From Vicinamibacterales bacterium (lineage in GTDB: Bacteria; Acidobacteriota; Vicinamibacteria; Vicinamibacterales; 2-12-FULL-66-21): 43,792 nucleotides of DNA. The position numbers and the translations under genes were made by a program. The stretch is taken from positions 296,549 through 340,340 of the forward strand of contig DASSPH010000069.1 in the NCBI GenBank assembly GCA_035699745.1. The letters are read 5' to 3'. Shown here piece after piece: positions 1-43,792 of the stretch (within the stretch, counting starts at the first letter, position 1; each line of letters begins with the position of its first letter). The notes under the pieces are model-generated. The model made no database searches, was not told where the DNA came from, and was given only the letters and a program-made list of their open reading frames with translations.

Positions 1-2
1 CG

Positions 3-1238
3 GAATACAACTGGAACGACTTCAAGGACGTCGACGTCAAGGGCAAGACCATCGTCGTGCTGGTGAACGACCCGGCGGTGCCGGATCCGGCGAACGCCTC
101 GGCGCTCGACCCGAAGACCTTCGGCGGCAAGGCGATGACCTACTACGGACGCTGGACCTACAAGTTCGAGCAGGGGGCGCGCAGGGGCGCGGCGGCAATC
201 CTCATCGTGCACGAGACCGAACCCGCCGGGTATCCATTCAGCGTCGTGCAGGGAAATCTGAACGAGCGGTTCGACCTCATCGCTCCCGACAAGAACATGA
301 GCCGGGCGAGCATCGAGGGCTGGATCACGCTGGATGCGGCGAAGAAGCTCTTCGCGCTGGGCGGACAGGATTTCGACGCGCTGAAGCAGCAGGCGATCAC
401 CCGCGGGTTCAAGCCCGTGCCGCTCGGCGTGAAGGCGTCGATGGCGGTCGCGAACAAGCTGCGCACGATCGACTCGCGCAACGTGGTCGCCAGGCTGGAG
501 GGCAGCGATCCCGCTCTGAAGGACGAGTACGTGGTCTACACCTCGCACTGGGATCATCTCGGCGTCGGCGCGCCGGTGGACGGCGACAACATCTATAACG
601 GCGCGCTGGACAACGCCACCGGCGTAGCGACCGTGCTCGAGATCGCCAGGGCGCTGAAGAGCGCGCAGCCGCAGCCGAAGCGATCGATCCTCTTCCTGAT
701 GGTGACCGCGGAGGAGAAGGGGCTGCTCGGATCGGAGTACTACTCGCTCAACCCGCTGTATCCGCTGGCCAGAACCGCCGCGGCAATCAACATCGACGGC
801 ATCAATCAGTGGGGCCGGACCAGGGACATCTCGGTGATCGGCCTCGGCAACTCGGATCTGGACGACTATCTCCGGCAGGCGGCACAGGAACAGGGGCGGA
901 CGATCACGCCGGATCCGGAGCCGGAGAAAGGCTTCTACTACCGCTCCGACCACTTCAACTTCGCCAAGCAGGGCGTGCCGGCGCTCGACCCCGACTCGGG
1001 CGTCGAGTACATCGGCAAGTCGGCGGAGTGGGGGCGAAAGAAGCGCGACGAGTACACCGAAAAGGACTATCACGCGCCATCGGATGAAGTGAAGCCGGAC
1101 TGGGATCTCAGCGGCGCCGCCGAAGACGCGCAGCTCCTGATGGCGGTGGGCTACCGCGTCGCCAACGCCGATCGGCTGCCGGAGTGGAAGCCGGGCAACG
1201 AGTTCAAGGCGAAGCGGGACGCGATGCTGAAGAAATAG
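3..1238 (+). CDS. M28 family metallopeptidase, 5' end outside window
   Basis: Exopeptidase of the M28 (aminopeptidase Y/PSMA-like) family, expected to be secreted and to remove N-terminal residues using two zinc ions. The reading frame is open to the left edge, so the start and signal peptide are missing; about 411 residues are visible. The first ~120 residues look like a protease-associated (PA) domain. The catalytic part shows a zinc-ligand motif SHWDH (bases 543-557), then GALDNATG with the bridging Asp, [11 protein letters not shown] with the Glu pair, INIDGI, and YHAPSDE near the end with the last His. These are the standard M28 ligands in the standard order, so the enzyme should be active. 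A PadR-type regulator follows after a 14-bp inverted repeat and belongs to a separate unit. Family certain; substrate unknown. Confidence 0.93.
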
Positions 1239-1256
1239 ACGGCGCGTAAACCCGGG

Positions 1257-1289
1257 GGCGAAGTATACCGTCTAACGGTATACTTCGCC
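1257..1289. promoter_or_regulatory. perfect 14-bp inverted repeat, probable PadR operator
   Basis: Arms at 1257-1270 and 1276-1289 are exact reverse complements around a 5-bp spacer; the core reads GTATACCG, spacer, CGGTATAC. The right arm ends at the base before the PadR ATG (1290). TATACC at 1264-1269 or TATACT at 1279-1284 could serve as -10, giving a very short leader or none, and no Shine-Dalgarno sequence fits between. PadR proteins bind palindromes and often repress themselves, so this is most likely the autoregulatory operator. In RNA it would also fold into a strong hairpin. Confidence 0.7.
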
Positions 1290-1628
1290 ATGGCAGGCCT
1301 TCCCTCTCCCCTCACCACTCCGGTTTTCCAGATTCTGCTGTCGCTCGCCGACGCGGACCGTCACGGCTACGCCGTCATCCAGGACGTCGCCGCACGGACG
1401 CAGGGAGAAGTGCGCCTGACCGCCAGCACGTTGTACGCGGCAATCAAGCGGCTGCTCGAGGCGCGGCTGATTCAGGAGGTCGAAGCGCCCGCCGGGACCG
1501 GCGGCGCGCCGCGGCGATGCTACCGGCTCACGCGGGAGGGGCGCCGCGCCGCGCGCGAAGAGGCCGAACGGATGGCGCGCGCCGTGGCGATGGCGCGCGA
1601 CAAGCGCCTGCTGCCGAGAAAGGCATGA
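1290..1628 (+). CDS. PadR family transcriptional regulator (acidobacterial type)
   Basis: Winged-helix repressor of 112 residues. The PadR core is clear: PVFQILLSLADADRHGYAVIQ (helices 1-2), then TASTLYAAIKRLLEARLIQE, the recognition helix and wing entry, and CYRLTREGRRAA, the beta wing. The short C-terminal helix (about residues 85-112, rich in Arg and Ala) is the usual dimerisation segment. The ATG directly follows a perfect inverted repeat, which suggests self-repression. The stop overlaps the start of the permease gene as ATGA (1625-1628), so the two are translationally coupled. PadR genes paired this way with ADOP permeases are a hallmark of Acidobacteriota. The ligand is unknown. Confidence 0.93.
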   Translation: MAGLPSPLTTPVFQILLSLADADRHGYAVIQDVAARTQGEVRLTASTLYAAIKRLLEARLIQEVEAPAGTGGAPRRCYRLTREGRRAAREEAERMARAVAMARDKRLLPRKA

Positions 1629-4258
1629 TCCGCGTCTATCGGCTCCTCGTCCGTCTCCTGCTGCCCGGCGTCGCCGCGCGGCACGCGGACGACATGGCCG
1701 AGACCGCGGCGCGGCTCGCGGCGGATGCGCGCGCCGCCGGCAGCGTCGCGCTCGCGCGGTACTGGCTCAGCGAGTGGCGCGCGCTGGCGCGCCTGGCCTG
1801 GTCGGAGCGCTCCCCACGAACGGCCGGATTCATGCCGTCCCATCTCGCGCGCGACGTCCGCTACAGCCTGCGCCTGTTGGTCCGCACGCCGGGCGTCAGC
1901 GGCGTGGCGCTGCTCACGATCGCGCTCGGCATCGGCGCCAACACGGCGATCTTCAGCATCATCAACGGCGTCCTGCTCCGTCCGCTGCCGCTAGCGGATC
2001 CGGACCGGCTGTTGGTCGTGCAGCACGCGTCGATGTCGGACCGCACGCAACTGGGGTCCCTGTCGCCAGGCAACTTCTTCGACGTGCAGCGCGCGTCACG
2101 GCTGCTGCAGCCGATGGCCGGCTGCTCTGGCGCGACCGTCACGCTGACGGGCCGCGGCGATCCGGAACGGCTGCAGGGTATCGTCAGCAGCGGCAGCGTC
2201 CTCGAGGTCACCGGCGTGCAACCGGCGATCGGACGCATCTTCACCGGCGCCGATCAGACCGCCGGATCGCCTCGCGTGGCGGTGATCAGCCATCGTCTCT
2301 GGCAGCGGCTGTTCGCCGGCAGCAAGGACGCGCTCGGGCAGGCGCTGACGCTGGGGGGAGTTCCCGTGACGGTGATCGGCGTGATGCCGGCGGCCTTTGC
2401 GTTCCCGGACCCGACCGTGGACTTCTGGGCCCCGGAACTGCTGACGCCGCCGCAGCGCGCGTCGCGCACCGAGTACTACCTCACCATTCTCGGGCGGCTC
2501 GCGCCGGGCGCGACGGCGGGCGCGGCGCGCGCGGAGCTCGACACCATCATGGCGGGGCTGCGGTCCGCCTTTCCGCAGGCCAACGGCGGCGTCGTGCTCG
2601 AGGCCACGCCGCTCTCCGAGGCGCTGGTCAGCGACGTGACGCAGCTGCTCTGGGTGCTGATGGCGAGCGTGGGCTGCGTGCTGCTCATCGCCTGCGCGAA
2701 CCTGGCGAACCTGCTGCTCGCCAAGGCGGCCGGCCGCGGACGCGAGATCGCGATCCGTCAGGCGATCGGCGCCGATCGCGGGCGCGTGATCCGGCAGCTG
2801 CTCGTGGAGAGCCTGGTGCTCGGCCTCGCCGGCGGCGCCGCGGGCATCGCGATCGGCTCGGTATTCCTCGACGCGCTCGTCGCCTGGCTGCCCGCCGGCA
2901 TCCCGCGCATCGCCGAAGCATCAATCGACCTGCGCGTGCTCCTCTTCACGGTCGTCGTCTCCGTCGCCACCGGGCTCGTCTTCGGCATCACGCCGGCCGT
3001 GCAGCTCGCGCGCAAGGCTCCGGCGTCGGCGCTGCGGGAGGATCCGCGCACGGCGACCGGACGCGGACCGCTGCGCGCGGTCCTCGTCGCCGCCGAACTC
3101 GCGCTCGCGCTGGTCCTCCTCGCGGGCGCCGGACTTCTCATCCGCAGCTTCGCGCTGATGCAGCGCGTCGATCCCGGTTTCTCGACCGACCGGCTGCTGA
3201 CGTTCCAGGTGCGCATGGAAGGTCCGTCGTACGCGCAGGCGCCGGCGCGCATCGCGTTCGTCAACGCCGTGGTCGAACGGCTGAAGACGCTGCCCGGCGT
3301 GATCGACGCGGCCGCCGGCAGCAACGCGCCGATCGCGGGCCGCGGCACGGGGGCGTGGCTCAACATCCTCGCGCGCCCGTGGCCCGCCGGCACGACCCCG
3401 CCCGGCGTTCCTTATCGCGTGATCACGCCCGGCTACTTCAAGGCGATGCAGATTCCGCTGCTGCGCGGCCGCCTGCTCACCGAGTCGGACGGGCTGACGG
3501 GAACGCCGTCGGTCGTCATCAGCGAGTCGGTCGCCAGACGCTTCTGGGGGCCGGACGCGGGAGATCCAATCGGCGCCGAGATCTACATGGGCGCGCCGGA
3601 CAACAAGCTGTTCGAACGGGCAACGATCGTCGGGATCGTGAAGGACGTGAAGCTGGCCGGGCTCGGCAGTCCGCTGACCGACGCGGTGTACGGCTTGAAC
3701 ACGCTGATGCCGTGGTGGCGCAGCTTCACGTTTGCCGTACGGACGTCAGGCGACCCGGCGGCGCTGGCCCCTGCCGCGCGGCAGATCGTCCGCACGGCGG
3801 ATCCACGCCTCGCGATCACCGCGCTGCAAGCCATGACCGACATCGTGAACACGTCACTGGCGCCGGCGCGCGCGTCGATGCGGCTGCTGACGCTGTTCGC
3901 CGCCGTCGCCGTCCTCATGGCGGCGGTCGGTGTGTTCGGGGTGATGTCTTACACCGTGAACCTGCGCGCCCGCGAGATGGGGATCCGGATGGCGCTCGGC
4001 GCGCGTCCCTCGGAGGTGCGCCGCATGGTCGTCGTGGACGGGATGCGCCACGCGCTCATCGGCGTCGCGCTCGGCGTCGGCGGCGCGGTCTGGGTGACGC
4101 GTGCAATGGCGTCGCTGCTCTACGAGGTGAAGCCGGGCGATCCGGCGACGCTCGCCGCGGCGGCCGGACTGCTGATCGTGACCGCCGCGATCGCCTGCTA
4201 TCTGCCGGCCCGGCGCGCCACCCGGGTGGATCCGCTGATCGTGCTGCGCACCGAATGA
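1625..4258 (+). CDS. ADOP-type ABC transporter permease (MacB/FtsX-like, duplicated)
   Basis: Inner-membrane permease of 877 residues built from two MacB-type halves, each with a periplasmic MacB_PCD domain and an FtsX core. Residues 1-73 form a cytoplasmic prefix; the first half starts near LARDVRYSLRLLVRTPG and [20 protein letters not shown] (first membrane helix). A three-helix FtsX core lies around residues 345-475 (LLIACANLANLLLAKA), followed by a second periplasmic domain and a last FtsX core (AAVGVFGVMSYTVNLRAREMGIRMALGARPSEV). No ATP-binding cassette is present in the protein or nearby, which defines the orphan ADOP family; its transported substrate is unknown. I start it at ATG 1625 because this overlaps the PadR stop and preserves the prefix; an earlier in-frame start would lie inside padR. 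Confidence 0.92.
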   Translation: MIRVYRLLVRLLLPGVAARHADDMAETAARLAADARAAGSVALARYWLSEWRALARLAWSERSPRTAGFMPSHLARDVRYSLRLLVRTPGVSGVALLTIALGIGANTAIFSIINGVLLRPLPLADPDRLLVVQHASMSDRTQLGSLSPGNFFDVQRASRLLQPMAGCSGATVTLTGRGDPERLQGIVSSGSVLEVTGVQPAIGRIFTGADQTAGSPRVAVISHRLWQRLFAGSKDALGQALTLGGVPVTVIGVMPAAFAFPDPTVDFWAPELLTPPQRASRTEYYLTILGRLAPGATAGAARAELDTIMAGLRSAFPQANGGVVLEATPLSEALVSDVTQLLWVLMASVGCVLLIACANLANLLLAKAAGRGREIAIRQAIGADRGRVIRQLLVESLVLGLAGGAAGIAIGSVFLDALVAWLPAGIPRIAEASIDLRVLLFTVVVSVATGLVFGITPAVQLARKAPASALREDPRTATGRGPLRAVLVAAELALALVLLAGAGLLIRSFALMQRVDPGFSTDRLLTFQVRMEGPSYAQAPARIAFVNAVVERLKTLPGVIDAAAGSNAPIAGRGTGAWLNILARPWPAGTTPPGVPYRVITPGYFKAMQIPLLRGRLLTESDGLTGTPSVVISESVARRFWGPDAGDPIGAEIYMGAPDNKLFERATIVGIVKDVKLAGLGSPLTDAVYGLNTLMPWWRSFTFAVRTSGDPAALAPAARQIVRTADPRLAITALQAMTDIVNTSLAPARASMRLLTLFAAVAVLMAAVGVFGVMSYTVNLRAREMGIRMALGARPSEVRRMVVVDGMRHALIGVALGVGGAVWVTRAMASLLYEVKPGDPATLAAAAGLLIVTAAIACYLPARRATRVDPLIVLRTE

Positions 4259-4346
4259 GCCCCTCCGGATAGCCTCCAAGCCTGTCCAAAGAGTCATACG
4301 AAGTTCGTCGCTGTGCGGTCCGTTTTGTGACGCCAGCCACAATCCC

Positions 4347-4376
4347 GCACACCCCAGCACACTCGCGCACACCCCC
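4347..4376. repeat. three 10-bp direct repeats upstream of the HAF gene
   Basis: GCACAC recurs at 4347, 4357 and 4367, exactly 10 bp apart; the outer two copies share the 10-mer CGCACACCCC (4346-4355 and 4366-4375). The array lies in the 199-bp gap between the ADOP stop and the secreted HAF protein, about 80 bp upstream of the latter's ATG. One-helical-turn spacing fits cooperative binding of a regulator, but low-complexity C/A sequence could produce it by chance. Confidence 0.4.
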
Positions 4377-4457
4377 TAAGTACCTCATGGGCAAGAAGTT
4401 CCCATTTTGGCTCAGCCGGGCACCGGCATTGCTCTGCCAGGAGCCGGAGGTCGTGTC

Positions 4458-6506
4458 ATGACGCGACACATTTTTGCCGCGGCGTTCGGAGCCCTGTTGG
4501 TCGCCCTGCCGGTCCGGGAAGCGTTGCGTGCTGACGCGGCCCTCTACACGGTGGAGGACCTGGGGCAGTTGGATGGCCAGGCGCCGACCGTGACCGGAAT
4601 GAATGCCTCGGGGCAGCTTTCCGGTTACGTGACCGGTCCCTCGGGCTATCCTCGCGCGGTCCGCTACACCGCCGAGACGGGATGGCAGTACGTCCCCGGC
4701 GTGAGCAGCTTCTACAGCCAGGCCATGGGCATCAACGACAACGGTGACCTGGTCGGCTATCACTACAACGGGACGTCGTTCCGCGCCTTCCGCTACGTCG
4801 AAGGCCCCGGCGCGACGTTCATCGATCCGCTCCCCGGCGGCACGATGACGCTCGGCCGCGCCATCGACAACAACGGCAACGTCATCGGGCAGGCTGACTC
4901 GGCAGACGGGCCGCTCGGGTTCCGCTCGGCTCCCGGACTGCCGGCGGTCGCGCTGCCGACACTCGGCGGCGCCGCAATCGCCTGCGGCGTGAACGCCGCG
5001 GGACAGGTCGCCGGCTACGGCGCCAACGCCGTCGGCCAGCAGCACCCGTTCCGGATCGAAGCCGACAACTCCGTGACCGACATCACCCCGCTGGACGGCG
5101 CTGCCGGCACCGGCATGGCGTGCGCCATCGATGCGTCCGGCCGCGTCGGCGGGACCTCGACCACCGGCGGAACCTTCCGCGCGTTCGTGTTCGATTCCGG
5201 ATCCGCGGTCAACGTCGACGCGTTCCCCGCCTCCGCGCAGAGCACCGTCGAGGCAGTCGCCGCCGGCGTCGCCGTCGGCTGGTTTCTCTCGCTCGAGGAC
5301 GGCGCGGCCCACGCGTTCGTGAATACCGCCGACGGCTCGGCGGATCTCAACACGCTCATCGCCCCCGGCTCCGGCTGGCAGCTCGATCAGGCGTTCGCGG
5401 TGAACGCCGGCGGCAGCATCGCCGGCCTCGGACGCCTGAACGGACAGCCCCGCGTGTTCCGCCTGACCCGCGTCCAGACCAGCGACACCACGGCGCCGGT
5501 GATCGCAGCGCTCTCCGCCTCGCCGTCGACGATCGAGCCGCCGGACAACCGGATGGTGACCGTGGCGATCTCGCCAACCGTCACTGACGACCGCGATCCC
5601 TCGCCGGTGTGCGCCGTGACCGGGATCGACGGCCATGGCGCGCCGGCCACCGACTTCAGCGTCGTCGGACCGCTGACCGGCTGGGTGCGGGCGCGCGGCG
5701 GCGCCACGTATACCTTCGCGGTGTCGTGCAGCGACGCGGCGGGCAACGCAGCCACCGGCACGGTGGACGTGGCCGTGCCGCCCGACACCAGCGCCCCCGT
5801 CATCACGAGCCTGTCGGCGAACCCGTCCACGATCTGGCCGCCGAACGGCGCCGGTGTGGCGGTCACGGTGAGCGTGACGGCGACCGATAACGTTGACGCG
5901 TCTCCCTCATGCGCCCTGTCCGGGATCTCGGTCGTTCCGTCCAGCACGGGGGACTTCGGCATCACGGGCCCGCTGACCGCGAAGGTCCGCGCCGTCGGCG
6001 GCCGCACCTATACGCTGACGGTGACCTGCCGCGACACGGCCGGAAACCAGTCGTCCGGCGCGGTGGCAGTGGTCGTGCCCCCTGACACGAAGGCGCCCGT
6101 AATCCAGAGCATCGTCGCGACGCCTGGGACGATCTGGCCGCCGAACGGCAAGATGGTCAACGTGAACGTGATGGTGGACGCGACAGACGACGTCGATGCG
6201 CTGCCGCAGTGCGCGCTGAAGTCCGTGGTGGTCAACGGCGGCGTCGCCAGCGACGGCGTCGTCACCGGCACGTTCACCGCCAGCGTGCGCGCCGAGAAGG
6301 ATTACAGCTACACGCTCAAGGTGGCCTGCCGCGACGCGGCGGGCAACACGTCGTTCGGCTCGACGACGGTCCTGGTCGTGAACAAGGACGAAGCGGCGGC
6401 GAGAAGGCTCCCGGCCAAGGCGGTGATGGCGCTGCTGAAGAAGGCGGCGATCAAGAAAGCCGCGGCGAACGCGAAGCGCTACTTCTCGCGCGGCTCTTCG
6501 AGGTAG
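4458..6506 (+). CDS. secreted HAF-repeat protein with three Ig-like modules
   Basis: Predicted exported protein of 682 residues. ATG 4458 is chosen because GGAGG sits 7 bases upstream and a signal peptide follows directly (MTRHIFAAAFGALLVALP, cleavage likely near residue 27). Residues ~30-325 carry repeats of the HAF type, with recurring phrases such as GMNASGQLSGY, GINDNGDLVGY and IDNNGNVIGQ, each about 45-50 residues apart; these are thought to form a beta-propeller-like extracellular structure. Then come three ~100-residue Ig/HYR-like modules, each opening with D-T-x-A-P-V-I and containing a P-P-N or P-P-D turn and paired cysteines. The end is a Lys/Ala-rich basic tail of about 35 residues without a PEP-CTERM or LPXTG anchor. 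No enzymatic motif is visible; a surface or matrix role is an inference. Its 3' end overlaps speA by 28 bp. Confidence 0.85.
   Translation: MTRHIFAAAFGALLVALPVREALRADAALYTVEDLGQLDGQAPTVTGMNASGQLSGYVTGPSGYPRAVRYTAETGWQYVPGVSSFYSQAMGINDNGDLVGYHYNGTSFRAFRYVEGPGATFIDPLPGGTMTLGRAIDNNGNVIGQADSADGPLGFRSAPGLPAVALPTLGGAAIACGVNAAGQVAGYGANAVGQQHPFRIEADNSVTDITPLDGAAGTGMACAIDASGRVGGTSTTGGTFRAFVFDSGSAVNVDAFPASAQSTVEAVAAGVAVGWFLSLEDGAAHAFVNTADGSADLNTLIAPGSGWQLDQAFAVNAGGSIAGLGRLNGQPRVFRLTRVQTSDTTAPVIAALSASPSTIEPPDNRMVTVAISPTVTDDRDPSPVCAVTGIDGHGAPATDFSVVGPLTGWVRARGGATYTFAVSCSDAAGNAATGTVDVAVPPDTSAPVITSLSANPSTIWPPNGAGVAVTVSVTATDNVDASPSCALSGISVVPSSTGDFGITGPLTAKVRAVGGRTYTLTVTCRDTAGNQSSGAVAVVVPPDTKAPVIQSIVATPGTIWPPNGKMVNVNVMVDATDDVDALPQCALKSVVVNGGVASDGVVTGTFTASVRAEKDYSYTLKVACRDAAGNTSFGSTTVLVVNKDEAAARRLPAKAVMALLKKAAIKKAAANAKRYFSRGSSR
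5484..6383 (+). repeat. three tandem 300-bp coding repeats (100-residue Ig-like modules)
   Basis: The codon for the Asp that opens each module falls at 5484, 5784 and 6084, a spacing of exactly 300 bases. Modules 2 and 3 share an identical 21-base stretch (5829-5849 and 6129-6149, coding T-I-W-P-P-N-G), while module 1 differs there (I-E-P-P-D-N). This points to internal duplication, with modules 2 and 3 the most recent pair. Confidence 0.75.
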
Positions 6507-8425
6507 GTATAGCCCTGGAGGCCTTCCTCGTAGAACTCGAGTAGGCGTCCGGACTCTTCGTAGGTCACGCGCCCCTCGCGGACGGCGACCTCCACGTCGT
6601 GCCGCAGCTTGCGGACGAGCACCTCCGCGTCGAACTCGACGTAGTCGAGGACTTCGCGGACGGTGTCTCCCTTGATGACGGCGTCGAGCACGACGTTGCC
6701 GGCGTCGTCCAGGCTGACGTGCACGGCGTGCGTATCGCCGAACAGGTTGTGGAGGTCCCCCAGGATCTCCTGGTACGCGCCCACCAGGAACACGCCGAGA
6801 TAGTAGGGCTCGCCGTTCACGGTGTGCAGCGGCAGCGTCTTCTTCACGTCGCGGCGGTCGATGAACGAGTCGATCTTGCCGTCCGAATCGCAGGTGATGT
6901 CCCCCAGCACGGCGTGGTGGCTGGGGGGGCGATTCAGGTTGTGAATCGGCATCACCGGGAAGAGCTGCTTGATCGCCCAGCTGTCGGGAATCGACTGGAA
7001 CAGCGAGAAGTTGCAGAAATAGGTGTCCGCCATGGCGTCGTCCAGCGCCTGGAGATCCTCGGGGACGTCGTCCATCTGCGCGACCAGCTTCTTCAACTTG
7101 ACCAGGATGGCCCAGTAGAGGTTCTCGGCCTGGCAGCGCTGCTCGAGCGGCAGGTAGCCGCCGGTGAACAGGTTCATCGCCATGTCGAGCGCCTGCTGCG
7201 CGTCGTGGTAGCTTTCGAGGGCGTTGCGCACCGACAGCCCCTGGAACGTCTCGAGCAGATCGATGACCGGCTGCTCGGCCTCGTCCGGGGAGATGTGCTC
7301 GGGGATCTTCTCCTCGCCGAACGCCGAGACGCCGAGGACGTTGAAGATCAGCACGCTGTGGTAGGCGACGATCGCCCGCCCGCTCTCGGAAACGATCGTC
7401 GGGTGCTTGACGCCGGCGTCGTCACACACCGTCTGGATGTGATAGACGACGTCGTTGGCGTATTCCTCGAGGGTGTAGTTGACGCTCGACTCGAAGTTCG
7501 TCTGCGACCCGTCGTAGTCCACGCCGAGGCCGCCGCCCACGTCCAGATATTCCAGCCCGGCGCCGGCCTTCACCAGCTCGGTATAGATGCGGGCCGCCTC
7601 GTTCAGCGCCCCCTTGACGATGCGGATGTTGGGGATCTGGCTTCCGAGGTGGAAGTGCAGGAGCTTGAAGCAGTCCTGCATTCCGTGGCTCTTGAGCTCC
7701 TCGAGGCCGCGGAGCACCTCCGCGACCGTCAGGCCGAATTTCGAGCGGTAGCCCCCTGACCCCTGCCAGCGGCCGCTGCCGCGGGCGGCGAGCTTCACGC
7801 GCATGCCGATCTGGGGGCGGACGCCGACGCGCTCCGCGTACTTCAGGATCAGGCCGAGCTCGGTGTACTTCTCGACCACCGGGATGATGTTGCGGCCCAC
7901 CTTCTGGGCCAGCATCGCCATCTCGATGTATTCGGCGTCCTTGAAGCCGTTGCAGATGATGGGGGTGTTGTTGTGCGCCTGCGCCATCACCGCGAGCAGC
8001 TCCGGCTTCGAGCCTGCCTCGAGGCCGAATCCGTACTCGCGGCCGAACTCCAGCACCTCTTCGACGACCTGGCGCTGCTGGTTGACCTTGATCGGGTAGA
8101 CGCAGACGTAGCGCCCCTCGTAGGAGTGCTGGTTGATGGCCGCCCTGAAGGCGTTGTGGATGTCCCCGAGGCGGTGCCGCAGGATGTCGCGGAACCGGAT
8201 CAGCACCGGCAAGCCGATGCCGCGAAGCTGGAGGTGGTCGGTGAGCTGCTTCAGGTCGATGGCGCGGGCGCGGTCCTTGGTCGGATGGACGAGGACGTGG
8301 CCGTCGCTCGAGATCGAGAAGTAGCCCTTCCCCCAGCGATCCAGCTCGTAGAGCTCGGTGGCGTCGCTGACGGTGAAGATTTCACCCGCTTGCCAGGTAC
8401 GCGAGCGGGTCGTGGGGCTGCTCAC
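6479..8425 (-). CDS. speA: biosynthetic arginine decarboxylase
   Basis: PLP-dependent enzyme that converts arginine to agmatine, the first step of the agmatine route to putrescine and polyamines; cytoplasmic. At 648 residues it matches the usual SpeA length. The opening Y-x-L-D-R-W-G-K-G-Y-F-S-I, the PLP lysine in YPIKVNQQ (K113), the GGGLGVDYDGS loop, GRAIVAYHSVLIF and the later TCDSDGKIDSF with the catalytic Cys are all present. The start is a GTG at 8425, chosen because the conserved N-terminus begins within 20 residues; no good Shine-Dalgarno precedes it. It is divergent from the receiver-like gene at 8576 and tail-to-tail with the HAF gene, overlapping it by 28 bp. Monocistronic as far as can be seen. 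Confidence 0.96.
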   Translation of the reverse strand: MSSPTTRSRTWQAGEIFTVSDATELYELDRWGKGYFSISSDGHVLVHPTKDRARAIDLKQLTDHLQLRGIGLPVLIRFRDILRHRLGDIHNAFRAAINQHSYEGRYVCVYPIKVNQQRQVVEEVLEFGREYGFGLEAGSKPELLAVMAQAHNNTPIICNGFKDAEYIEMAMLAQKVGRNIIPVVEKYTELGLILKYAERVGVRPQIGMRVKLAARGSGRWQGSGGYRSKFGLTVAEVLRGLEELKSHGMQDCFKLLHFHLGSQIPNIRIVKGALNEAARIYTELVKAGAGLEYLDVGGGLGVDYDGSQTNFESSVNYTLEEYANDVVYHIQTVCDDAGVKHPTIVSESGRAIVAYHSVLIFNVLGVSAFGEEKIPEHISPDEAEQPVIDLLETFQGLSVRNALESYHDAQQALDMAMNLFTGGYLPLEQRCQAENLYWAILVKLKKLVAQMDDVPEDLQALDDAMADTYFCNFSLFQSIPDSWAIKQLFPVMPIHNLNRPPSHHAVLGDITCDSDGKIDSFIDRRDVKKTLPLHTVNGEPYYLGVFLVGAYQEILGDLHNLFGDTHAVHVSLDDAGNVVLDAVIKGDTVREVLDYVEFDAEVLVRKLRHDVEVAVREGRVTYEESGRLLEFYEEGLQGYTYLEEPREK

Positions 8426-8575
8426 TTCGTTGATGATGATACACAGAAAATTTCAAAGTTCATCCGCGCTTTTCGTCATCGCGCTGCCAGAATCGCAACG
8501 CCGCGGCGCGCGCGCCGGCGGATCTTCGAGGAAACGCGGCGGCACCGCGCTTGCGGTCAGGTTCGACACACCGCA

Positions 8576-8929
8576 ATGTCTTCGGTTCTGTTCGTCAGTC
8601 TGGATGGCGACCTGCGTGCCGTGGCGTCTCACGTCCTGCGCAAGGCGGGATGGCAGGTGACGGCCGTCGCGCACGGCGGCCATGCGCTGCTCGCGTGCGC
8701 CGGCGGGCGGAGGTTCGACGTGCTGGTCGTCGACGAGAGGACCCATGCGGACTCCGCCGCCGCCCTCGAGCGGCAGCTGCGGCGCGACTGTCCGGACATT
8801 CAAACCGTCTGCGTTCGGGACCGGCGCGCCGCCGCGGCGGACGGCCGGGTCGAGATCCTCCGCCCGTTCACGGCGGACGATCTCATCGGCGCGGTGCGCT
8901 CGGCGGCGACTGCCAGTCCCTCGGCGTGA
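8576..8929 (+). CDS. stand-alone receiver-like protein, probably degenerate
   Basis: Small 117-residue protein with the CheY-like receiver pattern and no output domain. It keeps the alternating hydrophobic strands and a candidate phospho-acceptor in VLVVDERTH (D53). The acidic pair that normally binds magnesium after strand 1 (V-D-D) is replaced by S8-L9, leaving only D10, and the conserved lysine of the K-P-F motif is arginine (ILRPF, R96); the usual Thr/Ser after strand 4 is also missing. It may therefore be a pseudo-receiver working by binding rather than phosphotransfer. No histidine kinase is adjacent. It is divergent from speA (150-bp gap) and ends 7 bases before the convergent GlsB-like gene. 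Only a weak ribosome site precedes ATG 8576. Confidence 0.72.
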   Translation: MSSVLFVSLDGDLRAVASHVLRKAGWQVTAVAHGGHALLACAGGRRFDVLVVDERTHADSAAALERQLRRDCPDIQTVCVRDRRAAAADGRVEILRPFTADDLIGAVRSAATASPSA

Positions 8930-8936
8930 CCGCGGG

Positions 8937-9191
8937 TCAGATCGTTCTGCGGCGGGCGACCAGCCGGTAGATCACCAGCAGCAGGATCGCGCCGGCGATC
9001 GACATCAGCCAGCCGGCTGACTCGTTCGGGCCGTAGAACCCCATCGCGCGGCCGATGAACCCGCCGAGCAGAGCGCCGGCGATGCCCAGCAGCATCGTCA
9101 CGATGAAGCCGCCGGGGTCGCGGCCCGGTGTCACGAGCTTCGCAATTATCCCCACGACCAACCCAAAGACTATCCAGGACAGAATGCCCAT
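8937..9191 (-). CDS. GlsB/YeaQ/YmgE family small membrane protein
   Basis: Integral membrane protein of 84 residues with three predicted helices (about 3-19, 30-50 and 58-77) and glycine-rich faces, e.g. LLGIAGALLGGFIGRAMGF. This pattern and the ending with a basic tail (VARRRTI) match the transglycosylase-associated/stress-response family PF04226 members of E. coli (YeaQ, YmgE). The biochemical role is not established. A strong Shine-Dalgarno (GGAGG) sits 7 bases before the ATG, suggesting high expression. It lies 69 bp downstream of ogt on the same strand, so it could be read from that operon or from its own promoter. Confidence 0.9.
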   Translation of the reverse strand: MGILSWIVFGLVVGIIAKLVTPGRDPGGFIVTMLLGIAGALLGGFIGRAMGFYGPNESAGWLMSIAGAILLLVIYRLVARRRTI

Positions 9192-9260
9192 CGGCTCGCC
9201 TCCTTACTCCTGACGCAGGAGAGCAAGCTACTCGCCAACGACGGCTCTGCCGTGGCGCGG

Positions 9261-9764
9261 TCAGAAGAGTTTCGGCCGGATGAGGCCCTCGTGCTGCAGC
9301 AGCCACTGCTTGCGCTCGAGACCGCCGCCGTAGCCGGTCAGGCTGCCGTCCGAACCGATGACCCGGTGACAGGGCACGATGACGGCAACGGGGTTCGCGC
9401 CATTGGCGGCGCCTACCGCGCGGACGGCGGTGACGCTGCCGATCCGCCGCGCCAGCTCCGCATAAGAGATGCTGGTGCCGGCCGGGATCCGCCGAAGCGC
9501 CTGCCAGACCTGCTTCTGGAAGGATGTCCCGTTCAGCTCGACGGGCACGCCGTCCAGCACGCCCAGGTCCCCCTCGAAATAGCGCCGCAGAACGGCCGCC
9601 GTGGAAAGCGGCTGCCGCGAACGGAGCTCGCCGGGATACCAGCGCTCGAACGTGCGGTCGATTTCGGGGCCGTCCGGCCCGAAGTGCAGGAGGCAGACGC
9701 GGCCGGCGCGCTCCGCGGCGGTCAGCGGGCCGATCGGGGAGTCCACGGTCTGAATCTGAATCAT
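9261..9764 (-). CDS. ogt: methylated-DNA--protein-cysteine S-methyltransferase
   Basis: Suicide DNA-repair protein that moves the alkyl group from O6-alkylguanine or O4-alkylthymine to its own cysteine. The 167-residue length and single-domain form (no Ada regulatory part) fit Ogt. The C-terminal domain has the helix-turn-helix F-Q-K-Q-V-W-Q-A-L-R-R-I-P-A-G (arginine finger region V-R-A-V-G-A-A-N) and the active-site motif PCHRV with C132, followed by GSDGSLTGYGGGL. ATG 9764 lies 10 bases after the pbpC stop on the same strand, so it is probably the third gene of the alpha-2-macroglobulin/pbpC unit. Confidence 0.96.
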   Translation of the reverse strand: MIQIQTVDSPIGPLTAAERAGRVCLLHFGPDGPEIDRTFERWYPGELRSRQPLSTAAVLRRYFEGDLGVLDGVPVELNGTSFQKQVWQALRRIPAGTSISYAELARRIGSVTAVRAVGAANGANPVAVIVPCHRVIGSDGSLTGYGGGLERKQWLLQHEGLIRPKLF

Positions 9765-9774
9765 GACGGGCGAT

Positions 9775-12177
9775 CTACTTCACGACGACGGAGGCGCGGG
9801 CACGCCTGCCGTCGGCGTCGCGGACCTCAATCTGATGCGTCCCCACGGCAAGCGGCCACGCGAGTGCCCGCTCCGACGAGGACGTTCCGATCATCGCACC
9901 ATCGACGAGCCACGTCACGGTCGTCGGCCGCTCGGTGGTGGCGCGCAGCGGGAGCGCCTGGAACTCCCGCCGCAGGGTCGGATCGATGCTGTAAATCGCT
10001 CCGGCGGGCGGATTGGCGATCTGCAGGGCCGCGATCCGTCTGGTGGCGGCGGCGGGAGCGTCGGTACCGCCGTCCACCCGGGCGCGGAACGCGCCGGATC
10101 CGTCCGCCGAGGCGCGCGGGGAGGCGGAGGCCCAGGCGCGGTACTCGGGCGGGTAGATGGTCAGAAGCTCGCCGTCGCTCGCGTGATGCCACGAGCACGG
10201 CACCGGGTCGGAGCCCTTGACGCTCCATTCGGCCGACCGGGACGGACACCAGGCATTCGCGCGCTGACCGGAAAGCATGCAGATGTTCGTCCGCTCGAGT
10301 CCCTGCGGCGCCGGAAGGATGGCGTGAGCCGTGGCCGACTCGCGCCCCTTCGCCGCCGCCAGCATGACCTGGTGAAAGATCGGCCCCGCTCCCGTGACGC
10401 CCGACGAATTGCGCAGCGGCGTCCGATCGAAGTTGCCGACCCACACGCCGATGGTGACGTCCCTGGTGTAGCCGATCGTCCAGTTGTCGTGATACGCCTG
10501 CGAGGTCCCCGTCTTCGCGGCGACGGCGAACGGAAAATCGAGGTCGCTTCCGCGCCCGAAGGCGTCCTCCCGCGCGCGCGGGTCGCTCAGGATATCGGTA
10601 ATCAGGAACGCCGTCTCGGGTGAGACGAGCGTCCGCTGATCTCCAGACTGACGGCCTGAGCTGCGTTCAGCCTCCGTCTCCCCGGTCCGCCGCGAGCCCT
10701 CCTCACGGAGAAACGCCGGCCGCGTCCATACGCCGCCGCGTGCAAACGAGGCGTAGGCGGCGACCAGCTCGTCCAGCCTCACCTCGGCGTTGCCCAGCGT
10801 CAACCCGAGACCGTAGTAACCCGGCGCGCGATCGAAGGTCGACAGTCCCGCCCGGGACAGGAATCGCAGCAGCGCGCTCACGCCCATCTCGGAGGCGAGC
10901 GCCACCGCGGGCACGTTCTGCGAGCCGGCCAGCGCCCGCCGCGCCAGCATCGGGCCGTGATAGCGGCCGTCGTAGTTCCGCGGGCTGTAGAGCACGCCCG
11001 GTTCCGCGGTGGCAAAGTGCGTCGCCAGATCCGGGAGCACGGACGCCGGTCCGTACCCGTGCTCGAACGCGAGCGCATACGTGAACGGCTTCAGCGCCGA
11101 CCCGGGTTGACGCGGCACCAGCGGACCGTTGATCGATCCACCACCTTCGACATCGCCATAATTGCCGGAGCCCTCCCACGCCAGCCACTCGCCGCTGGCG
11201 TTGTCGAGCACGATGACAGCAGCATTGGCAGCGCCGTGCGCCCGCAGCGCCGGCCGGGCCTGCTCGACGATGCGCTCGACCTCGCGCTGCAGATCGAGAT
11301 CCAGCGTGGTCTGGACGCGGGTCGCGGCCGGCCCGGCGGCGGATCGGACCATCTCCACGAAGTGCGGCGCGTTGAACGTGGCCTGCCGCGGCCGCAGCGC
11401 GATCCGTTCCTCGCGCGCTTCGATCAAACGTTCCGGGCTGAGCGTCCCGGCCGCCGCCATGCGGTGGAGCACGGTCTGCTGCCGCCGGCGCGCCGACGCG
11501 AAGTTCCGCCAGGGGTTGAATGCCGTCGGCCGCTGCGGCAGCGCCGCGAGGAACCCGGCTTGTGCCGGAGTCAGCATCGAGGCGTCGACGCCGAAGTAGA
11601 TCTGACTCGCCCGGCCCGCGCCGGCCGCCTGATTTCCATAGGACGCGAGGTTCAGGTAGAGGGCGAGGATTTCGCGCTTGGTGAGGCGATGCTCGAGCCG
11701 CAGCGCGATCACCAGCTCGCGCAGCTTGGCGCGAAGGCCGCGCGGACGCACCCCTTCGCGGCGCTGCAGCAGCAGCTTCGCCGCCTGCTGGGTGATCGTC
11801 GAGCCCCCCTCGACAACCTGCCGCTCGGCGAGGTTCTGCCGCAGCGCGCGCAGCATCGCCACCGGATCGACGCCGATATGCGAATAGAACCGGCGATCTT
11901 CGGCGGCGAGGGTCGCATCCACCAGCACCGCCGGCAGCGCGTCCGCCGAAAGCGGATCGACTCGCGACCCGGACGAGGTCAACGCCTCGTAAAGCACGCG
12001 GCCATGGCGGTCGACGACGACGGTCGATGGTGTGTCGACGCCGTCCAGCAGCCCGGCTGGCAGCGCCCCGCAACGCAGCCAGACACCCGTGCCGATCGCG
12101 GCCACGGTCGCGGCCGTCACCCACTTCGACCGGATTCGGCGCCGCAGGTACGTCAGCAGCCCGGTCACACGGATCAC
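9775..12177 (-). CDS. pbpC: penicillin-binding protein 1C (class A PBP)
   Basis: Bifunctional peptidoglycan synthase anchored in the inner membrane, 800 residues. A membrane helix spans about 20-37. The glycosyltransferase domain has the catalytic Glu in EDRRFYSHIGVDP (E93) and the GGSTITQQAAKLLL motif. The transpeptidase domain has S-x-x-K in PGSALKPF (S360, K363), SQN (419-421) and KTGTS (555-559), all intact. The last ~90 residues form the PBP1c-specific C-terminal beta domain (IANPPAGAIYSIDP). GTG 12177 is used because it overlaps the stop of the alpha-2-macroglobulin gene by 4 bases (GTGA), implying coupled translation. In E. coli pbpC also sits beside the alpha-2-macroglobulin gene yfhM, which is proposed to trap proteases that breach the envelope while PBP1c repairs the wall. 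Confidence 0.95.
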   Translation of the reverse strand: MIRVTGLLTYLRRRIRSKWVTAATVAAIGTGVWLRCGALPAGLLDGVDTPSTVVVDRHGRVLYEALTSSGSRVDPLSADALPAVLVDATLAAEDRRFYSHIGVDPVAMLRALRQNLAERQVVEGGSTITQQAAKLLLQRREGVRPRGLRAKLRELVIALRLEHRLTKREILALYLNLASYGNQAAGAGRASQIYFGVDASMLTPAQAGFLAALPQRPTAFNPWRNFASARRRQQTVLHRMAAAGTLSPERLIEAREERIALRPRQATFNAPHFVEMVRSAAGPAATRVQTTLDLDLQREVERIVEQARPALRAHGAANAAVIVLDNASGEWLAWEGSGNYGDVEGGGSINGPLVPRQPGSALKPFTYALAFEHGYGPASVLPDLATHFATAEPGVLYSPRNYDGRYHGPMLARRALAGSQNVPAVALASEMGVSALLRFLSRAGLSTFDRAPGYYGLGLTLGNAEVRLDELVAAYASFARGGVWTRPAFLREEGSRRTGETEAERSSGRQSGDQRTLVSPETAFLITDILSDPRAREDAFGRGSDLDFPFAVAAKTGTSQAYHDNWTIGYTRDVTIGVWVGNFDRTPLRNSSGVTGAGPIFHQVMLAAAKGRESATAHAILPAPQGLERTNICMLSGQRANAWCPSRSAEWSVKGSDPVPCSWHHASDGELLTIYPPEYRAWASASPRASADGSGAFRARVDGGTDAPAAATRRIAALQIANPPAGAIYSIDPTLRREFQALPLRATTERPTTVTWLVDGAMIGTSSSERALAWPLAVGTHQIEVRDADGRRARASVVVK

Positions 12178-15100
12178 TTCTTCACTTCGATCACCGTGGT
12201 CGCCGTGCGTCCGAACACCTCGGGCTCGTACATCTCCTCGGCGTGGCTCGGCGCGGTGCGGAACGTGCCGGCTGTCGTGGCGCGCGCGATGTAGCTGAAC
12301 ACGTGGCGCCCTTCGCTCAGCCGCGTGGCGAACAGCCGGACGCGATCGTCGAAGCGCTCGACGTGATCGAAGCCGCCGCGCTGCCACCAGGCGGTCCAGT
12401 CGCCGGGCTGCGCCGCCTCGTTCTGCGCCTGGGCGAGCGACTGCGCGGAGGTCGCGAACCAAGATTCGACCGGCTCGAATCCCGCGGGCAGCGGATCGGT
12501 GACCGCGACGAACCGGCGCTCCTTCGTCAGGTTGAGCGTCAGCGTGATGCGCACCAGGTCCCCCGCTTGGTAGGCGGTGGACGCCGGCCGCGTGCCCTTC
12601 TCGACGTAAGGTGCGTAGCTCCGTTCGATGCGGATGCCCTGATCCAGTCCCTGCTGGAACAGCCGGTCGACGGCGTAGCGGAGCCGCGCGGAGTAGAACA
12701 AGGTTCCCGTGCCGGTGCGCGTGAACGTCAGCGGCTGCTCGGCGCCCGCGGGTGCGCCGGCGAGCAGCCTGGCCATCGGTATCTCCGTCGCACGGGATTC
12801 GGCCGACCGTCCCTGGAACTGCGCCGTGGCCAGCGCAGCGGATCCGAGCCGCACGGCCGCAGTGAAGTCGGGCGCCGCCGCCTCGAAGCGGCGGTAGTAG
12901 GCGACGAGCGCCTCGAGCGCGATGGCGTTCTCCTGCGTGTTGCCCCAGCGCCCGTCCTTGCGCGCGCGCAGCAGCCAGTTCACCAGCCCCCGGTACGGCG
13001 CGTCCGGCACATCGGCCCCCACCAGCGAGCGCAGCGCGATCGCCGTCGAGCGCACGTTCGAGTTCCAGAACCAGAGCAGATATGGATCGTTCAGCTCCTC
13101 GACGTGTGCGGTGGCAGCCTCCGGCAGGATCGCGTTGCCGATGCGGCGCCGCAGATCCGCGGAGCGGAGGCCCGTCCCTTCGCCGGCCGCGACGAGCGCG
13201 TCGTTCAGGTAGGCGAGCGCGAACACCGGCATCCGCTCCCGGTAGCCGTAAAGGCGCGTGAGGTTGGCATCCTGGTTTCGGCCGCCTTCGACCAGCACCT
13301 TCACCGCGAACGTCTGCCACGCGGTGTAGGAGGGCCACCAGCTCTCGTTGACCGGCGGCTTCTGCGCCAGCTCTCCCTCGAGGTAGGCGTACGCCCGCTC
13401 GCGCACGCGCGCGTCCACGGTGTACTTGAGATCGCCGGCCACTTTGAACACGTGCAGCAGATACGCGGTGAGGTACGGCGACGTGCTCCAGCACGCGCCC
13501 GGCCAGTAGGCGAATCCGCCGTTGTCGCACTGGAACCGCTCCAGCTCGCGAAGCGCCGACTGCACGGTCGGCCGCAGCTGCGCGGCGTCGATGCCCGGCA
13601 GCTTGAACGCGCCGCCGAGATCCGCCGAGAGCAGCAGCGCGAGCGTCCGGGAGCCGCGCTGCTCGGCGCATCCATAGGGATACTCGACCAGGTAGCGCGC
13701 CCCTTCGCCGAGGCCGACGAGCGCGGTGGACGCGAGATCGATCTGCAGGCCGCCGAACGTCGGCACGATGCCGGCGGGAGGCCGCAGCACCTCGGACGCG
13801 GTCGGCGACGCCTCACCCGCTTCGCCGATGGCCGACACCGTTTCCGGCGAGACGAGGATCTCGACCGGGATCACGTCCTGAAACGCGTCGGTCTCGCCAT
13901 TCAGCCGGACGGTCATCCGCACGCGCGCGCGGCCGATGGCGCGGCCCGCCGCCTCGAAGCGCGCCTCGACCGAGCCTCCCGCCGGCACCTCGATGGTCTG
14001 CGGACCGGCGGCCGCGAACTGCAGCACCTGCGGATCGAGGCTCTCGACGGTGACCGTGGCCGGGCCGGCAGCCGTCAGCTGGCTCGTCACGACGGCGCCG
14101 AACGAGGCCTTGTCGCCGACCGCGAGGAATCGCGGAAAGGCGGCCTTCAACGTGACCGGCTTGTTGATGCGAATCTCGCTGTCGCCGAACCCGAAGCGCG
14201 AACCGCGGTCCCCCGCCACGGCCATGATGCGGTAGGTGGTGAGCGATTCCGGCAGCTTGACCTCCACGCTGGCGCGCCCGCTCGCATTCGTGGTGATCGA
14301 CCCGACCCAGAACGCGAGCACGCGGAAATCCTGGCGCGCATCGGCAGCGAGCGCGTCGCCGCCGCCACCCCCGTCCGTATCCCCTTTGGGCGTGATGACG
14401 CGGCGCGAAATGATCTTCTGGCGCCCGTCTTCGGTGAGCACCTGCAGGGCCTTGTGCACGTAGACCGACCCGAGCACGTCGGGCGTGCGATAGGCGGTCA
14501 GCGACAGAACGCCGTAGTCCACCGCCCAGAGCGTCACTTCGCTCGCCGTGCCGCGTCCGTCGCGATCCTTCACGTCGATGGTGACGGTCGCATTGTTCGC
14601 CGGGCGGAACTCGGTGCGGTTCGCCGCCACCGCGACGGTGAGCCGCTTGCTCGTGTCTTCGACCGCGAGCTGCACGTACCCCAGCTTGAATGCCGGCTTG
14701 CCCGGATCGGACGGATCGTCGATCTTCGCGTCCGACGCACGCTCCGCCTGCGTCGCCGCCGCGCCGCCGGCGGGGACGCTGCGGCCCTTCACGAGGAGGA
14801 CCGAGACATACACGTTCGGAATGTCCCCCTCTCCGATCGGCACGTCGATCGACTCCTGCGTCGACGTCAGGGTGAACTGCCGGTGCGAGCGCACCCCCTC
14901 GCGCTCGGTCGTCACCAGCGCGCTCGCCCGTTCCCACGGCGACTGGATCATGATCCGCGCGGTGTCTCCCGGCCTGTAGCGGCTGCGATCGGCGACGAGA
15001 TCGATGCGATTGTGATCGTAGCGCTGCCACGCCGTGTAGCCGCGGCCGAGCGAATAGAACGCCTCGCGCGTCACCGCGTGACGGCCGTCGGTGTCGCCGG

Positions 15101-18100
15101 CGCGCGCCTCGAGCACGAAGTAGCCGCCACCGGGAAGCTCGACGCGCAGCGGGACGGGGTCGGCCGCGGAGGTCATCGTCCACGAACCTGCGGGAAGCTC
15201 GACGCGCTGCGTCTCCCAGCCGTAGAAGCCGCTCCCTTCGGCGCGCCGCACGCTCTGCCACTGAATCTGCGTCAGCTTCACCGCGATCGGCACGCCCGCG
15301 ACGGGCTTGCCATCCAGCCCCACGGCAACGAGCTGGGTCTCGAGTCCGTTCCGCTGTTCGTTGAACAGCGGGATCTTGCGGATGCCGATGTACCACGGCG
15401 CCGGATGCACCACCAGGCTGGCGCGGTTGGCGATGTGCTGGCGCGAGACGTCTTCGACGTCTCCCTCGAGCGTGTAGCTGTATGGCACGCCAGCCTTGAG
15501 ATCGGTCTGCAGCGTCAGCGCGAGCTGCCCGTTGCCGGCGAGCGTCCCGGTGTCCGAGGCCGTCTCCGCACGGCCGCGCGGAATCTCCGAGGCGCTCCAC
15601 CCCACGAACGTCCACCGCTCGCTCGGAAACGCCTCCTCGATGGTCGACGGGGCCGAGAACACCGGCGCGCGCGTGAACCGCCACAGCGTGGGCCGGTTCA
15701 TCATCGGCGCGCCGAACAGGTACCGCGCGGCGACGACGGCGTTCAACGGATCGCCGGCGATGCGCGACTGGCCGGCGAGGGTGACGTCGACGCGGAAGTC
15801 GGGCCGGCGGTATGCGGCGACGAGGAAGCCGCCGGAGACCGTCTGCTTCCACTCCCGGTGATCGAACTCCCCTTCTTCGGACGGCGGCTGCGCCGGGTCC
15901 TTCTTGACGCGATCGCGATCGAGAATCGCCCGCACCGAGTAGCTGCCGAGCGACCCGTCCGCCGGCACCGTCATCGTCCATTCCGCCGTGCTCCAGCCGG
16001 TCAAAGGGACCGTCCGTTCGTCGATCACCTTGTCGCGCGCGTCGCGCACCGCGACGAACACGGCCGTGCCCTCGGGCAGCAGGCGGATGCCGCCCGGCGC
16101 GTTGCTCCGCAGGATGGCCTTGAAGTGCACCTCTTCGCCCGGCTTGTAGACGCCGCGATCGGTGAAGACGGTGCCGCGCAGGAGCGGGTCCGCTTCGTCC
16201 AGATCGAAGGGGGATCCGAACTCCCAGGGCAGGATCCCGTCGTGCCAGTCGCTCGCCGTGTAGGCGACGTCGCCATCCTTCTCCGCCGTCACCACGAAGG
16301 CGAGCTGCGACCAGTCGCGCGGGTTGCGCAGCCGCGTCTGCGGGGCGAGCGCCGTGCCGTCCGCCCCGGTGGTACCGGTCCACGCCACCTGTCCGCCGGT
16401 CGTCACGATCGACACCCGCGCGCCGGGCACCGGCGCCGCATCGTTCAGGCGCGTCACCCAGATCAAGGTGTTCTGCGGGCTGTCCTTGACGCTGATCCCC
16501 AGGTTGGTGACCTGCACCAGGCTGGCGCGCACCAGCGGCCGGTTGTCGCGGGTCCGCGCCGCGCGCGCGCGATCGATCGGTGTCCCTTCCTGGACGGCGG
16601 TCCACACCAGTCCGTGCCCCGACGGGCTCAACACGCGTGACAGGTCGAGGCCGTGTGATTGAATCCGGTCCGGGGTGACGGACAGCCGGCGCGGCGTGCC
16701 CGGCGCCGGCGGCGTGACGCGGAAGCTCGACGACTGGAGATCCATCAGCGTCGGCATCAGCTGCGATGGCTCGATTCGCGCCGCCCACTGCAGCACGTTC
16801 TGGAAGTTGCGGGCGTAGAACGGCAGCTGCGGGCCACCGCCGTGCTCCCAGACGCCGTGGCCGTCGCCGAAGCTGGTAAAGGCGCGCTGATGCCAGGTTT
16901 CGACCAGCCCCGCCCAGGTGTACCCGAGCGTTTGCCCGTCGCTCGATTTCAGGTCCGCCGGGAGGGTCAGCAGCAGCGTCGATGCCGGAGGCTGCGCCGG
17001 AAAGCCGGCGTCCTCCAGCGAAAGCTCGCTCGACTCGTCCAGCTCCCAGCTTTCCCGCTGCCGCGGCCTGGCCTTGGTGAGCGCGCGCTCGCGGCGCGGA
17101 TCCGTGACATCGGTGGCGCCGAGCGCCGCAGCGAACGCCGCCGCCTTCACCGGACCGCGGAACTCGACCGGGTTGGCGTTGTCCGGATCGCACGCGCTCT
17201 GGCAATAGACGCGGTAGACGAAGAACGCCGGTTCGACCTGGACGGTGTAGTTCTGCGGACGTCCGGACACCGCGAGCCCGGCGGCCGACGGCACCCGGCC
17301 GTCGACCTCGAGCCGGACCCAGCTCTCGGGCGGCACCTCCGCCGCGGCGCGCAGCACCACCATGTCGGCGGACGGCTTGAATCGCCGCTTGTCCCAGTCG
17401 GCCGCGATCTCGAGAGGGACGAGCGAGGTCGCGTTCGCCGCGTCGCGCGCACGCTGGACCTTCGCGGTGAACGCGTCCATCGCGCCGGGATCGATCGTGC
17501 GCAACCGCGTCTGCGCCGGCGCGGCGATGACCGGCGGCGTGAACAGATGGCTCTGGAACGACGCGCGCACGTGCGGCAGCACGTCCGCCGGCTTCACCGG
17601 CTGGTTGAAGCGCAGGACGAAGAGCGGGGCGGCGTCGTAGCGGCCGCCGGGACGGTACCACTCGGTGCGCAGCAGGCGCGCGGTCGGCGTCGTGAAGCTG
17701 AATCGGTACGGCGCCGCCAGCGTCCGTCCGCTCAAGGCCGCTGCCGTCGCCGCGATCGTCACGTCGTAGCGCGTGGCCAGCGGCAGCCGCCTGGCCGGCG
17801 TGAAGATCAGGACCGTCGCACCCGACCACCGGAACGTACCGGCAACCGCCGGGCTGATGCGGAAGAACGGCGGCCGCAGCGTCAGCGGCACCTGGCCGAG
17901 CGCCGCCATCGGCTCGGAGAAGACCACGCGGATCTCGCTGGCCTCTTCGATCGACGCCGCTTCGCCGGTCGGCCCGGCGCTCACGACCCGCAGCGGGGCG
18001 CGCGCCTGCGCCGCGGCGGACCACGGCAGCAGGACGACGAAAGACGGAAGAAGGAAGAAGAGGGAGAAGACGAAAGGCGCCAAACGCGTCGCGCGGATCA

Positions 18101-18101
18101 T
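12174..18101 (-). CDS. bacterial alpha-2-macroglobulin, thioester type
   Basis: Giant periplasmic protease trap of about 1975 residues, larger than E. coli YfhM (about 1650). A signal peptide covers residues 1 to about 34 (ATRLAPFVFSLFFLLPS, ending SAAAQA) without a lipobox cysteine, so it should be soluble rather than a lipoprotein. Macroglobulin and bait-region domains follow; RSRYRPGDTARIMIQSPW is the typical A2M_N_2 entry, and INKPVTLKAAFPRFLAVGD the A2M family domain. The thioester motif is YGCAEQ with C1478, followed by the alpha-helical thioester domain (about 1440-1750) and a C-terminal MG10-like domain. The intact CxEQ means it should couple covalently to attacking proteases. ATG 18101 precedes the signal peptide; a GTG 36 bases upstream is possible. 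Overlaps pbpC by 4 bases. Confidence 0.93.
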   Translation of the reverse strand: MIRATRLAPFVFSLFFLLPSFVVLLPWSAAAQARAPLRVVSAGPTGEAASIEEASEIRVVFSEPMAALGQVPLTLRPPFFRISPAVAGTFRWSGATVLIFTPARRLPLATRYDVTIAATAAALSGRTLAAPYRFSFTTPTARLLRTEWYRPGGRYDAAPLFVLRFNQPVKPADVLPHVRASFQSHLFTPPVIAAPAQTRLRTIDPGAMDAFTAKVQRARDAANATSLVPLEIAADWDKRRFKPSADMVVLRAAAEVPPESWVRLEVDGRVPSAAGLAVSGRPQNYTVQVEPAFFVYRVYCQSACDPDNANPVEFRGPVKAAAFAAALGATDVTDPRRERALTKARPRQRESWELDESSELSLEDAGFPAQPPASTLLLTLPADLKSSDGQTLGYTWAGLVETWHQRAFTSFGDGHGVWEHGGGPQLPFYARNFQNVLQWAARIEPSQLMPTLMDLQSSSFRVTPPAPGTPRRLSVTPDRIQSHGLDLSRVLSPSGHGLVWTAVQEGTPIDRARAARTRDNRPLVRASLVQVTNLGISVKDSPQNTLIWVTRLNDAAPVPGARVSIVTTGGQVAWTGTTGADGTALAPQTRLRNPRDWSQLAFVVTAEKDGDVAYTASDWHDGILPWEFGSPFDLDEADPLLRGTVFTDRGVYKPGEEVHFKAILRSNAPGGIRLLPEGTAVFVAVRDARDKVIDERTVPLTGWSTAEWTMTVPADGSLGSYSVRAILDRDRVKKDPAQPPSEEGEFDHREWKQTVSGGFLVAAYRRPDFRVDVTLAGQSRIAGDPLNAVVAARYLFGAPMMNRPTLWRFTRAPVFSAPSTIEEAFPSERWTFVGWSASEIPRGRAETASDTGTLAGNGQLALTLQTDLKAGVPYSYTLEGDVEDVSRQHIANRASLVVHPAPWYIGIRKIPLFNEQRNGLETQLVAVGLDGKPVAGVPIAVKLTQIQWQSVRRAEGSGFYGWETQRVELPAGSWTMTSAADPVPLRVELPGGGYFVLEARAGDTDGRHAVTREAFYSLGRGYTAWQRYDHNRIDLVADRSRYRPGDTARIMIQSPWERASALVTTEREGVRSHRQFTLTSTQESIDVPIGEGDIPNVYVSVLLVKGRSVPAGGAAATQAERASDAKIDDPSDPGKPAFKLGYVQLAVEDTSKRLTVAVAANRTEFRPANNATVTIDVKDRDGRGTASEVTLWAVDYGVLSLTAYRTPDVLGSVYVHKALQVLTEDGRQKIISRRVITPKGDTDGGGGGDALAADARQDFRVLAFWVGSITTNASGRASVEVKLPESLTTYRIMAVAGDRGSRFGFGDSEIRINKPVTLKAAFPRFLAVGDKASFGAVVTSQLTAAGPATVTVESLDPQVLQFAAAGPQTIEVPAGGSVEARFEAAGRAIGRARVRMTVRLNGETDAFQDVIPVEILVSPETVSAIGEAGEASPTASEVLRPPAGIVPTFGGLQIDLASTALVGLGEGARYLVEYPYGCAEQRGSRTLALLLSADLGGAFKLPGIDAAQLRPTVQSALRELERFQCDNGGFAYWPGACWSTSPYLTAYLLHVFKVAGDLKYTVDARVRERAYAYLEGELAQKPPVNESWWPSYTAWQTFAVKVLVEGGRNQDANLTRLYGYRERMPVFALAYLNDALVAAGEGTGLRSADLRRRIGNAILPEAATAHVEELNDPYLLWFWNSNVRSTAIALRSLVGADVPDAPYRGLVNWLLRARKDGRWGNTQENAIALEALVAYYRRFEAAAPDFTAAVRLGSAALATAQFQGRSAESRATEIPMARLLAGAPAGAEQPLTFTRTGTGTLFYSARLRYAVDRLFQQGLDQGIRIERSYAPYVEKGTRPASTAYQAGDLVRITLTLNLTKERRFVAVTDPLPAGFEPVESWFATSAQSLAQAQNEAAQPGDWTAWWQRGGFDHVERFDDRVRLFATRLSEGRHVFSYIARATTAGTFRTAPSHAEEMYEPEVFGRTATTVIEVKK

Positions 18102-18162
18102 AGGCGTGGTCCGGATGATACTCGCTACATATGACACCGCTGCCGGCCGGACGGCCGGTCGG

Positions 18163-18603
18163 TCAGCTCTGAGGATGGAAGATCGCGCGCAGGAGGCGCG
18201 GCACCAGCCGCATCCGCGGCACCGGCGGCGCCGCCGGGGGCTGCCGGTTGCCGCGCCGATCGACCCCGCCGGGGATCATCGCCTGCTCGTCCTGCAGCTC
18301 CGGGTCGTGGCCGATCAACCGGGCCTGCTCGCGGATCGTCGGCACCACGCGGCGGTCACCCACGGGAAACAGCCGGCAGAAATCGTCGACGACTTCGTTC
18401 GCGTCGAGCCCCACCGCCTTGGCGTAGTCGCGCACGAAGGCGCGCGCGAACACGCCCTTGGGCCAGCGCGAGAAGTCGTTCCGCTCGAACCCCTGCCAGA
18501 GTTCGATACTGACGTTGGTCAGGGCGGCGATGGTTTCGAGGGAGATGCCGCGCCGTTCGCGTTCCCGGCGCAGGCGAGGACCGAATGTATCCCGTTCGGA
18601 CAT
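18163..18603 (-). CDS. RodZ-like helix-turn-helix protein without membrane part
   Basis: Protein of 146 residues. Residues 1-85 are the HTH_25/RodZ-type domain: FGPRLRRERERRGISLETIA, then a second helix pair with WQGFERNDFSRWPKGVFARAF, the usual P-x-G-x-F-x-R-x-F signature and VRDYAKAVGLD. In RodZ this domain binds MreB and is followed by a membrane helix and periplasmic domain; here the protein ends after a proline-rich linker and a short basic amphipathic tail (MRLVPRLLRAIF), so no transmembrane segment is present. It may be a soluble regulator or a membrane-associated partner. ATG 18603 is chosen because the domain starts there. It lies 61 bp upstream of the alpha-2-macroglobulin gene on the same strand and may belong to the same unit. 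Confidence 0.85.
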   Translation of the reverse strand: MSERDTFGPRLRRERERRGISLETIAALTNVSIELWQGFERNDFSRWPKGVFARAFVRDYAKAVGLDANEVVDDFCRLFPVGDRRVVPTIREQARLIGHDPELQDEQAMIPGGVDRRGNRQPPAAPPVPRMRLVPRLLRAIFHPQS

Positions 18604-18712
18604 GGCGGCGGCTTGTGCATCGCAAAACCCGAGCCGCACACCGGTTCGCGTTTTCGCGCCAAACCCGCTCGATCGCGGGGCGCGCCCGAACGTTCCTGTA
18701 ATCGGCGTTACG

Positions 18713-19648
18713 ATGTTGGAACACTCCGCCGTGGCCAAGTGCCTCAGTTTTCATGCAGCGTACCGGTGCCGGCGCTCCGGCGCCTGCTGCACCGCCGGCT
18801 GGAACATTCCCTTCGACCCGGCGGAGCTCCGCACGGTCGGCGCGCTGAAGCTCGCCGCCGGCCGCATTCACGCCGCCGGCGGATCGGCGGCGGCCGTGCT
18901 GACGGACGGCCGCTGCTCGTTTCTCGGACGGGAAGCCGGCGGCGCGCACGTGTGCGAGATTCACCGGGCCGGCGGCCACGCCGCCCTGCCCCTCCCCTGC
19001 CGCATGTTCCCGCGGGTCGTCCTGCACGACTCGCGCGGCACGTTCATCTCGCTCTCGCACTTCTGCCCGACCGCCGCCGCGCTGCTCTTCGAGTCGGACG
19101 ACGAGGTCACCATCGTCGACGCGCCGGCGCCGCTGGCCGGCTGTGAGCCGCTCGACGGGCTGAACGCGCGCGACGTCTGGCCGCCGCTCCTCCGTCCCGG
19201 CGTGATGATGGATCTGGACAGCTACGACCTGTGGGAGCGGTTCGCGATTGCCATCCTCACGCACGACGGCGTGCCGGCGCGCGGCGCGCTCGACGCCCTC
19301 GACCGGGCCACCGGACGCATCGCCGCGTGGCGTCCCGGCGGCGACACGACGCTGGAAGAGACGATCCAGGATGCGATCGCGTCCGCGGCCCCGCCGGTGT
19401 CATCGCTCCCCGGCTTCGAGCCGGCGGTGAAGCGCTGGCTCGCGGCACGCGCCTTCGGATCGTGGATTGCGTATCAGGGGGACGGATTGCGCACGATAGT
19501 CCGCTACCTCCGTGCGTGCCATCACACGTTCGAGATCGAGGTCGCGCGAGACCACGATCCGCTGGCGGCCATCCGCCGCGCCGACCAGCTGATCGTGCAC
19601 GAGGCCTCTTCACAGCAACTCGCGAATCTGCTGAATGTCAGTCCTTGA
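18713..19648 (+). CDS. YkgJ/FliB-like cysteine-cluster protein
   Basis: Protein of about 311 residues with the cysteine pattern of the zinc/iron-chelating YkgJ (CxxxCxxCC-type) family, which includes the flagellin lysine methylase FliB. Visible cysteines are C19, C25 and C26 (YRCRRSGACCTAGW), C68, C81 (HVCEIHR), C96 (LPLPCRMFPR) and C118 (SHFCPT), a layout suited to binding a metal or Fe-S cluster. The remaining ~190 residues show no motif I recognise. No flagellin gene is visible, so a FliB role is not supported. ATG 18713 is the most upstream reasonable start; a GTG at about residue 7 is an alternative. Its last 14 bases overlap pepT, implying coupling. Confidence 0.8.
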   Translation: MLEHSAVAKCLSFHAAYRCRRSGACCTAGWNIPFDPAELRTVGALKLAAGRIHAAGGSAAAVLTDGRCSFLGREAGGAHVCEIHRAGGHAALPLPCRMFPRVVLHDSRGTFISLSHFCPTAAALLFESDDEVTIVDAPAPLAGCEPLDGLNARDVWPPLLRPGVMMDLDSYDLWERFAIAILTHDGVPARGALDALDRATGRIAAWRPGGDTTLEETIQDAIASAAPPVSSLPGFEPAVKRWLAARAFGSWIAYQGDGLRTIVRYLRACHHTFEIEVARDHDPLAAIRRADQLIVHEASSQQLANLLNVSP

Positions 19649-20858
19649 CCGGTTCCTGCGCTACGTCGCGATAGACACCCGCGCCGACGACTCGTCCGCC
19701 TCCTCGCCGAGCACGCCGGGACAGCTCGTCCTGCAGGAGCTTCTCGCCGGCGAGTTGCGCGCGATCGGTCTCACCGACGTGACGCTCGACGCGCACGGCT
19801 ACCTGATGGCGGGCGTCCCGGCGACCGCCGGTCCGGACCTGCCGGCGATTGGCTTCATCGCTCACGTCGACACGTCGCCCGAAATGGACGGCGCGAACGT
19901 CAGGCCGATCGTTCACGCCGCGTGGGACGGCCGGGCCATCGTGCTGCCCGACGATCCGACCGCGGTGCTCCGCGCCGAGGACGACCCCGCGCTGGCGGCC
20001 TGCGTCGGCCATGACATCGTGACCGCCTCGGGGACGACGCTGCTGGGGGCGGATGACAAGGCCGGAGTGGCGATCGCGGTTGCCGCCGCCGAGTACCTGC
20101 TCGCGCACCCGGAGATGCCTCACGGCCCGATTCGCCTCGCCTTCACGCCGGACGAGGAAATCGGCCGGGGCGCGGATCGCTTCGACCTCGCGCGGTTCGG
20201 CGCCGTCTGCGCCTACACCATCGACGGCGGAGGGGCCGGCGAGCTGGAGCACGAGAGCTTCTCCGCCGACGTCATGCGCGTCACGTTCCATGGGTTCAAC
20301 ACCCACCCGGGCTACGCGCGCGGCACGATGATCAACGCGATCAAGGCGGCGTCGCGCTTCGTGGATCGCCTGCCGCGCGAGCGGCTGTCGCCGGAAACGA
20401 CGGACGGATACGACGGCTACGTCCATCCGTACCAGATGGACGCCTCGGTCGATCGCACCACCGTCCGCGTGCTGCTGCGCGACTTCGAGCGCGCGGCGCT
20501 GCGCCGGCAGCAGGCGCTGGTCGAGGAGATCGCGCGCGCCGCCGCCGCCGGGACCGGCGCGCGGATCGAGATCGACGTGCAGGAGCAGTACCGCAACATG
20601 CGCGAGGTGCTCGATCGCCATCCGCTGGTGGTCGAGCGGGCGCGCGAAGCGATCCGGCGCATCGGGCTGGCGCCGATCGAGAAGCCGATCCGCGGCGGCA
20701 CCGACGGCTCGCGCCTGTCGTTCATGGGGCTGCCGACGCCGAACCTGTTCGCCGGCGAGCACAACTTCCATTCCCGGCTCGAGTGGACCTCCCGCCAGGA
20801 GCTGGAGCTCGGGGTGCGCGCCGTCGTCGAGCTGGCCAGGCTGTGGGCGGCGCCCTGA
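19635..20858 (+). CDS. pepT: peptidase T (tripeptide aminopeptidase)
   Basis: Cytoplasmic M20B zinc peptidase that removes the N-terminal residue from tripeptides; 407 residues, the normal length. Metal ligands and catalytic residues are all visible: H77 and D79 in AHVDTSPE, D140 in LLGADDKAG, the catalytic E174 with E175 in TPDEEIGRG, D197 in YTIDGGG and H379 in NFHSRLEW; the dimerisation lid includes FHGFNTHPG. The ATG (19635) lies inside the end of the preceding cysteine-cluster gene (14-bp overlap), so translation is likely coupled. It is followed by the BlaI promoter. Confidence 0.96.
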   Translation: MSVLDRFLRYVAIDTRADDSSASSPSTPGQLVLQELLAGELRAIGLTDVTLDAHGYLMAGVPATAGPDLPAIGFIAHVDTSPEMDGANVRPIVHAAWDGRAIVLPDDPTAVLRAEDDPALAACVGHDIVTASGTTLLGADDKAGVAIAVAAAEYLLAHPEMPHGPIRLAFTPDEEIGRGADRFDLARFGAVCAYTIDGGGAGELEHESFSADVMRVTFHGFNTHPGYARGTMINAIKAASRFVDRLPRERLSPETTDGYDGYVHPYQMDASVDRTTVRVLLRDFERAALRRQQALVEEIARAAAAGTGARIEIDVQEQYRNMREVLDRHPLVVERAREAIRRIGLAPIEKPIRGGTDGSRLSFMGLPTPNLFAGEHNFHSRLEWTSRQELELGVRAVVELARLWAAP

Positions 20859-20883
20859 GCGGCGGGGCGGCCGCGGCGGGGAC

Positions 20884-20922
20884 TTGACACGATCGACCTA
20901 CTAAGTACTAAATAGTTAGTAG
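20884..20922 (+). promoter_or_regulatory. BlaI promoter and operator
   Basis: A consensus -35 TTGACA lies at 20884-20889. Sixteen to nineteen bases on, the A/T-rich stretch TACTAAATA (20906-20914) supplies the -10. An inverted repeat CTACTAA (20898-20904) / TTAGTAG (20916-20922) with an 11-bp centre covers the -10; TACTA/TAGTA half-sites are typical of BlaI/MecI operators. The right arm ends at the base before the BlaI ATG, so the transcript is predicted to be leaderless or nearly so and to be self-repressed. Confidence 0.78.
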
Positions 20923-21300
20923 ATGCGCACCCCGACCCCGACGCTGACCCCGCAGGAGCTCGCCATCATGAAAGTGGTCTGGCGGCTCGAAAGCGCCACC
21001 GTGCGCGACATCTACGAGCAGCTGCGCGAGAACCGCGACGTGGCCTACACCACCGTGCTGACGATGATGAAGATCCTCGAGCAGAAGGGCTACGTGAAGA
21101 AGACGCGCGCCGACCGCGCCTTCCTCTACCGCCCGGCGCGGCCGCGCCAGCAGGTGCTCGGCGGCATGGTCCGCGAGTTCATCGACCGGGTCTTCGACGG
21201 GGCGTCGCGGCCGATGCTCCTGCACCTGGTGAAAGAGACGAAGCTGAGCGACAAGGAGCGCCGCGCGCTGCTGCGCGCCATCGAGGAGGTGGAGGAATGA
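20923..21300 (+). CDS. BlaI/MecI/CopY family repressor
   Basis: Winged-helix repressor of 125 residues: LTPQELAIMKVVWRLESATVRDIYEQL, then AYTTVLTMMKILEQKGYVKK with the recognition helix, the wing (RADRAFLYRPA) and a C-terminal dimerisation helix pair. The start at 20923 is required to include the conserved LTPQEL; it directly follows the operator and has no Shine-Dalgarno. BlaI proteins are inactivated when the partner BlaR1 peptidase is triggered. The stop overlaps the partner's ATG (ATGA, 21297-21300), so the two are coupled. No beta-lactamase gene is seen, so the regulon is unknown. Confidence 0.94.
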   Translation: MRTPTPTLTPQELAIMKVVWRLESATVRDIYEQLRENRDVAYTTVLTMMKILEQKGYVKKTRADRAFLYRPARPRQQVLGGMVREFIDRVFDGASRPMLLHLVKETKLSDKERRALLRAIEEVEE

Positions 21301-22973
21301 TGGTCGCCGCCAACTTCATTGCCTACGTCGCGCAGGTCGCGCTGGTTGTCTTCGTGTGCGCGGGGTTGCCGCGGGTGCTCGGTCTTCGCGCCGCGGGCGT
21401 GCATTACGCGTTCTGGCGCCTGGTGCTGCTCGTCTGCCTGGCGCTGCCCCTCGTCCAGCCCTGGCGGCCGCACGAGATGACTTTCGTCCCCGACGGGGCG
21501 GGAGCGGCGGGCGTCGCAACCGCGCCGGTGAACTTTTCCGGGGTCCCGGACGCGCCGCCTCCGCCGCCGCCCTTCGACTGGGGTTTCCCACTTCAGATCG
21601 TCATCCTGGCGGGCATCGGCATGCGGCTGGGATGGATGGCGATCGGCGTTGCCCGGCTCGAAGCGCTGCGGCGCCGCAGCGGAACGCCTGCGCTCGGCTT
21701 CGACGATCTGCAGGAGGCGATCGGCATCCGGGCGCCGATTCTCTGGTCGCCGCACGTGCGGCATCCGGTGACGTTCGGACTGCTGCGGCCCGTCGTGCTG
21801 CTGCCGATCGCGCTGAAGTCCGTCGACCACGCCGCCCAGCGTGCCGTCGTCGCGCACGAGCTGCATCACGTCAAGCGCCGCGACTGGGCGTGGGTCATCG
21901 GCGAGGAGATCGTCCGCTCGATCTTCTGGTTCCATCCGGCGATGTGGTGGCTGATCTCGCGCGTCCAGCTCGCGCGCGAGACCGTCGTCGACGAGCTGTC
22001 GATTCTGGTCACCAACGCGCGGCGCACCTATCTGGATACGCTCCTGGCGTTCGCCGACGACACCGGCCTGCGCTCGTCAGCCGCGTTCTCGGCGCGCCGT
22101 CATCTGTTCCATCGGGTCATGCTGCTGTCAAAGGAGGGTGGAATGTCTTCGAGCCGCATCGCCGTCGTCTCGGGCGCGCTGGTCGTCGCGCTCGGCGCCG
22201 GCACGCTGGGCGCCGTCAGGGCGTTTCCGCTGCATGGACCGGGGGCGCCGATCGCCGGCGACCCGCAGGTGCAGAGGCCGCCGCGCGATCCGCTGTCGCC
22301 CGCCACGTATCACCGCCAGGCGGTCGAATACTGGGAGAAGGCGGAAAAGGACAGTTCGCTGACGCCCGACCAGCGGCTGGACCTGATCCAGAAGGGGATC
22401 GCCGCCGAGGATCGCGCGCTGGCGCTGAATCCCGACTACGTCGAGGCGATGATCTACAAGAACATCCTGCTGCGAATGCAGGCGCTGATGGTCAGCGACG
22501 CGGACGAACAGCGGCGCCTGATCGAGGAAGCGAACGCGCTGCGCGCCCGCGCGATCGAGCTGCGCAAGGCGCAGGGGCTGCCGGAAGGCGGCTGGGCCGG
22601 CGGTCCTCCTCCCCCGCCGCCGCCTCCGCCGCCGTCCGCCCCCTCGTTCATGAGCGACGAGTACAAGCTGGCGCTGGAGACTTACAAACCGCTGCGCATC
22701 GGCGGTGAGCTCAAGCCGCCGATGAAAATCAAGGACGTGAAGCCGCTCTATCCGCCGATCGCCCAGTCAGCGCGCGTCCAGGGTGTCGTGATCGTGGAGG
22801 CCATCATCGATCCGGCCGGCCATGTGGCGGCATCGCGCGTGCTGCGGTCGATTCCTCTGCTGGACGAGGCGGCGCTCGCCGCGGTCGGCCAGTGGGAGTT
22901 CACCCCGACGCTGCTGAACGGCCAGCCGAGCGCGGTCATGATGACCGTGACCGTCAACTTCACGCTGCAGTAA
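21297..22973 (+). CDS. BlaR1-type M56 peptidase fused to a TonB C-terminal domain
   Basis: Membrane zinc peptidase of 558 residues that should relieve BlaI repression. Membrane helices lie at about 8-28, 36-54 and 98-120; the cytoplasmic M56 peptidase domain has HELHH (H187, E188, H191) and the downstream E in LARETVVDE. A fourth helix is at about 285-305. The outer part differs from classical BlaR1: instead of a penicillin-binding sensor it has a helical, TPR-like stretch (about 325-425), a run of ten prolines (about 436-446) and a TonB-type C-terminal domain (PPMKIKDVKPLYPPIAQSAR to VTVNFTLQ). TonB domains contact outer-membrane receptors in the periplasm, so the sensor may respond to envelope state; this is inference. 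It faces the VWFA gene tail-to-tail with 9 bp between. Confidence 0.9.
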   Translation: MMVAANFIAYVAQVALVVFVCAGLPRVLGLRAAGVHYAFWRLVLLVCLALPLVQPWRPHEMTFVPDGAGAAGVATAPVNFSGVPDAPPPPPPFDWGFPLQIVILAGIGMRLGWMAIGVARLEALRRRSGTPALGFDDLQEAIGIRAPILWSPHVRHPVTFGLLRPVVLLPIALKSVDHAAQRAVVAHELHHVKRRDWAWVIGEEIVRSIFWFHPAMWWLISRVQLARETVVDELSILVTNARRTYLDTLLAFADDTGLRSSAAFSARRHLFHRVMLLSKEGGMSSSRIAVVSGALVVALGAGTLGAVRAFPLHGPGAPIAGDPQVQRPPRDPLSPATYHRQAVEYWEKAEKDSSLTPDQRLDLIQKGIAAEDRALALNPDYVEAMIYKNILLRMQALMVSDADEQRRLIEEANALRARAIELRKAQGLPEGGWAGGPPPPPPPPPPSAPSFMSDEYKLALETYKPLRIGGELKPPMKIKDVKPLYPPIAQSARVQGVVIVEAIIDPAGHVAASRVLRSIPLLDEAALAAVGQWEFTPTLLNGQPSAVMMTVTVNFTLQ

Positions 22974-22982
22974 GCGCCGGGA

Positions 22983-24845
22983 TCAGTTCACGCGGAACGG
23001 GAGCAGCGCCTTCGCCTGATCGGCGCCGCGCGAGGCGACGATCTCGAACACGTAGTCGCCGCGGGCGATCGAGCCGACCGACAGATCGAGCTCGTATCCG
23101 CCGGTGGTCGTCTTCAGCGGCATCGTCGCCAGCTTGGCGCCGCGGCGGCTGAGGAGCGTCACCGTGACGGTCGCGTCGGCGGCGCCGGTGCCGAACACGC
23201 CGAACCGCGCGACGATGCGATCGGTGCGTTCGAATTGACGTCCGGCAAACGGCGCCGGATCGGGCGTCGACTGGATCGTGCGGAGCTCGAGCGGCGTCCG
23301 CGCGCGGAACAGCATCGGCGTTCCGATCGACAGCGCCGACGCGGCGAAGTTCGGCACTTCGAGCACGGTATCGTAGCGGCTGGCGGTCGTGGCGTCGGCT
23401 TCCTCGACCGTGCGGCGGATCTTCACGCTGCCCGGCGCGGCGTCGAACGACACCCGGCCGTTGCGCAGCGGACCGTCGAAGTAGACGTGGCCGTCTTCGG
23501 CGCTGGCGCGGATCGACACGCCGGCGCCGGCCCCGTCCCGGGGCGTCCAGGCGACGGTCACGCGCGGCCTGCCTTCCGGCCCCGGCGCGGCGCCGGCCCA
23601 CAGATCGCCGGCGATCTCCATGTGCGGCACGTCGACCAGCTTCGACAGCTCGCGCGAGATCTCGGGCGGCGGCTCGTTCGCCGCGGCGGTCTTGCGCGCC
23701 GCATCCATCTCGTTCAACGACGGCGCGTAGTATCCGGTGCGCGACTTCACTTCGACCCCCGGCCGTCTCACGCGCACCGAGATCTTGTGGAACTTGCCGT
23801 CGGCGGGATTCTTGGACGAGGCGTAGCCGAGCAGGTAGAAGGCGCGCGCGTTCCGCACCACCTCGCGCAGCGCGGCGGCCGGGGAGTTGTTCGAATACTG
23901 CTTGCCGCCGGTCTGCTCCGCCAGGCTGTGGAGCACGTCCGAGGTGCGCGTGTTCATCTCGAGGCCGCGCGGATCGAACGCATAGATCGTCGTGTTGTTG
24001 GCGTTGGCGAGGCGGATCGCGGCGTCGAGCCAGCTGAACGTGTCGGTCGGCGCCGTGCCCACCCGCCCGATCGTCTGCGAGACGAACAGGATCGCCTTGC
24101 GCCCTTCCTTGATCGACCCGAGGTATGCGATCGTGGACTCGAGCGCCGTGGCCGTGACCTGCGAGCGCAGCATCTCGATGTCGCGGGCGCGGTACATCTG
24201 CGCTTCCTCGACGGCGCTGCGCGGCGGCAGGTAGACGCCCTGGCGGCCGCGCAGCCGGTTCACCTGCTCGGCCAGCGCGCGGCGGTCGCGGGTGAAGGAA
24301 ATGGCGTCGGCCGGCGTGAGCTGATCCATCAACGCGACGAGGTCGGTCGGCCCGAACGCGTACTGCACGAAGTCGCTGAGCGCGGCGCGGGCGCGGATCG
24401 CCGGCGCCATCTGGCCGATGTGGTACTCGTCCCAGAAGATGACGAACACGCGGATGTCGTCCCGCGCCGCCTCCGCGGCGGCGTGGTATTTCGATCGGAT
24501 CGGCAGCGACGTGTCGTCGTCCGGCGCCGCGCCGGTGGCTTCAATCAGCTTGAGCGTGTCGATCGACTGCTCGACGCCGTCCTCGCGCAGCTCGAAGTCG
24601 TCCTTCGTCAGATCGGTGATCGGCTGCCCCTTGCGATCGAGCACGGTGACGTCGACGCGGACCTGATTGGTGCCGCCGCGGAACACCGGCGGCTGCGCCG
24701 GACGATCGGTTTGCGGTGCGGGGGCTTGCGCGGACGGCGGCGGCGCGGACGACGGCGGCGCGGCCGGTTGCTGCGGCTGCTGCGCGGACGGCGTCGTGAT
24801 GAGTGCCGCGGCCGCCATGGCCGCCAGCCAAGCCGCTCTCGTCAT
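22983..24845 (-). CDS. VWFA-related acidobacterial secreted protein
   Basis: Exported protein of 620 residues. A signal peptide (AWLAAMAAAALITTPSA, cleavage near residue 21) leads into a Pro/Gln/Ala-rich linker (22-55). Residues ~60-340 hold the VWFA-related acidobacterial domain, with its characteristic opening R-V-D-V-T-V-L-D-R-K-G and TDLTKDDFELREDG, then a VWA-like fold (VFVIFWDEYHIG, KAILFVSQTIGRVG, YAFDPRGLEMNTR). The last ~230 residues form beta-rich domains. Function is unknown across the family; adhesion or envelope assembly are guesses. Its ATG overlaps the xth stop (ATGA, 24842-24845), an odd pairing of a repair enzyme with a secreted protein. Confidence 0.88.
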   Translation of the reverse strand: MTRAAWLAAMAAAALITTPSAQQPQQPAAPPSSAPPPSAQAPAPQTDRPAQPPVFRGGTNQVRVDVTVLDRKGQPITDLTKDDFELREDGVEQSIDTLKLIEATGAAPDDDTSLPIRSKYHAAAEAARDDIRVFVIFWDEYHIGQMAPAIRARAALSDFVQYAFGPTDLVALMDQLTPADAISFTRDRRALAEQVNRLRGRQGVYLPPRSAVEEAQMYRARDIEMLRSQVTATALESTIAYLGSIKEGRKAILFVSQTIGRVGTAPTDTFSWLDAAIRLANANNTTIYAFDPRGLEMNTRTSDVLHSLAEQTGGKQYSNNSPAAALREVVRNARAFYLLGYASSKNPADGKFHKISVRVRRPGVEVKSRTGYYAPSLNEMDAARKTAAANEPPPEISRELSKLVDVPHMEIAGDLWAGAAPGPEGRPRVTVAWTPRDGAGAGVSIRASAEDGHVYFDGPLRNGRVSFDAAPGSVKIRRTVEEADATTASRYDTVLEVPNFAASALSIGTPMLFRARTPLELRTIQSTPDPAPFAGRQFERTDRIVARFGVFGTGAADATVTVTLLSRRGAKLATMPLKTTTGGYELDLSVGSIARGDYVFEIVASRGADQAKALLPFRVN

Positions 24846-25591
24846 AGATCAAAGGTCGCGACGACCGGGCCGTGATCGCTCGTGCCGAACTCGCGCTGGA
24901 CGACGCACGATTCGACGCGGTCGAAGACGGATTGGCTGGCGAGGACGTAGTCCAGCCGCCAGCCGATGTTGCGCTCCTTCATATTGCGCCAGGGGGCCCA
25001 CCAGGTGAACAACTGATCGTTGGAGGGCTCCAGCGCCCGGCCCGTGTCCACGAGGCCATTCCCGATTATGCGCTCGAGCAGGGCCCTTTCCTCGGGAAGT
25101 TGCCCGATCGCCCGGGGCTTGCGCTCCTTGGGATGAACGTCGATGTCGGCGCGGGCGATGTTCAGGTCGCCGCAGAGCACCGCGGGGCGGCCGGCCGCCT
25201 GCAGCGCGGCGGAAAACTCGTCGAGCGCCTCCATGAACCGCATCTTGGCGGGAAAGTCCTTGCCGCCGTTCGGCGCGTAGATCGACGCCACCGTCAGGTC
25301 CGCGATCTCGGCGGTGACGATCCGGCTTTCATAATCGAACTCCGGGTGACGGAAGGCGGGACGGTCGGGGGAGAAGCCTTTGCGGACGTGCAGGGCGACG
25401 CCGGAGTACCCCTTCGTTCCGTGCCAGTAGCACCAGTACCCCTCCATCTCGCACAAGGCGGCGGGCACCTGATCCGAAACGGCCTTAATCTCCTGAAGGC
25501 AGACCACATCCGGCCGTTCGCGTTCCACCCATTCCTGCACCTGAGCCTGCCGGGCACGGATGCCGTTGACGTTCCATGTGCCGATCTTCAT
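24842..25591 (-). CDS. xth: exodeoxyribonuclease III
   Basis: Cytoplasmic AP endonuclease and 3'-5' exonuclease of base-excision repair, 249 residues. Motifs of the family: MKIGTWNVNGIRAR (N7), LQEIKA (metal ligand E34), YAPNGG, LCGDLNIAR (Asp/Asn pair), WRLDYVLAS and the terminal TSDHGPV (catalytic His). I start at ATG 25591 because the first residues are the conserved M-K-I-x-T-W-N; an in-frame start 33 bases upstream adds residues not found in the family. It is divergent from the outer-membrane protein gene with a 74-bp gap and coupled downstream to the VWFA gene. Confidence 0.95.
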   Translation of the reverse strand: MKIGTWNVNGIRARQAQVQEWVERERPDVVCLQEIKAVSDQVPAALCEMEGYWCYWHGTKGYSGVALHVRKGFSPDRPAFRHPEFDYESRIVTAEIADLTVASIYAPNGGKDFPAKMRFMEALDEFSAALQAAGRPAVLCGDLNIARADIDVHPKERKPRAIGQLPEERALLERIIGNGLVDTGRALEPSNDQLFTWWAPWRNMKERNIGWRLDYVLASQSVFDRVESCVVQREFGTSDHGPVVATFDL

Positions 25592-25665
25592 TGGGGTTAT
25601 CCGAATTGTACGTCCCGGCGGCATCCAACTTGCGACTTCCTGCCTCGACAGGAGGAAGAGAAGTG

Positions 25666-26220
25666 ATGAAAGCTCAACTGTTCGCCTGCGGACTGGCGCT
25701 GATGCTCGCGCTGCCCGCGACCGCGTCAGCGCAGCCGCGCATGCCGCACGAGGGGGCCAGCGCCGTCGGCGGCGAAGTCGGCATCTTCCTGCCGCGGGAG
25801 GATGCGCTGAAGATGGGACCCGTACTGGAGGGCTTCTTCGAGCACTACCTCACCGCCCGCGAGAGCCTGCGGGTCGGGATCGGCTGGATGAATCCGAAAT
25901 GGGAGCCGGAGGACAGCGACTCGCTGCGGCAGGTCCGCATCGGCGCCGATCTGGTGCACAACTGGGAAGGGGGGGCCGTGCACCCGTACGTCGGCGCGGG
26001 ACTGGGCGCGTACTTCCTGCAGTTCCGCGACAACGGCCAGAATCTCGGCGACAGCGAGACGAAGTTCGGCGGCAATATTTTCGGCGGCGTGGAGTACTTC
26101 ACCTCGGACACGTTTGCGGTGAAGGGGGAGGCGCGCTATCACATCGTGCCGAAGATCGACACGTTCAATCTCAACCCATCAGGACTGTCGCTGACGTTCG
26201 GCGTGAAGACGTACTTCTGA
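25666..26220 (+). CDS. small outer-membrane beta-barrel protein
   Basis: Predicted 184-residue exported protein. The signal peptide is FACGLALMLALPATASA with cleavage near residue 22. The mature part alternates polar and hydrophobic residues with glycine/aromatic strand ends (VHPYVGAGLGAYFLQF, NIFGGVEYFTSDTFAVKGEARYHIV, LSLTFGVKTYF), ending in a C-terminal Phe, as in OmpA/OmpW-like 8-strand barrels. AGGAGG at 25650-25655 lies about 10 bases before ATG 25666; a GTG just before it is also possible. The 3' end overlaps a minus-strand small gene by 42 bp. Specific function unknown. Confidence 0.85.
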   Translation: MKAQLFACGLALMLALPATASAQPRMPHEGASAVGGEVGIFLPREDALKMGPVLEGFFEHYLTARESLRVGIGWMNPKWEPEDSDSLRQVRIGADLVHNWEGGAVHPYVGAGLGAYFLQFRDNGQNLGDSETKFGGNIFGGVEYFTSDTFAVKGEARYHIVPKIDTFNLNPSGLSLTFGVKTYF

Positions 26221-26397
26221 CGGGGGCGTCAGGCGGCGAGCGTCGGGAATGTTCTTCCCGTTCTCGTGTGTGTCAATCTGGCAGGTGGCTTCGCGCTCGT
26301 CGACGAGCGTGATCACCGTGCCGTCGTAGGTCTCGTAGACGCCTGCCACGCACCCGCACGGCAGCACGTGGCTGGTGAGCCCGCGGAGTATTCGCAC
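26179..26397 (-). CDS. small conserved-looking Cys protein
   Basis: Short protein of 72 residues beginning at GTG 26397: an opening VLPCGCVAGVYETYDGTVIT, then a spaced Cys and His (A-T-C-Q-I-D-T-H-E). The C-G-C pair plus the later Cys and His could bind a metal. I recall similar small hypothetical proteins in acidobacterial genomes but cannot name a family. The last ~20 residues look less conserved and the 3' end overlaps the outer-membrane gene by 42 bp. The start codon falls in the loop of a strong hairpin whose stem contains the only Shine-Dalgarno-like GGAG, so translation may be structure-controlled. Confidence 0.55.
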   Translation of the reverse strand: MRILRGLTSHVLPCGCVAGVYETYDGTVITLVDEREATCQIDTHENGKNIPDARRLTPPSEVRLHAERQRQS

Positions 26398-26427
26398 GTC
26401 GTGTTTAGACTCCGCGGGCTCGCCGGC
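26371..26427. promoter_or_regulatory. 19-bp hairpin between divergent small gene and kinase-like gene
   Basis: Arms at 26371-26389 and 26409-26427 pair over 19 positions: 13 central pairs (GAGCCCGCGGAGT and its complement) are perfect, and the remaining six pair with two G-U wobbles in the plus-strand RNA. The loop is 19 bases. It ends 13 bases before ATG 26441 on the plus strand and surrounds the GTG start of the small gene on the minus strand. It may be a terminator, an attenuator or a protein-binding palindrome; no T-run follows on either strand, arguing against a simple terminator. Confidence 0.6.
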
Positions 26428-26440
26428 GGTTTAATCCCCG

Positions 26441-27472
26441 ATGCCAAGTGAGGTTTTGTCCTACATCGCCTACGCGGCTGCCGGCGCGGCCGCGGCGCTG
26501 TTCGGGCTGCGTCTCTTCTGGCGCACGCTTGGCTACTACAAGGTGAAGAAGGCGGGACCTCGGCCGCTGTTCGGCGTGCGCCATCGTCTCTGGCGGGATC
26601 CGGGCGCGGTCGAATCGCTGGATCTGATCGCCGGTCCGGGCGGCCCGTCCCAGGCGCCGGCGGCGCCGTATCGCTTCATCGAAGAGCACTCGAGCGGCAC
26701 GCAGCCCTGCGTCTCGGTGCGCGATGCGAATGGACGGCGCTGGCGCGTGAAGTGGGGGCCCGAAGTGCCGTGCGAGACGTTCGCCGTGCGGCTGGCGTGG
26801 GCGTGCGGCTACTTCGCCGAGGTGACGCATCGCGTCGCCGCCGGGCGCGTCGAGGAGGCGCGCGCGCTCACCCGCGCGGCGTCCTGCCTGGACGAACACG
26901 GCGCGTTCGTCGACGCGCGCTTCGAGCTCGACGATCCGGAAGTGCTGAAGCTGTTCGAGGAACACAGCTGGTCGTGGACGGACAATCCGTTCCTCGGCAC
27001 GCGCGAGCTGGCCGGACTGAAGATCCTGCTGATGCTGATCTCGAACTGGGACAACAAGGATCAGCGCGACGTCGCGCGCGGATCGAACACCGCGATCTAC
27101 GTGACCCGCGTGTCGCGCTGGCGCCGCGAAGCGCAGTACCTGATTGTCGACTGGGGCGGGTCGATGGGCCGGTGGGGCAACACCGTCGTCACGCGCGGGC
27201 GCTGGGATGCGGCGGGCTTCGCGGCGCAGACGCCGAGCTTCGTCACGGGAGTGACCAGCGGCTACGTGCAGTTCGGTTATACCGGCCAGCGGACCGGCGA
27301 CGCGCGCGCCAACATCACGCCGGAGGATGCGCGGTGGCTGTGCCGCTACCTCGGACGCGTCACCGACGCGCAGCTGCGCGCCGCGCTGCGCGCCAGCGGG
27401 GCGACGCCGGAAGAGGAGGAGTCATTCACCGCCTCGCTGCGCTCGCGCATCGAGCAGCTGCGCGCCGTGTGA
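26441..27472 (+). CDS. membrane-anchored protein with protein-kinase-like motifs
   Basis: Protein of 343 residues that I cannot assign to a named family. An N-terminal membrane helix (about 8-26, YIAYAAAGAAAALFGLRLF) is followed by a basic stretch and a globular domain. Motifs in order resemble atypical kinases: a strand with lysine (R-R-W-R-V-K-W-G, K104), a helix with acidic residue (E112 in CETFAVRLAWACGY), an Asp/Asn-rich loop (SNWDNKDQRD, 201-210, then N216), and a DFG-like turn (YLIVDWGGSMG, D237). HipA, CotH and FAM20 kinases share this general order, but the sequence similarity is slight and no substrate is evident. ATG 26441 lies just after the hairpin with no Shine-Dalgarno. It faces hrpB tail-to-tail. 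Confidence 0.75.
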   Translation: MPSEVLSYIAYAAAGAAAALFGLRLFWRTLGYYKVKKAGPRPLFGVRHRLWRDPGAVESLDLIAGPGGPSQAPAAPYRFIEEHSSGTQPCVSVRDANGRRWRVKWGPEVPCETFAVRLAWACGYFAEVTHRVAAGRVEEARALTRAASCLDEHGAFVDARFELDDPEVLKLFEEHSWSWTDNPFLGTRELAGLKILLMLISNWDNKDQRDVARGSNTAIYVTRVSRWRREAQYLIVDWGGSMGRWGNTVVTRGRWDAAGFAAQTPSFVTGVTSGYVQFGYTGQRTGDARANITPEDARWLCRYLGRVTDAQLRAALRASGATPEEEESFTASLRSRIEQLRAV

Positions 27473-27502
27473 AAGCGGCAAGCGGCGTGCGGAAGGCGCC
27501 GA

Positions 27503-27517
27503 GCGGAACCGTTCCGC
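27503..27517. terminator. short palindrome between convergent genes
   Basis: GCGGAAC (27503-27509) and GTTCCGC (27511-27517) are exact complements around one base. It lies in the 90-bp gap between the kinase-like gene and hrpB, which converge. As RNA the one-base centre would force opening of inner pairs, leaving about five, and no T-run follows, so it is only a possible bidirectional terminator. Confidence 0.3.
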
Positions 27518-27562
27518 GATCTGTGTGAACTCGGTGCGAGCGTGACAGCGCCGCGCCCGAGA

Positions 27563-29869
27563 TCAGTGACGGGGTTTGGCCCGCGCCGTCGCGGGAGCGG
27601 TCCACGGATCCTCGGGCCAGGGATGCCGCGGGTAGCGTCCGCGCAGCTCCTTGCGGACGTCCTGATACGTCGTGTTCCAGAAGCTGCGCAGGTCGCGCGT
27701 GGTCTGCACGGCGCGGCCGTTCGGCGCGAGCAATTCGAAGATGACGGGTTCCTGGCGCGGGCCGAGGCGCGGCGATTCGGCGAGACCGAACAGTTCCTGC
27801 AGCTTGACGGCGGCGGAGACCGTGCCGTCTTCGTGGTAGGTCAGACGGGCGGTGCGGCCGCTCGGCACCGGGATCGTCTCCGGCGCGCTGTGCTCCAGGA
27901 CACGCGCGTGCGGCCACTCGAGCGCGGCCCGCAGATCGATCTCGTCGAGACTGCGCCGGCCGGCGGCAGCGGTGCGCACGAGCGACGTCACGTCGGGATC
28001 GAGCGCCGCGAAACGCAGCCGGCGGAGGAGCTGCTCGTCGCGCTCGCTCAGTCCGCGCGCCAGATACGCCCCGGCGAGCAGCCGCGCCGCTTCTTCGGGA
28101 TCGGGCAGTGACGGGCGCTCGGCGATCGGGATGGCACCGTAGCAGGTGCGCTCGACCGCCCGCACACGTCCGGACTCGATCGCGTGCTCCAGCCGGATGT
28201 CCGATGGCTCGAGCCACCCAGGATCGATCGCGCTCGCGATCCGGATCGTCGCCTCCGCCGTCTCACCGCGGCGTCCCGCCTGAACGTCGACGGCGACGAT
28301 GAACGGCGCGTCGCCGACGCCGCTCTCGCGTCCCAGCACGCCGCCATGGCCGGAGGCGAGGAGGAAGCGCGGCGATCCGCGCTCGCGGCGCCTCGCGACC
28401 CGATCGGGGTATCCGCAGAACACGGCGCGCAGGAACGTGTCTTCGTCTTCGCTGACGGGAGACAGGCCCGAGTCGCGCGCGACATCGGCGAGGCGCCTCG
28501 CCACCTCGCGCACGTGCGGCGGCACGAACCGATCGTCGCCCACCGCCGTCAGCAGGTCGCTCGACGTTGTCGCCGGGTGCCGCGGCATCGCATGGCGTTC
28601 CGACAGCAGCGCGCAGGCCAGCGCGACGTCGCGGCGCCCGCCGCCCTCGAGCAGCATCCGCGACAGCCGCGGGTGGAGCGGAATGCGTTTCATCCGCGCC
28701 CCGAGCGGCGTCACCGTGCCGTCGCGTACGGCGCCGAGCTGCGTCAACAGCGCGACGGCGGCTTCGATGCGGTCGCCGCCCGGCGGGTCGAACCACTCGA
28801 ACGTGAACGGACTGCCGCCCCACGCGAGAATGTCGAGCACCGCATCCGAGAGATCGACGCGATGAATCTCCGCTTCGCGGTGCGGCCGCAGCCGATCGGC
28901 GGGGTCCCACAACCGCCGGACACGGCCCGGACCGATGCGTCCGGCCCGCCCGGCGCGCTGATCGGCGGCGTCCGCGGTGATCCGCTCCAGCTCCAGCGAA
29001 TCGATGCCCCGATCCGCGTCGTACCGCGCAATCTTCTGCCAGCCGCTGTCGACGACCGCCGTGACGTCCGGCACCGTGAGCGACGTCTCCGCGATGTTGG
29101 TCGCAAGAACGATGCGGCGGCCGCCGCGCGGCGACATCACCCGGTCCTGTTCGTCGGCCGTCAGCGAGCCGTGCAACGGCAGCACCTCGACACCCGAACC
29201 GGCCGCGGGGCGGACCTCGTTCATCGCGCGCGCGATCTCCCCCGCGCCGGGAAGGAAGCACAACACGCTTCCGCCGCCCTGCAGAAGCGCGGGCGCGGCC
29301 GCGGCGATCGCCTGGCCGGGGCGGTACTCGATGTCGAGCGGATACCCGCGGCCGGGCACGTCGATGCGCGGACAGTCGCCGAGGAAGGCGGCGACCGCGC
29401 CGCCGTCGAGAGTCGCCGACATGACGACGATCCGCAGGTCGTCGCGCGCGCGCCACGCCTGTTTCGCCAGCGCGAGACCGAGGTCGGCGTGAATGCTGCG
29501 CTCGTGAAACTCGTCGATGACGATGGTGGCGACGCCGGCGAGCAGGGGATCCTGCTGGAGGCGGGCCGTGAGGATGCCTTCGGTCGCCAGGATCACCCGC
29601 GTCCCGGCGGTGAACCTGCGCTCGAAACGCACGTGCCAGCCGACCTCACGGCCGAGCATCCATCCGCGCTCGTCGGCGATCCGCCGCGCGATCGCCCGCG
29701 CGGCCATCCGGCGCGGCTGCAGGACGAGCACGACGCCGTCGGCGGCCAGCGCCGGCGGGACGCGCGTGGTCTTCCCGGCGCCGGGGGCGGCAGAGAGGAC
29801 GAGAGCGCGCCGCGATCGCACGGCGTCGAGAATCGCCGGCAGGTGTGCATCGATCGGCAGCGCGTCCAC
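27563..29869 (-). CDS. hrpB: ATP-dependent helicase HrpB
   Basis: DEAH-type RNA helicase of about 768 residues. Walker A is APGAGKTT (28-35), motif II is DEFH (119-122), motif III SAT (151-153), and motif VI QRAGRAGR (304-311). The helicase-associated and HrpB C-terminal domains follow to the end (PRHPWPEDPW, the usual HrpB finish). GTG 29869 is chosen because the conserved D-A-L-P-I-D-A-H-L-P opening follows it; it is 5 bases after the ADOP stop on the same strand. HrpB's physiological role is poorly defined in most bacteria. The close spacing makes it the third gene of a PadR-ADOP-hrpB unit, which may be only a consequence of gene packing. Confidence 0.95.
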   Translation of the reverse strand: MDALPIDAHLPAILDAVRSRRALVLSAAPGAGKTTRVPPALAADGVVLVLQPRRMAARAIARRIADERGWMLGREVGWHVRFERRFTAGTRVILATEGILTARLQQDPLLAGVATIVIDEFHERSIHADLGLALAKQAWRARDDLRIVVMSATLDGGAVAAFLGDCPRIDVPGRGYPLDIEYRPGQAIAAAAPALLQGGGSVLCFLPGAGEIARAMNEVRPAAGSGVEVLPLHGSLTADEQDRVMSPRGGRRIVLATNIAETSLTVPDVTAVVDSGWQKIARYDADRGIDSLELERITADAADQRAGRAGRIGPGRVRRLWDPADRLRPHREAEIHRVDLSDAVLDILAWGGSPFTFEWFDPPGGDRIEAAVALLTQLGAVRDGTVTPLGARMKRIPLHPRLSRMLLEGGGRRDVALACALLSERHAMPRHPATTSSDLLTAVGDDRFVPPHVREVARRLADVARDSGLSPVSEDEDTFLRAVFCGYPDRVARRRERGSPRFLLASGHGGVLGRESGVGDAPFIVAVDVQAGRRGETAEATIRIASAIDPGWLEPSDIRLEHAIESGRVRAVERTCYGAIPIAERPSLPDPEEAARLLAGAYLARGLSERDEQLLRRLRFAALDPDVTSLVRTAAAGRRSLDEIDLRAALEWPHARVLEHSAPETIPVPSGRTARLTYHEDGTVSAAVKLQELFGLAESPRLGPRQEPVIFELLAPNGRAVQTTRDLRSFWNTTYQDVRKELRGRYPRHPWPEDPWTAPATARAKPRH

Positions 29870-29874
29870 GCTGC

Positions 29875-32526
29875 CTATTCTGACCGGAGTGCCGCCGCCG
29901 GATCGATCCGCAGCGCGCGGCGGATCGGCAGGATGTGTGCGCCGAGCGCGACCACCGTCAGCATGACGGCCGCCGCTCCGAACGTCAGCGGGTCGAGCGG
30001 GCTGACGCCGAACACGAGCGTGCCCAGGGACCGCGTCGCGAGCGCAGCCGCGGCCATGCCTGCCGCCACGCCGGCCGCGACCAGTCTCGCGCCGCCCGCC
30101 AGCACGAGCGCCAGCACGTCTCGCCGTTGGGCGCCGAGCGCCACCCGGACGCCCACTTCCCGCGTCCGCTGCGCCACGCCGTGGGAGACGACGCCGTACA
30201 GACCGATGGCCGCGAGAAAGACCGCGACCGCGGCGAACGCGGCCAGCAGACGCATGACGAACTGCCGCTCGGCGGAGGATTTCGCCACCAGCTCCGGCAG
30301 CGTCGCGACGTCGTAGATCGGCACGGATGGATCGAGCGAGCGGAACACGGCGCGGACGGGCGCGACGAGCGTTGCCGGGTCCAGCGTGGCGGACTTCACC
30401 AGCGCCACCAGGAATGAGTCCGTGAACTGCGTCTGCGGCGTGTACATCGCGGGCGCGGGAGACGCGGTGAGATCGTCGTGATGCACGTCTGCCACGACGC
30501 CCACGACGGTCCGCCAGGGTCCGCGCTCGGAATTGCCCATGCGGACCTGCGCGCCGAGCGGGCTGTCGCCCCCCCAGACCTGCCTGGCGGTCGACTCCGA
30601 GATCACCAGCACCGGCTGCGCGGCGGCGGTGTCGGCCTCCGTGAACGTCCGGCCGGCCAGGACCGGAATGCCCATCAACCCCCAGTAGTCCGGCGTGACG
30701 CCGTAGCGCTCGATGCACGGGTCGTCGACCGGATTGGGCTTCATGCGTCCGCTTGCATGGAAGCCGCGGCAGTCGCCGTTGCCGCCGAAGGGCACCTGCC
30801 CCGCGAGCGTGACGGCGTCCACGCCAGGCAGCGCGCGCAGCTGCTGGAGCGCCCGCTCCTGGAACGCGACGACGGCGGAGTCTTCCGCGTAGGCCTGGCC
30901 GACCAGCGAGAATGACAGCGCCAGGATGCGATCGGGGTTGAAGCCCGGATTCGTCTGCACCACCGCGCGGACGGTGCGCAGCATCAGCCCGGCGCCGGCG
31001 AGCAGCACCAGCGCCAGGACGAGGTCCGCGACCACGAGGACCGCTTGCGCGCGAGATCGGCCGCCGACGCTGCCGCGCGAGTCCACCGCCAGCGTCCGCG
31101 GGGCACTCGCCCGGCCCTCGCGCCACGCCGGGACCAGTCCGAAAATCAGGCTGGTCAGAATCGTGAGGCCGGCAGTGAACGCGAGCACGCGTGCGTCGAT
31201 GGCGATATGCGACATCCGCGGCAGCGTCACCGGCGCGAGCGCCGCCACAGCCTCGAGCGATGCGGCGGCAAGCAGCACGCCGGCAACCGCGCCGCCGCCG
31301 GCGAGCAGCAGGCTCTCGGTGAGCAGCTGGCGGACGATCCGGCCGCGGCTGGCGCCGAGCACGGCGCGCAGCGCCAGCTCTCGCCGGCGCGTGACCGCCC
31401 GCGCCAGCAGCAGATTGGCCACGTTCGCACACGCGATCAGCAGCACGAATCCCACGGCTGCGAGCAGCACCAGCAGCGCGCCGCGAACGTTGCCGGTCAG
31501 CGCATCACGCAGCGGGACGACGGCAATGGATCCCGCCTCGTACTCGGAGGGATGCTCGCGCCGCATCTGCTCGCGGATCGCGTTCATCTCGACGCTCGCG
31601 TCGGCGAGCGAGACACCGCGCCTCACCCGCGCGAAGCCGCGCAGGTGCTGGCACCTTCGGCACGAAGAGTCGCCGCCGAGGGCATAGCCGATCGGCGCCC
31701 ACAACTCCGCGGAGGTGTTGTAGAACCGCTCTGCGTCGAGCGGCTCGAACCCGGCCGGCATCACCCCGACGACGCGAAACGCGCGGTCGTTCATCGTGAT
31801 GGTGCGGCCGACGATCGACGGGTCGGCGTTGAATCGGCGCCGCCAGAGCGCGTCGCTCAGCAGCACCACGCGCCAGTGTTCGGGACGATCGTCGTCGGCG
31901 GTGAACCCTCGCCCGAGCGCCGGACGGACCCCCATCATGTCGAAGTAGTTGGCGCTGACGCGGACGGCAGGAAGCCGTTCGGCTTCGCCGTTGGTGACGA
32001 GCGTCGGCAGCCACGCCCGCATCATCGCGAAGCTCTCGATGGCGCGGCTGCGCTCGCGCCAGTCGAGCACGGTCGCGAAGCCGACGCTCGACGCCTGGCC
32101 GTCCGCCGTGCGATCGCCGATGGCGACGAGCCGTTCCGGCTCGGGATACGGCAGCGGCCGCAGCAGGACCGCGTCGACGACGCTGAACATGGCGGTGTTG
32201 GCGCCGATGCCGATGGCAAGCGTCAGCAGCGCGGCGAGCGTGAACCCCGGCGTTCGCCGCAGCATCCGGCTGCCGTAGCGCACGTCCTGGACGAACGTGT
32301 CGACGGGCGGCAGCCCGCGTTGATCGCGCCACGCCTCGGCGATCGGGGCGTCGGCGCCGAGATCGAGGCGGGCGGCGCGCCGGGCGGCGGCGGGATCGAG
32401 GCCGCGGGCGCGATGCTGTGCCTCGAGCATCTCGAGATGGAACGACAGCTCCGTCGAGAGCTCGTCGTCGCCGCGGCCGCGCCCGAGGGCGCCGGCGAGG
32501 CGCGCCAGGAGCTCGCGCAGCGTCAC
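29875..32526 (-). CDS. ADOP-type ABC transporter permease with prefix domain
   Basis: Orphan duplicated permease of about 883 residues. Residues 1-78 are a cytoplasmic prefix of the type D-D-E-L-x-x-E-L-x-F-H-L-E-M with A-A-R-R-A-A-R-L-D-L-G, recognised as a permease prefix domain in acidobacterial proteins. The first MacB/FtsX half begins at QDVRYGSRMLRRTPG with TLAIGIGANTAMFSVVDAVL; the FtsX core has LLIACANVANLLLARAVTRRREL; the second half ends with AAIGLYGVVSHGVAQRTREVGVRVALGAQRRDV and IRRALRIDPAAALRSE. No ATPase is encoded nearby. GTG 32526 overlaps the PadR stop by 4 bases (GTGA). Substrate unknown. Confidence 0.92.
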   Translation of the reverse strand: MTLRELLARLAGALGRGRGDDELSTELSFHLEMLEAQHRARGLDPAAARRAARLDLGADAPIAEAWRDQRGLPPVDTFVQDVRYGSRMLRRTPGFTLAALLTLAIGIGANTAMFSVVDAVLLRPLPYPEPERLVAIGDRTADGQASSVGFATVLDWRERSRAIESFAMMRAWLPTLVTNGEAERLPAVRVSANYFDMMGVRPALGRGFTADDDRPEHWRVVLLSDALWRRRFNADPSIVGRTITMNDRAFRVVGVMPAGFEPLDAERFYNTSAELWAPIGYALGGDSSCRRCQHLRGFARVRRGVSLADASVEMNAIREQMRREHPSEYEAGSIAVVPLRDALTGNVRGALLVLLAAVGFVLLIACANVANLLLARAVTRRRELALRAVLGASRGRIVRQLLTESLLLAGGGAVAGVLLAAASLEAVAALAPVTLPRMSHIAIDARVLAFTAGLTILTSLIFGLVPAWREGRASAPRTLAVDSRGSVGGRSRAQAVLVVADLVLALVLLAGAGLMLRTVRAVVQTNPGFNPDRILALSFSLVGQAYAEDSAVVAFQERALQQLRALPGVDAVTLAGQVPFGGNGDCRGFHASGRMKPNPVDDPCIERYGVTPDYWGLMGIPVLAGRTFTEADTAAAQPVLVISESTARQVWGGDSPLGAQVRMGNSERGPWRTVVGVVADVHHDDLTASPAPAMYTPQTQFTDSFLVALVKSATLDPATLVAPVRAVFRSLDPSVPIYDVATLPELVAKSSAERQFVMRLLAAFAAVAVFLAAIGLYGVVSHGVAQRTREVGVRVALGAQRRDVLALVLAGGARLVAAGVAAGMAAAALATRSLGTLVFGVSPLDPLTFGAAAVMLTVVALGAHILPIRRALRIDPAAALRSE

Positions 32527-32864
32527 GGCGCATCCTCCTGGCCGCCGAGCACGCGCGCCATGATCCCGGCCATGCGCTGCCAGTCCTCCGCTTCGCGCTG
32601 GAGCTGCCTGCGGCCGGTGCGGGTCAGCGAATAGAAGCGGGCGCGTCGGTTGTTCTCGGAGGTGCCCCACTTCGACGCGATCCAGCCGCGCTGCTCGAGC
32701 CGCAGCAGCGCGGGATACAGCGTCCCCTGGTTGAGCTGCAGCGCGCTGTCGGACACCTGCAGCAGCCGCTGCGCGATGCCGTAGCCGTGCAGCGGCCCCA
32801 GGGAGTCCAGGGTCTTCAGCACCATGAGATCGAGCGTGCCCTGCAGAACGTCGGCCTTGCTCAT
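32523..32864 (-). CDS. PadR family transcriptional regulator (acidobacterial type)
   Basis: Winged-helix regulator of 113 residues: SKADVLQGTLDLMVLKTLD, GPLHGYGIAQRL, then NQGTLYPALLRLEQRGWIASKWGTSE, the recognition helix and wing of the acidobacterial PadR subgroup, and a C-terminal W-Q-R-M-A-G-I-M-A-R-V-L helix. I start at ATG 32864, not an in-frame codon 45 bases further upstream, because the family opens with M-S-K-x-D-x-L-Q-G-T-L-D. The ATG overlaps the end of a palindrome, so the repressor probably shuts off itself and the permease. Coupled to the ADOP gene by GTGA overlap. Confidence 0.94.
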   Translation of the reverse strand: MSKADVLQGTLDLMVLKTLDSLGPLHGYGIAQRLLQVSDSALQLNQGTLYPALLRLEQRGWIASKWGTSENNRRARFYSLTRTGRRQLQREAEDWQRMAGIMARVLGGQEDAP

Positions 32865-32911
32865 GTTGAATGCCAACAGGAGCCTACCCCTTCTCGTGTT
32901 GAACGTCAACA
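32864..32911. promoter_or_regulatory. paired palindromes and minus-strand promoter of the PadR gene
   Basis: Two 15-bp palindromes, TGTTGAATGCCAACA (32864-32878) and TGTTGAACGTCAACA (32897-32911), match at 13 of 15 positions and lie 33 bp apart, three helical turns, on the same face of the helix. On the minus strand a -35 TTGACG (32909-32904) lies within the distal palindrome and a weak -10 TAGGCT (32886-32881) follows after 17 bp. The predicted start is near 32874, inside the proximal palindrome, giving a leader of about 10 bases. Binding of a dimer to each site would block the promoter. Confidence 0.7.
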
Positions 32912-32928
32912 GGACCGGCCGTCGCGAT

Positions 32929-32998
32929 CCTCGACCCTCGACCCTCGCCCCTCGAACCTCGCCCCTCGACCCTCGAACCTCGCCCCTCGACCCTCGAA
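32929..32998. repeat. ten-unit heptamer tandem repeat
   Basis: Ten consecutive 7-bp units of the form CCTCG(A/C)(A/C) with no indels. The units run as cctcgac, cctcgac, cctcgcc, cctcgaa, cctcgcc, cctcgac, cctcgaa, cctcgcc, cctcgac, cctcgaa, so a larger three-unit pattern (gcc-gac-gaa) also recurs. It sits between the divergent PadR and ADOP genes, 33 bp before ATG 33032. It could vary in copy number and alter promoter spacing. Confidence 0.85.
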
Positions 32999-33031
32999 CT
33001 CCATCCCAGCAGCGGCCGTCTAAAGCTCAAA

Positions 33032-35503
33032 ATGGAACGCCTCCTTCAAGACGCCCGCTTCGCCGTCCGCCTGCTCTGGAAAGACCGCGGCTTCGCCGCG
33101 ACCGCCGTCCTCACGCTCGCCGTCTGCATCGGCGCCAACACCGCGATCTTTGCCGTGGTCAACGCCGTGCTGCTGCAGCCGCTGCCGGTCCGCGACGCCG
33201 GGCAGCTCGTCCACATGTACAACGCCTATCCCGGCGCCGGCCTCGCCGACGGCCGCGGCTCGAACGGCGTCCCCGACTACTACGATCGGCTGCGCGAAAC
33301 CGACGTGTTTCAGGAACAGGCCCTGTACAACACCCGCGGCGTGACGCTGAGCGGGCAGGGAGAGGCGCAGCGCATCCGCTCGATGCTGGCGACGCCGTCG
33401 CTGCTTCGCCTGCTGAAGGTCGAGCCGGTCCGCGGCCGCATCTTCACCGAGGAGGAAGGAGAGGTCGGCAAGACCGGCAAGGTAATCCTGACGTACGCGG
33501 CCTGGCAGCAGTGGTTCGGCGGCCAGGACAGCGCGATTGGCAGCGACCTTCGCCTCAACGGCCAGCCCCACACCGTCGTCGGCGTCCTGCCGCGGGGCTT
33601 CAGCTTCCTCGATCCGGACGTGCGCGTCTGGACGCCGGTGGCGTTCAGCGCCGAGGAGAAGTCCGACGAGCGCCGCCACAGCAACAACTGGTCGTACGTC
33701 GCGCGGCTCAAACCGGGCGCGACGGTCGAGCAGGCGAGGCAGCAGATCGACGCGTTGAACAAGCGCAACCTCGATCGGTTCCCCAATTTCAAGGAAGTTC
33801 TGATCAACGCCGGCTTCCACACGGTAGTGGTGCCGCTGCAGGCACACCTGGTCCGGGACGTGCGCAGCACGCTGTATCTGCTGTGGGGCGGCGTCGTCTT
33901 CGTGCTGCTGGTCGGCGCGGTGAACGTCACGAACCTGATGCTGGTCAGATCGAGCGCGCGCATGAAGGAGCTGGCCACGCGGCATGCGCTCGGGGCGGGG
34001 TTCGGCCGGATCACGCGGCAGCTCCTCACCGAAACACTGCTGCTGGCTCTCGCCGGCGGCGTGGCGGGGCTCGCCCTCGGCTACGGCGGGGTCCGGGCGC
34101 TGACGGTGCTCAGCCTCGATCAGACACCCCAGGGAACCGCGGTGTCGATCGACGCCGCGGTCGTGGCGTTCACGTCCGCGCTGGCGCTCTTGCTCACATT
34201 GATCATTGGCGTCGTCCCCGTCCTGGGATTGCGGCAGCTCAATCTCAGTCAGGCGTTCCGCGAAGAGGGGCGCTCGGGCACCGCGGCGAGAGGGTCGCGC
34301 CTCGTCCGCCGCACGCTCGTGGCCGCGCAGGTCGCGTTCGCGTTCATGCTGCTCATCGGCGCCGGGCTGCTGCTCGCCAGCTTCCAGCGCGTGCTCGCCA
34401 TCCAGCCCGGGTTCGACGCCTCGCACCTCATGACCGGCGTCGTCAGTCCGCCCACGGTCCGCTACAAGGGAGACGACGAGGTCCGCGCTTTCTGGAACCG
34501 CCTGATGGACGCCGTCCGCGTTCTGCCTGGCGTGCAGGCCGCCGGCATCACCTCCAGTATCCCGCTCTCGGGCGATACGAACGACAGCGTGATCCTGGCG
34601 GAGGGGTATGTGATGGCGAAGGGGGAGTCGCTGATCTCGCCGTTCAACGCCTCGGTCTCCCCCGGCTTCTTCGAAGCGATGGCGATCCCGCTGAAGCGCG
34701 GCCGGTTCTTCAGCCCTTCGGACGACGAGCGGGCGCCGCGCGTGGTCATCGTCGACGAGCGGCTCGCGCGCCGCTTCTGGAAGGATCAGGATCCGGTCGG
34801 CCGCCGGATGTGGCAGCCCGACTCCGCGGAGGAATTGAACAGCGGACCAGGGCCGAAGAGCCGCTACTACACCGTCGTCGGCGTCGTCGGCAGCGTGCGC
34901 ATGACCGGACTGACCGAGAAGGAGCCGGTCGGCATGTACTACTTCCCGTTCGCCCAGAACGTCGGGCGCGGCATGACGATGGCGGTCCGCACGGCGGGCG
35001 AGCCGTCGGCCGTCGTCGGCGCGATCCGCGAACAGGTGCGCGCGATCGATCCGGAGCTGCCGTTCTTCGGCATCCGGACGATGACCGAGCTCGTCGACGA
35101 GTCGCTGGTCAGCCGGAAGACGCCGATGCTGCTGGCGACGCTGTTCGGCGGCATCGCGCTGTTCCTGGCGGCGATCGGGATCTATGGCGTGCTGGCGTAC
35201 CAGGTGGCGCAGCGCCGCAAGGAGATCGGCATCCGGCTCGCGCTCGGCAGCGACGCGCGCCGCATTTTCGGACTGATCGTCTCCGAGGGGCTGTGGCTGC
35301 TGGCGATCGGCGTGGGCGCCGGGCTCGCCGGCGCGTTCGCGATCCGGACGGCGATGGCGACGCAGCTGTTCGGCGTCCAGCCGATGGATCCGCTCGTGCT
35401 CGCCGCGGTGGCGGCGCTGCTCGCGATCGTGGCCTTCGTCGCCTGCGCGGTGCCGGCGAGGCGGGCGTCGCGGATCGATCCGCTGATCGCCCTCAACGAC
35501 TAG
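33032..35503 (+). CDS. ADOP-like ABC transporter permease without prefix
   Basis: Orphan duplicated permease of 823 residues. It begins directly with the first half ([20 protein letters not shown], then [20 protein letters not shown]), so it lacks the 70-80 residue prefix found in the other three. The first FtsX core is [21 protein letters not shown] with the helix after it; the second half ends [33 protein letters not shown] and [15 protein letters not shown]. No ATPase gene is near and no PadR gene is coupled to it; the only regulator next door is the divergent one at 32523, with shared upstream DNA. ATG 33032 has no clear Shine-Dalgarno. A CACGG/CCGTG repeat follows the stop. Confidence 0.92.
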
Positions 35504-35504
35504 C

Positions 35505-35573
35505 GCCACGGATCGCACGGACGACACGGAGCCTGATTCGGTTTCTTCCGTGGTTCTCCGTGAACTCCGTGGC
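35505..35573. repeat. CACGGA/TCCGTG intergenic inverted repeat
   Basis: The left part holds CACGGA-type words at 35507-35531 (cacggatcg, cacggacga, cacggagcc); the right part holds three TCCGTG words at 35546-35574. The outer 8-mers GCCACGGA (35505-35512) and TCCGTGGC (35566-35573) are exact complements. It starts one base after the permease stop. Such repeats occur dispersed in intergenic DNA of many environmental high-GC genomes; a transcription-end or mobile-repeat role is possible. Confidence 0.6.
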
Positions 35574-35612
35574 TGCCTCGTGACGGCGAAGGCAGCCGGG
35601 TAGAATGCGGGG

Positions 35613-36308
35613 GTGGGGCTCGAAACCGTGTTCCTCGACGCCGGCGGCGTGCTGCTCTATCCGAACTGGTGGCGCGTGTCCGAGGCGCTCGCTGCCGAGG
35701 GGGTCACCGTGCCCGCGGAAGCGCTGATCCGAGCCGATCCGCCGGCGCGCCGGGAACTGGACGATCACGGCGTGATCGGCGGCACCACGGACGCGACGCG
35801 CGGCTGGTTGTTCTTCGATCTGGTCCTGGCGCACGCCGGGATCAGCCGGTCCGAGTCGACCGCGGCGGCGCTCGCGGAGCTGCACAAGTACCACACCGCC
35901 AGCAACCTCTGGGAATACGTGCCCGAGTACGTGGTGCCGGTGCTCGAGGGCCTGCGGGCGCGCGGGCTGCGGCTCGTCGTCGTGTCGAACGCGAACGGCA
36001 CGCTGCTGCGGCACATGGACCGGCTGGATCTGACGCGGCGTTTCGATTGCGTGCTGGATTCAGCGGACGAAGGGGTGGAGAAGCCGGACCCGCGGTTCTT
36101 CGAGATCGCGCTGGCGCGAAGCGGCGCGACCAAGGCCACCACGATCCACGTCGGCGATCTCTATCACGTCGACGTGATCGGCGCCAGGAACGCCGGGCTG
36201 CGCGGCGTGCTGCTGGACGAAGCGGACCTCCGTCCCGACGCAGACTGCCCGCGCGTCGGGTCCCTGCCCGAGCTGGCCCTGCGGATCGCGGCGGGGGAAT
36301 TCGACTGA
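35613..36308 (+). CDS. HAD-superfamily hydrolase
   Basis: Haloacid dehalogenase-like phosphohydrolase of 231 residues. Motif I is FLDAGGVLL with the nucleophile D9; the usual second Asp is Gly, as in dehalogenase-like and some phosphatase members. Motif II is VVSNANG, motif III KPDPRFFEIA, motif IV HVGDLYHVDVIGARNAG. The cap region (about 15-90) is helical, consistent with subclass I. GTG 35613 is used because motif I starts seven residues in; the nearby ATG 35605 is out of frame. It faces glnS tail-to-tail with 13 bp between. Substrate cannot be told. Confidence 0.88.
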   Translation: MGLETVFLDAGGVLLYPNWWRVSEALAAEGVTVPAEALIRADPPARRELDDHGVIGGTTDATRGWLFFDLVLAHAGISRSESTAAALAELHKYHTASNLWEYVPEYVVPVLEGLRARGLRLVVVSNANGTLLRHMDRLDLTRRFDCVLDSADEGVEKPDPRFFEIALARSGATKATTIHVGDLYHVDVIGARNAGLRGVLLDEADLRPDADCPRVGSLPELALRIAAGEFD

Positions 36309-36321
36309 GTCCGCTTGCCGC

Positions 36322-38005
<1,684 letters not shown>

Positions 38006-38007
<2 letters not shown>

Positions 38008-40021
38008 GCGCGGACCTCTGGCCGCCGCTCTGCTCGCCGCCGCGCTGGCCGGCGCCGGCGCGGCCGGGCAGCCGCGCTCGGGCCTCGACCCGGCGGAGTT
38101 CGACCGCGCGGTGGCGCCCCAGGACGATCTGTTCCGTCATGTCAACGGCGCGTGGCTGAAGCGCACCGTCATCCCCGGGGACCGCGTCACCTACGGGGCG
38201 TTCGCCGAGATCGTCGACCAGACCGATCAGACCCTCCGCGGTCTCATCGAACGGATCGCGGCGCGGCCGAACCGCCCGCGCGGCTCGCCGGCGCAGCAGA
38301 TCGGCGATCTCTACGCGAGCATGATGAACGTCGACGAGATCGAGCGGCGGGGTGCGTCCGCGATCCGGCCGCAGCTCCAGCGTCTCGACGCCATGCGCAC
38401 GGCGCGCGACGTTGCCGCCGAAGCGGGCTATCTCTCGTCGATCGCCGCGGGCGGTCCGTTCGGCGGCCTCGTCGGGCTCGATCCGCTGAATCGCGGCGCG
38501 GTCGTCGTCCGCGTCACCCAGGGCGGCATTCTGCTGCCCGACCGGGACTATTACCTGAAGGACGACGCGTCGCTGGCGGCGATCCGCGCCGCCTACGCCG
38601 CATATCTCACCCGCGTCTTCGAGCTGGCCGGCCGGGCGGCGCCAGGCGAAGACGCACGCGCGGTGCTCGCGTTCGAGACGGCACTGGCGCGCGTCTCGTG
38701 GACGGAGGCGGAGAGCCGGAACGCCGCCCTGACCTACACGCGATTCACGCTCCGCCAGCTCGCGTCCGAGATGCCGGGCTTCGACTGGGCCGCCTGGGCC
38801 CGCCCGCAGGGGATCGATCGTTCGCCGGCCGTCATCCTGGCGCAGCCGTCGTTCTTCAAGGCGTTCGCCGCTCTCATTCCCCGGACGCCGATCGCAACGC
38901 TCAGGGCGTGGCTGCTCGCGCGCTACGTCACCGCGGCGGCACCGTATCTGAATCGCGCCTTCGAGGACGCGCGGTACGACTTCTTCGGCGTGACGCTCAC
39001 CGGCCAGGAACGGCCGCGCGAGCGGTGGAAGCGCGGCGTCAGCCTGGTGAACGCGTTCCTCGGCGACGCGCTCGGCAGGCTCTACGTCGAGCGGCAGTTT
39101 CCCGATCCGACGCGCGCACGCGTGCAGAAGATCCTCGCCAGCGTCGTCGACGCCTATCGCGCAGCTCTGAAGGAATCGGACTGGCTGAGCCCGTCCGCGA
39201 GGCGTGAGGCGCTCGACAAGCTGTCCTCGCTGTCCACCGGCGTCGGCTATCCGGCCCAGTGGCGGAGCTATCGCGGGCTGGAGATCGCCGCGGACGACCT
39301 CCTCGGCAACTGGCAGCGCGCGCTGACCTTCGACAACCAGTATCGTCTGGGCAACGTCGGAGGCAGCGCCGGCGGCGAATGGCTGATGCCGCCGCAGACG
39401 GTGAACGCGTACTACACGCCGGCGGCCAACGAGATCGTGCTGCCCGCCGCCATTTTCCAGCCGCCGCTCTTCGATGCCGCGGCGGACGAGGCCGTGAACT
39501 ACGGCGCGGTCGGCGCGCTCATCGCACACGAGATCGGGCACGCCTTCGACGATCGCGGGCGGCGGTACGACGCCAGCGGCGCCGTCCGCGACTGGTGGAC
39601 CGCCGCGGACGCGCAGCGCTTCGAGGAGCGCGCCGCCGCCCTGGCGGCGCAACTGGACCGGTATGAGGCCCTGCCTGGCGTCCGCGTGAGCGGGGCATTG
39701 GCCGCCGCCGAGAGCCTTGCCGACCTGGGCGGATTGTCGGTGGCGCTCCGCGCCTACCGGATGTCGCTCGGCAACCGCCGGGCCCCGGTGATCGACGGGC
39801 TGGCGGGGGAACAGCGGTTCTTCATGGGGTGGGCCCGGATGTGGCGCTCGAAGGAGCGGGACGCCTATCTGCGATCCACGGCGCAGACGAACGCGTATCT
39901 ACCCCCGATGCTGCGCGCCAACGCTGCGGTCAGCAACATCGACGGCTTTTTCGACGCTTTCGGTGTCAAAGCGGAGAACCGGCTGTACAGGGCGCCCGCC
40001 GAGCGCATCAGGATCTGGTGA
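38006..40021 (+). CDS. M13 (neprilysin-type) zinc metallopeptidase
   Basis: Secreted or periplasmic endopeptidase of 671 residues. The signal peptide is [18 protein letters not shown]. The N-terminal M13 domain starts [26 protein letters not shown], the typical D-D-F-x-x-x-x-N-G-x-W opening. The catalytic domain has N-A-Y-Y-T-P-x-x-N-E-I-V-x-P-A for substrate binding, HEIGH (H508, E509, H512), and the third ligand in ESLADLGGL (E569, D573). It ends with a W-x-x-x-E-R-D/W-like finish characteristic of PepO relatives ([10 protein letters not shown]). All catalytic residues are present. Divergent from glnS with overlapping start codons; a decayed permease fragment follows at once. Confidence 0.95.
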
Positions 40022-40119
40022 TGTCCTGTGGCAGGACTTCCGATACAGCCATTCTGACCCTGGCGCCTGGAGTCGGCGCCGCGACCACGATCTTCAGCGT
40101 GATTCAGAATGTCCTGCGG
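40020..40119 (+). pseudogene. remnant of an ADOP permease N-terminus
   Basis: Directly after the M13 stop, bases 40020-40049 encode [10 protein letters not shown], the usual start of an ADOP first half. From 40051, in another frame, bases encode ILTLAPGVGAATTIFSVIQN and V-L, equivalent to the first membrane helix (compare TLAIGIGANTAMFSVVDAVL in the permease at 29875). About 15 intervening residues are missing and the frame shifts. Nothing permease-like continues beyond 40119, where the convergent ADOP gene ends. So this is the relic of a lost plus-strand permease gene. Confidence 0.8.
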
Positions 40120-40120
40120 A

Positions 40121-42727
40121 TCAGAACTGGCGCAGGACGAACGCCGGATCCACCTGCGCCGCCCTCCGTGCGGGGAGGAATACGGCGGCCGCGGCGGACA
40201 GGAAGAGAATGCCAGACGCCGCGGCGAACGCGAGTGGATCACCCGGTCCCACGCCGTATAACACCGCGGCGAACAATTGCCCCGCGATCAGCGCCACGAC
40301 CATGCCCGCCGCCATGCCGATCGCCACCGGGCGGAGGCTGTCGCGAAGCAAGAGCGCCAGCACGTCGGCGCGGCTGGCGCCAACCGCGACCCGCACGCCG
40401 ATTTCCCGCGTGCGCTGACCGGTGACGAACGCGGTGACGCCGTAGATGCCGACGGCGGCGAGGGCGAGGGCAAGCACGGCAAGTCCGCCGGCCAGCGACG
40501 CGAGGATCTGCGGCTCCTCGAGTTGTTCGCGCAAGCCGGTGGCGGCGAGATTGACGTCGAGCCACAGCCCCGGATCGAGCGGCCGCAGCGCGTCGCGGAT
40601 TGCCGGCACCGCACCTTCGGGAGCCGCTCGCGTCCTGATCACGAGGCGCGCCGATTCGTAGCTTCCGAGCGGCCGGTAGAACGCCGCCGCGCTGCGCTCC
40701 CGGAGATCCGTCGTGATCGCGTCCGCCACGACCCCGACGACCGTCGCGTTCGAACCGTCGAACGGCGCGAACGACTGCCCGACTGGATCCTGCCCCGGCC
40801 AGAAATCGCGCGCCAGCGTTTCGCTGATCATCACCACCGGCGCATGTCCGGCGGCCTCGCCGTCCGTGAACGTGCGCCCGCGGACGACGCGGATGCCGAT
40901 CGTGGAAAAGTAGTCCGGAAGCACGTCGTTCGAATACACGCGAGAGCGAGTGCCGTTGCGATTCAGATTCGTCACCGCGCGCCCGCCCCCGTACGGCGAG
41001 TACGAGGCCAGCGATGCGGATGCCACGGCGGGAAGCGCGCGGACGCGCTCGAGGGCGGCGGACCAGTAGGCGCGGCTGCGGGACGCGTCGTAGCGCTCGC
41101 GCGTGAAATCCGGTGCGACCGCCGCCAGGCGGTAGGCGTCGAATCCGATGTCGACGTGCGCGGCGCGCACCGTTGCGCGGGTCAGCAGTGCGGCCACGAC
41201 GATCAACACCAGCGACGCGGCGGCCTGCACGCCGATGAGGATCGAACGCGTCCGGCCCGGACGCGAACTCCCCTGGCGCGGCGCATCTCCCTTCAGGGCT
41301 GTGACGATGTCGCCGGCGGCGCCCTGCCGTGCCGGCGCCAGCCCCGCGCCGATGCCGGCGGCGATCGACACCACGGTGACGAAGAGGAAAACCCGCGCGT
41401 CGGGCGTCAAGTCGACCGTGGCCGGCAGCTTCACCACGGCGGCAAGCGCCGGGCTCAGCCACAGGGCCAGCAGCAGTCCCAGCAGCCCGGCGGCGATCCC
41501 GAGCGCCACGCTTTCGGTCACGAGCTGCCGGACGATCCGGCCGCGAGCGGCGCCGAGCGCGATGCGCAGCCCGATCTCCCGCCGGCGGGCGATCGCGCTC
41601 GCGAGCTGCAGATTGGCGACGTTGCCGCACGCCAGCAGCACGATCAGACCGAGGATGACGAACACGATCGTCAGCACCAGCACGAGCACGACGGGGCCGC
41701 CTTCGGGAACACGCGAGCCCGCCGGGTCCAGCCGCACGCCGGAGGTGAGGCCGAGCCCCGGCTCCGGCCTGGCGGCGGCCGCCGCCACGCTGCTCAACTC
41801 CGCCTCCGCCTGCTCTCTCGTCGCGCCGGCCGGAATGCGTCCGGTGACATTCACGCCGACCGCCGATGTGCGGGTGAGCGGCGAGCCGCCGTAGAGCACG
41901 CCATACGAGGCGAACGGCGCCCACAGCGCGGGCGCATGATCGCTGAATCCGGTGAACCACCTCGGCGTCACGCCGACAATCGTCACCGGCGCGCCGTTCA
42001 GCCAGATCGTCCTGCCGGCGACGTTCGGGTCTTCGCCGAGCGTGCGGCGCCAGAAGCCGTAGCTCGCGACCGCCACCGCGGCAGCGCCGGGCGCATCGTC
42101 GTTCGGCTGCAGGATGCGGCCGCGAAACGGCCGCGCGCCGAACACGCGCAGAAACCCTTCCCCGACGAACGCGACCGGCACGGACTCCCCGCCGTCCTGC
42201 CCCGCCGGCCGCGCCAGGCTCAGGCGCGCGCGATCGCCGAGCGTCGCCTCGAGCGGCATCCGCGCGTGCTCGCGGAGCGTCAGGTAGTCCGCGTACGGCC
42301 ACGCCGTCGACGTGCCCTGCTCGAACGCGCGCATGACGCGGACGGTGGAATCGGGATCGCTGACGCCGGTCGGACGCAGCAGCGACGCGTTCAGCAGCGC
42401 AAAGACCGAGGTGCTCACCGCGATCGCCAGCGCCAAGCCGACGACGGTGATGGCGACGGCGCCGGGATTGCGGCGATACACGCGGAGCCCGTGCAGCAGA
42501 TCCTGCATCGCGTCCGCGGCGAGCCGGCGGCCCGATACGTTCCACGCCCAGAGGCTGATCACGTCGCGGTAATAGCGCCGGCGCGCGTGCGGCAGGCCGC
42601 CGTGGTCGACGCGCTCGGCGAAGATTTCCTCGAGATCCGCCGTGACATCGGATCGGCGGCTGCCGAGCGGACGAAGACGCAGCAGCCAGCGGGCGAGTCG
42701 CGGGGGTCGCGGATGAGGCGGCGTCAC
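40121..42727 (-). CDS. ADOP-type ABC transporter permease with prefix domain
   Basis: Orphan duplicated permease of about 868 residues. Residues 1-72 form a second type of cytoplasmic prefix (PPRLARWLLRLRPLG, then D-L-E-E-I-F-A-E-R and A-R-R-R-Y-Y-R-D-V-I-S-L-W). The first half starts QDLLHGLRVYRRNPG with a divergent first helix (GLALAIAVSTSVFALLNASL, lacking the usual G-I-G-A-N-T). The FtsX core is IVLLACGNVANLQLASAIARRREIGLRIALG; the second half ends LAAVGIYGVTAFVTGQRTREIGVRVAVGASRADV and RRAAQVDPAFVLRQF. No ATPase is nearby. GTG 42727 overlaps the PadR stop (GTGA). Confidence 0.92.
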   Translation of the reverse strand: MTPPHPRPPRLARWLLRLRPLGSRRSDVTADLEEIFAERVDHGGLPHARRRYYRDVISLWAWNVSGRRLAADAMQDLLHGLRVYRRNPGAVAITVVGLALAIAVSTSVFALLNASLLRPTGVSDPDSTVRVMRAFEQGTSTAWPYADYLTLREHARMPLEATLGDRARLSLARPAGQDGGESVPVAFVGEGFLRVFGARPFRGRILQPNDDAPGAAAVAVASYGFWRRTLGEDPNVAGRTIWLNGAPVTIVGVTPRWFTGFSDHAPALWAPFASYGVLYGGSPLTRTSAVGVNVTGRIPAGATREQAEAELSSVAAAAARPEPGLGLTSGVRLDPAGSRVPEGGPVVLVLVLTIVFVILGLIVLLACGNVANLQLASAIARRREIGLRIALGAARGRIVRQLVTESVALGIAAGLLGLLLALWLSPALAAVVKLPATVDLTPDARVFLFVTVVSIAAGIGAGLAPARQGAAGDIVTALKGDAPRQGSSRPGRTRSILIGVQAAASLVLIVVAALLTRATVRAAHVDIGFDAYRLAAVAPDFTRERYDASRSRAYWSAALERVRALPAVASASLASYSPYGGGRAVTNLNRNGTRSRVYSNDVLPDYFSTIGIRVVRGRTFTDGEAAGHAPVVMISETLARDFWPGQDPVGQSFAPFDGSNATVVGVVADAITTDLRERSAAAFYRPLGSYESARLVIRTRAAPEGAVPAIRDALRPLDPGLWLDVNLAATGLREQLEEPQILASLAGGLAVLALALAAVGIYGVTAFVTGQRTREIGVRVAVGASRADVLALLLRDSLRPVAIGMAAGMVVALIAGQLFAAVLYGVGPGDPLAFAAASGILFLSAAAAVFLPARRAAQVDPAFVLRQF

Positions 42728-43050
42728 GACCGCCGCCCTTCGGCGATGGCATTCCAGATCCGCTCGCGGACGCGGTGCAGATCGCGCGCGGTCTTCAGGC
42801 CGAGCGGCGTCACGCGGAAGAGCCGCTTCGGCTTGCCGCCGCGGCGCGCTGTCGCTTCCCCCATCGACGACTGCACGAAGCCCTTGTCTTCGAGCCGGGC
42901 GAGCGCCGCATAGATCGCGCCCATCGACGTCGAGCGGCCGGTCGCCTCTTCGACGTAGCGCTGCACCGGAACCGCGTACGTGCGATCGCCCAGCGCCCGC
43001 ACCGCCAGGAGGGTGAACTCCTCGAACTCGCCCAGATGCTCGCCTTTCAT
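42724..43050 (-). CDS. PadR family transcriptional regulator
   Basis: Winged-helix regulator of 108 residues: LGEFEEFTLLAVRALGDRTYAVPVQRYVEEATGR, then SMGAIYAALARLEDKGFVQSSMGEATARRGGKPKRLFRVTPLG, the recognition helix and wing, and a short C-terminal helix. This is a different PadR subgroup from the one at 32523 (L-G-E-F-E-E opening). ATG 43050 has a Shine-Dalgarno GGAG 5 bases upstream, so unlike the other two it has a conventional ribosome site. The upstream strand has TATATT (43075-43070) as a likely -10. Coupled to the ADOP gene by GTGA. Confidence 0.92.
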   Translation of the reverse strand: MKGEHLGEFEEFTLLAVRALGDRTYAVPVQRYVEEATGRSTSMGAIYAALARLEDKGFVQSSMGEATARRGGKPKRLFRVTPLGLKTARDLHRVRERIWNAIAEGRRS

Positions 43051-43069
43051 CGGATCTCCGCCTGCCGCC

Positions 43070-43110
43070 AATATATCGCGTTTGTAGAGATAATTGCGAA
43101 CCGGTTTGTA
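43070..43110. promoter_or_regulatory. A/T-rich divergent promoter region with GTTTGTA repeats
   Basis: In the 120-bp gap between the PadR gene and the amidohydrolase gene, GTTTGTA occurs at 43080-43086 and again at 43104-43110 (24 bp apart), with the palindrome AACCGGTT at 43099-43106 and a minus-strand -10 TATATT at 43075-43070. The predicted PadR transcript would begin near 43063. The direct repeats are candidates for the PadR operator but are not symmetrical. Confidence 0.4.
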
Positions 43111-43170
43111 CCTACGATGGGCTTCCGGGCGATGTTCCCTGGCCCTTCGGCACGAGTAAGCTGGACGGGC

Positions 43171-43792
43171 ATGAATGGCTCATCTCGACTCGCCGCCTCT
43201 CTGCTGCTCGCCGCCGCCACCGTGGCTGCGTCGTGCGGACGTCCCGCCACTTCACAGCCGGCGGGAGGGCCCGCGGTGACCCTCGCGCTCGTCAATGGCC
43301 GCGTGTGGACGGGCCAGCGCGATCAACCGGACGCCGAAGCGATCGCGATCGCCGGCGAGCGCATCGCGGCCGTTGGCAGCAGCGCCGCGATCCGTGCCAT
43401 GTCCGGCACCGCGAGGACGGTCGACCTCGGCGGGCGCTTCGTCGTGCCCGGCTTCACCGACACGCACGTGCACTTCCTGGACGGCGGGTTCCGCCTCGCG
43501 TCGGTGCAGCTGCGCGACGCGCGAACGCGCGAGGAGTTCGCCGCGCGGATCAAGGCCTTTGCCGCCACCGTGCCGGCCGGGACCTGGATCACGGGCGGGG
43601 ACTGGGATCACACGCTGTGGGGCGGCGAGCTGCCGCGGCGCGACTGGATCGACGCGGCCACTCCGGACCATCCGGTGTGGGTCAACCGCCTCGATGGCCA
43701 CATGGCGCTCGCCAATACGGCGGCGCTGCGCGCGGCGGGGATCGCGGACACCGTCGCCGAGGTCGCGGGCGGAGAGATCGTCCGCGACGCGT
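43171..43792 (+). CDS. amidohydrolase (YtcJ-like), 3' end outside window
   Basis: Exported metal-dependent amidohydrolase; only the first 207 codons are in the window. The N-terminus (SSRLAASLLLAAATVAASC) has a cysteine at the end of the hydrophobic stretch in a weak lipobox (A-A-S-C), so it may be a lipoprotein. The amidohydrolase beta sandwich begins ALVNGRVWTGQ, and the metal motif is FTDTHVHFLDGG (H-x-H). GGDWDHTLWGGELPRRDWID and NRLDGHMALANTAAL are characteristic of the Amidohydro_3/YtcJ-like group. ATG 43171 has no strong ribosome site. It is divergent from the PadR gene. Substrate unknown. Confidence 0.9.
   Translation, partial: MNGSSRLAASLLLAAATVAASCGRPATSQPAGGPAVTLALVNGRVWTGQRDQPDAEAIAIAGERIAAVGSSAAIRAMSGTARTVDLGGRFVVPGFTDTHVHFLDGGFRLASVQLRDARTREEFAARIKAFAATVPAGTWITGGDWDHTLWGGELPRRDWIDAATPDHPVWVNRLDGHMALANTAALRAAGIADTVAEVAGGEIVRDA

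Follow-up and report, generated by a model that had tools for sequence, protein, structure and literature searches.

A conserved gene of Acidobacteriota encoding a predicted membrane-anchored protein with a kinase-like fold

An unassigned gene of a member of the Vicinamibacterales raises the question of whether its product could be an atypical kinase and, if so, on which side of the membrane and on which substrate it might act. The gene (26441-27472, forward strand, stop codon included) is located in a 43,792-nucleotide stretch, called here the window, of contig DASSPH010000069.1. It runs from ATG to TGA and encodes 343 amino acids. The initial annotation had proposed a membrane protein in which a lysine, an Asp/Asn loop and a DFG-type metal site follow each other as in HipA, CotH and FAM20-like kinases.

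The gene is flanked by those of an OMP barrel and HrpB and by a 72-aa open reading frame on the opposite strand; none of these neighbours points to a substrate. The 72-aa frame lies directly upstream (26179-26397, reverse strand) and is without Pfam match at E <= 0.001. The HrpB helicase frame as listed (27563-31432, reverse strand) overlaps that of an ADOP permease (29875-32670, reverse strand), and since the HrpB match begins only at residue 525, the real HrpB start is probably just beyond the end of the permease. No promoter- or terminator-like sites were found by simple patterns in 26150-27650, and no tRNA gene was found in the window. Elsewhere, at 20923-22973 (forward strand), a penicillinase-repressor gene precedes one for a BlaR1-type M56 peptidase fused to a TonB C-terminal domain.

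The gene is conserved. When the window's genome and 59 related ones were searched, 21 of the 60 contained a homologue at E <= 0.001, a few of these matches being weak. With a profile, 70 of 297 phylum genomes gave matches at E <= 0.001 and 33 at E < 1e-70, the weaker ones including longer, distant families. The scan of named genomes yielded 66 loci, 65 of them titled Acidobacteriota and one (L039) Cyanobacteria; the latter title is probably a mislabel, since L039 sits inside the membrane-anchored branch described below. Plasmid and phage records contained no relative at E <= 0.001. Comparison with five orthologues gave dN values of 0.22-0.36 and dS values of 0.72-1.17, indicating purifying selection on the gene. 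Tandem copies of kinase-like genes occur at L065 (5583-7630), L048 (6001-8051) and L046 (5060-6852); the second copy at L065 is of a more distant type, with only 26% identity to the family query.

An alignment of 64 rows (A4) was composed of the window protein and 63 loci, L094, L095 and L096 being left out of the 66 because they are broken or partial. Residues W101, K104, E108, N202, D204, Y233, D237, G239, G243 and W299 are identical in all 64 rows, E108 not being among those named in the initial annotation. E112 is found in 63 rows (the other one is gapped) and K206 in 62, while position 216 is Asn in 58 and Gln in six. The order of residues of the kinase superfamily, that is, Lys, αC Glu, catalytic Asp, Asn and metal Asp, is present in this alignment. 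The pattern exceeds what would be expected by chance. Free variation of K104 and D237 among homologues, which would have spoken against a kinase, was not seen; among the residues that the initial annotation wanted checked, K104, D204 and D237 are invariant and N216 is not.

These residues can be assigned putative roles, all the corresponding segments being on the forward strand. A glycine-rich-like loop, S84-S-G-T-Q-P-C90 (26690-26710), falls in register with the glycine-rich loop of HipA in a low-probability profile alignment. K104 (26750-26752), in the register of the HipA V-K, would be the equivalent of the β3 lysine, and the segment from E108 to E112 (26762-26776) would start the αC-like helix. 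The predicted catalytic loop, N202-W-D204-N-K206-D207 (27044-27061), is assigned by its conservation and by its register with the HipA, CotH and Pkinase profiles, with D204 as candidate catalytic Asp. N216 (27086-27088), a candidate metal-binding Asn, matches the Asn of the same three profiles. Finally, D237-W-G239 (27149-27157; 64/64), in register with the W-D of CotH and the D-F-G of Pkinase, is a putative DFG-like metal-binding motif.

AlphaFold2, run on A4, produced a model with a mean pLDDT of 96.6 and a pTM of 0.92. It shows strands 77-83, 90-94 and 100-105, helix 109-121, and strands 129-138 and 155-163 and continues with helix 188-199 and loop 202-207; D237 comes after two further strands, 217-223 and 229-235. 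This order of strands and helices is kinase-like. Every residue named in the initial annotation is where it had been placed, in the open reading frame as well as in the model: K104 belongs to strand 100-105 and E112 to the next helix, the N202-W-D-N-K-D207 loop comes after helix 188-199, N216 is just ahead of strand 217-223, and D237-W-G-G comes after strand 229-235.

A Foldseek search of the PDB with the window model retrieved seven chains at E <= 0.001, six from Fam20 (4kqa, 4kqb) and one from Rio2. The best solved matches were the Fam20 Golgi casein kinase chains (E 1.2e-4), with modest TM-scores of 0.31-0.39 and rmsd values of 8 to 11. In VIA-align, CtkA was the top match (Z 14.1, rmsd 3.8, 214 aligned residues), followed by Fam20 (Z 12.9; 4.3; 233), PI4KII (Z 12.5; 4.1; 218), actin-fragmin kinase (Z 11.5; 4.2; 228), HipT (Z 11.2; 4.0; 196), HipA (Z 10.9; 4.2; 198) and then kinases of the ATR/mTOR type (Z about 8). 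CotH structures are not among the VIA-align matches listed for the window model, which excludes nothing. Among viral predicted structures, the top matches were parts of long phage proteins, followed by kinases. For the exported member L066, a model built together with 39 relatives (pLDDT 91.8) had CtkA as best match (E 1.7e-6, Z 13.8), and behind it Fam20 (Z 12.2), PI4KII, HipT, HipA and CotH (Z 10.2). A two-lobed kinase-like fold is predicted for both branches of the family, with kinases as the best solved matches. A fold unrelated to kinases, which would have refuted the original proposal, was not what the prediction gave; the solved structures matched include Fam20, CtkA and HipA.

For the family, nothing was found above cut-off in Pfam, NCBIfam, PADLOC or the PDB sequences. 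The window protein itself obtained a single Pfam row (B3, E 0.17), none in NCBIfam and no PDB sequence below E 0.5, and the weak Pfam rows among the 64 members are scattered, the commonest being DUF6544 (4/64, best E 0.0034). The Fam20 model (PF06702) did not match the window protein at E <= 1 or any of the 64 members at 0.5. The models for CotH (PF08757), HipA_C (PF07804), PI3/PI4 kinase (PF00454) and Pkinase (PF00069) matched neither the window protein nor the 64 members. The CotH model does find a separate CotH gene in the window's genome (contig C82). HipA_C was detected in 29 of 99 phylum genomes but not in the window's own, and a search of 149 phylum genomes for PI3_PI4_kinase gave short matches in ten, none of them the window's own. 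The Fam20C model retrieved nothing from 149 phylum genomes, a result that shows no absence because the model was also silent in 14 control genomes.

The family profile was also compared by hhalign with acidobacterial HipA, CotH, Pkinase and APH sets. The probabilities were low (HipA 3.75%, CotH 1.96%, Pkinase 0.63%, APH 0.24%); on the same set-up, two genuine kinase families, CotH and HipA, reached only 4.4% against each other. These low-probability alignments put the S-G-x-Q loop, W-x-V-K and N-x-D...N in register with HipA, N-W-D...N...D with CotH, and D-x-K...N...D-x-G with Pkinase. Among 100 column-permuted profiles, the observed score was reached by none for HipA, one for CotH, four for Pkinase and 12 for APH, the best permuted score for HipA (26.1) being close to the observed one (27.0). 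Reversed profiles scored 17.9 (HipA), 20.2 (CotH), 12.8 (Pkinase) and 13.5 (APH). These results support a relationship with HipA and CotH, lend weak support to one with Pkinase and give none for APH.

Part of the phylum also has a family of longer proteins, of about 560 aa (L021, L249-L273), which is homologous by profile (99.2%, E 1.2e-19) and shows H-x-D-x-x-x-x-N and D-F-G motifs. Its alignment comprised L021 and 21 of the 23 loci tried, out of 30; L274-L278 were left out as weak or short, and L266 and L269 for no special reason. In the 22 rows, the catalytic Asp is present in 21, the Asn and the metal Asp in all 22, and the lysine in no more than 16. For L021, nothing in Pfam scored above cut-off. 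Since N216 is replaced by Gln in six of 64 members and the lysine is present in only 16 of these 22 rows, not every relative need be active.

With respect to the membrane, the initial annotation had described an N-terminal helix followed by basic residues. A simple hydropathy script predicts a transmembrane helix at about residues 5-23 (26453-26509, forward strand), within helix 2-38 of the model, and the basic segment after it, at about residues 27-41 (26519-26563, forward strand), points to an N-out/C-in orientation. A quick tree of the 64 rows, with midpoint root and SH-aLRT as only support, groups 17 membrane-anchored members, including the window protein, with a support of 96, and joins them to the lipobox protein L046 at 100. 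Each of the 17 members of this branch has the helix with basic residues behind it, and each carries more net positive charge on the C-terminal than on the N-terminal side of the hydrophobic core. The remaining 47 members, judged by eye, mostly carry signal peptides or lipoboxes, the lipobox pattern also matching L037 and L047 of the anchored branch; in L052 and L091 the assigned starts probably miss the signal peptide. In these 47 the separation by charge is less clean, with more charge before the core in 29, after it in 14 and equal charge in four. The family appears to have a second, exported-looking branch, which, like its gene context, was not visible to the initial annotation.

According to the positive-inside rule, the charge bias found in 17 of 17 members would place the domain of the window protein in the cytosol. 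Cysteine content is in line with this: anchored members have 3-7 cysteines per domain, whereas exported relatives never exceed 3 and have a median of 0. All 17 anchored members, but 0 of the 47 exported members, carry Cys at position 90 within the glycine-rich-like loop; for position 149 the counts are 15 of 17 and 0 of 47, respectively. The remaining cysteine columns differ from member to member in the anchored branch, which suits a reducing compartment. The cytoplasmic facing suggested earlier is favoured by charge bias and cysteine content, and the domain is probably cytosolic.

The genes around the two branches were also compared. The exported-branch set consisted of 49 loci, including L094 and L095 and excluding L096. 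Within 3 kb of them, PPK1 was found at 11, DUF4956/MgtC at 14, a PF03162-type phosphatase at 12, PLD-like genes at 20, an ABC exporter at 20 and a metallophosphoesterase at 16, with at least one of these six at 40 of the 49, counts that are not independent because the loci are related to each other. We take Siw14 to be a named relative of the PF03162-type phosphatase. The representative ABC exporter resembles MsbA, yet falls below curated cut-offs. As controls, 139 loci around other kinases were used (486 kb versus 501 kb, with shorter flanks of 1.5 kb); DUF4956 was found in two, a metallophosphoesterase in three and an ABC gene in one, and the DUF4956 and metallophosphoesterase cases all belong to the 29 CotH loci.

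The 16 other loci of the window branch have the phosphatase near two, a metallophosphoesterase (25% identity) near two, ExoIII near five and HrpB near four. The ABC exporter gene is near none of them, and PPK1 and DUF4956 were found within 6 kb of 0 of the 16, several contigs being shorter than this reach. The window's genome gave no PPK1 match, in a search that was positive in seven of 14 control genomes. A polyphosphate link for the window gene, which had been considered, was weakened by these results, and the link was retained only for the exported branch. The same genome also carries an exported-type paralogue (L107, contig C10, 2539-10316), 63% identical to the lipobox-bearing L018. The order of genes on contig C10 is DnaE, the paralogue, DUF4956/MgtC, PLD-like and metallophosphoesterase, followed on the opposite strand by a gene for a 191-aa secreted-looking protein.

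The reading that we favour, with somewhat more confidence than doubt, is that the gene encodes an active, ATP-using atypical kinase, tethered to the membrane and facing the cytosol, with a protein hydroxyl as likely target. What the analysis shows is conservation of the gene and of its motif residues, a predicted fold, and the pattern of helix and charge; binding of ATP and metal, activity, side of the membrane and substrate are inferred. The protein would be a single-pass membrane protein whose soluble domain, with a protein-kinase-like fold of the Fam20/CotH/HipA/PI4K group, most likely lies on the cytosolic side. Mg- or Mn-ATP would be bound between the two lobes, its phosphates held by K104 and an αC glutamate (E112 or E108) and the metal by N216 and D237. 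D204 would act as catalytic base, and the phosphoryl group would pass to a membrane-proximal target, most likely a protein hydroxyl. Within a wider family of Acidobacteriota, the gene belongs to the anchored branch, while the other branch looks exported.

Other readings have to be weighed against this one. It is very improbable that the protein is no kinase at all and resembles kinases in a few motifs by chance, since kinases are the best solved folds found with the confident models of either branch, even if no curated kinase model matches and profile-profile probabilities are low. A membrane-bound lipid kinase, phosphoinositide-like or other, in which the anchor puts the active site at the bilayer and a lipid head group is the substrate, seems unlikely. 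The domain directly follows the membrane helix, type II PI4K aligns about as well as Fam20 (Z 12.5, rmsd 4.1, 218 residues), and the MsbA-like ABC exporter, below curated cut-offs as it is, lies within 3 kb of 20 of the 49 exported loci; however, the scores of CtkA and Fam20 equal or exceed that of PI4K (those of HipT and HipA are lower), and no ABC gene is near any of the 16 other window-branch loci.

Still less is to be expected of a kinase-fold enzyme with another chemistry, such as AMPylation or glutamylation, or of a nucleotide-binding pseudokinase that regulates a partner. Kinase-like folds with such activities are described in a passage of PMC10870513, and the Gln at position 216 in six of 64 members would fit; but K, E, D and D-x-G are retained although a pseudokinase could dispense with them, an argument that is silent on other transferase chemistry. 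The remaining alternative is about membrane side alone and overlaps the other readings: the whole family could be extracytosolic, the window protein being a signal-anchor protein with a periplasmic domain, perhaps with a C90-C149 disulphide. The lipobox of the tree neighbour L046, the signal peptides apparent in most other rows and the conservation of C90 (17/17) and C149 (15/17) would agree with it. The charge bias is opposite to that expected in 17 of 17 members and the other cysteine columns vary in the manner of a reducing compartment, so we regard it as rather unlikely.

Returning to the cytosolic kinase that we favour, a broader and quite speculative extension, to which we give little credence, is that of an acidobacterial kinase family acting in two compartments. 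The exported branch would work in a phosphate-polymer system with polyphosphate kinase, DUF4956/MgtC and the PF03162-type phosphatase, perhaps using a donor other than cytosolic ATP, and the window branch would be an internalised, cytosolic copy with C90 as a redox control point. The ATP source of extracytoplasmic CotH kinases is called an unanswered question in a passage of PMC7821199, and the genes around the exported branch offer a way to test where extracytoplasmic kinases obtain their phosphoryl donor. The window branch, in turn, offers a simple soluble-domain target for activity assays. With this family, which the present searches found in Acidobacteriota only, the bacterial atypical kinases gain a further group, one branch of which looks exported.

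Among known systems, CotH resembles the family in that the catalytic loop and the metal-Asp region fall in register, in a low-probability alignment; in fold comparison it gave a Z of 10.2 for the exported model but is not among the matches listed for the window model. It differs in that the CotH model does not recognise the window protein or the 64 members. Some CotH loci of Acidobacteriota have neighbours in common with the exported-branch loci, namely DUF4956 (2 of 29 CotH loci) and metallophosphoesterase (3 of 29). A passage of PMC7112168 describes CotH, polyphosphate polymerase and DUF4956 as neighbours in Pel clusters of Gram-positive bacteria, and the PPK1 and DUF4956 genes beside exported members parallel this arrangement. 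CotH proteins with SH3 domains are mentioned in PMC8250860. HipA, HipT and CtkA are alike in fold, CtkA with the highest Z, and a low-probability alignment puts the S-G-x-Q loop, V-K and D...N in register with HipA; unlike them, the window protein has an N-terminal membrane anchor and no HipA_C match. An adjacent antitoxin gene served as sampling criterion for HipA/HipT in a passage of PMC8262856, and no recognised antitoxin was found among the flanks of the window gene that were tested, which include the 72-aa frame without Pfam match. Type II phosphatidylinositol 4-kinases have a similar fold (Z 12.5), whereas the window protein has no PI3_PI4_kinase match and is anchored by a single N-terminal helix.

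Fam20A/B/C are similar by fold, as the best Foldseek matches and with Z up to 12.9, but not by any Pfam Fam20C match. In a sugar-bound Fam20 structure, according to PMC5865150, Asp299 aligns with the Asp of the kinase HRD motif. In contrast to the Fam20 kinases of the secretory pathway, the window protein is bacterial and its branch probably faces the cytosol. No description of the family was found among open-licence papers by title, start of abstract or passages, and it may already be catalogued among the 32 extra families of KINtaro (PMC10870513). By predicted fold and motifs, the family belongs to the kinase-like superfamily; since the Fam20, CotH, HipA, PI3/PI4 and Pkinase sequence tests failed, it is filed as a new, unnamed kinase-like family. 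With 13 novel kinase-like families reported in a Legionella survey (PMC9758233), one more unnamed family is no great surprise.
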